From Alistipes sp. (GTDB lineage Bacteria; Bacteroidota; Bacteroidia; Bacteroidales; Rikenellaceae), in the NCBI GenBank assembly GCA_017531305.1, contig JAFXLG010000027.1, positions 59,168 through 123,167 of the forward strand: DNA of 64,000 bases, read 5' to 3'. The translations under genes were made by a program, and so were the position numbers. Under the pieces are notes generated by a model. That model did no database searches, was not told where the DNA came from, and was given only the letters and a program-made list of their open reading frames with translations. Below, piece by piece: positions 1 to 64,000 of the stretch (position 1 is its first letter; each line of letters begins with the position of its first letter).

Positions 1-32
1 CCGAGGCATAGCGTTTAGCGTAAAGATGTTTT

Positions 33-65
33 AGAGTGCCAACCCCGAAAAGGTTGGCACTTTTT
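33..65 (+). terminator. Intrinsic terminator of an upstream gene
   Basis: The arms AGTGCCAACC and GGTTGGCACT pair around a short loop and are followed by five T residues. The gene it would end lies left of the window. Confidence comes from the perfect stem and T run alone. Confidence 0.8.
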
Positions 66-79
66 AATTCCCATTGCAT

Positions 80-300
80 CCCCCTCATAAAACACCCCTT
101 AGGGGTGGTCATACCACAGAGGGCTGAAAGCCCGATGATTGGCATCTCTACACTCAGATTTTCGTTAGAGACTCCAATCCTCAGCCTAATGGCTTCGGTG
201 GAGTGACAGGTCTAAGACCTGTTTTATTAAATCATCTTGCTAAACACCCTTTAGCAAGAATAGCTTCCCCACTAATAAAACACCCGTTACGGGTGCTGAG
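80..300. repeat. Composite copy of the modular hairpin repeat family
   Basis: This gene-free stretch upstream of guaB is made of short palindromes: ACACCCCTTAGGGGTG near 95, GGGCTGAAAGCCC near 120, a hairpin with outer arms ACTCCA/TGGAGT near 170-200, ACAGGTCTAAGACCTGT near 206, and CACCCGTTACGGGTG near 285. The same modules, in either orientation and with changed but still paired stems, recur near 32.4, 35.6, 54.8, 56.5 and 59.3 kb. It is a non-coding dispersed element of unknown function. Confidence 0.75.
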
Positions 301-330
301 GCACGAAAAAGTAAAGAAATATGAAAAAAT

Positions 331-362
331 AATTTTGAATTTTGAATTCTGAATTTTGAATT
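331..362. repeat. AT-rich GAATTTT tandem motif
   Basis: The unit GAATTTT/GAATTC is repeated three to four times directly upstream of guaB. Similar tracts occur near 32.58, 46.82 and 61.09 kb, always at a gene boundary. Here the last TTTTG supplies the probable -33 element of the guaB promoter. Confidence 0.55.
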
Positions 363-385
363 CTCATTTCATATGCTTAACTTTG
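354..385 (+). promoter_or_regulatory. guaB promoter, Bacteroidetes type
   Basis: TTTTG at 354-358 is followed after about 19 bases by TAACTTTG at 378-385, matching the Bacteroidetes sigma-ABfr consensus (TTTG, then TAnnTTTG). Transcription should start near 391. The ATG at 373 therefore lies inside the promoter, and the next in-frame ATG (412) is the credible guaB start. Confidence 0.7.
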
Positions 386-411
386 TGGGCAACAAAAACC
401 CAAGTACGATT

Positions 412-1884
412 ATGTCATTCATAGATGAAAGGGTACAGTCTACAGGTTTAACCTTTGACGATGTGTTGCTCGTACCCGCCTACTCAGAAGTCTTGCCGCG
501 TACAGTCTCTACCGAGACCCGTTTTTCGCGCAATATCAAACTAAACATCCCTATTGTTTCGGCTGCCATGGATACCGTTACGGAAGCTCGTCTGGCTATT
601 GCTCTTGCCAGAGAGGGTGGTATCGGTGTGATCCATAAGAATATGTCGATTGCCGAGCAAGCTGCCCACGTACGCCGCGTGAAGCGTGCCGAGAATGGTA
701 TGATCTATGATCCTATCACTATTTCGAAGGATCAGACTGTGGGTGATGCTTTGAAACTCATGTCTGAGAACAAGATCGGTGGTATCCCTGTGGTGGATAA
801 CGACAATATGTTGATCGGTATTGTTACCAACCGAGACCTTCGTTTCCAGCGCGACATGAGCCGTTTGATAGATGATGTGATGACAAAGGAGAATATCATC
901 ACTACTCACTCTACCGAGTTGGAGAAGGCATCTGATATTTTGCTCAAGAACAAGATCGAGAAGTTGCCTGTGGTGGATGATCACGGCAAGCTCATCGGAC
1001 TTATCACTTATAAGGATATCACCAAGATTCAGGATCATCCTAATGCTTGCAAGGATACCAAGGGTCGTTTGCGCGTAGCTGCAGGTGTGGGTATCACTCC
1101 AGATGTGTTGGATCGCGTGAAGGCTTTGGTTGCCGAGAGCGTAGATGCCGTAGTTTTGGACTCGGCACACGGTCACTCGAAGAATATCATCACAGCATTG
1201 AAGAATATCAAGTCACACTATCCTGAGTTGGATGTTGTGGTGGGTAACATCGCTACTGCCGAGGCTGCCAAGATGTTGGTAGAGGCAGGTGCCGATGGTG
1301 TAAAGGTGGGTATCGGTCCTGGCTCGATCTGTACTACACGCATCATCGCTGGTGTAGGTGTTCCTCAGCTTACAGCCATCTACGATGTGGCTTCGGCTAT
1401 CAAGGGTAGCGGAATTCCTGTAATCGCCGATGGAGGTCTGCGTTATTCGGGCGACTGCGTGAAGGCGTTGGCTGCTGGTGGCGACTGCGTGATGGTTGGT
1501 TCGATGTTTGCAGGTACTGAGGAGTCTCCGGGTGAGACTATCATATATAATGGTCGTAAGTTCAAGACATATCGTGGTATGGGTTCTATCGATGCCATGA
1601 AGGCTGGCTCAAGCGATCGTTACTTCCAAGGTGGAGAGAACAATGCCATGAAGCTCGTACCAGAGGGTATCGTTGGTCGAGTACCATTCAAGGGTTCGTT
1701 GGCAGAGACTGTATATCAGCTGATCGGAGGTATCAAGTCGGGCATGGGTTACTGCGGCGCGGCAACTATCCATAAGTTGCAGAGTGCTAAGTTCGTGCGC
1801 ATCACATCTAACGGTGTGGTTGAGAATCACCCTCACGACATTACCATCACAAGCGAGACTCCTAACTACTCTCGCGGTCAGTAA
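412..1884 (+). CDS. guaB: Inosine-5'-monophosphate dehydrogenase
   Basis: A 490-residue protein that oxidises IMP to XMP with NAD+, the committed step of guanine nucleotide synthesis in the cytoplasm. The N-terminal barrel half ([15 protein letters not shown]) is followed by a CBS pair at about residues 90-200, then the catalytic loop [12 protein letters not shown] containing the active-site Cys, and the flap region with [12 protein letters not shown]. Length matches the usual 485-495 residues when the ATG at 412 is used; an in-frame ATG at 373 would add 13 residues but falls within the promoter. A terminator separates it from guaA, the next enzyme of the pathway, so the two are adjacent but probably have separate transcripts. 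Confidence 0.97.
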
Positions 1885-1893
1885 CATGACTTA

Positions 1894-1930
1894 GGCTCGA
1901 CTACGCATTACTGCGAGTCGAGCTTTTTTA
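1894..1930 (+). terminator. guaB terminator
   Basis: The arms GCTCGACT and AGTCGAGC flank a loop and are followed by six T residues, ten bases after the guaB stop codon. It makes read-through into guaA limited. Confidence 0.85.
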
Positions 1931-1963
1931 ATCAAAAAAAGAAGGTATAAAAGATAAATTACA

Positions 1964-3271
1964 ATGAAACAGGACATGATTGTTATCTTGGATCTGGGTA
2001 GCCACGAGAATACTGTTGTGGCTCGTGCGATCCGTGCGTTGGGTGTGTATAGTGAGATCTACCCACACGATATTACTAAGAATGAGTTACAGGCTCTGCC
2101 AAATGTGAAGGGTGTGATCATCAATGGCGGACCAAACAATGTGATTGATGGTGTGGAGATTGATGTTCTGCCAGAGATCTACGAAGCAGGCTATCCCGTT
2201 ATCGCCGCAGGTCACGCTAAGGCTAAGTGTGAGGTGAAGTTGGAGCAGTTCAACGATGATGAGGAGGCTATCAAGCAGGCTCTCAAGTCATTCGTATTCG
2301 ATACTTGCAAGGCTGAGGCTAACTGGAACATGAAGAACTTTGTTGCCGATCAGGTGGAGCTTGTGCGCCAGCAGGTGGGTGACAAGAAGGTGTTGTTGGC
2401 TCTCTCGGGAGGTGTTGACTCATCGGTTGTGGCAGCACTCTTGTTGAAGGCTATCGGCGAGAATCTTGTTTGTGTGCATGTTAACCACGGTCTGATGCGC
2501 AAGGGCGAGTCGGAGAATGTGGTGGAGGTATTCCGCAACCAGCTTTGCGCCAACCTGATCTATGTAGATGCTACGGATCGTTTCCTGACTAAGTTGGAGG
2601 GTGTTGAGGATCCTGAGCAGAAGCGTAAGATCATCGGCTCGGAGTTCATCCGCGTATTTGAGGAGGAGGCTCGTAAGTTGGATGGCATCGACTTCCTCGG
2701 TCAGGGTACAATCTATCCCGACATCGTGGAGAGTGGTACAAAGACTGCCAAGATGGTGAAGTCTCACCACAATGTAGGCGGTCTGCCAGAGGATATGAAG
2801 TTCGGTTTGGTTGAGCCACTCAAGCAGCTCTTCAAGGATGAGGTGCGCGCTTGCGGTGTGGAGCTCGGCTTGCCATACGAGATGGTTTACCGTCAGCCAT
2901 TCCCAGGACCGGGTTTGGGCGTACGCTGCTTGGGTGCTATCACTCGCGATCGTCTGGAGGCAGTGCGCGAGAGTGATGCAATCCTTCGCGAGGAGTTCGC
3001 AAAGGCTGGGTTGGATAAGAAAGTTTGGCAGTATTTCACCATTGTGCCTGACTTCAAGTCGGTAGGTGTACGCAACAACGCTCGTTCGTACGATTGGCCT
3101 GTGATTATCCGTGCCGTAAATACTATTGATGCCATGACAGCAACTATCGAGCATATCGATTGGGAGGTGTTGGATCGCATCACCAAGCGTATCTTGGATG
3201 AGGTGCCAACTGTAAACCGTGTATGCTACGATATGTCACCAAAACCATCGGCAACAATCGAGTGGGAGTAA
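1964..3271 (+). CDS. guaA: GMP synthase with degenerate glutaminase domain
   Basis: It makes GMP from XMP and ATP. The 435-residue length is well below the usual 505-525. The ATP-pyrophosphatase part is complete: P-loop SGGVDSS at residues 148-154, GQGTIYPD, KSHHNVGGLP, FPGPGLGVR and the dimerisation-domain end KPSATIEWE. The N-terminal class I amidotransferase domain starts normally (ILDLGSHENTVVARAIR; INGGPNN) but where the nucleophile elbow (G-x-C-x-G) should be it reads AAGHAKAK, so the catalytic Cys is absent. About 80 residues that carry the His-Glu of the triad are missing. Seen in sequence: loss of the glutaminase site. Inferred: the enzyme uses free ammonia or ammonia from another protein. 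The reading frame is uninterrupted and codon choice resembles strongly expressed genes, so it is not a pseudogene. Confidence 0.93.
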   Translation: MKQDMIVILDLGSHENTVVARAIRALGVYSEIYPHDITKNELQALPNVKGVIINGGPNNVIDGVEIDVLPEIYEAGYPVIAAGHAKAKCEVKLEQFNDDEEAIKQALKSFVFDTCKAEANWNMKNFVADQVELVRQQVGDKKVLLALSGGVDSSVVAALLLKAIGENLVCVHVNHGLMRKGESENVVEVFRNQLCANLIYVDATDRFLTKLEGVEDPEQKRKIIGSEFIRVFEEEARKLDGIDFLGQGTIYPDIVESGTKTAKMVKSHHNVGGLPEDMKFGLVEPLKQLFKDEVRACGVELGLPYEMVYRQPFPGPGLGVRCLGAITRDRLEAVRESDAILREEFAKAGLDKKVWQYFTIVPDFKSVGVRNNARSYDWPVIIRAVNTIDAMTATIEHIDWEVLDRITKRILDEVPTVNRVCYDMSPKPSATIEWE

Positions 3272-3376
3272 CAAGAATTCAACGCCGCCATTAAGGCAAG
3301 AGCAGAGGGTACTTGTACACTATGCCGAGCCGAGACGGAGAAAAACCACCCTTGTGGTGGATTAAAATTCATAATT

Positions 3377-3402
3377 AAGGAGTCTTTCGGGACTCCTTTT
3401 TT
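3377..3402 (+). terminator. guaA terminator
   Basis: AAGGAGTC and GGACTCCTT pair around TTTCG, followed by a T run. It lies about 105 bases after the guaA stop; the sequence between shows nothing recognisable. Confidence 0.85.
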
Positions 3403-3433
3403 GCGTTTGCTGGCGAGATTATTGATTATTCGA

Positions 3434-3465
3434 TTTGCATTATTTGTTTTGAATAATTATATTTG
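3434..3465 (+). promoter_or_regulatory. Promoter of the AAA ATPase gene
   Basis: TTTG at 3434-3437, a 20-base spacer and TATATTTG at 3458-3465 fit the Bacteroidetes promoter consensus. The predicted start leaves a leader of only about ten bases before the ATG at 3483. Confidence 0.7.
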
Positions 3466-3482
3466 CATAAAAATATTGGGCT

Positions 3483-4619
3483 ATGGCAAGAGTAAACAAC
3501 CCCTTTGTAGTTACAGGAAAGATTGAGGCGGAGTATTTCTGCGATCGAGTAACCGAGTCGGCAAGAGTGATAAAGACCATCACCAATGGTAACAACCTTG
3601 TTATCATTTCGCCCCGTCGTATGGGTAAGACGGGACTAATCCAGTTCTGTTATGACAAACCGCAGATTGCCGAAGAGTATTACACATTCTTTATCGACAT
3701 TCTCCACACCACAAGTCTCAGAGAGTTTACCTACCTGCTTGGGCGTACGATTTACGACACATTGTTGCCCCGCAGTCGCAAGATGGCATCACTCTTTATC
3801 CAGACCATAAGGTCTATAAATGGGAAGTTTGGCTTTGACCCTATAACCAATATGCCAACATTTAATGTAGAGTTGGGCGATATTGAGCGACCAGAATATA
3901 CGCTTGATGAGATATTTCGTTACCTTGCCGAAGCCGACAAGCCATGCATCGTTGCCATTGATGAGTTCCAGCAGATAGGCAAATATCCCGAGAAGAATAT
4001 CGAGGCGTTGTTGCGTACCCATATTCAGAAACTTGGCAACTGCAATTTTATCTTTGCGGGCAGCGAGCGACATATGATGCAGGAGATGTTTACTTCATCG
4101 GCTCGCCCTTTCTATAATAGTGCCGATTTGTTGGAGTTGAGGGCTATCGCTCCCGAAATATATATACCGTTTGTGTGCGGACATTTTGAGAAGCGAAATC
4201 GCTACATTGCACCTGAAAATGTGGAGTGGGTTTATCGTCTTTTTAAGGGACACACCTACTATATCCAGCGAACATTCAACGAGGCTTTTGCCGACACATC
4301 GGAAGGCGAAGAGTGTACCCGAGAGATTATTGAGGATGCTATCGAAAATATGGTGGCATCAAACGACACTATCTTCCGAGAGATTCTGTCGAACATTCCA
4401 GAGAAGCAGAAGGCTCTACTCTACGCCATCGCCAAAGATGATGAGGCGAGAGGCATAACTTCGGCAGATTTTATCAAACGCCACAGCCTACCATCGGCAA
4501 GTTCGGTACAGGCTGCATCAAAGAAGTTACTCGAAAAGGATTATATTACCGAGATAAACAAGGTTTACTCCGTGACCGACAAACTCTTCGCGATGTGGAT
4601 TAGCAGATTGTGCAGGTAA
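3483..4619 (+). CDS. Orphan AAA ATPase with C-terminal winged helix
   Basis: A 378-residue P-loop protein of the archaeal-type ATPase (ATPase_2) group common in Bacteroidetes. The Walker A-like motif SPRRMGKTGL lies near residue 43 and Walker B CIVAIDEFQ near residue 160, followed by a sensor-like FIFAGSERHMM. The last 90 residues look like a winged-helix unit (ITSADFIKRH, SSVQAASKKLLEKDYI). Members of this family have no settled function; some are linked to defence or mobile DNA, many stand alone. It has its own promoter and a hairpin after it, and no partner gene. The function remains unknown. Confidence 0.8.
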   Translation: MARVNNPFVVTGKIEAEYFCDRVTESARVIKTITNGNNLVIISPRRMGKTGLIQFCYDKPQIAEEYYTFFIDILHTTSLREFTYLLGRTIYDTLLPRSRKMASLFIQTIRSINGKFGFDPITNMPTFNVELGDIERPEYTLDEIFRYLAEADKPCIVAIDEFQQIGKYPEKNIEALLRTHIQKLGNCNFIFAGSERHMMQEMFTSSARPFYNSADLLELRAIAPEIYIPFVCGHFEKRNRYIAPENVEWVYRLFKGHTYYIQRTFNEAFADTSEGEECTREIIEDAIENMVASNDTIFREILSNIPEKQKALLYAIAKDDEARGITSADFIKRHSLPSASSVQAASKKLLEKDYITEINKVYSVTDKLFAMWISRLCR

Positions 4620-4654
4620 CAACTCTGCAGTTCTGCACCATTACACAAACAAAC

Positions 4655-4700
4655 ATAGCCCGCCAGAAATGGCGGGCTATGCGCTCCCTAATGGGGAGCT
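4655..4700. terminator. Double hairpin between convergent genes
   Basis: ATAGCCCGCC and GGCGGGCTAT form a perfect ten-base-pair stem (4655-4680), followed at once by GCTCCC/GGGGAGC (4683-4699). There is no T run on either side, so termination is likely but not certain. It lies between the ATPase gene (+) and the peptidase gene (-). Confidence 0.6.
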
Positions 4701-4720
4701 ATCGACTTAATACTTAATGA

Positions 4721-5899
4721 CTACTTAAGACCCATCTTCTTCAAGATCTCCTTTGGTACCATGCTCTTGTGTACCATCACATCCATAGTCTTGTACTCTA
4801 CGAATGGACGAGAGAAGTAGTAGAAGCCCTTGTATGGTGAGCCTTCACCCCAAGAGTTCTGAACCTTGTAGAATGGGTTGCCCTTCTGATCTACAGCAGT
4901 ACCTACGATAACCATACCGTGGTCATCTGTTGTCTGGTAGTTGTCGTAAGCCTCCTGACGCATCTGCTGAGTGATAGTCTTCTCCTTTACAGGCTCCTTC
5001 ATGCTATAGATCTCAGCCTCCTTCTCAGATGCAGAGAGCTTGCCCCAACGCTCAGCGTCAGAACCTACCATATTCTTGTCAGCCTCCTCAGGAATGATAC
5101 CGATAGCCTTGCGACCTACGAAGCCCTTCTCGCTAACGTCTGTTCCCCAAGCTACAGGGTGACCAGCCTCCAAAGTAGCATCTACAACCTGCATCATCTC
5201 CTCCATAGGAAGGTTATACATCTCGCCCCACATCCAGTTATCTGGCACCTCAAGAGCAAATGTTGAGTAGAATGGGTGGTGAGTGTAAGATGTGATCTCG
5301 ATATAGTCCTCCATCTTCACTGGGAAAGACTCAGCGAATGACTTTGGAGTGTACTCCTTACCCTTATAAGTGAACTTCTCTGGACGAACACCGAAGTAAG
5401 TATCGAGGATAGCGTTCAAACCGTTGATCCAAGCAGTTGTGAGCTTGCCATTCTCGTTCTTGATGATAGCATCTACATAACCCTTCAAAACAGCGTCAAT
5501 CTCGCCGAACTCAGGCATTGTAGTACCATAGTTATAACCTGGGTATGCCTCCAATGGTACGATACCATACTTAGCGATCATCTCTGTAACATCGTGTGCA
5601 GCACCACCTACAGCAAAGTTCAAGTTACCGTGCAAACGAACATACTTGATTGCCTTGTCGAAGTAAGCGTGGCGAACAACCCACATCTGCGAAAGTGTCA
5701 TCTCCTCACCACCGAAAGCGATGATATCCTCCTCCAAGAATGAAAGAGTAGAGAAGCACCAGCAGGTACCACTACGATACTGATTGGTGATAGGTACAGT
5801 CTTAACCACCTTCTTGTCTGTAAACTGATAGCCCTCCTGTGCAGAAACAGCTACCGCCATGCCGAACAATACGGCTGCCAAAAGCAAAAATTTCTTCAT
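4721..5899 (-). CDS. Exported C1 cysteine peptidase (aminopeptidase C/bleomycin hydrolase type)
   Basis: A 392-residue secreted peptidase. An N-terminal signal peptide ends in AVAVSAQ. The papain-fold catalytic residues are visible: the oxyanion Gln and nucleophile in NQYRSGTCWCFST, the His in TDDHGMVIVG and the Asn in KVQNSWGEG. The large insertion between Cys and His is typical of the C1B (PepC/BLMH) group, which cuts N-terminal residues from peptides. Most bacterial PepC enzymes are cytoplasmic; the signal peptide points to a periplasmic or extracellular role in peptide use. It lies downstream of topA on the same strand with a 65-base gap. Confidence 0.9.
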   Translation of the reverse strand: MKKFLLLAAVLFGMAVAVSAQEGYQFTDKKVVKTVPITNQYRSGTCWCFSTLSFLEEDIIAFGGEEMTLSQMWVVRHAYFDKAIKYVRLHGNLNFAVGGAAHDVTEMIAKYGIVPLEAYPGYNYGTTMPEFGEIDAVLKGYVDAIIKNENGKLTTAWINGLNAILDTYFGVRPEKFTYKGKEYTPKSFAESFPVKMEDYIEITSYTHHPFYSTFALEVPDNWMWGEMYNLPMEEMMQVVDATLEAGHPVAWGTDVSEKGFVGRKAIGIIPEEADKNMVGSDAERWGKLSASEKEAEIYSMKEPVKEKTITQQMRQEAYDNYQTTDDHGMVIVGTAVDQKGNPFYKVQNSWGEGSPYKGFYYFSRPFVEYKTMDVMVHKSMVPKEILKKMGLK

Positions 5900-5964
5900 A
5901 GTATTATTTTTTAGGTATTAAAATTTTCTTTCACTCGATACTACCCCTCAGGCTCGCTGACGCA

Positions 5965-8280
5965 CTACTTTTTGGTCTTTTTCTGACTCTCAACGATCTG
6001 CTTGCAATCCTCGAAGCTCAGATCCTCGACCTTGCGACCATGTGGCAAGCGATAGTTTTTGCCCTTATAGGCGATATAAGCTCCATAACGACCACTCTTG
6101 ATAAGCATGTTCTTATCCTCCTCGAAGGTCTTGAGTGGTGCTGCCGCAGCGGCTGCCTGAGCCTTCTGCTCGGCGATAAGCTCCACAGCACGCTCATACT
6201 GGATGGTGTATGGATCATCGCTCTTTGCCAACGAAGCGAACGAATTGCCGTAACGCACGTAAGGTCCGAAGCGTCCTATGCCGACCATAAGATCCTGACC
6301 TTCATACTTACCCAAGTTGCGTGGCAGGCTGAAGAGCTCCAAAGCCTCCTCCAGAGTGATCGACTCGATGAGCTGTCCCTTCTTCAGCGAAGCGAACTGA
6401 GCCTTACCGCCCTCCTCGGCAACGATCTCGACCATAGGACCATAGCGTCCGATACGAGCTTTAACCTCTCTACCACTCTGAGGATCAATGCCCAAGAATC
6501 GGCTCTGGGCATCCTTATCGGTCTGAGTCTCCAAAGCCTTCTCCACCTGAACGTGGAATGGAGAGTAGAAGCGGGTGATCATCTCACGCCATGTGAGTTC
6601 ACCGTTGGCAACATGGTCAAACTCCTTCTCCACGCTGGCCGTGAAGTTATAATCCATGATGTCAATAAACTGACGCTCCAGATAGTCGTTCACCACCATA
6701 CCGATGTCGGTTGGTGCAAGGCGGTTCTTCTCCTTGCCGAAGCTCTCGGTAAGACGCTTCTCACTGATCTTGCCCGATGAGGAGAGTGTCAGAGCTGTAT
6801 ATTGGCGTTTCTGAGCATCGGTGCTCTGCTTAACGACATATCCACGATTGATGATGGTAGTGATTGTAGGCGCATAGGTAGATGGGCGTCCGATACCCAA
6901 CTCCTCGAGTCGCTTTACCAACGATGCCTCATTGTAGCGTGGAGGTGCTGCTGTAAATCGCTCGGTAGCTACGATCTGGGTAGAGATCACCTGATCGCCC
7001 ACATCCATCTTTGGCAACAAGCCCTCCTCCGAAGACTCCTTCTGCTGATCCTCATCCACCGACTCTGAGTAGAGACGCAGGAAACCATCGAAACGTACTA
7101 CCTCGCCGCTGGCGATAAACTGATTCTGGCTACCCTGCTGGTCGATCACAATGGTGGTGCGATCCACCTCGGCAGCAACCATCTGCGAAGCTACCGTACG
7201 CTTCCAGATAAGGTCATAGAGACGCTTCTCGGTAGATGTACCCTCGATCTCGACTCTGTCGATATATGATGGGCGGATAGCCTCGTGAGCCTCTTGCGCG
7301 CCCTTGGTCTTGGTCTTATAGTTGTGAGCCGAAGAGTACTTCTCGCCGAAGTGCTTGGTAATCTCCTGCTTACACTGTGCAATAGCCTGAGCCGAGAGAT
7401 TCACCGAGTCGGTACGCATATAGGTGATAAGTCCCTGCTCATAGAGGTGCTGCGCAACAGACATGGTCTGCGCAACAGACATACCCAACTTACGTCCCGC
7501 CTCCTGCTGCAAGGTAGAGGTGGTGAAAGGTGCTGCAGGATAACGCTTCATGGGCTTCTCCTCAGCCTTAGAGACGCTGAACGATGCCCCCACTGCGCTC
7601 TGTAAGAACGCCTCTGCCTCCTGCTTGGTCTCGAAACGGCGATTCAACTCCGCCTTGAAGAGAGTCTTGCTCTCATCCGAAGCGGGATAGAACTGAGCCA
7701 CAACACGGAAGTATGGAGTAGAATTGAAGGCGATGATCTCACGCTCGCGCTCCACGATCAGACGTACTGCAACCGACTGCACACGTCCCGCCGAAAGAGC
7801 TGGCTTAACCTTCTTCCACAATACGGGCGAGAGCTCAAAGCCCACGATACGATCCAAGACGCGGCGTGCCTGCTGGGCATCTACCAGATTCATATCTATC
7901 GTACGAGGATTCTCGATAGCGTGGAGTATGGCGTTTTTGGTAATCTCATGAAAAACAATGCGCTTGGTCTTATCCTCAGGCAAATCGAGTACCTCAGCCA
8001 AGTGCCATGCGATTGCCTCTCCCTCGCGGTCCTCATCGGATGCCAACCATACGGTCTTAGCCTGCTGAGAGAGTTTAGTCAGATCATCTACGACCTTACG
8101 CTTGTCGGGCAGAATCTCATAATCGGGCGAAAAACTCTCCGAGATCTTCACACCCAAGCCCTTTTTAGAGAGGTCACGGATATGTCCGAAACTTGACTTA
8201 ACAACGTAGTCCTTACCCAAAAATTTCTCGATGGTTTTAGCCTTGGCAGGGGACTCTACGATGACTAAATTTTCTTGCAT
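5965..8280 (-). CDS. topA: DNA topoisomerase I
   Basis: A 771-residue type IA topoisomerase that relaxes negative supercoils. The TOPRIM domain opens with NLVIVESPAKAKTIEKFLG and carries the acidic DEDREGEAIAWH motif; the active-site Tyr is in LITYMRTDSVNLS near residue 300; RPSTYAPTI follows. The C-terminus has topoisomerase C-terminal repeats (GRYGPMVEI, GRFGPYVRYG, GRYGAYIAYKG) instead of Cys4 zinc fingers, as is usual in Bacteroidetes. The start is the ATG at 8278-8280; an upstream TTG at 8286 would add only two residues. Confidence 0.97.
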   Translation of the reverse strand: MQENLVIVESPAKAKTIEKFLGKDYVVKSSFGHIRDLSKKGLGVKISESFSPDYEILPDKRKVVDDLTKLSQQAKTVWLASDEDREGEAIAWHLAEVLDLPEDKTKRIVFHEITKNAILHAIENPRTIDMNLVDAQQARRVLDRIVGFELSPVLWKKVKPALSAGRVQSVAVRLIVEREREIIAFNSTPYFRVVAQFYPASDESKTLFKAELNRRFETKQEAEAFLQSAVGASFSVSKAEEKPMKRYPAAPFTTSTLQQEAGRKLGMSVAQTMSVAQHLYEQGLITYMRTDSVNLSAQAIAQCKQEITKHFGEKYSSAHNYKTKTKGAQEAHEAIRPSYIDRVEIEGTSTEKRLYDLIWKRTVASQMVAAEVDRTTIVIDQQGSQNQFIASGEVVRFDGFLRLYSESVDEDQQKESSEEGLLPKMDVGDQVISTQIVATERFTAAPPRYNEASLVKRLEELGIGRPSTYAPTITTIINRGYVVKQSTDAQKRQYTALTLSSSGKISEKRLTESFGKEKNRLAPTDIGMVVNDYLERQFIDIMDYNFTASVEKEFDHVANGELTWREMITRFYSPFHVQVEKALETQTDKDAQSRFLGIDPQSGREVKARIGRYGPMVEIVAEEGGKAQFASLKKGQLIESITLEEALELFSLPRNLGKYEGQDLMVGIGRFGPYVRYGNSFASLAKSDDPYTIQYERAVELIAEQKAQAAAAAAPLKTFEEDKNMLIKSGRYGAYIAYKGKNYRLPHGRKVEDLSFEDCKQIVESQKKTKK

Positions 8281-8302
8281 TTCCAATATATATCTTAACC
8301 GA

Positions 8303-8333
8303 ACAAACCTAAGCTCCGCAGAGTTAGGTTTGT
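8303..8333 (-). terminator. Hairpin after the DUF4270 gene
   Basis: ACAAACCTAA and TTAGGTTTGT pair around a nine-base loop. It lies between the DUF4270 stop and the topA start on the minus strand; the trailing T run is weak. Confidence 0.6.
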
Positions 8334-8351
8334 CGTATAATTTCTACTAAA

Positions 8352-9950
8352 CTATTTTACCAACGTGTATGTGATATCTACCGAGATACTTGCCTTGCTC
8401 TGCTCGGCATCTCCACCCTGTATGATTGTATTGTTGAGTGTAAAACGATCATAAGCCTCAGGGGCGAGATATATCTTACGCGGAACCTTCAACTTCTCGA
8501 AATCCAAAGTGCCGTCCGCCTCCCTCTCCAGCGAGATGACTCCATTCATCAGCTCCTGCATATAGGAAGATACGTTCATATTGTAGCACGCCAACGAGCG
8601 ATTCATATAGCCGTTGTAATACAACGAGCCATTGCTTTCTTGGGTGTAGAGGTAGTCGATGACGGGGTTCAACTTCTTGTAATTGTAATACAATCCCAGA
8701 CGCGAGATAGAGGTATCCAACTTATCTGCCATCTTGATAGGATCGAGCTTGGTGTAGTCGTAATCGGCATCCTCGACATAGAACTTGAGCGAAGCCTGAT
8801 TTACTGCAACAGAGCGATACTCTCCACCATCACATACCGTAGCGAGCGAATAGAGGAACTCATCCGTAAAAGTAAGCTCGGTCATCACTCCGCCGCAACC
8901 CGACACGAAGCCCAAATGAACCTCAGGGCGATCTTGCTCCTTCTCCGACATGGCGATATTTGCCAACTCGCTATCCTCATAATTGAACTTTACGGACTGT
9001 GCGCTGTTATTACCATACTTATCCACAGCCTGAGCATCGTAGCAGATATAGCCGATAGAGATGGTATCGGTCAACAGATCAGCATCATGACCTGCATTAC
9101 GTGTACGACCATAGAGTTGGAAACCTGTAGAAGATGGATTCAAGATAAATGCCACACCTTCGCCATCCTGTGGCTTATCGTATGCTGGCTCGACATAGAT
9201 GCCCTTGAAGTTGGTAACAAAAGCCGAATCCGACTGATAGTTGCTCACCTGATAGTTAGCCAGACCATTGCTATCCAACTGCTTACGACAGAAGATATGG
9301 TCGATGAAGGACTTGGTAGCCGCAGTCTCCTGCATACGCACACCCGAAGATGTGGTATAGACACCTTTGGTATGGTCGGGGAACATGAAGGTGAAAATTG
9401 GCTCGGCACTCTTCGAAAGCTGACCGCTCTGGCGAGGGTCGTAGGTCACAAAGTAGATAGAGTCGCTATGACCCTTGAAGATACTCTCCTCCAAGGCATA
9501 GACATTGAACTTCATAGGCTTCATGGTATCACCCACAATGGTATCAACCGAAAGCAGGAATACCGCCGAATCATATACGGGACGATAGCCGAAACCTACC
9601 GAGTCGTGAACAGGAGTATCGAAAAGATATTGGCTCGCGAAAGCGAGTTTACGAGTACCGAAACGCTCGTTATGCTGCAAACCAAGATAAAGTCTTTTCA
9701 ACGAACCTGAGGTGATACTATCGGTCTTAAAAAGACGCGCCTCAAAGACCTTGCAAGGGGTATCGGCAACATCAGTCTCCTTCAGCATACCTCCCTTATA
9801 ACTTCTGTGGCGCATGACCATCTGCTGATGTCCTGGAGCAAACTCCTCACCCAACGAGTAGTCCGCAACGGTGGTACATCCGCCAAGTATTGTCACCAAT
9901 ACGATTGCAAAAAGTGCTATATATCTCACTCCTTTGTTAAAGATTTTCAT
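8352..9950 (-). CDS. DUF4270 lipoprotein
   Basis: A 532-residue protein with an N-terminal lipoprotein signal (IALFAIVLVTILGGC; lipobox Cys near residue 24), so it is probably anchored in the outer membrane. The rest matches the DUF4270 pattern of Bacteroidetes (CTTVADYSLGEEF start, repeated beta-rich segments). The chosen start is the ATG at 9948-9950 because the lipobox then falls at the right distance; a longer frame to 10055 has no signal peptide. It overlaps the end of the upstream glycogen-synthase-like gene by 14 bases, so the two are coupled. Function is unknown; this gene pair is frequent in Bacteroidales (family knowledge). Confidence 0.85.
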   Translation of the reverse strand: MKIFNKGVRYIALFAIVLVTILGGCTTVADYSLGEEFAPGHQQMVMRHRSYKGGMLKETDVADTPCKVFEARLFKTDSITSGSLKRLYLGLQHNERFGTRKLAFASQYLFDTPVHDSVGFGYRPVYDSAVFLLSVDTIVGDTMKPMKFNVYALEESIFKGHSDSIYFVTYDPRQSGQLSKSAEPIFTFMFPDHTKGVYTTSSGVRMQETAATKSFIDHIFCRKQLDSNGLANYQVSNYQSDSAFVTNFKGIYVEPAYDKPQDGEGVAFILNPSSTGFQLYGRTRNAGHDADLLTDTISIGYICYDAQAVDKYGNNSAQSVKFNYEDSELANIAMSEKEQDRPEVHLGFVSGCGGVMTELTFTDEFLYSLATVCDGGEYRSVAVNQASLKFYVEDADYDYTKLDPIKMADKLDTSISRLGLYYNYKKLNPVIDYLYTQESNGSLYYNGYMNRSLACYNMNVSSYMQELMNGVISLEREADGTLDFEKLKVPRKIYLAPEAYDRFTLNNTIIQGGDAEQSKASISVDITYTLVK

Positions 9951-10743
9951 AGAAACGGTTATAATTATCAAAAAACTCCGCGCTCTGAGGATCCTCCCAC
10001 TCAAGCATAGGCTTACCACTCTGGCGTGCATACTCGACAAGAGTCTTATCCGCATTTGCCGAAGCTACAACTACGCCATCGGCATAATCTATAACGAAGC
10101 GATAGAGGTTTTCGTATGAAGGATGAGTCAATTCTTCGAGTTTTGCATCATTTGCACCCTCTTTAATCACTCGCTGGTTGAACTCTGCATTGAACGGCTT
10201 AACGAATTTATCATCGGCAAGCGACACAACCACCTTGACATCCTTGAAGAGAGGCTCATCGTGGAAGATGCGCTTCAGGTAGATCGGCATAACTGCCGAC
10301 ATCCAACCCATACAATGCACTACCGTAGGCGACCAATTGAGTTTCTTGACCGTCTCCAAAACTCCTCTGGCAAAGAAGATTGCTCGCTCATCGTTGTCGG
10401 CAAACTCCTCACCCGATTCATCGGTGAAGGTAGCCTTGCGTGAGAAATAATCATCGTTGTCTATGAAATAGATCTGGATACGGGCTGAAGGAATAGAAGC
10501 CACCTTGATGATAAGCTGGTGGTCGTTGTCGTCAATGATAAGGTTCATTCCCGACAAACGGATTACTTCATGCAACTGATTGCGTCTTTCGTTTATACAA
10601 CCATATCGGGGCATGAAGGTGCGGATCTCGTTACCTCGCTCCTGCATTGCCTGCACCAAGTGGCGACTCAAGCTCGAAAGCTCAGTCTCCGGAAGATATG
10701 GCATAATCTCCTGACAAACGTAAAGTATTTTGCGTGAAGCCAT
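9937..10743 (-). CDS. Glycogen/starch synthase-like protein, N-terminal domain only
   Basis: A 268-residue protein that resembles the N-terminal half of GT5 glycogen synthases (KILYVCQEIMPYLP; VHCMGWMSAVMPIYLK; ADGVVVASA). The ADP-glucose binding K-x-G-G motif that should follow the first strand is replaced by ETELSS, and the whole C-terminal Rossmann domain is absent. Glucosyl transfer by this protein alone is therefore unlikely. Such short GlgA-like proteins next to DUF4270 are common in Bacteroidales; the role is not known to me. It is the first gene of a two-gene unit with a promoter-like TATCTTTG 24 bases upstream. Confidence 0.8.
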   Translation of the reverse strand: MASRKILYVCQEIMPYLPETELSSLSRHLVQAMQERGNEIRTFMPRYGCINERRNQLHEVIRLSGMNLIIDDNDHQLIIKVASIPSARIQIYFIDNDDYFSRKATFTDESGEEFADNDERAIFFARGVLETVKKLNWSPTVVHCMGWMSAVMPIYLKRIFHDEPLFKDVKVVVSLADDKFVKPFNAEFNQRVIKEGANDAKLEELTHPSYENLYRFVIDYADGVVVASANADKTLVEYARQSGKPMLEWEDPQSAEFFDNYNRFYENL

Positions 10744-10766
10744 GACTATTGAGGTTTATTAATGTG

Positions 10767-10774
10767 CAAAGATA
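10767..10774 (-). promoter_or_regulatory. -7 element upstream of the glycogen-synthase-like gene
   Basis: On the minus strand the sequence reads TATCTTTG, a full match to TAnnTTTG, about 24 bases before the ATG. No clear -33 TTTG is seen at the expected spacing. Confidence 0.5.
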
Positions 10775-10785
10775 ATAAAAATTTT

Positions 10786-11835
10786 CTAAAGAATCAGCAT
10801 CGCATCGCCATAAGTTCCAAAACGATAACCCTCCTCCTTGGCGATCTTGTAGGCATTCATAACCAAATCATATCCACCAAAAGCTGCCACCATCATCAAC
10901 TGAGTGGAGTATGGTAGCTGGAAGTTCGACACCATAGCATCTGCCACAGTAAAATCGTATGGACAGAAGATGAACTTATTGGTCCAGCCCTCCTGAGGAG
11001 TGATCATGCCGCCTGTAGAGACCGCAGTCTCCAGAGTACGCATAACGGTAGTGCCGACAGCAACCACCTTATGACCAGCACTCTTGGCTGCATTAACCTG
11101 CTCGGAAGCCTGCTCGCTGACAAAGTATTGCTCAGAATCCATCTTATGCTTCGACAGATCCTCAACATCTACGGTACGGAAGTTACCCAGACCAGCGTGC
11201 AGAGTGATGAACGCCGAGTCGATACCGCGGATCTCCATGCGCTTCAAAAGGTGCTTCGAGAAGTGCAGACCTGCCGTAGGAGCTGCAACAGCACCCTCAT
11301 TCTTGGCGAAGATGGTCTGATAACGCTCATTATCCTCTGGCTCAACCTGCTCACGCACCCAACGTGGGAGTGGAGTCTCGCCCAGATTATAAAGAGCCTG
11401 CTTGAACTCCTCGTAACTGCCGTCATAGAGGAATCGCAGGGTACGACCTCGCGAAGTGGTGTTGTCGATAACCTCGGCACCCATCATATCGTCATCGCCG
11501 AAATAGAGCTTGTTGCCGATACGGATTTTACGCGCAGGGTCCACCAACACGTCCCACAGACGTAGCTCCTGATTAAGCTCACGCAGAAGAAAAATTTCGA
11601 TCTCTGCTCCTGTCTTCTCCTTATTACCACGCAGACGCGCAGGGAAGACTTTGGTGTCGTTGAAGACAAAGAGGTCCTTCTCATCGAAATAATCGATAAT
11701 ATCTTTGAAGGTGCGATGCTCTATTGTACCATCGGCACGATTCAAAACCATCAATCGAGAGTCGTCTCGATTGTCGGTCGGATACTTAGCCAACATGTCG
11801 GCAGAGTATTCATATCCGTACTGAGATAGTTTCAT
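10786..11835 (-). CDS. queA: S-adenosylmethionine:tRNA ribosyltransferase-isomerase
   Basis: A 349-residue enzyme that moves the ribosyl part of SAM onto preQ1 in tRNA to give epoxyqueuosine. Family features seen are [15 protein letters not shown] near residue 57, [20 protein letters not shown] (the family signature) and [13 protein letters not shown], with the typical end [19 protein letters not shown]. It lies downstream of truB by 73 bases on the same strand, part of the ftsX-DUF3098-uppP-truB-queA run. Confidence 0.96.
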
Positions 11836-11908
11836 AATTTTAACCTATAGGATCAAGTGTGATTCGTCCAAAAACAGACATATATCAAATAGTTATACGA
11901 AAAAAACT

Positions 11909-12628
11909 CTATTTTGTTTCACACTCTTGTAACTTTTCTAAAAAATTTTGCAATTCATAGGCATTTTCTGCCGTAAAACCGCCACTTCGTGTACGGCGCA
12001 GCGATCTGAGGTATGCTCCACTCTGCACCGCCTGACCGATTTCGTGAGCCAAAGAACGGATGTAAGTACCCTTGCTACAACGTACGCGAATCTTCAGACG
12101 TGGCATCTCAAACTCCAAGATCTCCATCTCGTAGATGTTGATGAGTGCCTTCTTCAGTTCGACCTGCTCGCCCGCGCGGGCAAATTCATAGGCTCTGACA
12201 CCCTCAACCTTCTTAGCCGAATAGATAGGTGAGGCTTGCAAACGCTCGCCCGACAGATCCTTGAGTGCCTGCTCGATCATCTGGCGTGTGATATGCTCGG
12301 TGGGATAGCGTTGGTCTATCTCATGTTCCATGTCGTAGCTGGGGGTAGAGGCTCCCAACTCCAACTCCGCCACATACTCCTTCTCCTCGGCTTGCAGGGC
12401 ATCGACCATCTTGGTAGCCTTGCCGATACATACCAGCAACACGCCTGTAGCCAATGGGTCGAGCGTACCAGCATGACCGATCTTGATTTTCTTATAACCC
12501 AAACGATTGATAAGCTGATACTTGATCTTGCGCACCACATCGGTAGAGGTCCACTCCAAAGGTTTATCAATAACAGCGATGTAGCCCTCCGAGAAGACTA
12601 CACCACGCAAAGATTCATTCATTGCCAT
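11909..12628 (-). CDS. truB: tRNA pseudouridine(55) synthase
   Basis: A 239-residue enzyme that makes pseudouridine 55 in the T loop of tRNAs. The catalytic Asp lies in KIGHAGTLDPLATGVL, preceded by VIDKPLEWTSTDVVRKI; RVRCSKGTYIRSLAHEIG is the second conserved block. It lacks the extra C-terminal PUA domain, as in many Bacteroidetes. The start could be either of two in-frame ATGs six bases apart. It is separated from uppP by eight bases, so the two are in one operon. Confidence 0.96.
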   Translation of the reverse strand: MAMNESLRGVVFSEGYIAVIDKPLEWTSTDVVRKIKYQLINRLGYKKIKIGHAGTLDPLATGVLLVCIGKATKMVDALQAEEKEYVAELELGASTPSYDMEHEIDQRYPTEHITRQMIEQALKDLSGERLQASPIYSAKKVEGVRAYEFARAGEQVELKKALINIYEMEILEFEMPRLKIRVRCSKGTYIRSLAHEIGQAVQSGAYLRSLRRTRSGGFTAENAYELQNFLEKLQECETK

Positions 12629-12636
12629 ACCCCGCT

Positions 12637-13431
12637 TTATGCCAAATTAGTGATAATAGCTACCATGCCCGCCAAAGCGCAATACACGGCAAACCAAATG
12701 AGCTTGCCTCGCTTGACAATATTGATCATAAACTTACATGCCAGACATCCCACCACAAACGCTGAGATAAAGCCTGCCATCATAGGCACTACGCCAATCG
12801 AAGAGAAGACCACCTCGCCCTTGATCAGATTAAGGAACATCTCGCCCAAAATTGGAGCCAGCACCATCAGGAACGAGAACTGCGCCATCGTCTCCTTCTT
12901 GTTACCGAGCAACAGACCTGTAGCGATGGTAGTGCCCGAGCGAGAAAGACCGGGCATGGCTGCTACCGCCTGACTAAGACCGATGATGAAGGCATCGCGA
13001 TAAGAGATCGACTCCTTCTGACGTGGATGAGCATAGTATGCAAAAGCCAGCAACACGGCTGTGAGCAACAACGCGCCACCCACATAGCTCAAGATATATG
13101 GAGACTCAAGCATGGCGTTGAGTTGATCCTTCAGCGCGAAACCAACTATGCCGATTGGGATCATCGAAAGCACAAGTTTCAGGATATAAGCCTGCTCCTC
13201 ATTGAAATGGCGCGAGAAGAGTCCTACGAACAGACGTTTAACCTCCGACCACAAGATCACAATGGTAGAGAGGACTGTAGCAGCGTGCAAGGTGACATCA
13301 AAGGCAAGATTCTCCTCGATCTCGACACCCATAAGTGCTTTAAAGATCTGGAGGTGACCGCTGCTCGATACGGGAAGAAACTCGGTAAGACCCTGCACTA
13401 TACCGAGAATGATTGCTTCAATTATTGACAT
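12637..13431 (-). CDS. uppP: Undecaprenyl-diphosphate phosphatase
   Basis: A 264-residue integral membrane protein that recycles undecaprenyl diphosphate to the monophosphate carrier for cell-wall synthesis. The two family motifs are present: [14 protein letters not shown] near residue 15 and [14 protein letters not shown] near residue 160. About eight hydrophobic segments are visible. It lies between DUF3098 and truB in an operon with ftsX. Confidence 0.96.
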
Positions 13432-13458
13432 GGGTTATCTATTTTATTCTAATCGGAT

Positions 13459-13728
13459 TTAAAAACGCTTCATCAAGGCATAGATCTCAAAGGCAAAACC
13501 GCCCACGATAAGGATCGGAGCCAAAGTGATTCTGCGCCATGAGAACATTTCGTAACTAAAGACATTGGGGTCATCGCTACCGCCACCCGCCATGAGCAAC
13601 AGACCAATGAGTATGATGACCATGCCCACGGCGATTAGCACATAATTTTTCATGGCAAGAGGCATCTTTTCATCGTGCTGATCCTCCACGTTAGAGAACT
13701 TTTTACGCAAATTATCTATCATCTTCAT
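13459..13728 (-). CDS. DUF3098 membrane protein
   Basis: An 89-residue protein with two transmembrane segments (NYVLIAVGMVIILIGLLLMA and ITLAPILIVGGFAFEIYALM), matching DUF3098, which is almost always found between ftsX and uppP in Bacteroidetes. Its start lies one base after the ftsX stop. No function is known. Confidence 0.85.
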   Translation of the reverse strand: MKMIDNLRKKFSNVEDQHDEKMPLAMKNYVLIAVGMVIILIGLLLMAGGGSDDPNVFSYEMFSWRRITLAPILIVGGFAFEIYALMKRF

Positions 13729-13729
13729 C

Positions 13730-14605
13730 TTAATAGAGATATATCTTATTGGACTTCATGTTAACAAACTTTCCGACTGCAAAGGTCGTAAAGAGTATTG
13801 AAATAAGCAAACCGCCGAGGATCATAACACCCACGATGATGCCGATTTTCACCACCTCGCTCATCGAGATAATCTCAGGCATAGCCTCACTCAGACCAGC
13901 CAACGCAGCACCAAACAACAGGCTCGCCAAGACTCCCGACCAGAAACCCTGCTTGGCAGCTGTCGAGAGGAATGGGCGCATGATATACCACTTGGTAGCA
14001 CCCACCAATTTGAGCGTATTGATCAGATAACGGCGCGAGAATATGGCAAGGCGGATAGTATTGTTGAGCAGGATAAGCGAGATAATCAGCAACGCACCGC
14101 CGAAGGCGATCAGGATGATGGTGATGCGATTGATGGTCGAGTGCAGCTGCTCGATGGTCGAAGCGGGATATGCAACATATACCACCCCATCCAGAGCCGA
14201 GATTTTATCCACCATCTGATCTCGCTTTTGCTTATCGGAGGTCGAGATTCCCACCTCGAAGCTATCTCGCAACGGATTCTCCGCCAAGATGCTCTCAATC
14301 TCGGATGCGAACATACGGCGGAACTCCTCATCCTCGATCTTCTCCTCACGGCTAACAAACTCCACCGCGCTAACGCCCTCCATATCTGACAGACTCTTTT
14401 GCAGAGCATCCTTCGAAGCCTGCTCCATCTTGGAGTCGAGCTCCACCGAAAGGGTGATGCTACCACGCAGGGCATGAGCCGTAGAGAGTGCCGCAGTGAG
14501 CATATAACCCACCGAGCCCAACAGAAAGAGTACCAACGAGATACTCACCGTAGATACCATATAGGAACGGCGTACCTTACGCCTGATTCTTTTGTCTTCG
14601 CGCAT
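13730..14605 (-). CDS. ftsX: Cell division protein FtsX
   Basis: A 291-residue membrane protein of the FtsE-FtsX ABC-like complex that controls peptidoglycan hydrolases at the septum. It has a first membrane segment near residues 17-40, an extracytoplasmic domain with the LSVELDSKMEQASKDAL region, and three C-terminal membrane segments. ftsE is not in the window, as is common in Bacteroidetes. Its start overlaps the end of the yfhO-like gene by 29 bases, which suggests coupled translation. Confidence 0.93.
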   Translation of the reverse strand: MREDKRIRRKVRRSYMVSTVSISLVLFLLGSVGYMLTAALSTAHALRGSITLSVELDSKMEQASKDALQKSLSDMEGVSAVEFVSREEKIEDEEFRRMFASEIESILAENPLRDSFEVGISTSDKQKRDQMVDKISALDGVVYVAYPASTIEQLHSTINRITIILIAFGGALLIISLILLNNTIRLAIFSRRYLINTLKLVGATKWYIMRPFLSTAAKQGFWSGVLASLLFGAALAGLSEAMPEIISMSEVVKIGIIVGVMILGGLLISILFTTFAVGKFVNMKSNKIYLY

Positions 14606-17060
14606 TGCGTATATAATAGATTAAAATTAATACCAAAGATACAAGTATCGTGAGCGAGAACGCCAACGTAATACCCTCAACAAGGCTCCAGCGTGGTGCG
14701 CGGTAATGCCACTCCACAGTATGTTTACCCTGAGGTAGCTCCAAAGCGCGAAGGATATAATCGGCTCTGAGTGGAGCGACCTCCACGCCATCAATCTTCG
14801 CACTCCATCCCTGACGGGTATAGATTTCCGAGAAGATTGCCAAAGCATCCGCATCGGCTTCATATTCATATTTGAGGTATTGTGGGTGATACTCCACGAG
14901 TCGGATCTCGCCCTGCCCGAAGCTGAGCTTCTTGGGCATAAACTCCTCGCTCACAACAGCCACATTACGCTTATCGACCTGCCCCACGAGTGCGATCTCC
15001 TCGGCTGCCGAAGCGGCACGCACCACATTCTGCACCATCCATGCCGCACCCAAAGCACTCTGGCGTGGCACTACATCTTCTGCCTTCTCGCCAGCGATGA
15101 TATAGCGCACGTTGAGCATATCCAGCACCCCCTCATCCATCTTCGAGAGGTAGTGATCTATCATATCTTGATAGCGCGAGAGCTTGGCTCCATGATAGCC
15201 GCCCACCGAGCGATGGAAATATGATGTGGTGGCATCGTTGAATGGCGACACCGTGAGATTCAGAACTCTATAACCCAAATCCTTATCCTGCAAAATAGCC
15301 TTATCGGCATCGGTAGGCAGGATCTTAGCCTGACGTGCCGAAACGAAGCTCTCGTGCGAGAGATAACGCATATCGACATCGACCAAATCGGCAACCACAA
15401 CCACCGACAAAACGGCGCACAACACCCAAGGTTTGAGGATTATCTTGCGATAGATATACCCTGCCAAAGCACACGCCGCAAGCAGCACAAAGAGCAACGA
15501 ACGCCACGCATCTGCCTGCATGGCATCAGCGCGCTCCTCTGCCATGGCAGAAGCCACGCCCCAGCCCATCTGCTCGTGCATGCCCTGCTTGATATATTTC
15601 TGACCGCCATCCTCCTCGGATAGGATCTGACGGAACTGCTCACTCATCTGCTCGCCACTCTGCTGCATACCGAAATCGCCCAATCCTTTGCCGCCGACAA
15701 TCACCACAACCAGCACTCCTAAACTTAAGCCCAAAGCCCAATTCAAGGCTCGGCGCAGACGCTTCTCATCCGCCTCCTTACTTAGCAACTCGCCCAAGCC
15801 CAACGCCGCAAGCAGAGGAACGCTCCACTGCAAGATGACCAACGCTGTCGATACGGCACGGAATTTATCGTAGCCCGGGAGATAGTTAAACAGCAACTCC
15901 GAGAACCACATCATGTGATAGCCCCACGACATGAAGAGTGCCAAAAGGCTCACTCCCACGATCCACCAACGCTGACGCGCAGGCAGAACAAAGAGGGCGA
16001 AAATCGCCAAGAAGATCACCGCAGCACCCAGATATGTAGGTCCTGCCGTATAGGGCTGCTCACCATGATAGCGAGGCAACATGGTAGCCCAATCCTCCAA
16101 GCCGTATTGCTTAAGCTCCTCAGCCACCGCACCATCTTCAGAGAAGGTGTCGGTAGAGGCTCCACCCATCAGATCGGGGATAAACATATTCATCGACTCC
16201 GAGCGACCATAACTCCAAGCCGTAGCATATTCTATGTCGAGTCCCTGTTGACCACTCTTTGCCCCCTGCTCGACAAGCTCTGAGCCACCTCGAGTGGTCT
16301 CTTTGGTGTGTTGCATGGTGTACCACAGAGGCGAGAGGTTGGATCCCAACGCCACTACACCCGCCGCAGCGAGAACAGCCGTACGCTTGAGAAAATCCTT
16401 CACACGGCTCTGACGATATGAATAGATGGCTTCGCTGAGCCACATTGCCACCATGACAAGCAGGAAGTAGTAGCTGATTTGAGGATGGTTGGCTCCGATC
16501 TCAAGCGAAGTGAAGAGCGCAGTCAGCACCGCACCCGTCCACATATTCTTACGAAGCGTATAATAACATCCTGCAACCATCAGCGGAGCATAGACCGCAG
16601 CCCACATCTTGGTGATATGACCCGCCCCGATAATGAGCAGGAAGTATGTCGAAAGACCATACGCCAAAGCCGCCACCACGCCGATCCACGGATTCACACC
16701 GAAGAGCAACATCGCCACCCACATGGCGGTCATGGCAAAGAACATCAGCGAGATAGGGATATCGACTATATTGGAGATTTTACCGATAGTACCTTTGACC
16801 GCCTGAGCAGGATACTTCACGTTGATCAGGAAAGCTGGCATACCGCCAAACATACGTCCTGTCCACTGTGCATCCTCGCCCGAAAGTTCTCGCTCCAAGA
16901 GTATATCCTTCGACATACCCTCGTATTGTTGAACATCGTGCTGGATGAGTTTGTCACCCGAAAGTTGGGGCGCAAAATATAGTGCCGAGACAACAAAAAA
17001 GAGCAGTAACACCGATAAAAGTGTCCAAAACTTTTTCAAATATGGAGAATTAACACTCAT
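14577..17060 (-). CDS. YfhO-family polytopic membrane protein
   Basis: An 827-residue protein with about 12-14 hydrophobic segments and a C-terminal soluble part (GWSAKIDGVEVAPLRADYIL; HTVEWHYRAPRW) typical of the YfhO/GT-C-like family, which is thought to act in glycosylation of cell-envelope polymers in Firmicutes; its role in Bacteroidetes is unclear. The start is the ATG at 17058-17060 because a TAACTTTG promoter element ends 21 bases upstream; the longer frame to 17186 would run through the promoter. It heads the yfhO-ftsX-DUF3098-uppP-truB-queA run. Confidence 0.88.
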   Translation of the reverse strand: MSVNSPYLKKFWTLLSVLLLFFVVSALYFAPQLSGDKLIQHDVQQYEGMSKDILLERELSGEDAQWTGRMFGGMPAFLINVKYPAQAVKGTIGKISNIVDIPISLMFFAMTAMWVAMLLFGVNPWIGVVAALAYGLSTYFLLIIGAGHITKMWAAVYAPLMVAGCYYTLRKNMWTGAVLTALFTSLEIGANHPQISYYFLLVMVAMWLSEAIYSYRQSRVKDFLKRTAVLAAAGVVALGSNLSPLWYTMQHTKETTRGGSELVEQGAKSGQQGLDIEYATAWSYGRSESMNMFIPDLMGGASTDTFSEDGAVAEELKQYGLEDWATMLPRYHGEQPYTAGPTYLGAAVIFLAIFALFVLPARQRWWIVGVSLLALFMSWGYHMMWFSELLFNYLPGYDKFRAVSTALVILQWSVPLLAALGLGELLSKEADEKRLRRALNWALGLSLGVLVVVIVGGKGLGDFGMQQSGEQMSEQFRQILSEEDGGQKYIKQGMHEQMGWGVASAMAEERADAMQADAWRSLLFVLLAACALAGYIYRKIILKPWVLCAVLSVVVVADLVDVDMRYLSHESFVSARQAKILPTDADKAILQDKDLGYRVLNLTVSPFNDATTSYFHRSVGGYHGAKLSRYQDMIDHYLSKMDEGVLDMLNVRYIIAGEKAEDVVPRQSALGAAWMVQNVVRAASAAEEIALVGQVDKRNVAVVSEEFMPKKLSFGQGEIRLVEYHPQYLKYEYEADADALAIFSEIYTRQGWSAKIDGVEVAPLRADYILRALELPQGKHTVEWHYRAPRWSLVEGITLAFSLTILVSLVLILIYYIRNARRQKNQA

Positions 17061-17080
17061 TTTATTTACGATTTGTGCGT

Positions 17081-17088
17081 CAAAGTTA
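17081..17088 (-). promoter_or_regulatory. -7 element for the yfhO-ftsX-uppP operon
   Basis: On the minus strand this reads TAACTTTG, about 21 bases before the chosen yfhO start. No good -33 element is visible. It supports the shorter start for the yfhO-like gene. Confidence 0.5.
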
Positions 17089-17152
17089 CGAAAAACATTC
17101 GTTTTATAATAAAATTTCAAGAGCTTCTTAATATCTAATTGCGAAAATTTAC

Positions 17153-17160
17153 TATATTTG
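17153..17160 (+). promoter_or_regulatory. -7 element for the polyprenyl synthase gene
   Basis: TATATTTG matches TAnnTTTG and would start transcription about 20 bases before the ATG at 17189. Together with the element at 17081-17088 it marks a divergent promoter region of roughly 130 bases. Confidence 0.55.
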
Positions 17161-17188
17161 CAAAGTAAACTGTGTATATGGTCCATTT

Positions 17189-18199
17189 ATGATAAGTCTT
17201 GATTCGATTCGTACTCCCATAGCTTCTGATATAGAAGCCTTCGAAGAGTTCCTCAAGAGCCGATTCCAATCGGATAGCAAGCTGATGGCGCAGATGTTGG
17301 AGTATGTTCTCTCTACTCATGGTAAGAACATACGTCCCATGATCGTCATGCTCACCTCTGCTCTGACCTCTTCGGCTAATTCACGCGAGTGGATCGCGGG
17401 AGAGCGCATCTGCACCAAGCGTACATATCTGGCGGCGATGATCATCGAGATGATGCATACGGCTTCGCTCATACACGATGATGTGATCGACAACTCCGAC
17501 CTCAGACGCGGTCGCCCTTCGGTAAATGCACTCTGGCAGAGTCGCAATGCCGTGATTCTGGGCGATTATCTTTTGGCTCGCACCATGGCAAACGGCATGG
17601 AGAGCGCGCAATACGATATAGTATCCCACATCATTGGCTCGATGGCTACACTCTGCGAAGGCGAGATCCTGCAGAGCCAGCACCAAGCCGACAAAGATAC
17701 TTCGCGTAACGACTACCTCGAAATCATATACAAAAAGACCGCCAGCCTGATCAGCATCAGTTCTTCGGCAGGTGCTTTATCGGTATTGGCTTCGAGAGAA
17801 GATCAGCAAAAGATGCGCCGTTTTGGCGAGGCATTGGGTATGGCTTTCCAGATTCAGGACGATATTTTGGATTACAGCCGCGATGCTCGCACTGGTAAAC
17901 CTGCCAACAACGACCTCCGAGAGGGTAAGATCACTCTGCCGCTGATCGAGGTGTTGGAGAAGTGCAGCGAGGCGGAGCGAATGCAGATCATGGAGCGACT
18001 CTCGGCTTGCGCCGAAGATGAGCAGGCGGTAGATTTCCTGCAAGGAGTGGTCGAAGCAACAGGAGGAGTGGCTATGGCAAGACGTACGATGCAGAAATAT
18101 ATAGATCGCGCGGTCGGCATCCTCTCGGAGTATGAGGATTCGCCATATCGCACTTCGCTCATTAACCTTTGTGCATACGTTGCCCAGCGCGACCAATAA
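17189..18199 (+). CDS. Trans-polyprenyl diphosphate synthase
   Basis: A 336-residue long-chain prenyl transferase that condenses isopentenyl diphosphate onto allylic diphosphates, probably making the side chain of menaquinone. The first Asp-rich motif is in SLIHDDVIDNSDLRRGRPS near residue 95 and the second in AFQIQDDILDYSRD near residue 220. The long chain type (octaprenyl/solanesyl) is inferred from length and motif spacing; chain length cannot be read from sequence alone. Confidence 0.93.
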   Translation: MISLDSIRTPIASDIEAFEEFLKSRFQSDSKLMAQMLEYVLSTHGKNIRPMIVMLTSALTSSANSREWIAGERICTKRTYLAAMIIEMMHTASLIHDDVIDNSDLRRGRPSVNALWQSRNAVILGDYLLARTMANGMESAQYDIVSHIIGSMATLCEGEILQSQHQADKDTSRNDYLEIIYKKTASLISISSSAGALSVLASREDQQKMRRFGEALGMAFQIQDDILDYSRDARTGKPANNDLREGKITLPLIEVLEKCSEAERMQIMERLSACAEDEQAVDFLQGVVEATGGVAMARRTMQKYIDRAVGILSEYEDSPYRTSLINLCAYVAQRDQ

Positions 18200-18256
18200 T
18201 TTAGGCAAATAAACAATTTATATAAACACAATTATTAAACTTTAAAAAAATTTTTT

Positions 18257-19531
18257 ATGGGACAAAATCAGAAAGGTAACGGCTTGGCTATTGCCGTGAT
18301 GTTCATGCTCTTCTTCATGATCGCGTTCGTTACCAATTTCGCAGGCTCTATGGCTATCATCGCTAAGAGTCAGTTTGAGGCATCTAACGCCATGGCTCAG
18401 TTGGGTACTTTGGCGAACTTCCTCGCTTACGCCTTCATGGGGGTACCTGCTGGTATCATCCTTAAGCGTAAGGGTTACAAGTTCACTTCGTTGGCTGCCG
18501 TAGTAGTAGGTATCGTGGGTGTGGGCGTACAGCTCCTCTCAGGTTACGTAGCTTCATTCGAGGTTTACGTATTGGGTGCCTTCATCGCAGGTTTCTCAAT
18601 GACTATGCTCAACATCGTTGTTAACCCTATGCTTAACACTCTCGGTGGTGGCGGTAACAAGGGTAACCAGCTCGTTCAGTTGGGTGGTTCTTGCAACTCT
18701 GTAGGTGGTACTTTGGCTCCAATCCTCTTGGGTTATTTGATCGGTGGTCAGGTGACTGAGAACACAAGCGTAAGTGATGCTGCTCCTGCAATGTTGATCG
18801 CTATGGGTATCTTCGCAGTTGCATTCATCGTGATCTCACTTTCTAAGATTCCAGAGCCACATATGGAGACTGCTGAGGAGAAGGCTGCTCGCAAGGCTGG
18901 TAACGTAAAGAAGGATCCACACGGTCCAATGTCTTTCCGTCACTTCGTTTTGGGTGCTATCGCTATCTTCTTCTATGTAGGTGTTGAGGTAGGTATTCCT
19001 AACACAGCTAACCTCTACATGTCTGGTTTGGAGGGCGTAGGTCCTGCTATCGCTGGTACATTGGTAGGTTTCTACTGGTTCTGCATGATGATCGGTCGTT
19101 TGATCGGTGGTGCTATCGGTGGTAAGGTATCTTCTAAGGCTATGCTTTCTGTAGCTTGCTCTGTTAACATCCTCTTCATCTTGTGCAAGATGTTCATCCC
19201 TGAGTCAGTTAAGATGGCTATCCCTGGTATCGATGCACAGGTTCCTGTAAGCATGGTATTTATGTTCCTTTGCGGTCTCTGCACATCAGTAATGTTCGGT
19301 TCTATCTTCAACTTGGCTGCTGAGGGCTTGGGTAAGTACACTCCTGTTGCTTCTGGTATCTTCATGGCTTTGATCTGTGGTGGTGGTATCATCCCATTCG
19401 TTCAGAACCTTGCAGCAGACTACGTTGGTTTCATCCAGAGCTACTGGGTAATCATCATCAGCTTGGCTTACATGCTCGCTTACGGTTTGTTCTTCTCTAA
19501 GAACGTAAATAAGGATATCCCTACTGAGTAA
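18257..19531 (+). CDS. FucP/GluP-type sugar:proton MFS transporter
   Basis: A 424-residue protein with 12 membrane segments of the fucose/glucose-galactose permease subfamily. Conserved family stretches include IAFVTNFAGSMAIIAKSQF in segment 1, NPMLNTLGGGGNKGNQLVQL after segment 4, and FYVGVEVGIPNTANLYMSG in segment 7. It imports a hexose or fucose with protons across the inner membrane; the sugar is not decidable from sequence. Codon choice is like that of strongly expressed genes. A strong terminator follows. Confidence 0.92.
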   Translation: MGQNQKGNGLAIAVMFMLFFMIAFVTNFAGSMAIIAKSQFEASNAMAQLGTLANFLAYAFMGVPAGIILKRKGYKFTSLAAVVVGIVGVGVQLLSGYVASFEVYVLGAFIAGFSMTMLNIVVNPMLNTLGGGGNKGNQLVQLGGSCNSVGGTLAPILLGYLIGGQVTENTSVSDAAPAMLIAMGIFAVAFIVISLSKIPEPHMETAEEKAARKAGNVKKDPHGPMSFRHFVLGAIAIFFYVGVEVGIPNTANLYMSGLEGVGPAIAGTLVGFYWFCMMIGRLIGGAIGGKVSSKAMLSVACSVNILFILCKMFIPESVKMAIPGIDAQVPVSMVFMFLCGLCTSVMFGSIFNLAAEGLGKYTPVASGIFMALICGGGIIPFVQNLAADYVGFIQSYWVIIISLAYMLAYGLFFSKNVNKDIPTE

Positions 19532-19561
19532 TCACTCAGGGTTTATACCTTAATTAAATAG

Positions 19562-19595
19562 AACTGTCGCGACCCTCGGGTTGCGACAGTTTTTT
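19562..19595 (+). terminator. Terminator of the FucP-like gene
   Basis: ACTGTCGCGACC and GGTTGCGACAGT pair around a short loop and are followed by seven T residues, 30 bases after the stop codon. Confidence 0.9.
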
Positions 19596-19597
19596 TA

Positions 19598-19670
19598 CAC
19601 CCGTAACGGGTGCAGGCGTTACGCCTGCACCGAGCGTTTTGGCGCCACCCTTTTGGCGGCAAAAGGTGGC
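19598..19670. repeat. Three consecutive palindromes
   Basis: CACCCGTAACGGGTG (19598-19612), TGCAGGCGTTACGCCTGCA (19611-19629) and a stem GCCACCCTTTTG/CAAAAGGTGGC (19644-19670) follow each other without a gap. The first is a variant of the palindrome that ends the modular repeat at 285-299 and 59.2 kb. With the two terminators and the long hairpin nearby, the whole 365-base gap between the FucP-like and ABC permease genes consists of inverted repeats. Confidence 0.7.
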
Positions 19671-19732
19671 AGAAACTTTTGTTTAGAAGCTTGAGAAAAC
19701 CTGTGTTGTGATAATGGATGGAGACCACCACC

Positions 19733-19768
19733 AAAAAAGGTGCTGACTTTTCGGTCAGCACCTTTAAG
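19733..19768. terminator. Bidirectional terminator
   Basis: AAAGGTGCTGAC and GTCAGCACCTTT pair around TTTTCG, with an A run on the left and T residues on the right. On the minus strand it would end the ABC transporter transcript after the long hairpin at 19781-19900. Confidence 0.8.
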
Positions 19769-19780
19769 TTTATTTGATAT

Positions 19781-19900
19781 GAAGTTGGATAACAAGTGGA
19801 TCTTCGGTATTGCGAAGCCTGAGAAACCGCAGCATACTGAAACGTATGCGAGGATTTCAAAGGGCAAGCATGACGCCGAAAACGCCTGTTATACGGCTAC
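19781..19900 (-). repeat. Long stop-codon hairpin element, copy A
   Basis: An imperfect inverted repeat of about 120 bases. The outer arms are GTTGGATAACAAG and CCTGTTATACGGC; the apex is the conserved GCATACTGAAACGTATGC. Its base includes the TAG stop of the ABC permease gene. Copies B (23728), C (46862) and D (63275) have the same plan. On the minus strand it would be the 3' untranslated region between stop codon and terminator. Confidence 0.75.
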
Positions 19901-21213
19901 TGCTTAATCCATGATATAAGCTCCTTGAGCGAAGGCTTCTTGCCGTGCATGAAGATACCCACACGATAGATCTTGCCCGCAACCCACGCCATAGCTACAA
20001 CCGAGATATAGAGCAGCACCAGCGAGAGGATAATCTCCCATGTAGGAATATCGAAAGGTATGCGTGTCATCATCACGATAGGCGATGTGAATGGGATAAT
20101 CGAGCCCCAGAATACCAATCCCGAATTAGGATCATTCGACACCGACATAGAGATTATGAGAGCCAAGATAATAGGGATCATAATCGGAGTCTGCAACTGC
20201 GAAGAGTCCTGCACCGAGTCCACCGCCGAGCCGATGGCAGCAAACATTGCCGAGTAGAAGAGGAAGCCTCCCACAAGGAACAGGAGCAACCACACGAACA
20301 TCATGATCAACGAGCCTGTATCGGAAGCGAAGCTCAGAGCCGATAACATATCGGCATCGATGTTTGCCTCGGTGGTAGTCATAGCACCACTCTGCACGGC
20401 AGAGATTGTCTGAGCCATATCATCGGGCATGAGCGCAGGCATAATGATGGAACTTACGCCGCAGATCAGCACGCCCCAGATGGCAATCTGAGTGACAGCA
20501 ACCGATGCCACGCCCAAAATTTTACCCATCATAAGCTGGAATGGCGAAGCACTCGACACCAACACATCGATGATGCGGCTACCCTTCTCCTCGATAACCG
20601 AAGTCATAACCATCGAGCCATACATGATGAGGAACATATAGAGCATCAAGCCCAAGATCAGTCCCAGCAGATAAGAGACCACCGAAGAGGTTGCCTCCTC
20701 AGCCTCACCCTCAACGGCAGAGGCATCGTTGCGGTAGGTGGTGAGCATGACGTTGACCTCCACATCCTTCAAGATCTGCTCCAGATTCTCAATATCGTAA
20801 CGCTTCAAACGCTCGCTCTCGATGACCGACTCGATCTGAGAAGAGATATTCTCCTCCAGAGTCATCGAAGATGAAGAGTTGGTATAGAGCTTGGCACTCG
20901 ATGGGTTATCGACCACATCCTTGCCGATCCACAACACTCCAAAGACATTCTCATCTGCGCGTGCCTGCTCCAACGAGAGGTCGCTTCGAAGAAACTCAAG
21001 CTCATCATTACCCTGAAGCTGTGGCGCGATAATCTGACTCTCATCCACCACCAGCAGGGTTTTGCTGTCGCCCGTAGCGAAGAGCATCATCAGCGTAGGT
21101 GCCGCCATCAAACCCAACATCAGGATAGGCGTAAGGATGGTGGTGATGATAAAGGTCTTTTTGCGTACTCGCTCGTTGAACTCACGAGCGATGATTATAC
21201 CGATCTTATTCAT
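19897..21213 (-). CDS. ABC-2 type permease, NatB-like
   Basis: A 438-residue membrane subunit of an ABC exporter. The N-terminus (IIAREFNERVRKKTFIITT) and first membrane segment are typical of NatB-type permeases; a large extracytoplasmic domain lies at residues 45-180 and five more membrane segments follow (ITSVIEEKGSRIIDVLVSSA is the family signature loop). NatAB in Bacillus exports sodium; substrates of the Bacteroidetes homologues are not established. It starts 12 bases after its ATPase partner. Its stop codon sits in the base of a long hairpin element. Confidence 0.9.
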   Translation of the reverse strand: MNKIGIIIAREFNERVRKKTFIITTILTPILMLGLMAAPTLMMLFATGDSKTLLVVDESQIIAPQLQGNDELEFLRSDLSLEQARADENVFGVLWIGKDVVDNPSSAKLYTNSSSSMTLEENISSQIESVIESERLKRYDIENLEQILKDVEVNVMLTTYRNDASAVEGEAEEATSSVVSYLLGLILGLMLYMFLIMYGSMVMTSVIEEKGSRIIDVLVSSASPFQLMMGKILGVASVAVTQIAIWGVLICGVSSIIMPALMPDDMAQTISAVQSGAMTTTEANIDADMLSALSFASDTGSLIMMFVWLLLFLVGGFLFYSAMFAAIGSAVDSVQDSSQLQTPIMIPIILALIISMSVSNDPNSGLVFWGSIIPFTSPIVMMTRIPFDIPTWEIILSLVLLYISVVAMAWVAGKIYRVGIFMHGKKPSLKELISWIKQ

Positions 21214-21225
21214 AACTGTATCTGT

Positions 21226-22149
21226 TTAGAGCGTACCCTCTACGGCACGGATAAAAATCTCATTCATTGATGGTTGCACCTCCTGGAAGGAGCGAAGATC
21301 GAGTGTCTGGTTACACTTCGCAATGGCATCTCGAACCGAAACACCCTCCTTAAGGCTAATGCGGGCAACGGTGTATGGCGTATCCTCCTGCTTGTGGCAA
21401 TCCAGCACCTCTGCCATCGAGCCCATGTTGCTCGAGAGAAGCTCCTCTTCGCCCTGATATGTCACCATAAAGATATTCTCGCCAAAGCGGTGGCGAAGCT
21501 CCGAAACTGAGCCCGACAGGATGTTATGCGACTTGTTGATAAGTGTGATATGGTCACAAATCTCCTCCACGCTCGACATATTGTGAGTCGAGAAGATCAC
21601 CGTAGCTCCATTGTCCCTCAGACGCAGGATCTCCTGCTTGAGAAGATTGGCATTGATGGGGTCAAAACCCGAAAATGGCTCATCGAAAATCAAAAGCTTA
21701 GGCTCGTGAAGCACGGTAGAGATAAACTGCACCTTCTGCGCCATACCCTTCGAGAGATCCTCCACGGCACGATTCCACCAATCCTGCAAATCGAAGCGGA
21801 TAAACCACTGACGCAATCGCGCGATAGCCTCCTTGCGCGAGAGTCCCTTCAGACGGGCAAAGAAGATCGCCTGCTCGCCCACCTTCATCTTCTTGTAGAG
21901 ACCACGCTCCTCGGGCAGGTAGCCGATTTTATAGATATCTTCATCTGTGATGGGCTTGCCATCGAAAAGGATACGTCCCGAATCGGGGATAGTGATACGG
22001 TTTATCACGCGTATCATGGTACTCTTACCCGCGCCGTTAGGACCCAAAAGACCATATACCGAGCCTTGAGGCACCTGGATCGAGACATTATCCAAAGCTG
22101 TATGTTCGGAGTAACGCTTGGTCACATTTTCCGCTTGCAGAATATACAT
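21226..22149 (-). CDS. ABC transporter ATPase, NatA-like
   Basis: A 307-residue ATPase that powers the adjacent ABC-2 permease. Walker A is GLLGPNGAGKSTMIRV near residue 37, the signature is EDLSKGMAQKVQFI, Walker B is KLLIFDEPFSGFDPINA, and the H-loop is VIFSTHNMSSVEEIC. The C-terminal 80 residues form the DUF4162-like accessory domain of the NatA group. The gene starts opposite the riboswitch region, about 170 bases from its promoter. Confidence 0.93.
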   Translation of the reverse strand: MYILQAENVTKRYSEHTALDNVSIQVPQGSVYGLLGPNGAGKSTMIRVINRITIPDSGRILFDGKPITDEDIYKIGYLPEERGLYKKMKVGEQAIFFARLKGLSRKEAIARLRQWFIRFDLQDWWNRAVEDLSKGMAQKVQFISTVLHEPKLLIFDEPFSGFDPINANLLKQEILRLRDNGATVIFSTHNMSSVEEICDHITLINKSHNILSGSVSELRHRFGENIFMVTYQGEEELLSSNMGSMAEVLDCHKQEDTPYTVARISLKEGVSVRDAIAKCNQTLDLRSFQEVQPSMNEIFIRAVEGTL

Positions 22150-22300
22150 TACTAAATTGCTTTTAGATTATTAAATAGTTCAAAACACTTGTTCACTATA
22201 TTAGTCGCACAAAGGGTGGTTAAAGTTACAAAAAAATGTAAAAAAAACTTATTTTTTCTCCTCGTTTTGATTCTTAGGCAGATTTTTTTGCCGCTTAGTG

Positions 22301-22330
22301 TTGTTCAAAACATAATTTTCACTACCTTTG
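22301..22330 (+). promoter_or_regulatory. Promoter of the cobalamin riboswitch transcript
   Basis: TTG at 22301-22303, a 19-base spacer and TACCTTTG at 22323-22330 match the Bacteroidetes consensus. Transcription should start near 22337, just before the riboswitch. Confidence 0.7.
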
Positions 22331-22339
22331 TTTTCGCAA

Positions 22340-22580
22340 TGGTTCTTCCATAGGGTGGCTTCGCCGCCCTGAAGATTAAAAGGGAAACGGGTGAGAATCC
22401 CGTACAGTTCCCGCTGCTGTAAGCTCCATAGCCTTTGCCTAAGAGGGGGGGGTGCGTTTTAAGCGTATCGGACTCTATGCTTGGGTAAGCTATCGAGGGT
22501 GAGGCTCTCTTTTACCACTGACCTCAAGGTCGGGAAGGTGCCTTAGCTCGGAGCAAGTCAGAAGACCTGCCTTGCAACGC
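22340..22580 (+). ncRNA. Cobalamin (AdoCbl) riboswitch
   Basis: The sequence has the conserved riboswitch blocks in order: AAAAGGGAAACGGGTGAGAA near 22378-22397, TCCCGTACAGTTCCCGCTGC, the core around TTACCACTGACCTCAAGGTC near 22512-22531 with GGGAAGGTG, and the 3' strand GTCAGAAGACCTGCC near 22558. In Bacteroidetes such switches turn off B12-uptake and corrinoid-related genes when B12 is plentiful. A run of eight G residues (22445-22452) lies in a variable peripheral arm and nine G residues (22647-22655) lie just downstream. The only gene that follows is the DUF4465 lipoprotein gene. Confidence 0.93.
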
Positions 22581-22819
22581 ATGTGCTATGAGTTCTGCGG
22601 CGAACGGAGCTGTTGTCACCCGAAGTAAATCATTTTTCGGTAACAAGGGGGGGGGAGAAAGGAAGAGAGATGAGCAGTGAAAGCTGTGAGAGAAAGAAAG
22701 ATTGAGTAAGGAATTCCTCTTTGTGCGCTTTTGGCTTTAGTCTCTTTTGTAGAGCGTGGACTCATGCAGATGTTTTGGAAAGGAAAATTTTATGTAAAAC
22801 CTTTAATAACATTTTTGCT

Positions 22820-23635
22820 ATGAGAAATTTTTCAAGAATTTTGGCTTCGGTTGCAATCCTTGCAACCTTGATCTCCTGCACTAAGGATGAAGATGCAGCA
22901 CCTAAACGCACCACGATCTCATTCGAGGGCGCGGCGTGGAACAAGTATGTGGCTACCGAAAGCTACTCTTCGGCTTTCGTAACCGAGGATTACATCTGGC
23001 AGGACGCCGCAACATCGCTAACTTCAACACCTATCTTCGTGGAGTCATCGTGGGGTGGCGAGAGCTATAAGTATTTCGGTGGCGGCTTGACACTCTCGTC
23101 ATACAACACCTCTTCGCTCCTCGATTACGACATGGATAATCTATATCTTGCCGATCTCTATTGCTATAATCCCAAAAATGTAGGCGCAACCAAGGGTGGC
23201 GGCAATGCCTCATCGAACAACTTCCTCATCTCATACGGTAACTACGAGGAGGGCATCTCGGAAGATATGCGCCCTGAGATATACTTTGCCGATGGCAAGG
23301 CTCGCAAGGTGGTGGGTTGCTACGTCTGCGCAACCACATATTTTGTAGAGATTGCCGAGAAGGGCAACTCCTTCTCGCCTGCTCTGGGGGCAGCCGATGA
23401 GGTGAAGATCTACGCTACGGGATACGATGCTTCGGGCGCGGAGCTAAAGACCGTGAGCATGACTTTGGCAAAGAAAGGTGCCATCACCAAGACTTGGACC
23501 GCATGGGATCTCTCGGCTTTGGGCGAAGTCGTAAGGATCAAGTTCAACATCAAGGGCGGTCCGACAGATGAGTGGGGCATGAAGTGTCCTAAGTATTTTG
23601 CTATTGACGATATCACAATCGAGGAGAAGCAATAA
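22820..23635 (+). CDS. DUF4465 lipoprotein under cobalamin control
   Basis: A 271-residue protein with a lipoprotein signal (ILASVAILATLISC; Cys at residue 20), so it is probably on the outer-membrane surface. The body matches DUF4465 (ISFEG start, GGGNASSNNFLISYG, YVCATTYFVEIA, the ending KYFAIDDITIE), a beta-sandwich found in Bacteroidetes B12-uptake loci. The start is the ATG at 22820 because it gives a normal signal peptide; the frame is open upstream to 22721 without one. The riboswitch leader makes a role in binding or capturing corrinoids likely (inference). No BtuB, BtuF or BtuCD gene is nearby, so it is a lone member of the regulon. Confidence 0.88.
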   Translation: MRNFSRILASVAILATLISCTKDEDAAPKRTTISFEGAAWNKYVATESYSSAFVTEDYIWQDAATSLTSTPIFVESSWGGESYKYFGGGLTLSSYNTSSLLDYDMDNLYLADLYCYNPKNVGATKGGGNASSNNFLISYGNYEEGISEDMRPEIYFADGKARKVVGCYVCATTYFVEIAEKGNSFSPALGAADEVKIYATGYDASGAELKTVSMTLAKKGAITKTWTAWDLSALGEVVRIKFNIKGGPTDEWGMKCPKYFAIDDITIEEKQ

Positions 23636-23685
23636 CAAAAGATAGCAAAGGTATTAACCTGAGATTTTTATTGTATGTGTGTAAA

Positions 23686-23723
23686 AAGAGAGGTTGTCCA
23701 ATAAGTTTTGGACAACCTCTTTG
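23686..23723. terminator. Bidirectional terminator
   Basis: AAGAGAGGTTGTCCA and TGGACAACCTCTTT pair nearly perfectly, with A residues before and T residues after. It ends the DUF4465 transcript and, on the other strand, the fucosidase operon. Confidence 0.9.
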
Positions 23724-23727
23724 CTTT

Positions 23728-23790
23728 GAAATTGTATAACATGAGGAATTTTAGGGCTGTGACGCCAAAATCGCCTCGTTAGACAGCTCT
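23728..23790 (-). repeat. Long stop-codon hairpin element, short copy B
   Basis: GTATAACATGAGGAATTTTA pairs imperfectly with CGCCAAAATCGCCTCGTTAGA. It shares the outer arms of copy C (46862-46981) but lacks the central GCATAC/GTATGC apex. Its base lies three bases from the stop codon of the DUF5009 gene and it is followed on the minus strand by the terminator at 23686-23723. Confidence 0.65.
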
Positions 23791-23793
23791 GTT

Positions 23794-24933
23794 TTATACT
23801 CGGATAAACTTCTGCTGCTTGTAGAGTATTCTCAGGATCAGGAAAACGATAAAGAAGTTACCGAAGGTAAGCCATACGTTATAGTAATCACCCAACAACG
23901 GCTTAAGACCATAAGAGACAGAATCCACCACGCTTCTAACGTTGACCGCATTAGCCAGCATATAAGCCACGATGGAGTTCATGCCGTAGTATTTAAGCCA
24001 CTCCAGCCCTCGCTTATAACCCTTATAGTCGATGATGTAGTAGAACACAGCCAAAGCAATGAAGCTCCAACCTCCTGCCCATAGAGTCATACTGCTGCTC
24101 CAGATCTGCTTATTGATAGGCATCTGCGGATCCCACAACTTACCGCAAACGAGCAACGCAACACCCACTCCGAGCAACATCTTCCACGCCTTGGCTCGCT
24201 CCACACGGCGGGTGATTTGCCCCGCAAAGGATCCGAGCAGAACGGTAACGCTGAAGTTGAGCGAACTCCAGATCCATGTATAGTGGTAATATGGAGAGTG
24301 TACCCACTCGCCATTCTCGCCCAGACGTGTGCCATCGCGGAAGCGTCCCAAAATCATCGAATCAACCTTCTCGGCAAAGTTGCCATCGGGGGTGAAATCG
24401 CCACAGAAGGTCATCGGAATCCAATATATCACAAGCAATGCCACAGCCGCCACCACCTGCCATTTAAGCGAGCAATTAAGCACCAGAAGCGAAGTCACGA
24501 GATAACCCACCGCTATGGTCTGCAAGGTGTTGGAATAGAGATATATGCGATTGGGATCGAAGCCCAAGAAATTGCCTTGCACGATACCACCCAACACATA
24601 GAGCAGGATCACTCGCTTGGCGATACGCAGGTATGCCTCGCTGCGTGGACGCTCACCCGTAAGGTATTTATTCATGGCAAATGGGATAGATGCTCCCGAC
24701 ATAAAGAGGAACAGAGGCATGACCATATCCCACAAACGGAAACTTGCATCCCAAGGCTCATGTTCCAGCTGATAACGCACAGGCTCCAACCACTCCACAT
24801 CCATAACTCCGCTAAGAGCCATGAATACGGGTTGGAACATCAGCAGCATAAACAGGTCGAAGCCTCTGAGAATATCCAAAGACTCCAAACGCCCCGCCTT
24901 AAACTGAGGTGTAGAAGAGGTGCTATTTGTCAT
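23794..24933 (-). CDS. DUF5009/HGSNAT-like membrane acyltransferase
   Basis: A 379-residue protein with about ten membrane segments. The N-terminus RLESLDILRGFDLFMLLMF and the block LWDMVMPLFLFMSGASIPFA are characteristic of the heparan-alpha-glucosaminide N-acetyltransferase-like (NagX/DUF5009) family. Such proteins in Bacteroidetes are thought to acetylate sugars at the inner membrane. It is the last gene of an operon with the OPA-type transporter and GH95 fucosidase, which fits a role in handling glycan breakdown products (inference). Confidence 0.85.
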   Translation of the reverse strand: MTNSTSSTPQFKAGRLESLDILRGFDLFMLLMFQPVFMALSGVMDVEWLEPVRYQLEHEPWDASFRLWDMVMPLFLFMSGASIPFAMNKYLTGERPRSEAYLRIAKRVILLYVLGGIVQGNFLGFDPNRIYLYSNTLQTIAVGYLVTSLLVLNCSLKWQVVAAVALLVIYWIPMTFCGDFTPDGNFAEKVDSMILGRFRDGTRLGENGEWVHSPYYHYTWIWSSLNFSVTVLLGSFAGQITRRVERAKAWKMLLGVGVALLVCGKLWDPQMPINKQIWSSSMTLWAGGWSFIALAVFYYIIDYKGYKRGLEWLKYYGMNSIVAYMLANAVNVRSVVDSVSYGLKPLLGDYYNVWLTFGNFFIVFLILRILYKQQKFIRV

Positions 24934-24969
24934 AAGGCACTATAAATTAGTTGATTTAAAGATACTCTT

Positions 24970-26439
24970 TTATGCCTGCTCGGTGTCATATCCTGTGGCC
25001 TTGGCACGCCACATGAGCATGAAGATTAACATCCCGATAACCGCCATGGCGATCATCATCAAAAAGACGTAGTTCCAGCCCTCACCCGGGTTGACACGAT
25101 TTACCCAATCGACCATAGCTCCGATACCCAAGCCCGAAACAAAGGTACTCAAGTAACCGAAGATGCCTGTCACGCCGTTAGCTGTAGCAGCCGCCGACTT
25201 GGTAGCCTGATTGGCTGCAGCGATACCGATAAGAGCCTGCGGACCATAGATAAAGAAGCCTACCATACCCAACGTAAATGCCATCACCACCACAGGGCTT
25301 GTCGAAGGCAGGAAGTAGAAGCCTGCCATGAAGAGAGCTGCGCCCGCCATGCAGAATACGCAGGTACGATGAGCCTTACCCTTGAAGAAGCGGTCGGTAG
25401 CCCATCCTGCCACCAACATTCCCACGATACCCATGATCTCCGATACGGCGATAATCCATCCCGCATCTTCGGGAGCCATGCCTCGAGCCTCCTGCAAGAA
25501 CTTAGGTCCCCAATCCAGAACGGCAAAACGTACCACATAGACAAAGAAGTTGGCAAATGCCAAGATCCAGATCAGCGGATTGCGAAAGACCTTCTCCTTG
25601 AGGAATGCCTTATACTCTGCCGATGAGGTGTTGTCCTCGACTTTGGTGTGAGTGCCCTCCAACTCAGGGAGTCCCACCGAACGAGGTGTATCGCGCAACG
25701 ATATAAACAGACCTATGGCTCCTGCCAACGCACAGAGTGCAGGAATCCAGAAGCACCACTGCCATGCTCCCACATGCTCTGCCGCAGCCACAGCAGCAGC
25801 CTGAGCCGCATCGGCTCCCTGCTCCAGAAGGGCTGGATTGAGCGTGGTGAGATTCTGCTTGATAGCCTCAACCACCGAAGCATCGCCACTCAGATCGCGT
25901 CCCATATTACCCATCACATAACCACACAGGATGGCAAGGATGCTGGCTCCGATGGAGTGTGAGGTGTTCCAGACTGACATCTTGGTTGCCAACTCGTGTG
26001 GCGGAATCCAATGTGTCAACAGACGTGCGCAAGGAGGGAATCCACTACCCTGAAAGATGTTGTTAAGCACCAGCAGCACACCGAACAAGACAATCAGCGC
26101 ATGAGGTGCCACACCGATCTCCACGCCCAAAATTGTCGGAGCGAAGCCGAAGCCCACACTCGCCAAGACGCAAAGCAGAAGTCCGAGCGACATGTGGTAA
26201 CGACCATTCATACGGTCGGCGATCAGTCCGTTGACAAAGCGCGAAAGACCATAGATCAGACCTATGACGGTCATAATCAATCCGAAGCTGGTATTCGAAA
26301 TGCCATACTCAGCCGCCAAACCCGGGATGGCGAATGAGAAGTTCTTACGCACGAAGTAGAAGAGCGCATAACCGATCATCGTAGCCGCAATGGTACGATA
26401 CTGCCAATACTTAAAACTTTTGGCTTGTTCTGGTGTCAT
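24970..26439 (-). CDS. OPA-family MFS transporter (GlpT/UhpT type)
   Basis: A 489-residue protein with 12 membrane segments. The opening KYWQYRTIAATMIGYALFYF and the block YGLSRFVNGLIADRMNGRYH are typical of the organophosphate:phosphate antiporters. An Ala-rich stretch of about 40 residues between segments 5 and 6 (around DAAQAAAVAAAEHVGAW) is an extra insertion compared with GlpT. In Bacteroidetes, members of this family sit with glycoside hydrolases, so it may import a released sugar or sugar phosphate. It begins 12 bases after the fucosidase gene. Confidence 0.88.
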   Translation of the reverse strand: MTPEQAKSFKYWQYRTIAATMIGYALFYFVRKNFSFAIPGLAAEYGISNTSFGLIMTVIGLIYGLSRFVNGLIADRMNGRYHMSLGLLLCVLASVGFGFAPTILGVEIGVAPHALIVLFGVLLVLNNIFQGSGFPPCARLLTHWIPPHELATKMSVWNTSHSIGASILAILCGYVMGNMGRDLSGDASVVEAIKQNLTTLNPALLEQGADAAQAAAVAAAEHVGAWQWCFWIPALCALAGAIGLFISLRDTPRSVGLPELEGTHTKVEDNTSSAEYKAFLKEKVFRNPLIWILAFANFFVYVVRFAVLDWGPKFLQEARGMAPEDAGWIIAVSEIMGIVGMLVAGWATDRFFKGKAHRTCVFCMAGAALFMAGFYFLPSTSPVVVMAFTLGMVGFFIYGPQALIGIAAANQATKSAAATANGVTGIFGYLSTFVSGLGIGAMVDWVNRVNPGEGWNYVFLMMIAMAVIGMLIFMLMWRAKATGYDTEQA

Positions 26440-26451
26440 AACTATTTTTGT

Positions 26452-28896
26452 TTAGAATTTAATCGAAATTGTATCGCCAGCCTTAGACTTGATGGCATAA
26501 GAATCTGTACCCAAAGCCTTGACCTTGACTGATTTGCCGTTAACCTTCACTTGAGCCTTCTCCAAGCCTGCGTATTTCACCACGCATGGCTCGCCCTGAT
26601 TATTCTTGATCTGAGCCTCGGCGAGCTTTCCCGCCTGCCATGAGATCGCGACCTCGAAGTCACCGATAGCCTTCAAACCGCTGATGCTACCCTCGGTCCA
26701 TACCTCTGGCAAGGCTGGCAAGAGGTGGATCGCACCGCTATGGCTCTGCATAAGCATCTCGGCAACGCCTGCCGTAGCACCGAAGTTACCATCAATTTGG
26801 AATGGAGGATGCTGATCGTAGAGGTTGTATGAGATACCGCCGCCTGTACCATAGCTTATGCCACCGCCTTTATAATGACGCAACGCAAGCTCCAAAATAT
26901 CGTGAGCATGATCGCCATCCAAAGCTCGCGCCCAGAGGTTGATCTTCCAACCCATAGACCAGCCTGTAGAGGCATCGCCACGCAACTTCAGAGAGTTTAC
27001 CATAGCCTCGAAAAGCTCCGAGCCTTGCTCCACCTGACTGAATGGATAAAGACACATGGCGTGAGAGATATGGCGATGACCATTCTGACCTACTGTGAAT
27101 GGGCTGTACTTCCACTCGCGCAAGATCTTATCGCCCTTTTTGATGCCGTTGACATTCTCGCCCCATGCGCCGTTATAGGTCTCGATTCGCAGTCCACGAT
27201 CCAACTTAGCGAAACGCTCCTTGATGAGTTTTAGCTCTTTAGGATCAATACCACTGCGCTTTACTCCCAACACATCTACCGCCTTGAGCGTATTGTCGAA
27301 CAACTCCCACACCAACTGCTGGGCGTGAGGCATAGCATCCTCAACAGGACCATGCTCAGGCGAATACTCCTTAGGGCAGACATACAAACCGTCAGTCTGA
27401 TCCACCACCAGACGATCCAACCAGAACTGAGTCGCGCTGAGCATCGAAGGGAAGGCACGGCTGAGGAACTCCTCATCCAATGTGTAGCGGTAGTGCTGCC
27501 ACAGATGGGTGCAATACCACGCATTGGCGATAACATACTGGTGCATAAAGCCACCCACACCACCGAAGATATTATTCTCGGTATAGCAGGTCCAGCCACG
27601 CTCCTGACCTGACTCCTTGGCATAGCGTTTCCATGCCTGATGAGGCGAAGCAGGAGAAGACATATTGATGATATAGTTCAGGAATGGCAGATGCAACTCG
27701 CTGAGGTTGGTGTTTTCGGTAGGCCAATAGTTCATCTGCACGTTGATATTGGAGTGAATATCGCAGTTCCACGCAGGTTTCTTACTATTGTTCCAGATAC
27801 CCTGCAGGTTGGCTGGCAGATCAACTCCTCGGCTCGAAGAGATCGCCAGATAGCGACCAAAGGTGTAATAGAGCTCCTCGAGCATCAAGACCTCAGGCTC
27901 CTTGCCCGTCTTACGCATGAGATAATTGCGGATCAGATCATCGGTAGGCATAGTGTTCTGCGATGAGAGCGAGAAGATAGAACGCTCGTAAAGCGACTTA
28001 TAATCTGACACATGATCCTTATAGATAGCATCCCAACCCTTCGCGGCAGCAGCATCAGCACGCTCGGCGATGCGCTTAGGCAGAGTGGCTGTAGCTGTTG
28101 TGAAAGACTCTACCGAGGCATCGAAATCGGTGCCACCAGCAAGAATCACCAGACACTCATCAGCTCCCTTGAGGGTAATGCCATTCTCGGCTGTGGTCAA
28201 CTCGCCACCCACAGGCACAACCTTCAGGCGCGCATTGTATGAGACGGTCTGCAACTTACCGCCAAACCATGCCTCGCCAGCCTCGTACGAGGTTTTACCC
28301 TGATCGCCTGCTACGCCCGAGAGCATAGTAAAGCGCAAATTCAACGCCCCCTTGCGACTTGCCTGATAACGAGCCACAACGACCTTGTCGGGATATGAGG
28401 AGATATACTCGCGCGAGAACTTCACCGAGCCATCTGCCGAAGCGTACGCCACACGCGCGGTGGCTGACGAAAGATCCAACTCTCGATGATAGTCCTTCAC
28501 AGGACGAGAATCATCCGTAGAGAATCCGCCACTCAGATCCTCGACATATACAGATCCGAAATTCTCATAATGACCATAGTCGTCATAGCCAGCATTATCG
28601 CGACTTGTACCACTCCAGAGAGTCTTCTCGTTGAACTGAATCTCATCGACCTTCACACCTCCGAAGATCGAAGCTCCAAACTGACCATTACCCAGCGGCA
28701 GAGAGTACTCCTCCCACTGATTCACACCCTTATGAACTGTAGCAGGCAGAGTGTACCATAGGGTATGCTTAGACTTGGGACGATAGTTCTTGTCGGGAGA
28801 GATTGCATACTCCGTATTCTGCTGAGCCATGGCAGGCATAACCCAAAGAAGCAATGCAGAGAGCCAAGAGGCAAACGTTAGGTTTGTTTTTGACAT
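26452..28896 (-). CDS. GH95 alpha-L-fucosidase, exported
   Basis: An 814-residue glycoside hydrolase with a signal peptide ([15 protein letters not shown]). The N-terminal beta domain ([20 protein letters not shown]) is followed by the (alpha/alpha)6 catalytic barrel with the GH95 blocks [20 protein letters not shown] and [16 protein letters not shown], and the C-terminal region [20 protein letters not shown]. The family removes terminal alpha-1,2-L-fucose (some members L-galactose) from host or plant glycans. The start is the ATG at 28896; the open frame to 29031 has no signal peptide. It is the first gene of a three-gene operon. Confidence 0.94.
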
Positions 28897-29043
28897 TTTT
28901 TTAAGTATTAGTAGTTTATATTTTCTTGAAATCCGATCACCACACCATATCCGATGCAATAAATTTGCGTAAATATACAAAAAAAGCGACAAACTACCAT
29001 ACGCATGCCTGTTTTTCAGAGAATAAAACATCGCAGATCCCCA

Positions 29044-29081
29044 TACAAAAACATTGCGCCCGCCTATGTGGCGAGCGCAAA
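29044..29081 (-). terminator. Terminator of the prolyl-tRNA deacylase operon
   Basis: On the minus strand TTGCGCTCGCC pairs with GGCGGGCGCAA, followed by TGTTTTTG. It lies about 70 bases after the deacylase stop. The remaining 150 bases to the fucosidase start hold a TATATTTA sequence resembling a -7 element but without a correctly spaced -33 box. Confidence 0.8.
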
Positions 29082-29148
29082 CGTTAAAAAAAGAAAACCT
29101 CTTCAGAAAACATTATTTACCATCTTAAGCAATCCTCTAAATCTACGA

Positions 29149-29685
29149 TCAATACAACTCAATCCACTCCCATGTGTTGCCTACTGCAGCAAGGTAGCGC
29201 ATGAACATCTCCTGCGAGATTACAACTGTGGCGGTGTTGTCGTTGGGATGGAACGAGAGCGAGGGCATATTCCTAAGGTTGGCATCCAAAAACAGATGCA
29301 CATGATTCTCCTGATCGTTGATCAATCCAAAAGGCGATACCGAGCCTGGTTTGAGTCCCAAGTATTTCATCATGCGCTGCTCCGAGGCAAACGAGAGCTT
29401 GCCCTGATGCAACATCTTCTCCATATCATGGATCGCCATGGTCTGCTCCGAATCGAAGACAACAAGGTAGTGGCGGTTGCCCTTATGGTTGCGGAAGAAG
29501 AGGTTTTTGCAATGCTTCGAGCCATCCTGATGCCAATATTGGCGGGCTATCTCGATGGTAGGGGCTTCGGGATGATCGTAGGTTGTATAGTCGATACCAT
29601 GCTCCTTGAGGAAATCAAAAACCTTGGTTCTGCGCTCGCAGAGCTCCTCGCTCAGGGGCTGTGGCTGGATATTCTGCTCTGTCAT
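29149..29685 (-). CDS. Prolyl-tRNA editing/deacylase-like protein (YbaK/ProX family)
   Basis: A 178-residue cytoplasmic protein of the YbaK/PrdX group, which hydrolyses tRNAPro wrongly charged with alanine or cysteine. Seen: YTTYDHPEAPTIEIARQYW near residue 35, GSKHCKNLFFRNHKGNRHYL with the invariant Lys, and GSVSPFGLINDQENHVHLF. The start is the ATG at 29683-29685, giving a normal family length; the longer frame overlaps the upstream gene. It follows the KdsC-like gene by 11 bases. Confidence 0.9.
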   Translation of the reverse strand: MTEQNIQPQPLSEELCERRTKVFDFLKEHGIDYTTYDHPEAPTIEIARQYWHQDGSKHCKNLFFRNHKGNRHYLVVFDSEQTMAIHDMEKMLHQGKLSFASEQRMMKYLGLKPGSVSPFGLINDQENHVHLFLDANLRNMPSLSFHPNDNTATVVISQEMFMRYLAAVGNTWEWIELY

Positions 29686-29696
29686 AACGCTCCGAT

Positions 29697-30236
29697 TTAT
29701 CGTGATGCTACACCCAACACACCCATACGATCCTTCGCCCACTCATCCTGCGAGCGCAACACCTGCTCGACAATATCTCTTACGGCACCTGCGCCACCCT
29801 TGAACTCCGAGACATAGCACGAAGCCTCGATCACCTCCGAACAGGCATCGGCAGGGCACACGGGCAAGCCCACGATCTCCATACACTCCAGATCGGGGAT
29901 ATCATCGCCCATATAGATAGTGGTCTGAGGATCAACGCCCTCCTCACGGAAAAACTCCTCCATGGCGGCAATTTTGTTCATGCAATTCAGATACATACGA
30001 CTCACGCCCAGACGCTCCAGACGTGAGCGCAATAGGTTACCATGACCGCCCGAAATGATACAAACCTTGTATCCGCGGCGGATGGCATAGGCGATGGCAT
30101 AGCCATCTTTGGCGTTATATTTTCTGATAAAATCGGTTCCGCCCTCAATAGGCATGATACCTCCATCGGTCATTACTCCATCGACATCGAAGATGAAGGC
30201 TTTGGTCTGCGAGATTCGCTCCTTGAAATTCTGCAT
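29697..30236 (-). CDS. KdsC-type HAD phosphatase
   Basis: A 179-residue HAD phosphatase without a cap domain. The nucleophile motif is FIFDVDGVMTDGG, motif II is VCIISGGHGNLL, and motif IV is YMGDDIPDLECM, giving the pattern of KDO-8-phosphate phosphatase, which makes KDO for lipopolysaccharide. A related role on another sugar acid phosphate cannot be excluded. It lies in an operon with the Rossmann-fold DUF2520 gene and YihY. Confidence 0.9.
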   Translation of the reverse strand: MQNFKERISQTKAFIFDVDGVMTDGGIMPIEGGTDFIRKYNAKDGYAIAYAIRRGYKVCIISGGHGNLLRSRLERLGVSRMYLNCMNKIAAMEEFFREEGVDPQTTIYMGDDIPDLECMEIVGLPVCPADACSEVIEASCYVSEFKGGAGAVRDIVEQVLRSQDEWAKDRMGVLGVASR

Positions 30237-30273
30237 AGGTTTATTAGGTTATGCTTTTATTAAAAAAGTTTCT

Positions 30274-31065
30274 TTATTGCTGCGACTTGTGCTTTGAGTC
30301 GTAGATATAGTCATTCAAAAGTCGATACAGAGTCTGCTCTGTCTGGCAACCCTCCAACATCGCCACATGACGCTCGGCGGTAGCTCGATCACCCCTGACG
30401 GCAGGACCTGTCTGCACACTGAAAGGATCATCCACCTGCGCAGCCTTCATGGCGGTTTCGACAATCAGAGGTTTCAAAACCTCGAACGACAACCCCTCCT
30501 CATGCTCCAGACGCTTGGCTGCCATGGTGTACAGCGCATTGACAAAGTTGCACGCCAAGACTCCCGTCAAGTGAATCTCGCGTCTGCGCTGCTGATCGGC
30601 ACGATAGCAATTACGGCTCAGGTTAGCCGCCAACTGATCAATCTGCTCGGCTACAGCCTCCGAAGAACCCTCGACAAAGAGTGGTACCTGCGAGAAATCG
30701 ACCTTACGCGAAGAGGTGAAGGTCTGGAACGGATACAACACTCCGCAACGCTCTCTGCCTAAAGCCGCAATATCGACACTTCCTGCCGTATGCAGAACGA
30801 TCGTATCCTCATACATGGGCAGAGCCTCCGCAACCTCAGCCACAGCCCTATCGCTGACCGAGATGATATGGAAATCTGCCTCGGGCGCATCGCCCATCTC
30901 CTTCACATACTCCGTATCGGCTAACTGCGCAATATGGCGACCTCGCTCCTCGTTGCGAGCCACCACAGCCACGATCTCCACGCCCCATGCTTCGGAACAT
31001 GCCTGAGCTAACGCCTCGGCTACGTTGCCGCTACCGATGATAACTACCGAAAAAGTTTTACTCAT
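30274..31065 (-). CDS. Rossmann-fold/DUF2520 NAD(P)-binding protein
   Basis: A 263-residue protein with an N-terminal dinucleotide-binding motif VVIIGSGNVAEALAQAC and a helical C-terminal DUF2520 domain (LAANLSRNCYRADQQRRREI, HLTGVLACNFVNALYTMA). The arrangement resembles ketopantoate/pyrroline-5-carboxylate reductases, but the substrate is unknown. The ATG at 31063-31065 is preferred to a TTG nine bases upstream. It overlaps the YihY stop by eight bases. Confidence 0.87.
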   Translation of the reverse strand: MSKTFSVVIIGSGNVAEALAQACSEAWGVEIVAVVARNEERGRHIAQLADTEYVKEMGDAPEADFHIISVSDRAVAEVAEALPMYEDTIVLHTAGSVDIAALGRERCGVLYPFQTFTSSRKVDFSQVPLFVEGSSEAVAEQIDQLAANLSRNCYRADQQRRREIHLTGVLACNFVNALYTMAAKRLEHEEGLSFEVLKPLIVETAMKAAQVDDPFSVQTGPAVRGDRATAERHVAMLEGCQTEQTLYRLLNDYIYDSKHKSQQ

Positions 31066-32380
31066 TATTTTCAATCAATTCTATGATAAGTTTATTCTCC
31101 ATGCTCTGGTGAGCCAGCTTCTTGAGCGAATCTACCGATGCTGCACAACTCATAATCTGCGGGCTACGCTCCATCTCCACCTGCTCAAAATCGAGTCCCT
31201 CGCGCTCCACCGCCTCTATCACATCGTAGAGTCGAAGCTGAGAGATATCTCGTGTAGGAACATACGCCACATCGTACTCCTTGTTGGAGATATGCACCTC
31301 GCCCAACATACCTGCCTGAGTGAGCGAGAAGAGCAGGTTGCTCAGAATACGAGTCGGGATCTCCATACGCTCACGCAGCTCGCCAATAGGGATCGGACCT
31401 CGCCCCTGACGCATCCACTCCACCACGATGGTCATGATGCCGACCATCAGCTTACGGCGGCAATCGTGGCTCGAATTAAGCGACTGACGCTCCTCCTCGA
31501 AGCGTTTTTCGTTCTGATAAGCAAACGACAGCTCGCCTCCCAGCAGCAGAATCTCCCACGAGGTCTGCATCCACAACAAGAACAGAGGCAGGGCAGCAAA
31601 ACTACCGTAGATGGCGTTATACGAGGTCATCCACTTCTGCAAATAGAGGTAACCCCATTGGAACCCAAGAAAAATAGTACCCGCAATGATACCCGCCATC
31701 AGAGCCGCCGAGAATTGCACCTTGGTGTTGGGGATGATGATATATATAAAGGTGAACATCAACCACACGATAGCCATAGAGCCGACCTCGGAACCTATCT
31801 TGAGCCACATCGAGTCATCCACCCCGAACAATTGACGTGTATAGGCAGCAAACGAGGTGGCAACGATCCACAGGATAGGAGCCAGAATCACCACCGTGAT
31901 ATAGTCGCTATACTTGCGAGCCACCGAACGGGTATTCTTGACCTCCCAGATATTGTTGAAGGCATCCTCGATAGAGCCAAACACGCGTATCACAGCCCAA
32001 AACAGAGTCACCAAACTGATTGCAGCGAGCCAGCCTCCCTGAGTGCGTGCCAAGGTATTCTGAGCAAAATCGACAACATAATCGACCACCTCGGGCATCT
32101 GCGGCAACAGACCATAGAGATTCTGCACCAGATCATCGGTCATGCCAAAGCCCTTCAGCACAGCAAAGATCAGCGCAACGATAGGCACGATGGAGATCAG
32201 CGTATAGAAGGTCATGGCAGCACTGCGCACCATAGTACCGTGCGTAGAGAGTCCCTGCACGGTATAGAAGAGCAGTTTGTATTGGCGTGCCGCCCAACGC
32301 AGAAACGGGTTATGAATCTGCTCAGGTCTGAGGCGGAAGATTCCTTCGGTAAGGAAGGTTACAAGATCCGATATTCTCAT
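31058..32380 (-). CDS. YihY/BrkB-family inner-membrane protein
   Basis: A 440-residue protein. The N-terminal 300 residues hold six membrane segments with the YihY landmarks (MVRSAAMTFYTLISIVPIVA, FGSIEDAFNNIWEV, YGSFAALPLFLLWMQTSWE). The C-terminal 130 residues are soluble and look like winged-helix/MarR-like modules (GELRERMEIPTRILSNLLF), an extension common in Bacteroidetes. Function is unsettled; some members were called ribonuclease BN in error. Confidence 0.88.
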   Translation of the reverse strand: MRISDLVTFLTEGIFRLRPEQIHNPFLRWAARQYKLLFYTVQGLSTHGTMVRSAAMTFYTLISIVPIVALIFAVLKGFGMTDDLVQNLYGLLPQMPEVVDYVVDFAQNTLARTQGGWLAAISLVTLFWAVIRVFGSIEDAFNNIWEVKNTRSVARKYSDYITVVILAPILWIVATSFAAYTRQLFGVDDSMWLKIGSEVGSMAIVWLMFTFIYIIIPNTKVQFSAALMAGIIAGTIFLGFQWGYLYLQKWMTSYNAIYGSFAALPLFLLWMQTSWEILLLGGELSFAYQNEKRFEEERQSLNSSHDCRRKLMVGIMTIVVEWMRQGRGPIPIGELRERMEIPTRILSNLLFSLTQAGMLGEVHISNKEYDVAYVPTRDISQLRLYDVIEAVEREGLDFEQVEMERSPQIMSCAASVDSLKKLAHQSMENKLIIELIENNE

Positions 32381-32439
32381 AGGTTTAAGTTTTTATTCGG
32401 TTTTTATTTTTGCTTACGCTTGCCTTAAATTTTTGCTTC

Positions 32440-32525
32440 ATTCAGCACGTCACTCCACCGAAGCCTTTAGGCTGAGGATTGGAGTCTCTACACTCATTTA
32501 TAGCGTGGCGAACTTGCCATTTACT
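32440..32525. repeat. Modular hairpin repeat copy
   Basis: The module runs GTCACTCCACCG, then AGCC-TTTA-GGCT, then GAGGATTGGAGTCTCTACACTC. The outer arms ACTCCA/TGGAGT and inner arms AGCC/GGCT form a hairpin. It matches the module at 160-206 in reverse orientation. It lies in the gap between relA and the YihY gene. Confidence 0.75.
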
Positions 32526-32597
32526 ATCACAACAGATGTCCTCTCTTGCTTCTAAACTTTCGTTTCTGCTCTCCAATTTTGAATTCTACATTCTGGA

Positions 32598-34808
32598 TTA
32601 ATTATTTACTCGGTAGGCACGTTGCACACCTTTAATGCGCATAATCGAGTGAATGAGCATATCGACCACCGCAGCACTCGGCACCTCAACGCTCACCGAT
32701 CCCACAGCCGTACCATCACCTCGCGAGGAGAAGTTGAAGGTGCGCATATTGAGTTTAAGCTCCTTGGTTATGACCTCGGTGATATGGTTGGCGATGCCTG
32801 CCACATCCTGAGCTACGATATTGATAGTGGCGCGGAACGAGCCATCGGCATTGCTACGCCAACGAGCCTCCATCACACGATAGGGGTAGTTCTCCCTCAG
32901 ACGTGCCGCATTGGGGCAGTCGGTACGGTGGATGGTAATACCCGAAGAGATGGTGACAAAGCCGAAGATATCATCGCCCTTGATAGGGTTGCAACACTTC
33001 GCCAGCTTATACTCTATGTTGTTGATCTTCTCATCAATAACCAGCGCATCGGAACTGCGTGAAGGGGTATAATTGGCACTCTGCAGCTCCTCCTTCTTAC
33101 GCTCAGCCTCGGCTGCGGCAGCCCTGCGCTCGGCATCTGCCTCACCTGAGATCCAGCTCTGGAGGATATCCTTGATCTGCGACATCTCGACCTTCTGCTC
33201 GGCAATCATAGAGTGCATCTCGCGACCTGTACGCACCTTGAAGTGACGGCACAGATATGCCACGACCTCATCTATCGGCAACTGAATCTTCCAATTCTTG
33301 AGCTTGCGCTCCAGCTCCTCACGACCTATGCGGGCGTGCTTGAGCTGCTCCTCGCGGATGAAGGATTTGATACGACTACGAGCCTTCGATGTGACACAGA
33401 ACGAGAGCCAATCGGCTTTGGGCGTCTGGTTCTTCTGCGTCATCACCTCGACAATATCGCCATTGCGCAACACCTCGCGGATCGGCACAGCGCGATTGTT
33501 CACTTTACCGCCCGTACATGTCGAGCCGAGTGAGGTGTGGATATCGAAGGCAAAATCCAATACGGTGGCACCCTCAGGGAGTTTGCGGATGTCGCCATTG
33601 GGCGTAAATACGAAGATCTCGCCCGAAGCTGGTGTGGCATCAAAACGCTGGGTGAGCGAATGTGTAGTCTCCTCCAAAGCCTCTCTCAGACGACTAAGCC
33701 ACTGCTCCGAGGTCTGACCACCCTGCTGCACGCCCTTATAACGCCAATGGGCGGCGATACCACGCTCTGCTACGGCATCCATGCGCTCGGTACGGATCTG
33801 AATCTCTACCCAGCGACCCTCGCCTGCCGAAACGGTGGTGTGCAACGACTCGTAACCATTCTTTTTGGGAATGGTGATCCAGTCGCGCATACGCTTGGGG
33901 TTGGGGGTATAGAAGTCGCTGACGATGGAGTAGATGGTCCAGCAATACTGCTTCTCTCGCTCAGGCTCGCAGTCGATGATGATGCGTAGCGCGAAGATAT
34001 CATAGACGCCATCGAAATCGACATTCTGCTTACGCATCTTGTTCCAGATCGAGTAGATGGATTTGGTGCGACTCTTGACATGATACTTGATACCCTGCTG
34101 GTCGATCTTCTCCAGAATAGGAGCTATGAAGCGTGCGATGAAGGTCTGACGCTCGCTCTCGGTCTCCTCCAAGCGGCGTGAGATATACTCATAATCCTTC
34201 GGCTCAAGGTGCTTCAGAGCCAGATCCTCCAATTCGCTCTTCAGATTATACAAACCTAACTTATGGGCGATCTGAGCATAGAGGTTCATCGACTCCCAGC
34301 TCTTCTTCTTGCGTTTCTCGGCGGGGAAGATGCTCAGATTACGCATCACCTCCAATCTATCTGCCAACTTAATCAAGATCACTCGCGGATCTTCCGAGTA
34401 GCTGACAATCATATCGCGGAAATCATCCGCCTGCTCCTTGGAGATCTTGAGCTTGATGTTGGAGATCTTGCACAATCCCACGATGATACCCAACACCTGA
34501 TCGCCAAACTCTTGGCGAATCTCGTGCGAGAGTGAATCTACCGTCTCGGGATGCTCCTTGTTGGCAATTCGCAACACATCGTGCAGGATGGATGCAATGG
34601 TCGAGTTTCGACCCAAACCGATCTCTCGCGCCACAATCTCGGCAACCGCAACATCGTGATCCAACAGCGGAGTACCATCATAACGCGAATAACCCTCCAT
34701 ACGCTCGGCTGCAAAATGCAACGCCTTCTCGACCAAGCTGCAAGTGGTCTGAGAAAATGTCTCCTGTGTAAACTTGCACAGAGACTCATATCTTGATTTT
34801 AGATCCAT
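32598..34808 (-). CDS. relA: RelA/SpoT-family (p)ppGpp synthetase
   Basis: A 736-residue long RSH protein that controls the stringent response. Order: HD domain (about 25-180), synthetase domain (about 240-350; DFDGVYDIFALRIII), TGS domain (IFVFTPNGDIRKLPEGATVL), helical and zinc-ribbon-like part (AKCCNPIKGDDIFGF) and ACT domain. In the HD domain the catalytic HDxxED motif reads HDVLRI (H76, D77) and the later KLADRxHNMR block reads KLADRLEVMR, so hydrolase activity is probably lost and this is the RelA-like synthetase rather than the bifunctional enzyme (inference). The ATG at 34808 is preceded by an excellent AAGGAGGTGA ribosome site, unusual for this phylum. Confidence 0.93.
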   Translation of the reverse strand: MDLKSRYESLCKFTQETFSQTTCSLVEKALHFAAERMEGYSRYDGTPLLDHDVAVAEIVAREIGLGRNSTIASILHDVLRIANKEHPETVDSLSHEIRQEFGDQVLGIIVGLCKISNIKLKISKEQADDFRDMIVSYSEDPRVILIKLADRLEVMRNLSIFPAEKRKKKSWESMNLYAQIAHKLGLYNLKSELEDLALKHLEPKDYEYISRRLEETESERQTFIARFIAPILEKIDQQGIKYHVKSRTKSIYSIWNKMRKQNVDFDGVYDIFALRIIIDCEPEREKQYCWTIYSIVSDFYTPNPKRMRDWITIPKKNGYESLHTTVSAGEGRWVEIQIRTERMDAVAERGIAAHWRYKGVQQGGQTSEQWLSRLREALEETTHSLTQRFDATPASGEIFVFTPNGDIRKLPEGATVLDFAFDIHTSLGSTCTGGKVNNRAVPIREVLRNGDIVEVMTQKNQTPKADWLSFCVTSKARSRIKSFIREEQLKHARIGREELERKLKNWKIQLPIDEVVAYLCRHFKVRTGREMHSMIAEQKVEMSQIKDILQSWISGEADAERRAAAAEAERKKEELQSANYTPSRSSDALVIDEKINNIEYKLAKCCNPIKGDDIFGFVTISSGITIHRTDCPNAARLRENYPYRVMEARWRSNADGSFRATINIVAQDVAGIANHITEVITKELKLNMRTFNFSSRGDGTAVGSVSVEVPSAAVVDMLIHSIMRIKGVQRAYRVNN

Positions 34809-34810
34809 AG

Positions 34811-34822
34811 TCACCTCCTTTT
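34811..34822 (-). promoter_or_regulatory. Strong Shine-Dalgarno site before relA
   Basis: The minus strand reads AAGGAGGTGACT directly before the relA ATG, giving near-complete pairing to the 16S 3' end. Most genes in this window have no such site. It also fixes the relA start. Confidence 0.7.
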
Positions 34823-35592
34823 TAGGGTTTACGGACAATATACAATATCTCTTGGCGAAGAGCATACTTGAGCTGCTCCTCAGCACTAAAACTCTTCACA
34901 TAATCCAACTCCTCGACCTCGAAGCCCGCCTCGCGCAATCGCTCAGCATAGTCCCTGCCATAGATACGGCGGTGGTCATACTGACCAAAGATGCGGGTGC
35001 GCTCCTCTGGGTCGGTGATCGTGTCATCCTCGAAGGTCTCGGCACGATCCAGCTCCACGGGTGAGAGCATGATACCCCAACCGCCATGTCGCATCACGCG
35101 GAACAGCTCACGCATGGCTCGCCTATCATCCTCGACATGCTCCAGCAGATGGTTGGCGAAGATCACATCGAACGACTCCTCCGACAACGGTATCTGCTGC
35201 ACATCGAAGTGCATATCTGCCAAGGGACTCTCCAGATCGGCAGTGACGTAACGCTCTGGATGCTCTGCATAGAGCTTACGCAACTTATGCTTGATGGCAA
35301 CTTCGGGAGCAATGTGGAGTATGGTGGGCAGGTTCTTGAGATTGCTCTCGCGCTCCAGCCACAGCCACATCAGGCGGTGACGCTCCAAAGCCAAGCAGTT
35401 GGGACATAGGGCGTTTTCGCGCGTGGAGACATAGCCGTAAGGCAGGAACTTGCGGCGGCGGGTGCCACACAACGGGCACTCCTTACCGCGCCCCACATAG
35501 AGCAAGCCCACGATGGGCACCATCCAATCTGCAACACGTTGCAAGAAAGGACGCGGAAAGGTGTTGAGTATATATTTTATCAGTTTTTTCAT
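34822..35592 (-). CDS. Zinc-ribbon class I SAM methyltransferase
   Basis: A 256-residue protein. An N-terminal four-Cys zinc ribbon (ECPLCGTRRRKFLP ... CPNCLALERHR) is followed by a class I methyltransferase fold: TILHIAPEVAIKHKL, the acidic end of strand 2 in VTADLES, and DVIFANHLLEHVEDDRR. The substrate is unknown; neighbours do not reveal it. It ends 13 bases before relA on the same strand. Confidence 0.85.
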   Translation of the reverse strand: MKKLIKYILNTFPRPFLQRVADWMVPIVGLLYVGRGKECPLCGTRRRKFLPYGYVSTRENALCPNCLALERHRLMWLWLERESNLKNLPTILHIAPEVAIKHKLRKLYAEHPERYVTADLESPLADMHFDVQQIPLSEESFDVIFANHLLEHVEDDRRAMRELFRVMRHGGWGIMLSPVELDRAETFEDDTITDPEERTRIFGQYDHRRIYGRDYAERLREAGFEVEELDYVKSFSAEEQLKYALRQEILYIVRKP

Positions 35593-35640
35593 TTAATCTC
35601 TATATAACTTTAGCTCGTTTTTCTACCACGATACAGTTCT

Positions 35641-35735
35641 TAAGCACGTCATTCCACATCACGAACTCAATGTGAGTGATGATTGGAATCTCTACAGTAA
35701 TAATATCTCGCTAATAAATCACCCCTTAGGGGTGT
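35641..35735. repeat. Modular hairpin repeat copy ending in xseB
   Basis: It starts GTCATTCCAC and has the outer arms ATTCCA/TGGAAT, where other copies have ACTCCA/TGGAGT, so both strands of the stem changed together. It ends with the palindrome CACCCCTTAGGGGTG (35720-35734), which provides the last codons and stop of xseB. Confidence 0.75.
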
Positions 35736-35913
35736 GAATTTCAAGGCTCTTTTCTACATCATAGAGCTTTGCCTTGCATTGCTCGATAAGCTCCGTAGCG
35801 CGCTTGACCTCCGCGCTGAGGCGATCCACACCGCACTCTCCCGAACGCAAATCAGCCAAAATATGCTCAATCTCGGTCATAGCCTCCTCGTATGTAATTT
35901 TCTGCTTTGCCAT
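35719..35913 (-). CDS. xseB: Exodeoxyribonuclease VII small subunit
   Basis: A 64-residue subunit that with XseA cuts single-stranded DNA. The conserved helix pattern ITYEEAMTEIEHILADLRSG and LSAEVKRATELIEQCKAKL is present. The last five codons (HTPKG) and the stop codon are made by the palindrome that terminates a dispersed repeat, so the protein end appears to have been set by that element. It starts 12 bases after xseA. Confidence 0.92.
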   Translation of the reverse strand: MAKQKITYEEAMTEIEHILADLRSGECGVDRLSAEVKRATELIEQCKAKLYDVEKSLEIHTPKG

Positions 35914-35925
35914 ATCTTTACCTCT

Positions 35926-37191
35926 TTATTTCTTCAAAATTTTTGTAACCTCTGCCTCAACCCTGCCCTGGGCAAACTCTATCTGCACCTGCTCGCCCGC
36001 CTTTAGTCCATCGGTCGAGGTCAAGGCTCCGCCCGCCTGACGTACTACGGCAAATCCCAACTGCATAATACGCTTGGGCGAATGGGACTCTACGACCTGC
36101 TCAAGACCTCGCAAACGCTCCTTCTGGCGAGAGAGGATCTGCTCCACCATAGCCCAAAGTTGTGTCTGCCGAAGCTCCAAAGCCGCACTCTCGCGCTGGC
36201 AACAGATCTTGCTCTGAGCCATCAGCTCCTGTCGCAGACGCTCTAGACGCAACTCCTCGGCTTGTAATTTACGTTTTGCCACCTGCCCAATCTCGCTCAA
36301 GGCACTCTCCAGCCACCCCTCCAGATTCTGCATCTGCTGAGTGAGCCATGCAGCTACGGCGGTAGGGGTCTTTAACGGTGTATGGGCAACCATGTCAGCC
36401 ACACTCTCATCCTTGTCGTGACCGATACCCGTCAAAACGGGCAACGGGAACTGCGCCACATAGGTGCAAAGATGATAGGAGTTGAAGCAACTCAAATCGC
36501 TGGTAGAGCCTCCGCCACGAATCATAACCACCACATCGAACTCCTCCTCACGCTCGGCAATGCGGCTCAAAGCCTCTATGATCGAGAGCTCGGCACGCTC
36601 ACCCTGCACCACAGCCTCGAAGAGCGTAAGGCTAAAGTCATATCCACCCTGCATAAGCTCACGACAGAAGTCCTGATAACCTGCTGCCGTAGCACTCGAG
36701 ATGATGGCGATGCGTTGCACGGGGCAATGCAGGCTCAACTCTCGGTTCATATCCCACACCCCATCGGCTTTAAGCTGGGCTATGGTCAGCTGCTTCTGAC
36801 GCTCGACCTCGCCCATGGTGTAGGTAGGATCTATATCGGAGATCTGCAACGAGAGTCCGAACATCTCGTGGTAATTCACCGTAACCTTAGCCAAGATCTT
36901 CATCCCCACCTGCAACGGCGAGCCTGTCTGACTCTGGAAATATGCCGAGAGCATGGCATACTGACTGCGCCAGATGACCGCCCTCGCCTGAGCCTTGGGA
37001 ACAGATGCTCCACCCTTGACTGCCTCCTGCTTCTCGACAAGCTCCAGATAGCAATGCCCCGAGTAGCTATTGACCTTGAGATCCGAGATCTCGGCAACAA
37101 CCCACACAGGCAGCGGCAAGCCCACCTCGATAGCGGACTTGATGCGCTGTTGCAACTCCTGCAAACTCAGATATGAGCCTTGGGCTGTCAC
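35926..37191 (-). CDS. xseA: Exodeoxyribonuclease VII large subunit
   Basis: A 421-residue catalytic subunit acting in mismatch repair and single-strand DNA breakdown. The N-terminal OB fold (LPVWVVAEISDLKVNSYSGH) is followed by the exonuclease core with DVVMIRGGGSTSDLSCFNSY and PVLTGIGHDKDESVADMVAH, and a coiled coil at about residues 285-370. It forms an operon with xseB. Confidence 0.96.
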   Translation of the reverse strand: MTAQGSYLSLQELQQRIKSAIEVGLPLPVWVVAEISDLKVNSYSGHCYLELVEKQEAVKGGASVPKAQARAVIWRSQYAMLSAYFQSQTGSPLQVGMKILAKVTVNYHEMFGLSLQISDIDPTYTMGEVERQKQLTIAQLKADGVWDMNRELSLHCPVQRIAIISSATAAGYQDFCRELMQGGYDFSLTLFEAVVQGERAELSIIEALSRIAEREEEFDVVVMIRGGGSTSDLSCFNSYHLCTYVAQFPLPVLTGIGHDKDESVADMVAHTPLKTPTAVAAWLTQQMQNLEGWLESALSEIGQVAKRKLQAEELRLERLRQELMAQSKICCQRESAALELRQTQLWAMVEQILSRQKERLRGLEQVVESHSPKRIMQLGFAVVRQAGGALTSTDGLKAGEQVQIEFAQGRVEAEVTKILKK

Positions 37192-37248
37192 GTTATATCT
37201 TTTTTCGTTTCAAAAATTACTATTCTACACACTCTGCATTTTCGCACC

Positions 37249-38391
37249 CTATACCAAACGGCGCGAGGTGGTAAATGGAGTCAGGTGTGGCTCGCCATGC
37301 TCGATACATAACCCCTCCAAAAGCACAATGCCCGGGCGTTTGCCAACCTCCACAGAGCCGATCTGATCCTCCATACCCAACGCCTTGGCTCCGCCCAGCG
37401 TAGCCCACTCCAATGCCTCGACAAGTGGCACATCGCCCAAAAGTCGGATCTCATCCAATAGAGAGAGATTCTCGTTCGATGCCAAAGAGTCGGTACCCAA
37501 CGCTATGCTCGCCCCCATCTTGCGAAGTAGCTCGACAGGTGGGCGCAGCGATGAGATATAGTCATTCGAGGCGGGACACAACACCCAGCTTATAGGATGG
37601 GTAAAATGCTCCGTAAGAAGCTGACAATCCTTCTCTGTCAGGCAACAGTTATGCACCAAAAGGAGTTTTTTATCCCGCGGCACGATATTTACGATTCGGC
37701 GAGCAGGTGATCCGTGCGACAGAAAATCACACTCCCAACCCATACGCTCATACCAATCGTGCAGTGATCCGCTACCTTGATAGAGCCTGCACTCATCTTC
37801 CGACTCCATAAAGTGAATCGAGAGCAGCTCCTCACGGCTGACAATCTCGCTCAGAACGCTATCTTGCAACGAGTAGGTCGAATGGGGCGTAAGTGTGGCT
37901 TTCAGCCCAAGCTCCGCGCTGTGGCTGAGCAACTCCTCAACGCCTTCGATACGGGCATTGAGCCCGAAGCACTCGGCAAAGTTATGCCACATGATAGGCG
38001 AAAAGCTCTTGGCTTCGAGCGAACTTAGATCGTTGATGATATCGCCCACAGCCTGCACTCCCTCTTCCCACATCTGCGCCATAGCTGCACGCAAGGCAGA
38101 GAGTCGCTGCGACATAGTGTAATTTCCGCGTACCTGACCTATTGCACGGGCAAAGCCTCCGAAGCCCGTATTACGCTCAATGGCTCCTCGCAGATAGGAG
38201 AGCTCAACATGAGAATGGGCATTGACAAAGCCTGCCGTCAAGGCTCCCGCATAGAACTCCGTCATGGGGATATTATCTAATCGCTCCCACTCACCCACTG
38301 AGACAACAGATCCCTGATCGTCCAACTCGATTAGCGGACGAGCAATAAGCTGCGAGCGATCTATAAGATAATGGGCTGCTATACGGCGCAT
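37249..38391 (-). CDS. Amidohydrolase (TRZ/ATZ/MtaD-like)
   Basis: A 380-residue metal-dependent deaminase or hydrolase. Metal ligands are seen in VNAHSHVELSYLRG, in LLSIHFMESEDE and in ALGTDSLASNENLSLLDEIR (catalytic Asp). The group includes 5'-methylthioadenosine, guanine and aminofutalosine deaminases; no sequence feature visible here settles the substrate. It begins upstream of xseA by 57 bases and follows the DUF4296 gene by 23. Confidence 0.85.
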   Translation of the reverse strand: MRRIAAHYLIDRSQLIARPLIELDDQGSVVSVGEWERLDNIPMTEFYAGALTAGFVNAHSHVELSYLRGAIERNTGFGGFARAIGQVRGNYTMSQRLSALRAAMAQMWEEGVQAVGDIINDLSSLEAKSFSPIMWHNFAECFGLNARIEGVEELLSHSAELGLKATLTPHSTYSLQDSVLSEIVSREELLSIHFMESEDECRLYQGSGSLHDWYERMGWECDFLSHGSPARRIVNIVPRDKKLLLVHNCCLTEKDCQLLTEHFTHPISWVLCPASNDYISSLRPPVELLRKMGASIALGTDSLASNENLSLLDEIRLLGDVPLVEALEWATLGGAKALGMEDQIGSVEVGKRPGIVLLEGLCIEHGEPHLTPFTTSRRLV

Positions 38392-38414
38392 GGGTTAAGG
38401 GTTTAATAAATGTT

Positions 38415-39263
38415 TTATTCCAACTTTGGCTTACTATCCGAAAGATGCAACATCGTATCGGCAAAGATCTGCATAGAGCTCTGCTCGTTGAAGAGTCGGC
38501 GCACGCACTCCTCCAGAGTAGGGGTATATTCTATGCGGATCGAATGGATGGTCATCTTGGGTTTCTTGATTCGATCTTTGGGGTTATTAAAATGGTTGAA
38601 GCTCACAAACATACGAGTCATATCGGGCTGATCGAGCTTGATCTTCTGGATGAAGTTGATGCTGTCGCGGACATAGACCATAGTATTAACCGCCTGCGAA
38701 TAGGATGAGTCGGGACGATACCAACGCACCAGCATACGGCGGTTGTTGATCTTGCTCTCCTGAGGCAAGGTATAATAACCCGAGATGGTGTAGTCTCCCA
38801 TGCCTATGTTCTCCAGAGTAAAGTTCATCAATGCGGTATCGGCATCGCCTTTGATCTGGATGTTCTCCTTCTCAAGCAAGGTACGGGTATAGCGGCGGCG
38901 TGCCACATTCTCTATGGTATCGAGCTTTGTGACCTGCGTGCTTAGCTCCTGCGCCTCACGATCCAAGAGCAACAACATCACCTCTGCCACATCGCTCAGA
39001 CGCGCACTCTTGCGGCGCGAGAAATTATCCATCGTATAGTGAAAATCATCCACCGTATAGCCATACTTGGCAAAGATCGGCTCGTAGATATTTACCGAGT
39101 CGGTGTTATGACTTCTGGTATCGCTGGTGATAAAGGCATTGACCAGCATGGCATCATGGAAGATCATAGCCAGCTCTTTGTCGGGAATTAACTTATGAGA
39201 GTTGCACGCCCACATCAACGAAAGCCCCAAAGCTACCACAAGTGAATAGAGCAGTTGTTTCAT
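38415..39263 (-). CDS. DUF4296 lipoprotein
   Basis: A 282-residue protein with a lipoprotein signal (LVVALGLSLMWAC). The segment LIPDKELAMIFHDAMLVNAF and DEF-like YEPIFAKYGYTVDDFHYTM match DUF4296, which is usually about 120 residues; the extra C-terminal half here is beta-rich and unrecognised. Its neighbours (LolC-like permease upstream, amidohydrolase downstream) are typical for the family in Bacteroidales. The function is unknown. Confidence 0.83.
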   Translation of the reverse strand: MKQLLYSLVVALGLSLMWACNSHKLIPDKELAMIFHDAMLVNAFITSDTRSHNTDSVNIYEPIFAKYGYTVDDFHYTMDNFSRRKSARLSDVAEVMLLLLDREAQELSTQVTKLDTIENVARRRYTRTLLEKENIQIKGDADTALMNFTLENIGMGDYTISGYYTLPQESKINNRRMLVRWYRPDSSYSQAVNTMVYVRDSINFIQKIKLDQPDMTRMFVSFNHFNNPKDRIKKPKMTIHSIRIEYTPTLEECVRRLFNEQSSMQIFADTMLHLSDSKPKLE

Positions 39264-39288
39264 GTTATCTGTTACTTTAAATTTTTCT

Positions 39289-40494
39289 TTAATCGGTAAT
39301 TCTCAATGCACCCTTGACCGTCAGGTGTATCACCACAAAGGCTATGGCACTATATGCCAATGTGCAAAGCACCACATCGCTCAGGCGCAGATCTATCGGG
39401 TAGGAGTCTATCAGCAGAGTCTGCGTTGTGATGCTGACCAGCCCGAAGTGCTGTTGCGCAAGGCTCAAACCCACGCCCAGAATAAGACCTGCCACAAGGC
39501 TTATCGCCGCCATGAAAGACCCTTCGGTGGTGAAGATACGATAGATCACACGTTGCGAAGCACCCATCATGCGCAGCGTAGCGATATCATCCTGCTTGTC
39601 GATAATGACCATTATCAGCGTGCCGACAATCGAGAGCGAAGCCACGATCATCACTATCACCGCAATGAAGAAGACGCCCCAGCGTTCAAGATTCATCAGT
39701 CGATAGATCGAATTACTCTCATAGCGCGTCTGCACCCTGAACTCCTCGCCCAAAAGAGCCTTGACAGCCTCTGCCACCTGCTGCTGATCAGCCTCAGGTT
39801 CAAGGCTCAGCTCCACGGAGGAGATTCTCCCCTGATAGTTAAATAACTCCTGAGCCATAGAAAGCGAAGTGAAGCCCACCAGACCGTTGTCTTCATCTAT
39901 GGCAAAAATACCCGCCACAGGCAGATCGCGGCGCGTATATCCACCCATCTTTAGAAGCGAGGAGATACGTTGGCGATTGATCGAATAGAGGCTCACCTCT
40001 CGCCCCAAGCCATCGCGTTGCAGAGCCAACTGCATGGCTATGCGCTGACCGACAACGATGCTGCTCTCTTCGTCCAACTCGGTGGTGAAGCTACCGCCGA
40101 TGAGTCGCTCGGCGATGGGTAAAGTCTTCGGGTAATTACGATCCACACCCTTCAGTGTGATAAGCACTCGCCTACCCTCACTCTCCGCCATGGCACTCTG
40201 CTCAAGCACGCAACTCACAGAGCGTATGCCATCAATCGAGCTTAACGCCACGGAGTCGATACTCTCCTTTTTGAAGGTAGTGCCTTCGCGAGCGGTGATC
40301 CTCAGATCGGCATCCACGGCTTGCAGATGATCTTGCACCATAAGATCCAGACCGTTGAAGATCGAGAGCAGGATTATCAGCGCAGCCACAGGCACAGCCA
40401 TAGCCACCATACTCACACGCGAGATGATGTTGATGACCGAATGCGACTTGGGCGAGCGCAGATATCGTGAGGCTATGAAGTTTTCGAGTCTCAT
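39289..40494 (-). CDS. LolC/LolE-like ABC permease (FtsX-domain protein)
   Basis: A 401-residue protein with one N-terminal membrane segment (VSMVAMAVPVAALIILLSIF), a MacB-like periplasmic domain and three C-terminal segments forming the FtsX domain (IDKQDDIATLRMMGASQRVI is the cytoplasmic coupling loop). The opening FIASRYLRSPKSHSVINIIS is the LolC/E signature, so it probably takes part in releasing lipoproteins from the inner membrane. The ATPase partner is not in the window. Confidence 0.88.
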   Translation of the reverse strand: MRLENFIASRYLRSPKSHSVINIISRVSMVAMAVPVAALIILLSIFNGLDLMVQDHLQAVDADLRITAREGTTFKKESIDSVALSSIDGIRSVSCVLEQSAMAESEGRRVLITLKGVDRNYPKTLPIAERLIGGSFTTELDEESSIVVGQRIAMQLALQRDGLGREVSLYSINRQRISSLLKMGGYTRRDLPVAGIFAIDEDNGLVGFTSLSMAQELFNYQGRISSVELSLEPEADQQQVAEAVKALLGEEFRVQTRYESNSIYRLMNLERWGVFFIAVIVMIVASLSIVGTLIMVIIDKQDDIATLRMMGASQRVIYRIFTTEGSFMAAISLVAGLILGVGLSLAQQHFGLVSITTQTLLIDSYPIDLRLSDVVLCTLAYSAIAFVVIHLTVKGALRITD

Positions 40495-40541
40495 CCTGCC
40501 GAGGGTTTTTACTTTGCGGGAGTGAAGATCCTACAAGAGTT

Positions 40542-40886
40542 TTACTTTAACAAATTGTCGATATTCTCGATATACTCCAACGAGTCATCCAAGAAGAGTT
40601 GCAACTCAGGCACAACCTTCAACTGGTTGCGGATGCGCTTACCCAACTCGCGGCGCAAAAACCAATTATTCTGCTCCAAAGCCTCCATCACAGCGGCACT
40701 GCGCTCGAATGGGAAGATTGAGAAGTAGATCTTGGCATAGCCGAAATCGGGCGATACACGCACCGTAGTGACGGTAATCATAGCACCCTGAGCTATGGCA
40801 GCACCCTCCCTTTGAAGGATCTCTGCCATGTCACGCTGAATCTGTCGAGAGATTTTTTGCTGACGTGTTGTTTGTTGTTGTTCCAT
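40542..40886 (-). CDS. rbfA: 30S ribosome-binding factor A
   Basis: A 114-residue KH-type protein needed for late 16S rRNA maturation and cold adaptation. The family pattern is present: KISRQIQRDMAEILQREG, ITVTTVRVSPDFGYAKIYFS and the ending VPELQLFLDDSLEYIENID. It lies directly upstream of the LolC-like gene, an arrangement frequent in Bacteroidetes. Confidence 0.95.
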   Translation of the reverse strand: MEQQQTTRQQKISRQIQRDMAEILQREGAAIAQGAMITVTTVRVSPDFGYAKIYFSIFPFERSAAVMEALEQNNWFLRRELGKRIRNQLKVVPELQLFLDDSLEYIENIDNLLK

Positions 40887-40953
40887 ATCTAAAGTTTTGC
40901 GTTAATAATCTTAATTCTTGCCTACGTTCATTATCGCCTACCCCAAATCTAAA

Positions 40954-41811
40954 CTATCGGGGCAAACGGTTACTTGAGCTACTGCTGCTACCGCCGCTTG
41001 AAGATTGCTGGAAGTCGAATTTCTTGCGATTCTTATCCTTGCGTGGAGCCTTATACTCCCACTCCTTGTAGCCATCCTTACTCATACGATACGACAGCGT
41101 GATGTTGAGCGTCATATTATCCAGCGGCGAGCGCAAAGGAGTGATCTTGAAGGGATTCTCCTTGCCATCGGTGGCGTTGTCATAGTATTTATTCATATTC
41201 TTCAGCAAATCGGCATAGCCAAAGTAATAACGTGCCCTGACGCCCAATTCGTATCGCCCGAACAAGAGAGCAAAACCTCCACCACCTGCCAGACCATAGT
41301 TCCAGCGGTTATCGCGCTCCAGACGCCAATCATACTTGCCACTCCAAGCCTCATCATCATAGCTATAATCTCCACCGAAGTTATACGAAACGGTAAAGGC
41401 TGCCTCGAGGTAGATCTTCACATGGCGTTTGGCAACATAGAAGTGTGGTTGCCACACCAAAGGCAACATGATGGTATTCATCTTACGCGTGTAGTAGGAG
41501 TAGTCTCTGATCTCCACGCCCTCCTCGGTCATCGAAGAGGAGTAGGTATAACCATACGAGAAGCCGCGTTGCATAAGTTCCAGATCGGCTCCCACAGCTC
41601 CCACAAAGCGAGGCAGAGAGTAGTATCTCCACGACAAACCGAAATCGGGACCTGTCATGACCGATTTGGTCTCACGCAATGGGTAGAAACGTATGGATGA
41701 GATTCCCGCACCGCCCGTGATACCCACAAGGTGTTGGGCTTGGGCACTTGGTCCGAACATCATGAATGTCAGAAGAAGTATTATAGGGAGTGTTATTTTT
41801 CTTATTCTCAT
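40954..41811 (-). CDS. PorT-like outer-membrane beta-barrel protein
   Basis: A 285-residue protein with a signal peptide (LLLTFMMFGPSAQAQ) and alternating amphipathic beta strands typical of a PorT-family eight-stranded barrel (FGLSWRYYSLPRFVGAVGAD; YELGVRARYYFGYADLL). The C-terminus is a basic, Ser-rich tail that is predicted disordered. PorT itself acts in type IX secretion; this protein is only a distant relative, so no role is assigned. Confidence 0.75.
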   Translation of the reverse strand: MRIRKITLPIILLLTFMMFGPSAQAQHLVGITGGAGISSIRFYPLRETKSVMTGPDFGLSWRYYSLPRFVGAVGADLELMQRGFSYGYTYSSSMTEEGVEIRDYSYYTRKMNTIMLPLVWQPHFYVAKRHVKIYLEAAFTVSYNFGGDYSYDDEAWSGKYDWRLERDNRWNYGLAGGGGFALLFGRYELGVRARYYFGYADLLKNMNKYYDNATDGKENPFKITPLRSPLDNMTLNITLSYRMSKDGYKEWEYKAPRKDKNRKKFDFQQSSSGGSSSSSSNRLPR

Positions 41812-41856
41812 ATATCTTGTCTTGTTTGCTAAAATTCCTACACTAAACCTCTCGCG

Positions 41857-43950
41857 TTAGAAGACTCCGCCTGCGCTGCCCAGATTACCCAGACCGCCAC
41901 CAAAGCCTCCGCCCATGCCTCGCATGGAGTTACCGCCCGAAGAGGCTCCGTGGTTGTGGTTATCCTTACCTGAGTGGGCGTTCTTTATACGCTCCTCCTC
42001 CAGCTTCTTCAGGCGTACCATCTCGCGCTTATCCAATCTCTCGATAAGTTCGCGCATGGTGACAGGAGCGAAGATCTTTGCCATGTCCAGATCGAATTCG
42101 AACTCCCAGCCCGTCTTGGTGGTGAAGAGCTCCTCATCTCGCTCATTCTTATAGAACTCCGAGCGTTCACTCTGACGGCGTTCCACCAGATTACCGCCAT
42201 CCCATTTGCCGTTGGCGTTGAGATCCTCGGTAATACGCATTCGCATATCGCCCGCAGGGACATAGTTGATCGTATGCTCGCCAGCACCCAGATGAGGCAC
42301 ATTATGCAGAACCTTATTGTTGGCATCTATCAGCTCCACGATATACTCCGCACCCTCGACACGAGGTTTGATGGAGAGTTTCAGCGTGGCAAACTTCTCG
42401 ATATCCTTGACCTTGATTTTGATCTTCATCGAGTCGTTGCCCTCGCCTGTGATATCTGCCAACGCATCGGTAGGGATATCGAGCAGATACTCGCGTTTGA
42501 CATCCCACTTGGTCTTCAATCGCCACTTGCGAGGCGAGATAGAGTCGGCAACAAAGTGGAAGGACTCACGAAGCGTATCCTTCTCTGCGCTCCACGACAG
42601 AAGCATGAATCGTGTGGAGTCGAAACGCGAAGGAGGGGTAATCATATCGAATGCCATATCCTGCTCGGGATTGACCTCGGGAGAGGTACTCATACCATCG
42701 AAACGGAAGGTTGATGGACGTGGAGGCTCCTGCCACTCGCGTCCCTCATCCTCTGCCTTCTTCTTCTCGCGCTCCAATTTTTCTCGCTCGCGCTGTTGTT
42801 CGCGGCTCTCCACCCTACGCCAAGGCAGGCTCAGAGGCTCGGTATGGCGTTGTAGCTGGCGCAATGAGTCGTGGCGGAAGTAGGTGATTTCGCCCTTGAT
42901 CGTATCGGGCAGACTCTCCGACTCCACGTTAAGCCACAAGGCTAACGTATCGCGTCCCTCGGTAAGTGGCTCGATGATTATCTTATCTGACGCGATGCCC
43001 TGAAGGTTAATCTTCTCGATCTGTGGTCGAGAGGCTCCGAAGCGCAACTCCACGCGATGCTGTTCGGGTCGCAGTGCCTCCTGAAGATTCTGACGGCGGA
43101 AGCTCACATCGGTAAACATACGCAAATAGAGCTGTGGATCTGCCGAAGGATATTGGCGCAACGAGTCATACCAGATGGCAAAGTCGGGCATCTTCGAGGG
43201 GTTGTATCTGCCTTCGAGGAATCCCACCTTATCTACCGAAGGCTCGTAGGTTTGATTGTCGTTACTGTCGAATACGCCATAGACATAATAATCTACAGGC
43301 TTGAGGTTCTGCGCGATGAAGATACCATTCTGCTGCGAACGGGCAATCTTCGAAGGTTTATACTTGAAGAGCGTAGAGTCCCACTTGTCGGGCTGCTCGA
43401 CAGAGTCTGCCTCAAAGAAGTAGATGAACGTACGTCCCAGCGAGTCTGCCTTATCACTATTCTCGGTATATCCCGACATGACCATAGAATCGACCTCCGA
43501 ACCTGTAGAGAAGACATAACGCAAGCCATGCAACGGGTTACCCTCGTTATTGTCGGCAATCGAAGAGCCGAACTCGATGGCGTAGGTGGTATTCTCCAAC
43601 AACGAGTCATCCTTGATCTCCACCACCAGCGAGCGACCACGCATGGTAAGCGTAGGCTTCTTCTTCATGGCTGGAGAGGTGTAAAGCTCCTTCTGCTGAT
43701 CCTTGATCTGGACATACTCGTTGAAGTCGATATAGATCTTTTTATTTGCCCCCGTGTAGTTGGTGGTATAGTTCTGAGGCTGGAGCGACAAAATCACAGG
43801 AGGAACAGTGTCCTTAGGTCCTCCCGTAGGTGAGCCTATCGAGGCACATCGCGTCAGCGATGAGCAGAACATGAGCATCACCGCAACGCTAAGCACTCCA
43901 CGTAGGGTAAAATTTATACCGAAGATGGTTCTTGAATTATAGTGTTTCAT
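41857..43950 (-). CDS. Ig-like (Big_5) domain envelope lipoprotein
   Basis: A 697-residue protein. An N-terminal membrane signal leads to SLTRCASIGSPTGGPKDTVP, matching the Bacteroidetes family whose mature Cys is followed by this Gly-rich block and a Big_5 Ig-like domain (PPVILSLQPQN; YIDFNEYVQIKD; GRSLVVEIKDDSLLENTTY). A highly charged segment lies at about residues 370-410 and the C-terminus ends in a Gly-rich tail. It probably sits at the outer membrane. It is three bases downstream of the next lipoprotein gene, so the two are coupled. Confidence 0.8.
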   Translation of the reverse strand: MKHYNSRTIFGINFTLRGVLSVAVMLMFCSSLTRCASIGSPTGGPKDTVPPVILSLQPQNYTTNYTGANKKIYIDFNEYVQIKDQQKELYTSPAMKKKPTLTMRGRSLVVEIKDDSLLENTTYAIEFGSSIADNNEGNPLHGLRYVFSTGSEVDSMVMSGYTENSDKADSLGRTFIYFFEADSVEQPDKWDSTLFKYKPSKIARSQQNGIFIAQNLKPVDYYVYGVFDSNDNQTYEPSVDKVGFLEGRYNPSKMPDFAIWYDSLRQYPSADPQLYLRMFTDVSFRRQNLQEALRPEQHRVELRFGASRPQIEKINLQGIASDKIIIEPLTEGRDTLALWLNVESESLPDTIKGEITYFRHDSLRQLQRHTEPLSLPWRRVESREQQREREKLEREKKKAEDEGREWQEPPRPSTFRFDGMSTSPEVNPEQDMAFDMITPPSRFDSTRFMLLSWSAEKDTLRESFHFVADSISPRKWRLKTKWDVKREYLLDIPTDALADITGEGNDSMKIKIKVKDIEKFATLKLSIKPRVEGAEYIVELIDANNKVLHNVPHLGAGEHTINYVPAGDMRMRITEDLNANGKWDGGNLVERRQSERSEFYKNERDEELFTTKTGWEFEFDLDMAKIFAPVTMRELIERLDKREMVRLKKLEEERIKNAHSGKDNHNHGASSGGNSMRGMGGGFGGGLGNLGSAGGVF

Positions 43951-43952
43951 CG

Positions 43953-44450
43953 TTACTCTGTTTCTTTTTCATAGAATTGATTTATCACACGCCAATTCGA
44001 GGCGTTGTGAGTCTGACGCCATGTGGCGATATATAATTTGGCATAAACCTCTGCCAGATTCTCTGGTTTCTGATATTGACGGATGGCATAGATACGATGC
44101 TCCTGATCGACAATGACCATCAGACACCATTCCTGACGCAACTCCAGACAGATGGGGTAATTCTCATCCGCCCCCGCCGAAGCAACCACATCGGGCTCGG
44201 TACGCACCTCGCCACTCTTCTTATTGGTCAGGCGGCGCGCCACGGCTGCCTCATAATCGAGGATATTCCACTGCGCGGTATCGGCATAATAGACGTAGGT
44301 CTCAAGATGTGTGGCTGGAGCATACTCCCCCTGATTGGAGGTCTGCTCCTGCACCATGAGGTTGAAATTGGTATAATCTACCGTCTCCTTGAAGCAGGAG
44401 CTCAAGCCCATGGATAAAGCCACGAACGCTATGAAGAAAAACTTTTTCAT
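43953..44450 (-). CDS. Small putative lipoprotein
   Basis: A 165-residue protein with a lipobox (FVALSMGLSSC). No domain is recognised. It contains four more Cys or Trp-rich patches (YPICLELRQEWCLMV) and a C-terminal part resembling a nuclear-transport-factor fold only loosely. It lies between folK and the Big_5 lipoprotein gene and is probably co-transcribed with both. Confidence 0.7.
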   Translation of the reverse strand: MKKFFFIAFVALSMGLSSCFKETVDYTNFNLMVQEQTSNQGEYAPATHLETYVYYADTAQWNILDYEAAVARRLTNKKSGEVRTEPDVVASAGADENYPICLELRQEWCLMVIVDQEHRIYAIRQYQKPENLAEVYAKLYIATWRQTHNASNWRVINQFYEKETE

Positions 44451-44465
44451 TATCTAATTCTCATT

Positions 44466-44957
44466 TTACTCTACACTCAACTCTGCAAGCATACATCTGA
44501 TGCTCTTACCGAATTTGGGGTGGACATAATCACCCAAAATCTGACTCAGCGGCACGAGGGCAAACTCGCGCAGATGAACTCTGGGGTGCGGCACCTCAAG
44601 GCGCGGAGTGTGGATCTGCTCATCATCGTAAAATATCACATCCACATCGACCACCCTCGAAGCATATCTCTGCCCCGTAAGTTGCTTCTCTGCCTGCTCC
44701 GACTCTCTATCTCGCCCCACCTTCTGCTCCACCTCCAAGACTCGATCCAAGAGCTGCAACGGCTCAAGCTCACTCTCAAGCAGCAGAGCCTGATTGGCAA
44801 ACTCCCGCTCGGACTCAAAGCCCCACGGCTCGGAGTAGCACACCTCCGAAAGAGCCACGATACGCCCTACACTCTCGCCCAAAAGCGTTGCCGCACAAGA
44901 GAGCATGCGCTCCCGTTCGGGGTGGTTGGAGCCTGTAAGCAAGACTACACGATGCAT
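44466..44957 (-). CDS. folK: 6-hydroxymethyl-7,8-dihydropterin pyrophosphokinase
   Basis: A 163-residue folate enzyme that adds pyrophosphate to hydroxymethyl-dihydropterin. Seen: LLTGSNHPERERML, SEVCYSEPWGFE, QLTGQRYASRVVDVDVIFYD with the two catalytic Asp residues, and PHPRVHLREFALVPL. The ATG overlaps the holB stop by one base (TGATG), so translation is coupled; a GTG three bases earlier is an alternative start. Confidence 0.95.
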   Translation of the reverse strand: MHRVVLLTGSNHPERERMLSCAATLLGESVGRIVALSEVCYSEPWGFESEREFANQALLLESELEPLQLLDRVLEVEQKVGRDRESEQAEKQLTGQRYASRVVDVDVIFYDDEQIHTPRLEVPHPRVHLREFALVPLSQILGDYVHPKFGKSIRCMLAELSVE

Positions 44958-46093
44958 CACTTCAGGCGATTAATCTGTTTACTCACCGCCAACGCGAAGT
45001 GGGTAAAGACGATCCTCGCATTGCCGTTTTGGTTTATCTGGCGCATGGCACTCTCGATCTCTGAGATCAGAATCTCGATATTCTGGTTGCCGATGAAGGG
45101 GGCAAAATTATTGCAGAACTTAGCCTCCTCACCCCACAGGTAGCTGATCTGACCCAACCCCGCATGCAACATATATGCCTCACGCAACAGGCGCGAAGAG
45201 TGGGTAAGCATCTGACGTTGCTGCTCGCGCGAGAGTTGCGCAACCTCATCTGCCCAATCCAGCAGTTCGAGGTGCTTGTCGTTATAGCTCAGACGCATCA
45301 GGCGGCAGAAGAGTTCGAAGCACTCCTCACGCAGCTCATCGCCCTCGCCCTGCACCATGCGGCGCATCTGAATCAGATCGCCCGCCGCCAAACGTGCCAT
45401 ATTCCTGCGCTCCTGCTCCGAGCCATGGCTCAATGCAGTGAGATCCTCCACCTTTAGGCTTGGCACCGAAGTCTCCTGAGTACGCGAAAGGATGGTCTTC
45501 AGGAGCAGATCACTGCGCTCTGCAACAAGCAGAAAGATGGTATTTTCCCACGGCTCCTCAAGGATTTTGAGGATCTTGTTTGCCGCCTCCTCGTTCATGG
45601 TCTCCGCCTGCCAGATGATGACAACCTTATACTTCGACTGGAACGACTTGAACGACAATCGGCGGATAATCTCATCTGCCTCCTTAGCCGAAATCATACC
45701 CTGCAAGGTCTTGCCCAAATCCAACTTTTCGTACCACTCCTGACGTGTAAAATAGCCGCCACTCTGGCTCATTATCTCACGCCACAGGGGCAGGAACTCG
45801 GCACTCAGCACCACCTCGCCCGACTTTTTGCCCTGCTTGTTGACAGGATAGATGAAGTGGACATCGGGGTGTGCCGACTGAGCTATCTGCTGACAGCTGG
45901 GACATACTCCGCACGAATCGCCATCCTTACGGTTGGGGCAATTCAGATATTGGGCATAGGCTATGGCAAGAGGCAGGGTGCCTGCGCCCGCCTTACCCGT
46001 AAAGAGCTGGGCATGGCTGATGCGTCCCTTGTCGATGGAGTCGGTAAGGTGACGCTTCAGCTCCTGCTGACCTATGATATCGCTGAATCTCAT
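44957..46093 (-). CDS. holB: DNA polymerase III delta' subunit-like protein
   Basis: A 378-residue clamp-loader subunit. The N-terminal AAA+ domain begins FSDIIGQQELKRHLTDSI, with the four-Cys zinc module in LNCPNRKDGDSCGVCPSC; the P-loop is degenerate (FTGKAGAGTLPLA), as in delta' proteins that do not hydrolyse ATP. SQTQETS-like sensor 1 is in TILSRTQETSVPSL. It lies six bases after the cyclophilin gene and is coupled to folK. Confidence 0.92.
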   Translation of the reverse strand: MRFSDIIGQQELKRHLTDSIDKGRISHAQLFTGKAGAGTLPLAIAYAQYLNCPNRKDGDSCGVCPSCQQIAQSAHPDVHFIYPVNKQGKKSGEVVLSAEFLPLWREIMSQSGGYFTRQEWYEKLDLGKTLQGMISAKEADEIIRRLSFKSFQSKYKVVIIWQAETMNEEAANKILKILEEPWENTIFLLVAERSDLLLKTILSRTQETSVPSLKVEDLTALSHGSEQERRNMARLAAGDLIQMRRMVQGEGDELREECFELFCRLMRLSYNDKHLELLDWADEVAQLSREQQRQMLTHSSRLLREAYMLHAGLGQISYLWGEEAKFCNNFAPFIGNQNIEILISEIESAMRQINQNGNARIVFTHFALAVSKQINRLK

Positions 46094-46099
46094 ATCTCG

Positions 46100-46837
46100 T
46101 TAATTGTGTGTTTTTACTCGCTCGGCTCTGATGATTCGCACATCCTCAACGGGACGATCCAAAGAGTCAGTAGCCATGCGTTGTATCTTCTCCACCACAT
46201 CCAGACCTTCGGTCACATGACCAAAGACGGTATATTGACCATCCAGATGGGGTGTGCCGCCTATGGTTTTATACGCCTCGCGCTGAGCAGGCGTGTAGCG
46301 TACGGTATTACCCGTTGACTTTATTCGGCGTTGCTCATAGCGATCCAAAGTCTCATCATCGAAGGTGCGTCCCCAGACGATATAGAACTGCGAATGTGAA
46401 GAGCGTCTTTGAGGATTCACATCATCGCCCTCGCGTGCCGCCGCCAAGACTCCTCGCTGATGAAACAACTCAGGGAAGCGGATCTCAGCCTCGATGCTCT
46501 GAGGCTTAGCCTTGCCCTCGGCAATGGCGTTATCGCCCGCCATAGGGTCATACTCCTGACTTGAAACGCCCTTCGAATAGGGATCACCGCCCTGAATCAT
46601 GAAATTCTCGATCACGCGGTGGAACAACAATCCATCGAAGTAACCCTCATCGACCAGACGGAGCATATTATCTCTATGCCCGGGCGTGAGATCGCTAAGC
46701 TCCAGCTCGATACGTCCCTCCGAAGTGTGGAGCGAGATACGCTGAGGATGAGTTGCCTTAGGAGAAGAGCAACCTACCAAAAGAGAGAATAGGAGAGACA
46801 AAAGTCCCAATCCTCGAATTTTGAATTTTGAATTCAT
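46100..46837 (-). CDS. Cyclophilin-type peptidyl-prolyl isomerase lipoprotein
   Basis: A 245-residue lipoprotein ([12 protein letters not shown]) with a cyclophilin domain: [27 protein letters not shown] and [18 protein letters not shown]. It probably folds proteins in the periplasm. The first codons (NSKFKIR) are encoded by the AT-rich GAATTTT repeat, so the repeat supplies the positively charged start of the signal peptide. Confidence 0.93.
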
Positions 46838-46850
46838 AATTTTGAATTAA
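46813..46850. repeat. AT-rich GAATTTT tandem motif at a start codon
   Basis: The GAATTTT unit occurs twice in tandem plus two half units, spanning the ATG of the cyclophilin gene. It is like the tracts at 331-362 and 61081-61101. Confidence 0.5.
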
Positions 46851-46861
46851 CTTACTTTACA

Positions 46862-46981
46862 GAAGTTGTATAACAAGAGGGATTTTCAGGCTTGTGAAGC
46901 TCCGAAAACCGCAGCATACTGAACGTATGTGAGGATTTTGAGAGCAAGCGTAACGCCAAAATCACCTTGTCAGAGAACTTC
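46862..46981 (-). repeat. Long stop-codon hairpin element, copy C
   Basis: The clearest copy. Outer arms GAAGTTGTATAACAAG and CTTGTCAGAGAACTTC, then GGGATTTT pairing with AAAATCACC, and the apex GCATACTGAACGTATGTG. The right end abuts the TAA stop of dut (46982-46984). It is about 120 bases long and lies between dut and the cyclophilin gene. Confidence 0.8.
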
Positions 46982-47413
46982 TTATTTGCCTGTCGAACCA
47001 AATCCTCCTGCACCACGCTCAGTCTCCGAGAGGCTCTCCACAGCCTGCCACTCAACCTGCTCGTAGCGAGCCACAATCATCTGAGCGATACGTTCGCCTG
47101 GCTCGATGGTGAATGGGGTATTGCTCAAATTGACCAAGATAACCTTGATCTCGCCACGGTAGTCGGCATCGATAGTACCTGGAGAGTTCAAGACCGTAAT
47201 GCCATGCTTGGCAGCCAGACCACTGCGTGGACGGATCTGCATCTCGTAGCCCTCAGGAAGCTCCACATACAAACCCGTAGGAACCATAGCTCGCTCCAGC
47301 GGTGAGAGAGTGATGCTCTGAGAGATGTTGGCACGAATATCAAGACCTGCCGAGAGTGGTGTCTGGTACTCAGGCAAGGCAAATGCTGAAGAGTTCACAA
47401 CTTTTACTTTCAT
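46982..47413 (-). CDS. dut: dUTP diphosphatase
   Basis: A 143-residue trimeric dUTPase that removes dUTP and supplies dUMP. All five motifs are seen: [46 protein letters not shown] and [11 protein letters not shown]. It starts two bases after the flippase gene, so they share a transcript. Its stop codon abuts long hairpin element C. Confidence 0.97.
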
Positions 47414-47415
47414 AT

Positions 47416-48900
47416 CTATCTTTTACGTTTTAGAACACTACGAATGAGTGCTTCGAGGTTAATATTTTCGCGTCTGACGGCGTATATCACATACAAAGAG
47501 AACAAACACAAATTCAGCGCATAGAGCATTGCGCCCTGCAAACTTAGAGTGCTGATAGCTGCCTCGCTCACAAAATAGAGCCCCACGCCCAACACCACAT
47601 ACTCCGCAATACGCTTCAGATCATAAGGCGTAGGGAAGTAACGGCGATTCAGATAGTAGCTCACCACGACCATGGCACTCTCGGCGATCAACCTTGCCCA
47701 CGCTCCGCCGTAATATCCCCAGCGAGGGAGCAGCAACAGGTTGAAGATTATGGTAACGACTAATCCCACCATGGTCACATAGACGGCAAAACGAGTCTTC
47801 TCCTCACGCTTATACCAGAACGATAGGTTGAGCCACACGCCCGCCAAGACGTTGCCACCCAAGATGACGGGCAGGATGAAGATACCCTCGCGGAAGTCGC
47901 GACCAACGATCAGAGCAAAGAGATCGCGGAAGAGGGCGATGCCCAAAAATATCATCATCGAGACCATCATGTAGTATTTCAACGCGGCAGCATTGGACTC
48001 CTTGAACTCACTCTGCGAGAAGTTCGAGAGGAAGAATGGCTCCGCCGCCAAGCGGTACATCTGGGTGAAGAGCGTCATCACCACAGCAATTTTGCAGATA
48101 GCACCATAGATACCCAACTGCGCCATAGAGTCGGTGGGGATGATATATTTGATCATCTGACGGTCGATAAACTCATTTGCCGTACCTGCGATACCGCCAA
48201 TCAAGAGCGGCAGAGAGTAGGCAAAAATTTTACGCAACTGCTGCGTATCGATATGAGGCAGGGTGCGATCCACCGTACGCAAAATCAGCAGGAAGGTCAC
48301 CACGCTGGCTACAAGGTTTGTCACAAAAACCCAACCCACGCCAAACTCCGAGTCAAACAAGCCGACAAGCTCAAATCCGATGGCAAGCGAGACATTGATA
48401 ACCACGCTGCAAGCCTTGAGCAGTACAAAACGCAGAGCCTCGCCACGCTCCCTCAGGCGCGAGAAGGGGATCATGGTAGCCACATCGAAGAAGATGATCA
48501 GAGCCACCAGCATGATATACTCCGAATGTCCGACATACGCCTCGCCCATCAGATGGGTGATAGGTTCGCGGAAGAGCCAAACGATGACAAAAAAGAGTGC
48601 CGCCGCCACCAGATTTGCACCCCACGTTGTGGCAAATAGATGACGTTTGCGAGCCTCGATCTGAGCCTTATCGCCCCCCTGAGCCTCAGCCTTGGCGGCA
48701 AAGCGGAAGTAGCTCGACTCCATACCCATCGAGAGCAACACCAGCGCAAAGGGGATCAGAGCATAGACATCGGTAACGATACCATACGCCTCCTGCCCGA
48801 AAATACGCGTGTAGATCGGGGTGAGCAGGTAACTCAGGAACCTGACCACAATGGTGCTGATGCCGTAGATGGCTGTCTGTTTGGCTAATTTTTCAAGCAT
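47416..48900 (-). CDS. MATE/Wzx-like oligosaccharide flippase
   Basis: A 494-residue protein with about 14 membrane segments of the polysaccharide-exporter fold ([20 protein letters not shown] at the start, [39 protein letters not shown]). It likely moves lipid-linked glycans across the inner membrane. It is next to dut in many Bacteroidales, away from polysaccharide clusters, so its substrate may be a conserved envelope glycan (inference). Confidence 0.9.
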
Positions 48901-49274
48901 AAATCTCTCTTTTGCAGGGCATTATCGGCGTCTATGGTCTGCATCGGCATGCAGAGCGAAACACCCTCTCGCATATACGCAGGCGCATAATGCACATATT
49001 GCACGCGCGCGTAATGCGCACAATAAAACGCAAAGTTATATAAGAGTTTTGACAAAACAAAATATTTGGCTACTTCTCAGCCCCTTTCTGCACAAACGTG
49101 ACCAGATATCTGCTTGTCTGTTTTTCACCAACTCGGCTATCACGCCTAAATTTTGAACAAAGGAGATCGGGGAAAGATAAATTTGTTGATTTCGCATCGT
49201 GCCTGATTTACAGAGGATTGCGTATGCAAAGTTAAATTAATTGATTTTTATTGTGAATTTTTTAGTTAAAATAC
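48901..49274. other. Gene-free region between flippase and phage module
   Basis: No credible gene is seen. The part 48970-49023, in the flippase leader, is a GC-rich tract of mostly alternating purine-pyrimidine with GCGCAT and ATGCGC as inverted arms and CACGCGCGCG in between. Another TAACTTTG reading left lies at 49227-49234 without a matching -33 box. The region is otherwise AT-rich. Confidence 0.5.
49031..49062 (-). promoter_or_regulatory. Promoter of the flippase-dut operon
   Basis: On the minus strand TTTTG (two overlapping possibilities near 49053-49062) precedes TAACTTTG (49031-49038) at a spacing of about 15-20 bases. It predicts a leader of roughly 125 bases. Confidence 0.55.
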
Positions 49275-49305
49275 TTGACAAACGCTTATTGAGATATTAT
49301 ATTTG
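49275..49305 (+). promoter_or_regulatory. Promoter reading into the phage module
   Basis: TTGACA at 49275 and TATATTTG at 49298-49305 (full match to TAnnTTTG) lie about 20 bases apart. It is the only strong promoter seen upstream of the phage-structural genes and has host consensus. Confidence 0.65.
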
Positions 49306-49727
49306 CACTGTCAAACAGATCCAAAGACAAGCGTTAGCGAGCGTCTAAAAGCATTTTAGTGGTTAGACGATGGATTTGCAACAAGCTAAAGCAATTGGTT
49401 AAATAAATGAACTTAGATTATGAAGAATCAGCAAATAACATTCTTGATAGCACTGACCGCAGAAAAACTTTGCGTAGTGAGTTTTCAACATATTGACAAT
49501 TGCCGAATCGGGGTTTTCAACATCGGGCGTAACAAATGGAAACATCGGAAAATCTCATAGTTACGCACCATTGCTGCCGAGTTATTACACATAATTAACA
49601 CTCTGCTGACATATTATCAACACCCCAAAACCCTTTTCACACACATTTTAGCCACCAATCAAAGTTGGTCTGCATCTGCACGATGCAAGACCAGCACCAT
49701 TACACCCTTAACCTTAAACCAAAACCA
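49306..49727 (+). other. Leader of the phage module
   Basis: About 420 bases between promoter and first clear gene. It holds the 9-mers TTTTCAACA at 49482 and 49514 and TTATCAACA at 49614, all on the same strand and resembling DnaA boxes with one mismatch, and TTTTCACAC at 49634. It may be a regulatory region for the module (inference). Confidence 0.4.
49420..49560 (+). CDS. Possible 46-residue leader ORF
   Basis: An ATG-started frame beginning MKNQQITFLIALTAEKL, with a basic C-terminus (GRNKWKHRKIS). No relative is recognised. It could be a small regulator or a chance frame; the codons overlap the TTTTCAACA repeats, which makes a chance frame the more likely reading. Confidence 0.2.
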   Translation: MKNQQITFLIALTAEKLCVVSFQHIDNCRIGVFNIGRNKWKHRKIS

Positions 49728-50132
49728 ATGAACAGAAGTTATCTAAACAACACAATCAAAGCACTCGCCGAGGCAAAAGGATACAACTTCCACGACTCGG
49801 AGAGCCAGCACTTTGCCGAGCAAATCAAGGGTTATCCGACCATCGTACTCGAACCACCAAAATTCATCGAAATGGAGGGTCGCCGACATGGGAAGATAAG
49901 CTACTCGATCCGTCTGCACGCAATGGAGGAGGGAGCGAAGCTAACGGCTGATGCAAGAAATGTTGCATACGCAGGGTTAGAAACAGACCTCATAGAGATC
50001 CTCATGCAACTATCCAAGGAAAAGCTGATTATCTGCGTAGAGTCGCTCCAGATAAGTTGTAGCAACGCTCAGCTGACTCCTCACTGTGAGGTGGCAGCCA
50101 CAGCAACAGCCAAAATCACAACGATGTTTTAG
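49728..50132 (+). CDS. Hypothetical protein, first gene of phage module
   Basis: A 134-residue protein starting at the ATG 49728-49730. It is not recognised. It has a N-terminal helical part (YLNNTIKALAEAKGYNFHDS), a beta part with ISYSIRLHAMEEGAKL and a long middle helix (TDLIEILMQLSKEKLIICVE). Size and pattern resemble small neck or tail-completion proteins of Bacteroides phages, but this is only suggestive. It is followed by a 157-base gap containing the hairpin CCTCGC-ACGA-GCGAGG at 50233-50248. Confidence 0.6.
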   Translation: MNRSYLNNTIKALAEAKGYNFHDSESQHFAEQIKGYPTIVLEPPKFIEMEGRRHGKISYSIRLHAMEEGAKLTADARNVAYAGLETDLIEILMQLSKEKLIICVESLQISCSNAQLTPHCEVAATATAKITTMF

Positions 50133-50289
50133 GCTCGGCAAACGGCTGAATCTTGCAACATTTCTTGCATTTTTGCTCCTATAAAAACTCGCCGACAAAG
50201 ATGATATAACCTAAAACAACAGCCCGATTTCACCTCGCACGAGCGAGGCTGAATAAGGCAAAAAAGAAACCCTTAAAATCACAAGAAAC

Positions 50290-51264
50290 ATGAAATTTAC
50301 CTCATTGCCCGAGGCGTACAACTCGTTTCGGGAGCCACTACTTTGCAGTTTCGATACAGAATCGGCGACTGCAAAAGATGTAGAGATACTTATCAAACGA
50401 GCCGATGACGACAAAATCATTGGGCGCAAACGGCTCAAAGGTGTCACAAGCGGTCAGATTGATATCGCACCTTATCTGCGCAATGCCGTACAACCAACTC
50501 TTCCTCAAGAGGTTAAATCCTGCACCGAGATCGACACAGGCACGCAAATAAGAGTCTATCTCGAATCGGATGGCGTGGTCTCGGAACGCCGCCGATACAT
50601 AGCTGCCAAAGTTGATTTAGAAAAGGATTACATGCCCTTGACAACGCAGATAGAGCATCGCACAATGGCTGCCGATGAATTCGACACAATTTCGTATTTT
50701 GCTTATCCTGAGATAGTTGTGGAGGTACTCGTGGAGGCATACGGCAAGAGCTACTCCTACCTCAGGGTGCGTCCCGACTCAGGCGGTCAGAGAACCATAG
50801 CCATCACCGCACTACCATTCGATGAGGTGCCCGATGAGCTAAAGGTGAGCGTGGAGGTTGACGGAGTGGTCGAGTCGATATACCACTATCAAATCAAACA
50901 AAACCTCAAAGGATCGCGCCGTCTGGCATGGCTAAACCATAACTCTGCACTCGAGATCTACACCTTCCCACTGCGCAAAAGCGCACTGATCGAGGCTACA
51001 CGCCGTCACATGGAGACAATATGGGGAAAGGAAGCTGCTGCGGTGGAGAGTCATGGCGAGCTAAAGCTACTCTCGGCATACGAGCCCGAAGAGCAGATCG
51101 AAGCATTGGGAGAAATATTATCTTCGCCAAAGGTTTGGCTCATAAGGGGTTGCAAGGCTCAGCGAGTAGAACTCCGTGCCGAGCGCACGCTCACAATGCC
51201 ATGCGGAGAGATGGGTATAATCGAGGTTGATGTATGTGCCGCCAAGGAGGGCGAGAAGCTATGA
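50290..51264 (+). CDS. Putative phage tail-tip/distal tail protein
   Basis: A 324-residue protein. An N-terminal beta domain (EPLLCSFDTESATAKDVEIL; GQIDIAPYLRNAV) and a later block RRLAWLNHNSALEIYTFP follow a pattern I associate with structural proteins placed after the tape-measure gene in Bacteroides siphophages; here no tape-measure gene precedes it. Its TGA overlaps the ATG of the next gene (ATGA), so the two are coupled and probably form one substructure. Function is inferred only. Confidence 0.6.
   Translation: MKFTSLPEAYNSFREPLLCSFDTESATAKDVEILIKRADDDKIIGRKRLKGVTSGQIDIAPYLRNAVQPTLPQEVKSCTEIDTGTQIRVYLESDGVVSERRRYIAAKVDLEKDYMPLTTQIEHRTMAADEFDTISYFAYPEIVVEVLVEAYGKSYSYLRVRPDSGGQRTIAITALPFDEVPDELKVSVEVDGVVESIYHYQIKQNLKGSRRLAWLNHNSALEIYTFPLRKSALIEATRRHMETIWGKEAAAVESHGELKLLSAYEPEEQIEALGEILSSPKVWLIRGCKAQRVELRAERTLTMPCGEMGIIEVDVCAAKEGEKL
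51241..51250 (+). promoter_or_regulatory. Shine-Dalgarno-like site within the upstream gene
   Basis: AAGGAGGG lies ten bases before the ATG at 51261 inside the end of the previous gene. Purine-rich sites of this quality are rare in this window; it favours 51261 over the in-frame ATG at 51234. Confidence 0.5.
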
Positions 51265-53603
51265 TCAAGCTAAGAATTGATGGGCAGGAGTGCCACCTCG
51301 GTGCCGACTTCAAACTGCCCGAAAAGATTGTCATGCTCGACATGGCACGCTTGGGCGATCTGAATGCTCTGCGACAAGGGCATAGCGTAGAGGTGGAGAT
51401 TCCCTCCTCGCCGCACAACGACTCAATCATGTGCTACCCTGCCGATGCAAAGGCTGCCCAGCACTTCAACCAAAGCCACCACGAAGCTCAGATCGAGGTT
51501 GACGGCGCGACCTTGATGCAGGGAGTGGTGCATCTGGTGCAGACCGTAGCCGACAAGAAGGGAGCTTCAGCCTACCATCTTCGCATATATCAGGGTGGTG
51601 AGGATTGGATGGAGACGATGGCTCGCAAAAAGCTCTCGGAGACCAATTTGGAGTACGAAAAGATCTTCAGCACAGAGACAATCGAGGCAAGCTGGACGGA
51701 TGATGTGGCGGTGCGTTTTCTGCCGCTGCACTACGACTCATACACTCCCGAGCAGGCGGAGGCTACGCTAAACCCGCTGCTCAGGATAATGACTGTGGAT
51801 GACTACCATCCGTTCCTCTCGGTCGAGAAGCTCACGAAGGCTATTTTTGCCCAAGCTGGCTACCAAGTGGAGAGTCAGTTTATGGAGAGCGAGGAGTTTA
51901 AGAGCTTGTTAATCAGCGGAAAGTATGCCTCGGTGAGTGAGGTCGCGCAGAGCCGACTCGCTGCCTACACGGGTTTCGAAGCTGGACGCAGCGCGGAGGT
52001 CTCAGCCACAGCATCCAATCGCGGAATGGTGTGGCTCTCGCCTGCATCGTTGACCAACTCAACGGGAAACTTCGTCAACACCACAGATGGCGAGGGGCTT
52101 TACAACAGCAACGGCGTATTCTCCATCAGCGAGGATCGAGGCATGTGGTACCACCCCAAGACCACCCAAACAGTGGGATTTGAGTATGAGTTTCGCTACA
52201 AAACCCCTTACACTATCGTTTCGCCAAGCCGACTCGCGGGTTTCGACTCGATCTACTTAGGTGAAAATGCCGACTTTAAGTTCGAGTTGCCTAATCCGTT
52301 CAAGGATTGCCGAGATTCGCTCCGAGCAGATGGGAAGTATGTCTGCCGAATATTTACGGATACGAATAACAGGCGACTGCGATTGATAGGTACGGTGGGC
52401 ACGTTGCAGAGGCTATTGTCAAATGTCTATGAACAGAAGACGATATTCACAGTCCCAACCACCATGGGAAATTGCTCATGCGAGTTGCAGATTGCCGATG
52501 CAGACGGAGTATATACCCCCTATGATGGAGAGTGGGCAATCTACGAGAGTTATGTCGAGGAGGAGGGCGAGATCGAGGTGGCGGTCAAGCTACGCACTCC
52601 TGCCGAGGAGATTACTCCAGCCACGGGTAAATCATTCAACGGCATATACATCTACGGAGCGCAAGCCGACCAGCGTCTTACTCTGCTCCAAGGCACACGT
52701 CTGCGTGCGGTATTCTCGCCAGCACCAGCTTTAGGTACAACCCTACGTTGGGCTGACATCGCGCCAAAGGATGCTTCGCAGCTGGAGTTTATAGACTCCA
52801 TCCGACAGATGTTTAACCTCAGATTTATCACCTCTGGCTCGGAACACAAGGTCTATATCGAGCCGCTGACTCAATTGCTGAGCAACGATGTGAAGGACTG
52901 GCGCGACAGGGTGATATGCTCCGACAAAATCACGGTGCAAGACTCGGCAAAGGGGATAAGCCGAGAGCGACTCTTGGGTTATCGAGCAGAGGTGGATGGC
53001 GCAGTGGGTAGATTCAACGACACAGAGCAGACAAAACTCGGAGAGTGGGAGTATCGGATGACAAACCGCATCTCTACGCCATCGCTCAAAGAGATTCGCA
53101 ACGCCCTATTCTCGCCCACGCTCACCGCTCAGACCAAAGCCGACACCCCTTCGGCGATGATCATGCAGGTGGGAGATCGTGATGCCGAGGATCAGAGTCT
53201 GACCACAAGAATCGTAAGTTACCGAGGCATGAAGCCCTTGCCCACAGCCGAGACGTGGGGCTTCCCATCCTACGGCAAAGAGTATCCCTACGCCACATTC
53301 CACGACAAGGAGGAGCTGACGCTCTGCTTCGAGGACCGTGACGGACAGGTGGGACTCCACCGCTACTACGATGAGGAGTGGCAAGAGCAAGATCAATGCT
53401 CCGAGGTGGAGCTTTCGATCAGGCTACAACCTTATGAACTGGAACTTTTGTGTGACGCAGAATCGACCATAACGACACTCGGCTCGCTATATCTACTGAA
53501 TATCTCAGGCGAGGAGGCTCTCTATCGACTGCAGGCGATAGAGTCTTATGACAAGGAGCGAGCAGTGGCAAGATGCAGATTCCGCCGAACACTGAAAGAT
53601 TAA
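51261..53603 (+). CDS. Large putative phage tail/baseplate hub protein
   Basis: A 780-residue soluble protein, all beta-rich. The N-terminal 130 residues (LRIDGQECHLGADFKLPEKI; QIEVDGATLMQGVVHLVQT; YHLRIYQGGEDWMETMARK) resemble the hub-type region of tail-associated proteins from Bacteroidetes phages. The centre (about 250-500) has receptor-binding-like beta-sandwich sequence, and residues 520-600 return to a conserved core (QLEFIDSIRQMFNLRFITSG). No signal peptide and no catalytic motif is seen. It overlaps the previous gene by four bases. Assignment rests on context and general pattern. Confidence 0.6.
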   Translation: MIKLRIDGQECHLGADFKLPEKIVMLDMARLGDLNALRQGHSVEVEIPSSPHNDSIMCYPADAKAAQHFNQSHHEAQIEVDGATLMQGVVHLVQTVADKKGASAYHLRIYQGGEDWMETMARKKLSETNLEYEKIFSTETIEASWTDDVAVRFLPLHYDSYTPEQAEATLNPLLRIMTVDDYHPFLSVEKLTKAIFAQAGYQVESQFMESEEFKSLLISGKYASVSEVAQSRLAAYTGFEAGRSAEVSATASNRGMVWLSPASLTNSTGNFVNTTDGEGLYNSNGVFSISEDRGMWYHPKTTQTVGFEYEFRYKTPYTIVSPSRLAGFDSIYLGENADFKFELPNPFKDCRDSLRADGKYVCRIFTDTNNRRLRLIGTVGTLQRLLSNVYEQKTIFTVPTTMGNCSCELQIADADGVYTPYDGEWAIYESYVEEEGEIEVAVKLRTPAEEITPATGKSFNGIYIYGAQADQRLTLLQGTRLRAVFSPAPALGTTLRWADIAPKDASQLEFIDSIRQMFNLRFITSGSEHKVYIEPLTQLLSNDVKDWRDRVICSDKITVQDSAKGISRERLLGYRAEVDGAVGRFNDTEQTKLGEWEYRMTNRISTPSLKEIRNALFSPTLTAQTKADTPSAMIMQVGDRDAEDQSLTTRIVSYRGMKPLPTAETWGFPSYGKEYPYATFHDKEELTLCFEDRDGQVGLHRYYDEEWQEQDQCSEVELSIRLQPYELELLCDAESTITTLGSLYLLNISGEEALYRLQAIESYDKERAVARCRFRRTLKD

Positions 53604-53625
53604 ATTTTAAAACCTTAAAAACCTT

Positions 53626-54756
53626 ATGCAAACCAAAATCACTATTAGAAACGAAGCCCAAACCTGCTACATCGATATCGAGGGTACAATCGGCATCAGC
53701 GAGGAGAATCAGAGGGGCGGCTCCTCATCGAGCGTAGCTACATTCGAGGCATTTCGCCGAGAGGTGGCACGCATAGCCGAGGTAGCTGCCACATCGGTGG
53801 TCGTGAACATTCGCTCTACGGGTGGCGATGTAAACGATGCATTGCTCATCTACGAGGCTCTGCAAGCATTAGACGCCCGCATCACAACACGTTGCTACGG
53901 ATACACCGCTTCGGCAGCCACAATCATTGCACAGGCGGCAAACAAGGGTTGTCGCGAGATCTCAAGCAACGCCATGTATCTGATTCACAAATCGACATGC
54001 GCCATTGATGGCAATGCAGAGTCGTTGGAGAGTCGTGCCGAGCTACTGCGCAAGACCGATGAGCGTCTGGCACACCTCTACGCCCTGCATGGTGGTGACT
54101 CTGCCGAGAACTACGCTCTGCTGATGGGCGAGAACAATGGCGAGGGTCGCTGGCTGACTGCCCAAGAGGCTGTGGAGGCAGGTTTGGCAGATAAGATCAT
54201 CGACAACCTGATGGTCGGAGTGGAGATCCCCGACCCTGATGCACCCGCCCAGAGCGAGGATAGCGACACAACCGCTGAGCAGGGTTCGGCGGTAACGGCG
54301 GCAGCCGAGGTGGCGGTAGAGAATCGCCGTCAAAAGGGCGGTGCAAACTCCAAGAAGCAGATGCGCAGCACCATAGGGCGTGTGGCACATGCTGTGATAC
54401 GTTACCTTTTGGGGCGTGTGGCATATCGCTGGGATGAGTGGATGGATAAGATCGAGAAGCAACGCGAGGAGAAGCTCAAGGAGCGCGCTGCGGAGCGCGA
54501 GGCGCAGAAGCACAGCGATCCAGCCACAGAGAGTCCTACGAAGGAGAGTCCCGCATCGGAGTCGGCAGGTAGTCAGCCTTCGCAGCTGCCTCAGGACAGA
54601 GGAGCTTTCGATCGCTCTGCGTTGCAGCTACGCGAAGGTCAGCTTGGCATAAAGCCAACGATGACCAAGGAGGTCGAGGATCCTTCGATGGTGCGTTACC
54701 ATTCGCTCTCCAACGAGAAGGCTTATGACGAAGACGCCAAACTCTTTTCCCGATAG
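53626..54756 (+). CDS. ClpP-like prohead protease with fused scaffold-like tail
   Basis: A 376-residue protein. Residues 1-195 are an S14 (ClpP-type) peptidase: NIRSTGGDVNDAL, nucleophile Ser96 in YGYTASAATII, His121 in NAMYLIHKS, and the Asp-region GRWLTAQEAVEAGLADKI. Such enzymes cut scaffold and capsid proteins during phage head assembly. Residues 200-376 are charged and of low complexity with a predicted coiled coil (KIEKQREEKLKERAAEREAQ) and resemble a scaffolding domain, a fusion known in other phages. The gene lies directly before the major capsid gene, the usual phage order. Confidence 0.85.
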   Translation: MQTKITIRNEAQTCYIDIEGTIGISEENQRGGSSSSVATFEAFRREVARIAEVAATSVVVNIRSTGGDVNDALLIYEALQALDARITTRCYGYTASAATIIAQAANKGCREISSNAMYLIHKSTCAIDGNAESLESRAELLRKTDERLAHLYALHGGDSAENYALLMGENNGEGRWLTAQEAVEAGLADKIIDNLMVGVEIPDPDAPAQSEDSDTTAEQGSAVTAAAEVAVENRRQKGGANSKKQMRSTIGRVAHAVIRYLLGRVAYRWDEWMDKIEKQREEKLKERAAEREAQKHSDPATESPTKESPASESAGSQPSQLPQDRGAFDRSALQLREGQLGIKPTMTKEVEDPSMVRYHSLSNEKAYDEDAKLFSR

Positions 54757-54766
54757 GGAAAGAGAG
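54741..54766 (+). terminator. Hairpin over the protease stop codon
   Basis: CTCTTTTCCC pairs with GGGAAAGAG around GATA; the TAG stop lies in the loop and right arm. There is no T run, so it may reduce rather than end transcription between protease and capsid genes. Confidence 0.45.
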
Positions 54767-54769
54767 CCT

Positions 54770-54920
54770 AAAGAGTGCCAATCATTGGGCTTTCAGCCCT
54801 CTGTGGCATGACAACTCTAAGAGCTATATTATTAAATCATCTTGCTAAACATCTTTTTGCAGGATTAGCTTCACACTAATAAAACACACCTTAGGTGTGC
54901 GCCCGTAACGGGTAGAAAAA
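54770..54920. repeat. Modular hairpin repeat inside the phage module
   Basis: It contains GGGCTTTCAGCCC-TCTGTGGCATGACA, then TTATTAAATCATCTTGCTAA and CACTAATAAAACACACC, ending with the palindrome CACACCTTAGGTGTG and CCCGTAACGGG. It is the reverse-orientation partner of parts of 80-300. It fills the gap between protease and capsid genes without disrupting either. Confidence 0.75.
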
Positions 54921-54951
54921 CACATTTTTAAACACTTAAACAAACACTATT

Positions 54952-55944
54952 ATGTCTAACATTATCGTAAATCCAAAGAACTATACAGGTCACGAACTTG
55001 AAACCATCTTCTTCCGTCCATTGCTCACAGGTCCTTCTGCCGAGTCGCTCGGAATCCGCATCCTCTACAACATGCCTATGCCGACTGTGGTGCAGGTGTG
55101 GGATCGCAAGGGCAATGTACTCACGCCATACGATGAGTCTTCATCATGGAGTGGCGGCGTAAAGACCACACACTACCAGAAGACAATCCCTATGGCTCGC
55201 GTTAAGGCTGAGAATGCCTTTTCGGCAAGCGACTACTTCTCTACCGTATTTGAGATGATCACCAACCGTCCCGACATCAACATGGAGGATCTGACAGGCA
55301 CCGACTTGGAGGTTGCCGAGACTGAGCTTTTCCGCCGTTCGATTGCCGAGAGCATCCGCATGAACCTCTGGTTAGGTGACAAGGGTGGCACGCTCAACAC
55401 AGGCTACAACAGCTTTGACGGTTTGTTGAAGATCGTTAACGAGCGCGTAAAGAACAACTCGCTCTTCTACAACCGCACCGACTTGGATGACTTCCTCTCG
55501 GAGTATCACGTAACCGAGGCATTCAGCCAGATCATCGCCGAGTCAAACCCACGCCTCAAGGGTCTCTTCCCTGAGGGTCAGTGCGCATTCTTCGTATCGC
55601 CAAACATCTACTCGATCTACGAGAACTATCTCGACACAGCCTTCGGCGCAGCGGCATATAGCGACAACCAGTATGGTCGCAAGAACTTGATGTATCACGG
55701 ATTCCCTGTCATCGAGATCAACTTGGAGCCTGCAATCAGCGAATCATCGCTTTCGAGCAGCTTCATCATCTTCACCGATCGCCGCAACTTGGTAATGGCG
55801 GTCAACACTGCCGACAATCCTGCTTCGGAGGTGCGTATGTGGTATAACCCAGACGAGATGGAGAACCGCCAGAGAGCTGTATTTGCTATCGGTTGCGAGA
55901 TCTTGGACGATGAGTTGGTGAGCGCAGTAATCAATCAGGCGTAA
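54952..55944 (+). CDS. Phage major capsid protein (HK97-like, putative)
   Basis: A 330-residue protein. Features expected of capsid proteins from Bacteroidetes phages are an extended N-arm, LTGTDLEVAETELFRRSIAE, the phrase FVSPNIYSIYENYLDTAFG, HGFPVIEINLEPA and the C-terminal strand block SFIIFTDRRNLVMAVNTAD with the ending AIGCEILDDELVSAVI. Codon choice is like that of strongly expressed host genes. Position after a ClpP-type prohead protease and close to a portal gene supports the call. No direct database match can be claimed. Confidence 0.8.
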   Translation: MSNIIVNPKNYTGHELETIFFRPLLTGPSAESLGIRILYNMPMPTVVQVWDRKGNVLTPYDESSSWSGGVKTTHYQKTIPMARVKAENAFSASDYFSTVFEMITNRPDINMEDLTGTDLEVAETELFRRSIAESIRMNLWLGDKGGTLNTGYNSFDGLLKIVNERVKNNSLFYNRTDLDDFLSEYHVTEAFSQIIAESNPRLKGLFPEGQCAFFVSPNIYSIYENYLDTAFGAAAYSDNQYGRKNLMYHGFPVIEINLEPAISESSLSSSFIIFTDRRNLVMAVNTADNPASEVRMWYNPDEMENRQRAVFAIGCEILDDELVSAVINQA

Positions 55945-55969
55945 ACCCACTCAAAAAAGAGTCTGAGCC

Positions 55970-56428
55970 ATGAGCGCAAATGAGTTTTACAAGCCTGTGG
56001 GCGGGATTCTCGCAGCGGAGCTGTTTCTGACAAGGGATCTCTGTTCGATGGAGGATCTGGCAACAGCGCAACCCATTGCCGTAGAGCTTGTGGATGACGG
56101 ATCGCTCTATGAGGAGCATTTCATTCAGGAGAATGGATTGGTGAGCGTGAGTCACACGCTCACCCTTCGCTCCGACAGGATGCTTGCCGAGGAGTGGTTC
56201 TCGGTGGAGCTGATGCAGATTCTTGCAGTGGAGGGAGCTGTGGCGCGTGTCCAGATGGCGACAGGCGAACAGATCACGATAGGATACTCGCCACGCATGG
56301 GCTTCAATCAGGCGTTGCGTCTGGAGAGCCTGAGTTTCTCCTCGGGCGAGAAGCCCTGCTCTTCACCATGCGTAGAGCTTAAGCTCCACAGCCGAGATCT
56401 ATGCTCGGCATTAAGCAACGGCAATTAG
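55970..56428 (+). CDS. Putative head-tail or tail-tube protein
   Basis: A 152-residue protein beginning NEFYKPVGGILAAELFL, beta-rich, with the pattern of a small structural protein placed after the capsid gene in Bacteroides phages. The repeated short strands (LTLRSDRMLAEEWFSVELMQ) could fit a tube or head-completion protein. It is not recognised by family. It starts 25 bases after the capsid gene. Confidence 0.55.
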   Translation: MSANEFYKPVGGILAAELFLTRDLCSMEDLATAQPIAVELVDDGSLYEEHFIQENGLVSVSHTLTLRSDRMLAEEWFSVELMQILAVEGAVARVQMATGEQITIGYSPRMGFNQALRLESLSFSSGEKPCSSPCVELKLHSRDLCSALSNGN

Positions 56429-56477
56429 AAAATTCGGGGAACAGCAGAGTGAATTCATAATTCAAATTTTCCTTCTT

Positions 56478-56576
56478 ATTCAACGTCATGCCACAGAGTC
56501 TCTTTAGGACATATGATTGTAATCGCTATCCTATTATAGTTTGCGATCACTGCCTTACGGCTTCTGCGGAATGACC
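56478..56576. repeat. Diverged modular hairpin repeat inside the phage module
   Basis: It starts GTCATGCCACAGAG and ends, read in reverse, GTCATTCCGCAGAAGCCGTA. In the middle GTAATCGCTATCC pairs partly with TTTGCGATCAC. It fills the gap between the 152-residue protein gene and the portal gene. Confidence 0.65.
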
Positions 56577-56601
56577 TATTCTAAAACTTAAAAACTAAAG
56601 A

Positions 56602-57825
56602 ATGACTAACACTAAAACAAAAACCCTTGTGGCGGTGGGAAACTCCACCTCGGAGCCACTCTTTTCGCTCTCCTCGCGTAAGGTGCAGAGCGAAAAGTTC
56701 TGGCGATGGGGCGATGACAACATGATGCCCGCAGCACTCTCGCTCATGTCACGCCGCTCGACAACCCACCGCCGCATAATAAACGACAAGGCAGACTACA
56801 TCGCTGGCAAGGGTTTCTCTTACGATGAGTCGAAGCCACTGTTGGAGCATCTGGTCTCTTGTGCCAACGGCAGCGGAGAGTCCTTGCGCGAGATATTCAG
56901 TCGTCTGGCATTCGACAAAGCATTGATGGGCAACGCCTTTTTGGAGGTGGTGACCGATGAGAAGCACACCTTCCTATCGCTCTACCATCAGGATGCTTCG
57001 CGATGTCGTCTGGCGAGAGATTCGCAACACGTCTTGTTGCACCACGACTGGAGCCAATACCGAGCTGACGAGGCGCAGAAGCTACCACTTTATCCCGCCT
57101 TCGAGAAGCAGAGTGACGGCACCCTGCGTTCGATAATCCACTACAAGGAGTACGAGCCGATGTATAGCCACTACGGCGTGCCAAAATATATCGCTGGAAT
57201 GGGTGTATCGGCTATCGCCTACAAGACCGACTGCTGGAACATTTCGCGTCTGGACAACTCGTTCCAGCTCTCTGGCGTGATGATGCTCGATGCCACAGCT
57301 CAGAGTGATGCCGAGGCAGAGCGCATAGTACGCATGGCGGAGCAGAAGTTTGCGGGCAACCCTGGGCAGGTGATGTTCGTAATACGCGAGGGTGCAGAGA
57401 ACGACAACTCGCGCTTCATACCTGTGGAATCGAGCAACGAGGGCGACTGGAGTCAGTTGCACGATCAGGCAACCAGCGACATCGTAATCGCACATTCGTG
57501 GTTCCGTTCGCTCAGCGGATTGGACTATGCCGCGGGCTTCAGCGCAGAGCGCATCCTGCACGAGTATGAGGTGGCACTCAACACGGTGATTTTGGCAGAG
57601 CAGGCGGAATTGCTCGCCCCCGTAAAGCGAATAATCCAGCAGCTGACGGGAGAGGATGCCTCCTCGCTCGAGATCGTAAACCGCCCACCGACACGTTCGA
57701 AGCCTATATATATGAAGGTGTGGGAGGCACGCAAGGCAGATGGTCTGGAGTACGATGAGAGCGATCCCGAGCAGCAGCAATATCTCTCGCAGATCACCAA
57801 ATATAACGTAACGAAGATAAATTAA
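56602..57825 (+). CDS. Phage portal protein
   Basis: A 407-residue protein. Typical portal features are the N-terminal FWRWGDDNMMPAALSLM and the clip/wing region HRRIINDKADYIAGKGFSYD, LAFDKALMGNAFLEVVTDE, SLYHQDASRCRL, a stem helix region around IVIAHSWFRSLSGLDYAAGF, and the C-terminal ERILHEYEVALNTVILAEQ. This protein forms the DNA entry ring of the head and docks the terminase. No terminase gene is in the window. Confidence 0.85.
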   Translation: MTNTKTKTLVAVGNSTSEPLFSLSSRKVQSEKFWRWGDDNMMPAALSLMSRRSTTHRRIINDKADYIAGKGFSYDESKPLLEHLVSCANGSGESLREIFSRLAFDKALMGNAFLEVVTDEKHTFLSLYHQDASRCRLARDSQHVLLHHDWSQYRADEAQKLPLYPAFEKQSDGTLRSIIHYKEYEPMYSHYGVPKYIAGMGVSAIAYKTDCWNISRLDNSFQLSGVMMLDATAQSDAEAERIVRMAEQKFAGNPGQVMFVIREGAENDNSRFIPVESSNEGDWSQLHDQATSDIVIAHSWFRSLSGLDYAAGFSAERILHEYEVALNTVILAEQAELLAPVKRIIQQLTGEDASSLEIVNRPPTRSKPIYMKVWEARKADGLEYDESDPEQQQYLSQITKYNVTKIN

Positions 57826-57912
57826 AAGGGACTTTTCGCAGCCTTTTAAATCTTTTTAGGATTCAGGATCGCCCTTAGGGGAATCTTGAATTAACAAAAA
57901 AACCTATACACT

Positions 57913-58386
57913 ATGAAAAACATTATTTCGATATCAGAGTTACTCGCCATAGCCTTCAGCGATGGGGGTTACATCCCTCAGGATGTGATCGCAGATTCGG
58001 ACATCAAGGCGGCTGCGGAGCGATGGGTAATACCCGTCACGGGCAGAAAATTGATGGAGGCTATCGCAGAGGGTAAATATCCCGAACTACGCCAAGAGTA
58101 TGTTGCTCCCGCGATAGCACTCTACACGCGCCTGCTGGTGCAGCCTCGCCTGAATGCCATGAGTGGCGTGGGAGGCTTAACTACGGGCGGAGGCTCGGCG
58201 CGCAAGGCGGCTGATGAGTCGCTGCGCAAGGAGCATCATGACGCCCTAAGGAGCAAGGCTCGCGCACTGCTGAAAGCACTCTCCGAGGAGCTGAATCTCA
58301 AGGCAGAGGCATTTAAGGAGTACAACCCGAAAGAGAACATCCTAAACCGTTGTTGCTGTGATGGAGGCTTTGTGCAAGTATATTAG
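57913..58386 (+). CDS. Putative head-tail connector (DUF6712-like)
   Basis: A 157-residue mostly helical protein (SELLAIAFSDGGYIPQDVIA; AAERWVIPVTGRKLMEAI; YVAPAIALYTRLLVQPRLN) that looks like the DUF6712 adaptor type placed beside portal genes in Bacteroidetes phages. Its end overlaps the holin gene by 26 bases. An imperfect hairpin (TTCAGGAT/ATCTTGAA) lies upstream at 57858-57894. Confidence 0.65.
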   Translation: MKNIISISELLAIAFSDGGYIPQDVIADSDIKAAAERWVIPVTGRKLMEAIAEGKYPELRQEYVAPAIALYTRLLVQPRLNAMSGVGGLTTGGGSARKAADESLRKEHHDALRSKARALLKALSEELNLKAEAFKEYNPKENILNRCCCDGGFVQVY

Positions 58387-58783
58387 TGGAGTGCTGCTAT
58401 CGTTGGCAGCACTCTTCGCCCCGATAGTGCCATTAATATGGTGCGTGGTGGGGTTTATCGGTTTCGACTTTATAACGGGAGTGGTGGCATCGCGCACCGA
58501 GTCGCGTGAACAGGGCAAAGAGTGGTATTTCGAGAGCCACTTGGCATGGCGCACCGCCCAGAAGTTGGGTTTCACGATAATTGCTTTGTGTATGGCGTTC
58601 TGCATAGACGAGTTTATGCTCGATTTTCTGTCGTTGCACCTGACAAAACTCTTTGCGGGGTTTGTCTGCGGAGTGGAGATGTGGTCCTTCTTGGAGAATG
58701 CATGCAGGGTGAGCGATGCGCCCCTGCTCAGATACTTAAAACGCTATGTGCGCCGCAAGGTGGGAGAGGAGGTGCAGAGATGA
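58361..58783 (+). CDS. Phage holin family protein
   Basis: A 140-residue protein with three to four membrane segments (LLSLAALFAPIVPLIWCVV, WCVVGFIGFDFITGVVA, GFTIIALCMAFCIDEFMLD) and a basic C-terminus, as in the holin group of Bacteroides phages that opens the inner membrane at lysis. The ATG at 58361 is chosen; a GTG at 58358 is one codon earlier. It overlaps both neighbours, so connector, holin and the next gene form one translation unit. Confidence 0.8.
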   Translation: MEALCKYISGVLLSLAALFAPIVPLIWCVVGFIGFDFITGVVASRTESREQGKEWYFESHLAWRTAQKLGFTIIALCMAFCIDEFMLDFLSLHLTKLFAGFVCGVEMWSFLENACRVSDAPLLRYLKRYVRRKVGEEVQR

Positions 58784-59199
58784 GTCGCGGAACGAGAAAC
58801 TGCAACCCCGGCAACATACGCCGCAGTCGGGTACGCTACAAGGGTGAGCTGCACCCCTCTTTAGACCCCGCCTTCAAGCAGTTTGAGTCGATGGCGTGGG
58901 GCTACAGAGCCATCTTCATTTTGCTGGACACCTATCGTCAGCGTTACGGTCTGGAGACCATACGAGGCATGATCTCGCGCTACGCCCCACCCGAGGAGAA
59001 CCATACGGCACTCTACATCGAGGCGTTGTGCGACATGACAGGCATAGGGGCTGATGAGCCACTCGACACACGCTCACGCAAGGTGATGGTGCCACTCGTA
59101 GCCGCCATCTCGAAAGTGGAGAATGGAGTAAATGCCTCATGGAGCGAGGTAAACGCAGGCTTCGATTTGACAGGGTTCTGCCCTGCAAGACAAGGGTAG
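58780..59199 (+). CDS. Structural protein P5-like/lysis-associated protein
   Basis: A 139-residue protein starting RGTRNCNPGNIRRSRVRYKG, with FKQFESMAWGYRAIFILLDT and GLETIRGMISRYAPPEENHT. This pattern is common to Bacteroides phage and prophage proteins annotated structural protein P5, which probably have a lysozyme-like or muramidase-like fold and follow the holin. Its ATG overlaps the holin stop (ATGA). It is the last gene of the module. Confidence 0.8.
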   Translation: MSRGTRNCNPGNIRRSRVRYKGELHPSLDPAFKQFESMAWGYRAIFILLDTYRQRYGLETIRGMISRYAPPEENHTALYIEALCDMTGIGADEPLDTRSRKVMVPLVAAISKVENGVNASWSEVNAGFDLTGFCPARQG

Positions 59200-59213
59200 A
59201 GGGATTTCAGAAT

Positions 59214-59430
59214 TCACACCCGTAACGGGTGTTTTGTTAGTGGGCAGCTATTTTTGCTGAAGAGTGTTGTTGATAGTTTGGTCGCTTCTCACGTCACTCC
59301 ACCGAGCGTAAGCGAGGATTGGAGTCTCTAACGAAAAAGTTTTAGTGGCGATATTATTAATGTAGAGATGCTTTCTCATCGGATGATAAATCATCCTCTG
59401 TGGCATGACACCTCTAAGAGGTGTTTTAGA
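59214..59430. repeat. Composite modular hairpin repeat after the phage module
   Basis: It opens with CACCCGTAACGGGTG, then has GTCACTCCACCGAGCGTAAG and GAGGATTGGAGTCTCTAACG, GGATGATAAATCATCC followed by TCTGTGGCATGACA, and the palindrome ACACCTCTAAGAGGTGT (59408-59424). Together with the 110 AT-rich bases up to comEC it fills the 340-base gap; no gene is seen there. Confidence 0.75.
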
Positions 59431-59541
59431 AAATTTTCTCACTAATGAAAGTTATCTGTTACACGTTAGCCTAATTCAAAATTACATTGTTTTCTTTGCT
59501 ATACAATAAATTTTAGCTAATTTAGGGATCGAAACCTAACC

Positions 59542-61149
59542 ATGCAACAAATGAAAAACCTCCCTTCCACTCTCCTTGAGCGCGTAGGTCTATCGCCGAT
59601 GATAGTGGCTTTGGCGGCTACTGTGTTGGGTGTACTCTTTGCCGAGCACTTCGCTCCTCCGTTATGGAGCGTGGTTCTCGGCTTTGTTGTATGTGTGGGT
59701 ATGGCGATTGTGCGTTACGGCAACTCTTACGGCAAGTTATATCTCTTTCTGGCATTGGCTTTTGCGGGCGGGATGTCGATGTGCCTAAGGCAAGATCGCC
59801 TGCGGCTTGACAGTGAGTCAAGAACAATCCACCTAAAGATAGGCTCGGTCAGCAACCCCACACCCTCCACCCAGCGTGCCGAGGGCGAGGTAAAGCGTAT
59901 AGATGGGCTAAAGTGCGACTTCAAGGTGCGCCTTAATACAGCCGAGGGCGTGGAGCTAAGGCGTGGTGAGGAGATTGTGGTAAAGGCTCGGATCAGGGAG
60001 TTCGGCTCTGCCAATCAGGACGGTGCGCAGAATAGATACGAGCAATATATGGTGCGTCAAGGCTTCAAGGGGCAGATCTTTTTGCGCAAGGAGATGATCA
60101 TCGAGCGTCATGAGTCACCTATTGGCATGGCTCAGCGAGCGCAGCAGATGGCTCACCAAAAGATTCAGCGGTTGGGACTCTCCGAGAGTGTCGAGGCGGT
60201 GGTCTTGGCTATGGCAATCGGCGACAGGAGTCAGATCTCGACCTCGCTGCGCCGCCACTACACCCGCAGCGGAGGGGCGCATCTGCTGGCGGTTTCGGGT
60301 TTGCACGTGGGATATATCTTCGTGCTGATAAACCTTCTGCTTCTGCCTGTGGCTCTGCTCAGACGCGGTCAGGTAATAAGGTCTGTGGTAGCTATCGGGG
60401 TGATATGGGCATACGCCACGATGACGGGACTTGCGCCTTCGACCACAAGGGCGGCGGTGATGTTCTCGCTGCTGCAACTCTCGCTCATGACAGCCTCTCG
60501 TTACAACTCGCTCAACGCGCTCTGCCTGACGGCTATGGTGATGTTGCTCTGGCGGGGCAACAACATCCACGATGCGGGATTTCTACTCTCGATGTTGGCG
60601 GTATTTGCCATCGTGGAGTGGGCAATGCCCGCCATACGCCACATTGGGCGTTGGCACGCGCTCACACTCGAGCAGAGGCTTCAGCTACGCTCGCAGAGGG
60701 TGCGCTGGGTGGTGCGAAGCACGCTTATCGGCTTAGAGCGTTGGTTGCTCAGCTCGCTGATAATCTCATTGGCAGCAACGCTGATTACCATGCCACTATC
60801 GTCCTATCTTTTTGGGCAGATCTCGCTCTGGAGCGTTGTTACAGCACCCGTAATGATACCTCTGGGCGGTGTGGTTGTGGCATTGGCGATGATTTATATA
60901 CTCATGCCCGCGTCTCCGTTGCAAGGTGCAATGGGTTGGTGTTTGGAGACAGTTGGAGGATGGATGAACTCACTCGCCGAGTGGTGCAGTCAGACGGGTG
61001 TGATAGCCTATGAGATAGAGATCGGCTTGTGGAGTTGCTGGGCGATATATATAATTTATGGAGTGGCAAGCGGCGTTTTGAGAATTCAAAATTCAAAATT
61101 AAAAAAAGGGCTGCCCAACAAGAAAGTTGAACAGCCCCGTAGCCTATAA
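59542..61149 (+). CDS. comEC: ComEC/Rec2-type DNA uptake channel
   Basis: A 535-residue inner-membrane protein that carries single-stranded DNA into the cytoplasm during natural transformation. It has an N-terminal DUF4131/OB-like part (residues 20-180), then the competence domain with AVSGLHVGYIFVLINLLLLP and TGLAPSTTRAAVMFSLLQL. The metallo-beta-lactamase domain found at the C-terminus of ComEC in Bacillus is absent, as in many Bacteroidetes. The last 20 codons overlap an AT-rich repeat (RIQNSKLKK) and the terminator of the convergent M13 peptidase gene, so the protein end is probably recent. It follows the phage module on the same strand. Confidence 0.92.
   Translation: MQQMKNLPSTLLERVGLSPMIVALAATVLGVLFAEHFAPPLWSVVLGFVVCVGMAIVRYGNSYGKLYLFLALAFAGGMSMCLRQDRLRLDSESRTIHLKIGSVSNPTPSTQRAEGEVKRIDGLKCDFKVRLNTAEGVELRRGEEIVVKARIREFGSANQDGAQNRYEQYMVRQGFKGQIFLRKEMIIERHESPIGMAQRAQQMAHQKIQRLGLSESVEAVVLAMAIGDRSQISTSLRRHYTRSGGAHLLAVSGLHVGYIFVLINLLLLPVALLRRGQVIRSVVAIGVIWAYATMTGLAPSTTRAAVMFSLLQLSLMTASRYNSLNALCLTAMVMLLWRGNNIHDAGFLLSMLAVFAIVEWAMPAIRHIGRWHALTLEQRLQLRSQRVRWVVRSTLIGLERWLLSSLIISLAATLITMPLSSYLFGQISLWSVVTAPVMIPLGGVVVALAMIYILMPASPLQGAMGWCLETVGGWMNSLAEWCSQTGVIAYEIEIGLWSCWAIYIIYGVASGVLRIQNSKLKKGLPNKKVEQPRSL
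61101..61138 (-). terminator. M13 peptidase terminator inside comEC
   Basis: On the minus strand GGGGCTGTTCAAC pairs with GTTGGGCAGCCC and is followed by seven T residues. It lies wholly within the coding end of comEC. Confidence 0.85.
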
Positions 61150-61159
61150 GAAAAATCTC

Positions 61160-63187
61160 TTACCAGATAATCACGCGATCCTTCTCAGGCAGGAACATAG
61201 CACCATCGGTGATGCCGAATGCCTTGTGGAAGGTGTCGATATTACGCAAAGTGATATTCACGCGGTTGCAACCCAAAGAGTGAACATCGGTCTTGGTGAG
61301 GCGTGCAACCTCCTCATCACGCACGTTCTGAGCCCAGATAGTAGCGTAAGAGAGGTAGAAACGCTGATCGGCAGTGAAGCCATCAATAGGTGCAGGCTCG
61401 CCCGAAGACTTGAACGAATTGCGCATAGCGGTGTAGGCAACACGCAGACCGCCCTGATCGGCAATGTTCTCGCCGAGTGAGAGCTTACCATCTGCCATGA
61501 TTGCAGGCTGGTCGCCCTTAGCTGGCAAAACCTCAACCTTGTTGAACTGCTCAACCAAGATGTCGGTCTTAGACTTGAACGCCTCGGCATCTGCCTCGGT
61601 CCACCAATTCTTCATATTACCATCCTTGTCGAACTGACGTCCCTGATCATCGAAGCCATGAGTCATCTCGTGACCGATAACCACGCCGATAGCACCATAG
61701 TTTACGGCATCGTCAGCAGCCGAGTTGAAGAACGGAGGCTGGAGGATTGCAGCAGGGAAGCAGATCTCGTTGGTGGTAGGATTGTAGTAGGCGTTGACAT
61801 ACTGTGGAGTCATGTGCCACTCATCGCGATCCACAGGCTTGCCCAAGCGTGAGATATTGTCGGCTGTGTACCAAGCATTTGCACGCTTGATGTTTGCCCA
61901 ATAAGAAGCCGCAGGGTTGATCTCCAGCGATGAGTAATCCTTCCACTTGTCGGGATAACCGATCTTCACGGTAAAGGTTGCCAACTTCTCATGAGCCTTA
62001 GCCTTAGTCTCTTTAGACATCCACTCCAGATTGTCGATATGCTCACCCAAAGCTACCTGCAAGTTCTTGACGATATCGATCATGCGGAGCTTGTCGCTCT
62101 CAGGGAAATACTTCTTGACGTACATCTCGCCCACAGCCTCGCCCAAAACGCTGTTTGGCACAGCCATGGCACGCTTCCAGCGTGGACGCTGCTGCTGCTG
62201 ACCCGACATCTGACGACCGAAGAAATCGAACTTAGCTGCCGAGATATCATCGCTCAAGAAGTCTGCGGCACTTGCAATGACGTTGGCAGCAAGGTAGAGC
62301 TTAACGGTGTGCAATGGCTCGCTCTTGAGCAATGAGTTCACCACGTCCAAAACCTCTGGCTCGCCCACGATTAGCTGCTCGAAATTGCCGACACCCATCT
62401 CCTTGAAGTAAACATCCCAATTGATGGCATCGTAACGCTTCACGAAGTCTGCCTTCGACATTGGGTTATAACCAGCCTCAACATCGCGCAACTGGACATT
62501 GGTGCGGAACGCCTTAGCCATCTTGGTCTCAAACTCCAGCACCTTCTGAGCCGAAGCCGCAGCATCGTCTATCTGGCAGAGGGTGAACGCCTTGGTGAGC
62601 CACTCAACATAGCCCTGACGCTTAGCGGCATTCTCCTCATCGAGGTAGTAGTCGCGGTTGCCCATACCCAAACCCGACTGACCAGCATAGAGGGTATTGA
62701 CGTTACTGTCCAAAAGGTCGGCACCCACGCCCATGCTGAAGAGTGGGCTGCCAGCCGACATGTGGATCAGAGCCGCAGCATAAGAGACATGCTCCAACTC
62801 GCTGATCTGCATGAGCTGATCGAGATCTGCCTTCAGAGGAGCTACGCCCTCGTTATTCAGGCGCACAGAGTCCAAACCCATGGTATAGAGATCCGAGATC
62901 TTCTGCTCTACGGAGCCCTTCTCTGCCTTAGATTTGGTCATAGCCGAGAAGAGGTCGTTGAGACGTACCTCGTTGTTCTCGCGCATGATGTCGAACACGC
63001 CATAGCGTGAAAACTCAGGCTTCATGGGGTTTGCCTTCTGCCAACCACCTGTAGCATACTGATAGAAATCTTCGTTTAGTGCCACGCTCTCATCGAAATT
63101 GGCGCGGTCGATGGCGGGCTTTGCCGCCTCCTGATTACAACTTGCCATAAGTGCAACGGTTGCGATTGTAAATAAAAACTTTCTCAT
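61160..63187 (-). CDS. M13 (neprilysin-like) metallopeptidase lipoprotein
   Basis: A 675-residue zinc endopeptidase with a lipoprotein signal (TIATVALMASC). The zinc motif is GHEMTHGFDDQG, the third ligand region ENIADQGGLRVAY, with NAYYNPTTNEICFPAAILQP before them; the C-terminus ends VIIW as in the neprilysin/PepO family. The N-terminal GGW motif (YQYATGGWQKANP) is also typical. It cuts peptides below about 40 residues, probably at the cell surface or periplasm. It is monocistronic: a hairpin lies upstream and its terminator lies within comEC. Confidence 0.95.
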   Translation of the reverse strand: MRKFLFTIATVALMASCNQEAAKPAIDRANFDESVALNEDFYQYATGGWQKANPMKPEFSRYGVFDIMRENNEVRLNDLFSAMTKSKAEKGSVEQKISDLYTMGLDSVRLNNEGVAPLKADLDQLMQISELEHVSYAAALIHMSAGSPLFSMGVGADLLDSNVNTLYAGQSGLGMGNRDYYLDEENAAKRQGYVEWLTKAFTLCQIDDAAASAQKVLEFETKMAKAFRTNVQLRDVEAGYNPMSKADFVKRYDAINWDVYFKEMGVGNFEQLIVGEPEVLDVVNSLLKSEPLHTVKLYLAANVIASAADFLSDDISAAKFDFFGRQMSGQQQQRPRWKRAMAVPNSVLGEAVGEMYVKKYFPESDKLRMIDIVKNLQVALGEHIDNLEWMSKETKAKAHEKLATFTVKIGYPDKWKDYSSLEINPAASYWANIKRANAWYTADNISRLGKPVDRDEWHMTPQYVNAYYNPTTNEICFPAAILQPPFFNSAADDAVNYGAIGVVIGHEMTHGFDDQGRQFDKDGNMKNWWTEADAEAFKSKTDILVEQFNKVEVLPAKGDQPAIMADGKLSLGENIADQGGLRVAYTAMRNSFKSSGEPAPIDGFTADQRFYLSYATIWAQNVRDEEVARLTKTDVHSLGCNRVNITLRNIDTFHKAFGITDGAMFLPEKDRVIIW

Positions 63188-63212
63188 TGTTAATCCTTCT
63201 TCCTAATCAAAC

Positions 63213-63236
63213 AAGGGTCGAGCGGACTCGACCCTT
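63213..63236 (-). terminator. pgk terminator
   Basis: AAGGGTCGAG and CTCGACCCTT form a perfect ten-base-pair stem around a four-base loop. On the minus strand it is followed by TGTTTGATT. It lies between the pgk hairpin element and the M13 peptidase gene. Confidence 0.75.
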
Positions 63237-63274
63237 ATCTATAATTCAAAAATTTTCCTCCACACGAATAAATT

Positions 63275-63398
63275 TAAAAGTAGAGTAATTTGAGCTATTT
63301 TGAAGCTGGTCGAAAATTGAGGGTGCGGAGCATACTAAACGTATGTGAGCAACCCGAAATCGAGCCAGATGCCGAAATAGCCAAATTAAATACTTTTA
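63275..63398 (-). repeat. Long stop-codon hairpin element, copy D
   Basis: Arms AAAAGTAGAGTAATTTGAGC and CCAAATTAAATACTTTT pair imperfectly; inner arms and apex GGAGCATACTAAACGTATGTGAG match copies A and C. The outer arms differ in sequence from the other copies but still pair. The TAA stop of pgk (63396-63398) is at the base. Confidence 0.75.
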
Positions 63399-64000
63399 CT
63401 TACGGATAGCAGCTACACCTGGCAACTCCTTACCCTCCATGTACTCAAGCAGTGCACCACCGCCTGTTGAAACGTAAGATACCTTCTGTGCCAAGCCGAA
63501 CTTGTTGATACAAGCTACAGAGTCACCACCACCGATGAGTGAGAATGCACCCTGCTCGGTAGCCTCAGCGATAGCCTCAGCAACAGCCTTAGAACCTGTA
63601 GCAAACTTGTCGATCTCGAATACGCCTACAGGACCATTCCAAAGGATAGTCTTGCACTCGAGGATCTCCTTGCGGAAGAGCTCCTTACCCTTAGATGCGA
63701 TATCAACACCCTCCCATGCGTCTGGAATGTTCGAAGCATCGCACTCCTCGGTGTTAGCATCCTGAGAGAATGCATCGGCGATCAAAGCGTCTGGTGAAGT
63801 AACGATCTTGATACCCTTCTCCTCAGCCTTCTTCAAGATCTCCAAGGCTACTGGGAACATATCTGGCTCACAGATAGAGTTACCTACCTTACCGCCCTGA
63901 GCTGCAGCGAAAGTATAAGTCATACCACCACCGATGATGATCTTGTCGCACTTCTCCATCAACTTCTCGATGATAGTGATCTTGGTAGAGACCTTAGAGC
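63396..64000 (-). CDS. pgk: Phosphoglycerate kinase, C-terminal half (cut by window edge)
   Basis: The visible 201 residues are the C-terminal half of a roughly 400-residue glycolytic enzyme that makes ATP from 1,3-bisphosphoglycerate. Seen: [37 protein letters not shown], the nucleotide loop [17 protein letters not shown] and the ending HVSTGGGA-like [20 protein letters not shown]. The frame runs on beyond base 64000, so the start is outside. The mRNA ends with long hairpin element D and a terminator. Confidence 0.97.

Follow-up and report, generated by a model that had tools for sequence, protein, structure and literature searches.

The gene transfer agent (GTA) of Rhodobacter capsulatus, RcGTA, is encoded by a phage-derived cluster that is vertically inherited, under selection and spread over several loci, and its terminase is not tied to its own DNA. 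Capsid-forming PICIs lack a complete tail but encode capsid, portal, protease, connector and terminase themselves. The locus described here is a ten-gene phage-structural module in a stretch of 64,000 nucleotides of Alistipes DNA (the window). Whereas the RcGTA terminase stays in the main cluster, that of the module is unlinked, and whereas PICIs are mobile and sporadic, the module is retained family-wide and split over the chromosome in most genera looked at. The module shares with GTAs the distribution of particle genes over several host loci; in genomes G252, G260 and G261 these genes are clustered instead.

RcGTA has a tape-measure protein (PMC7947584), whereas none was matched in the window genome. 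In the report on FpGTA of Faecalibacterium, characterised GTAs are given for Rhodobacterales, Bartonella, Caulobacter, Desulfovibrio, Brachyspira, Methanococcus and gut Bacillota, and the FpGTA particles are described as having no identifiable tail (PMC12946183). FpGTA has ten structural genes in an operon of 10.5 kb, with a second operon at a distance of about 125 kb; the module likewise occupies two loci and resembles FpGTA in its head genes, terminase, holin and endolysin and in having no replication genes (PMC12946183). The two belong to different phyla, and they are likened by gene content and description. The module differs from FpGTA in that the terminase lies apart together with a regulator, the lysis genes are kept in the structural operon and the spread is that of a whole family. 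For FpGTA there is particle, proteomic and DNA evidence (PMC12946183), whereas the module is known here from its genes alone. No description of such a system in Alistipes, the Rikenellaceae or the Bacteroidota was found in the titles and abstracts listed by searches of the open-licence PMC literature.

The structural operon and its relatives

Inspection of the sequence confirmed the ten intact reading frames on one strand reported in the first-pass annotation; all lie on the + strand within 49728-59199, with the ATGA overlaps it had mentioned at 51261 and 58780. The head and lysis genes it had named were backed by PHROG and Pfam family matches, weakly so for the capsid. The ClpP-type head-maturation protease with a C-terminal extension (53626..54756, +) matched phrog_94 at 3.6e-35 and PF00574 at 4.3e-28, and the major capsid protein (54952..55944, +) matched phrog_1623 weakly, at 3.8e-5. 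The portal protein (56602..57825, +) matched phrog_11226 at 3.5e-20 and Pfam at 5.6e-9, just below the Pfam cut-off. It is followed by a head-tail connector-like protein (DUF6712; 57913..58386, +; PF20459, 1.9e-7), a holin (58358..58783, +; PF05105, 6.5e-11; phrog_199, 1e-5) and an endolysin (58780..59199, +; phrog_873, 6.6e-41; PDB 7q47 'Endolysin', 3.3e-9). In agreement with the first-pass annotation, no integrase or replication gene was recognised among the ten genes (Pfam and PHROG) or, by eye, in the flanks.

Another Alistipes genome (G006, contig C31; loci L110 and L070) carries a related prophage in which the shared genes stand in window order, so that the order is not the rearrangement it had been taken for. 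The IMG/VR contigs L228-L230 have the same gene families, also with the shared genes ordered as in the window module. Compared with the window genome, the prophage portal is 50% and its terminase 54% identical, and the capsid profile matched the gene at the equivalent place at 3e-136. The family matches and this prophage of equal order show the structural genes to be derived from a tailed phage. In trees, the prophage and two IMG/VR contigs fall outside the copies of the family, on long branches.

The prophage has additional genes, namely a small terminase, a tape measure, a 250-aa gene and a 183-aa gene, as well as, judged by eye, frames resembling a single-strand-binding protein and a reverse transcriptase. 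Of these, the two genes for small terminase and tape measure and the 183-aa gene were not found in the Alistipes loci. Tape measures diverge fast; a profile derived from two phage sequences had no match in the window genome, in line with the earlier claim that a tape measure is missing, and matched sporadically in 4 of 61 genomes of the genus. A gene of ~86 aa between orf3 and the protease was considered as a shrunken tape measure; no match supported this.

The remaining four frames concern the putative tail. Neither orf1, orf3 nor orf6 matched any Pfam or PHROG family, and orf2 gave only a weak match, to a family of unknown function. By position only, orf1 (134 aa; 49728..50132, +) is tail-completion-like and orf6 (152 aa; 55970..56428, +), between capsid and portal, is tail-tube-like. 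Both have a counterpart at the equivalent place of the related prophage, which for orf1 is a 138-aa gene matched weakly (3e-4, filters off) and for orf6 a gene matched at 1.1e-6; they are present in 12 and 15 of 39 Alistipes loci, respectively. The predicted structure of orf2 (324 aa; 50290..51264, +; AF2 pLDDT 92.0) has FNIII-like domains and a part like phage tail-tube and baseplate proteins. In Foldseek its top ranks were FNIII and other non-phage proteins, and chains of a phage baseplate, a monocin tail tube and the SaPI1 neck were matched with probabilities of 0.99-1.00, TM-scores of 0.38-0.40 of the target and E-values of 0.003-0.013.

The predicted structure of orf3 (780 aa; 51261..53603, +; AF2 pLDDT 89.3) suggests a tail-hub-like protein. 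Its best PDB matches were the lambda tail tip (8.7e-5) and eCIS/CIS and Mu baseplate chains, all with low TM-scores, and TNF-like proteins were among the matches too; full-length viral fold matches, most of them without names, reached 6.7e-42. Searches of PDB sequences with the orf2 and orf3 profiles gave nothing useful, and orf2 had no PDB sequence match. The resemblance of the orf3 fold to contractile baseplate chains would suit a tailocin-like or contractile killing particle. Such a particle is highly improbable, however, as capsid, head protease, portal, connector and terminase have been retained and none of the ten genes was recognised as a sheath gene (Pfam and PHROG).

Upstream of the operon, a motif match identified a Bacteroidota-type promoter (TTGACA, 17 bp, TATATTTG; 49275..49305, +), the only such match in the window, where 0.03 were expected; a host-type promoter had indeed been proposed. 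Of 36 Alistipes loci, the window among them, 35 have a TTGAC...TANNTTTG match ahead of their first gene; locus L067 has neither the promoter match nor the leader repeat. The untranslated leader (49306..49727, +) contains oriented TTWTNRACA repeats at 49482, 49514 and 49614. Within 400 bp upstream of the 36 loci, GTTWTNRACA occurs 41 times in sense and 7 times in antisense orientation, whereas 746 kb of sequence from these loci contain it 11 times in each orientation. The repeats are possibly DnaA boxes, the consensus of which we take to be TTATNCACA. No Rfam match was found within 48800-59700.

The terminase locus and its regulator

The absence of a terminase, as claimed earlier, applies to the window, where PF03237 had no match. 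It does not apply to the genome: the whole-genome search that had been proposed for a terminase and a tape measure found the former and not the latter. The large terminase (phrog_38, 1.7e-81) is located at G000:C27, unlinked to the operon at G000:C9. The residues which we take to be its P-loop, Walker B and nuclease motifs are invariant in 14 of 14 alignment rows, and with these motifs intact the enzyme may be functional. A weak phrog_2 match was rejected as a terminase candidate; in the window genome it is by eye a PhoH-like frame, and matches occur in 56 of 61 genomes.

Besides the large terminase, the locus encodes a small protein and, in divergent orientation, an XRE-S24 (CI/LexA-like) regulator, which adjoins the terminase in all 19 non-prophage Alistipes loci; beside the terminase of G260 and G261 it had no match. 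Its residues of the cleavage type (AG, S and K, presumably serving self-cleavage) are invariant in 12 of 12 rows. No operator common to the operon and the terminase locus was seen by eye, and neither an integrase nor a replication gene was recognised by eye in the terminase stretch of G000:C27. Beside the terminase no small terminase was recognised in Alistipes, so the enzyme perhaps lacks pac specificity. In 17 of 18 Alistipes loci no more than 189 bp separate the small gene from the terminase; in L095 the gap is 579 bp and could therefore house a small terminase.

Distribution, selection and linkage

In a survey of one genome per species, in which retention is judged over species and not strains, portal homologues were found in 243 of the 268 Rikenellaceae genomes and in 106 of the 110 of high quality, with a single portal match in 235 genomes. 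The terminase was likewise found in 243 genomes and orf3 in 233. As the portal and terminase profiles each include one prophage row, a few matches may be prophage genes. An order-wide draw of 344 genomes, for which the family share of the non-matching genomes is not given, yielded 7 portal matches outside the Rikenellaceae. Portal and terminase were both present in 232 genomes and both absent from 14, with the portal alone absent from 11 and the terminase alone from 11 (odds ratio 26.8; counted from match listings, with five genomes per search assigned by elimination). The eight genomes of g43, g46, g48 and g49 all lack both.

The detected genes were in constant order in all 38 Alistipes loci. 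Capsid, protease, portal and connector were present in these loci (capsid and DUF6712 connector in 38/38; the protease lost to a contig end in one), and holin and endolysin were each found in 37 of 39. Isolates with the module in their records include A. montrealensis kh20 and the Alistipes sp. strains An66, Marseille-P5061 and CHKCI003. Eight of 12 IMG/VR portal matches are 63-82% identical to the module, and the two examined carry its gene set.

The proposed per-gene comparison of non-synonymous and synonymous change was made on 15 close pairs, chosen for closeness among 111 distinct portal sequences, excluding two near-identical pairs and drawn from loci other than the window. Median dN/dS of the module genes ranged from 0.097 to 0.265 (maximum 0.401), with genes cut by contig ends or too briefly aligned omitted (three cells); the medians rest on n=2 for orf1, n=5 for orf6 and 9-15 for the others, including orf3 (0.23, n=10). 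For 26 neighbouring genes the median was 0.12, with two genes above 1. Distances of seven module genes, the terminase, the regulator and the small gene correlated with those of TopA (Mantel r 0.66-0.91; 17-19 genomes; 0 of 2000 permutations for each gene). The module is vertically inherited and under purifying selection.

One of the explanations first offered was a decaying prophage that still looks whole. The three prophage genes not found in Alistipes loci and the interrupted portal of G248 would fit it, but it is hardly credible given median dN/dS values of 0.10-0.27, near full-length portals of the genus without an internal stop in 56 of 59 cases (3 have one) and retention in 243 of 268 genomes. 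Where the first-pass annotation had named a sporadic module with decayed frames as its refutation, the opposite was found over species, although losses and broken genes do occur in individual genomes: besides G248, the terminase of G226 is split in two pieces and G189 has a terminase without portal and orf3.

The linkage of the genes varies between genera. In the closed genome G252, as in G260, the terminase directly precedes protease-capsid-portal, and in G261 terminase and head genes form one cluster in a different order. In G267 and G269 the terminase lies 12 kb from the head genes, and in g56 and g59 the genes are together in one small cluster. The two loci are far apart in most genera looked at, by 67 kb to 2 Mb in G242, G220, G222 and G198 (2 Mb in the single-contig G198). 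A satellite or capsid-forming island that uses the tail of a helper phage and spreads its own DNA would explain the small clusters of g56 and g59, and having head and packaging genes but no complete tail is a trait of capsid-forming PICIs as well. It is nevertheless very unlikely. Retention is family-wide, distances are TopA-like, neither the ten genes nor the stretch read at C27 showed a recognisable integrase, and a single capsid is unlikely to carry both of two loci so far apart. The satellite with a helper's terminase, as first suggested, is further disfavoured by the family having its own.

Some genera keep head genes alone at the locus: G252, G260 and G261 retain terminase, protease, capsid, portal and connector, and orf2, orf3 and orf6 were not found there. 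In Alistipes, orf1 and orf6 are both absent from 23 of the 36 loci that extend upstream of orf2. These losses make tail delivery doubtful in the loci concerned. A domesticated DNA-packaging head could then serve other ends, as DNA-filled tailless capsids shed on lysis to give extracellular DNA, or in interference with incoming phages. The missing tape measure and the wider retention of portal and terminase (243/268 each, versus 233/268 for orf3) point the same way. A head-only role would, however, not need orf3, which is constrained and widespread, and we consider such uses a serious but unlikely alternative.

Proposed origin and function

Of the three explanations first offered, a domesticated particle is strongly favoured, given family-wide retention, constraint, the co-distribution of the two loci, their linkage in other genera and a terminase whose motifs are intact. 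Reading from the genes alone, we think it probable that domestication of a phage in the family's ancestor gave rise to a DNA-packaging particle with two loci, for which a gene transfer agent is the likeliest identity. A temperate phage captured in the ancestor of the Rikenellaceae would have become a host-owned, vertically inherited packaging particle, for which the window operon would supply capsid, head protease, portal, connector, tail-tip proteins, holin and endolysin. It is expected that the regulator cleaves itself upon DNA damage or a similar signal and so releases the terminase locus, and that the structural operon is turned on from its own promoter. The terminase would then fill the heads with host DNA, holin and endolysin would let the particles out, and a short tail tip without a tape measure would deliver the DNA. 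A point against this reading is that, although three human donors had abundant Rikenellaceae DNA, the families named for GTA events (17+3+3 of 25 named) do not include the Rikenellaceae (PMC12946183).

Inheritance of the ten-gene set and its distant terminase by nearly the entire family suggests that virus-like particles are produced by these bacteria themselves and perhaps serve to move pieces of bacterial DNA between cells. Virome catalogues are affected, as IMG/VR portal entries are close to a bacterial module. The graded losses across genera make it directly testable which parts a domesticated particle needs. A single domestication in the Rikenellaceae ancestor, founding a Bacteroidota GTA lineage that runs from a near-complete short-tailed particle in Alistipes to head-only DNA-packaging clusters in other genera, is a history to which we would give an even chance; if true, the genera of the family form a natural series in which a virus was reduced to a machine that packs DNA. 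Alistipes and related bacteria are common in the gut, and if the particle moves DNA, they would have a built-in route of gene exchange.

The operon and its phage relative

The ten reading frames on one strand at 49728-59199 of the window (orf1, orf2, orf3, protease, capsid, orf6, portal, connector, holin and endolysin, in that order) are all intact, as the first-pass annotation had stated. Family searches backed the head protease, the portal, the holin, the endolysin and a DUF6712 connector-type protein, and gave weak support for the capsid. A single weak match, to an unnamed family, was obtained for orf2, and none for orf1, orf3 and orf6. AlphaFold2 models of orf2 and orf3 were built from family alignments (pLDDT 92.0 and 89.3, respectively). 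Among solved structures, the orf3 model best matched the tail tip of lambda and chains of contractile baseplates, with low TM-scores, and its full-length matches to phage proteins, most of them unnamed, went down to 6.7e-42; the predicted fold is tail-hub-like. The orf2 model had FNIII and other non-phage proteins as top matches, and also matched phage baseplate and tail-tube chains with high probability and modest TM.

The gene order had been regarded as odd and rearranged, but the same order is present in a related prophage of another Alistipes genome (G006). This prophage has a fuller set of genes, namely small terminase, large terminase, genes of 250, 138 (weakly orf1-like) and 183 aa, orf2, orf3 and tape measure, followed by protease, capsid, orf6, portal, connector and holin. 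The order is therefore native to this kind of phage, and the window operon corresponds to this set minus the tape measure, its terminase being encoded elsewhere. The claimed absence of a tape measure held, as a tape-measure profile gave no match in the window genome; it matched 4 of 61 Alistipes genomes. The prophage also contains a reverse-transcriptase-like frame, adjoined by frames with similar VRAVSA endings as judged by eye (L110:4738-7681, L numbers denoting sequence loci), which looks like a diversity-generating retroelement.

Eight of the 12 IMG/VR portal matches (L220-L227) were 63-82% identical to the module. L224 and L227 have its gene set, and the L227 portal is nearly identical to that of genome G220. 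These eight are host genes catalogued as viruses.

A Bacteroidota-type promoter, unique within the window, is located at 49275-49305. Between promoter and first gene (49306-49727), and in other Alistipes leaders, oriented TTWTNRACA repeats were found, which we take to resemble the DnaA box closely, yet not to be one. The stricter repeat GTTWTNRACA occurred 41 times in sense and 7 times in antisense orientation in 36 upstream stretches, and 11 times in each across 746 kb of the same Alistipes loci (sense-strand enrichment in the leaders approximately 190-fold).

The terminase locus and its distribution

A terminase had been reported missing, but the window genome contains a lone large terminase of 503 aa (phrog_38, 1.7e-81), flanked on one side by a fabK-like gene (judged by eye) and on the other by a small gene with a divergently oriented XRE-S24 regulator. 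PF03237 matches were present in 57 of 61 Alistipes genomes, usually as one frame of about 500 aa. The regulator neighbours the terminase in all 19 non-prophage Alistipes loci examined, with tsaD also nearby in 13. Of 18 Alistipes loci, 17 have no more than 189 bp of space ahead of the terminase; L095 has 579 bp. What we take to be the motor and nuclease motifs are invariant across 14 rows, one being that of the prophage. A 99-aa gene between regulator and terminase (L091:10546-10845), present in 18 of 20 terminase loci by BLAST, matched no known family; in G220 (genus g42) a small terminase (phrog_309, 9.5e-8) lies ahead of the large one.

Regulator residues A98-G99, S134 and K177, presumably those needed in LexA-type self-cleavage, are invariant in 12 rows taken without genus g56. 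Nine genomes, all with the terminase, had strong orthologues (>350 bits). Genomes G229, G233 and G236-G241, lacking both loci, had weaker relatives or none (best 222 bits), in a bit range overlapping that of g50, g56, g59 and the split G292 hit. By eye, no operator common to window operon and terminase locus was seen.

The portal search matched 60 of 61 Alistipes genomes (a fragment only in G016, no match in G036) and 1 of 40 genomes from other families. Each matching Alistipes genome had a single match, except G006, whose second portal is borne by the prophage, and G009, where it is split over contigs. Among the Alistipes module portals, 59 were nearly full-length, and 56 of these lack internal stops. 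By profile search, portal and large terminase were each detected in 243 of 268 Rikenellaceae genomes (106 of 110 high-quality; 17 and 18 of 22 genera, respectively), and a small number of these hits may come from prophages; 235 of the 243 portal-bearing genomes had a single portal match. Homologues of orf3 were present in 233 (101 high-quality; 14 genera). A draw of 344 Bacteroidales genomes gave 12 portal matches, five in Rikenellaceae and seven outside, while the 312 unlisted non-matching genomes may include family members. Portal and terminase occurred together in 232 of the 268 genomes, neither in 14 and one alone in 11 + 11 (odds ratio 26.8; five genomes per search assigned by elimination). 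Many single absences may be due to incomplete genomes. Neither gene was found in the eight genomes belonging to g43, g46, g48 and g49.

On a single contig of G252 (g56), divergent regulator, small gene, 88-aa gene, terminase, 91-aa gene, protease, capsid, portal and connector lie together in that order. Terminase, protease, capsid, portal and connector are successive in G260 (g59) and clustered in changed order in G261 (g59). No regulator match was found beside either g59 cluster, and no orf2, orf3 or orf6 match in the three clusters. The terminase-portal distance in g60 is 12 kb (G267, G269) or 73 kb (G286); it is 67 kb in G242, 216 kb in G220, 755 kb in G222 and 2 Mb in G198.

Chromosomal site, selection and descent

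The detected module genes had an identical order in all 38 Alistipes loci examined; loci L045, L046 and L050 end at contig ends, no holin was detected in L033 or L067, and no endolysin in L066. Ten of the 38 have the flippase upstream and ten have comEC immediately downstream; L059 and L061 share both neighbours with the window. Since these neighbours recur, the site is old; other species have different neighbours. Of 36 Alistipes loci (window included) extending upstream of orf2, 12 contain both orf1 and orf6 and one has orf6 without orf1; in the other 23, both are missing from the locus. An approximately 86-aa gene, without family match above chance, was present in 24 of 39 Alistipes loci and absent from the window locus; of 11 additional loci, one of the positives being from Alistipes, 8 have it. 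Where inspected, it sits after orf3 and ahead of the protease, where the phage has its tape measure.

The DNA-uptake gene comEC (59542-61149 in the window) comes right after the particle operon and has the same orientation. In Rhodobacter, ComEC is used in the uptake of gene transfer agent (GTA) DNA; the adjacency here may be chance.

Median dN/dS, from 15 close pairs, was 0.10 for portal (n=15), 0.14 for protease (12), 0.16 for capsid (15), 0.20 for connector (14), 0.13 for holin (11), 0.16 for endolysin (11), 0.22 for orf6 (5), 0.23 for orf1 (2), 0.23 for orf3 (10) and 0.27 for orf2 (9). The largest module value was 0.401; 26 flanking genes, used for comparison, had a median of 0.12 and two values above 1. 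Distances of seven module genes (holin, orf1 and orf6 left out), terminase, regulator and small gene followed those of TopA (Mantel r 0.66-0.91; 17-19 genomes; 0 of 2000 permutations for each gene). The G006 prophage fell outside the Rikenellaceae copies in both portal and terminase trees, as did two IMG/VR phages in the portal tree. The family's copies grouped largely by genus, the outlying rows being outgroup or long, and the Alistipes rows of the portal tree were not all together.

In the capsid genes of the closely related pairs L184/L186 and L138/L143, amino-acid changes concentrate at residues about 150-210, the least conserved stretch over 39 sequences. Diversifying pressure on a surface loop, or else recombination, may account for this. 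For L138/L143, dS was approximately 0.1 for portal, connector and holin versus 0.39-0.48 for orf2 and orf3; species may have exchanged part of the module.

A probable domesticated particle

The missing tape measure, the several lineages without tail genes and the head-only forms count against a GTA. So does the fact that the families linked to packaging events in the available portion of one account (PMC12946183) do not include Rikenellaceae, although these were abundant. The main rival is a domesticated particle with a head-only or extracellular-DNA role. Three features argue for a GTA: the retention of packaging and lysis genes, the dispersal of the loci in Alistipes and the constraint on the hub-like protein. 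They are as expected beside FpGTA, the GTA of Faecalibacterium, with its two operons (PMC12946183). On balance we lean towards a GTA. With considerably greater confidence, we consider that a phage was domesticated in an ancestor of Rikenellaceae and kept as a DNA-packing particle.
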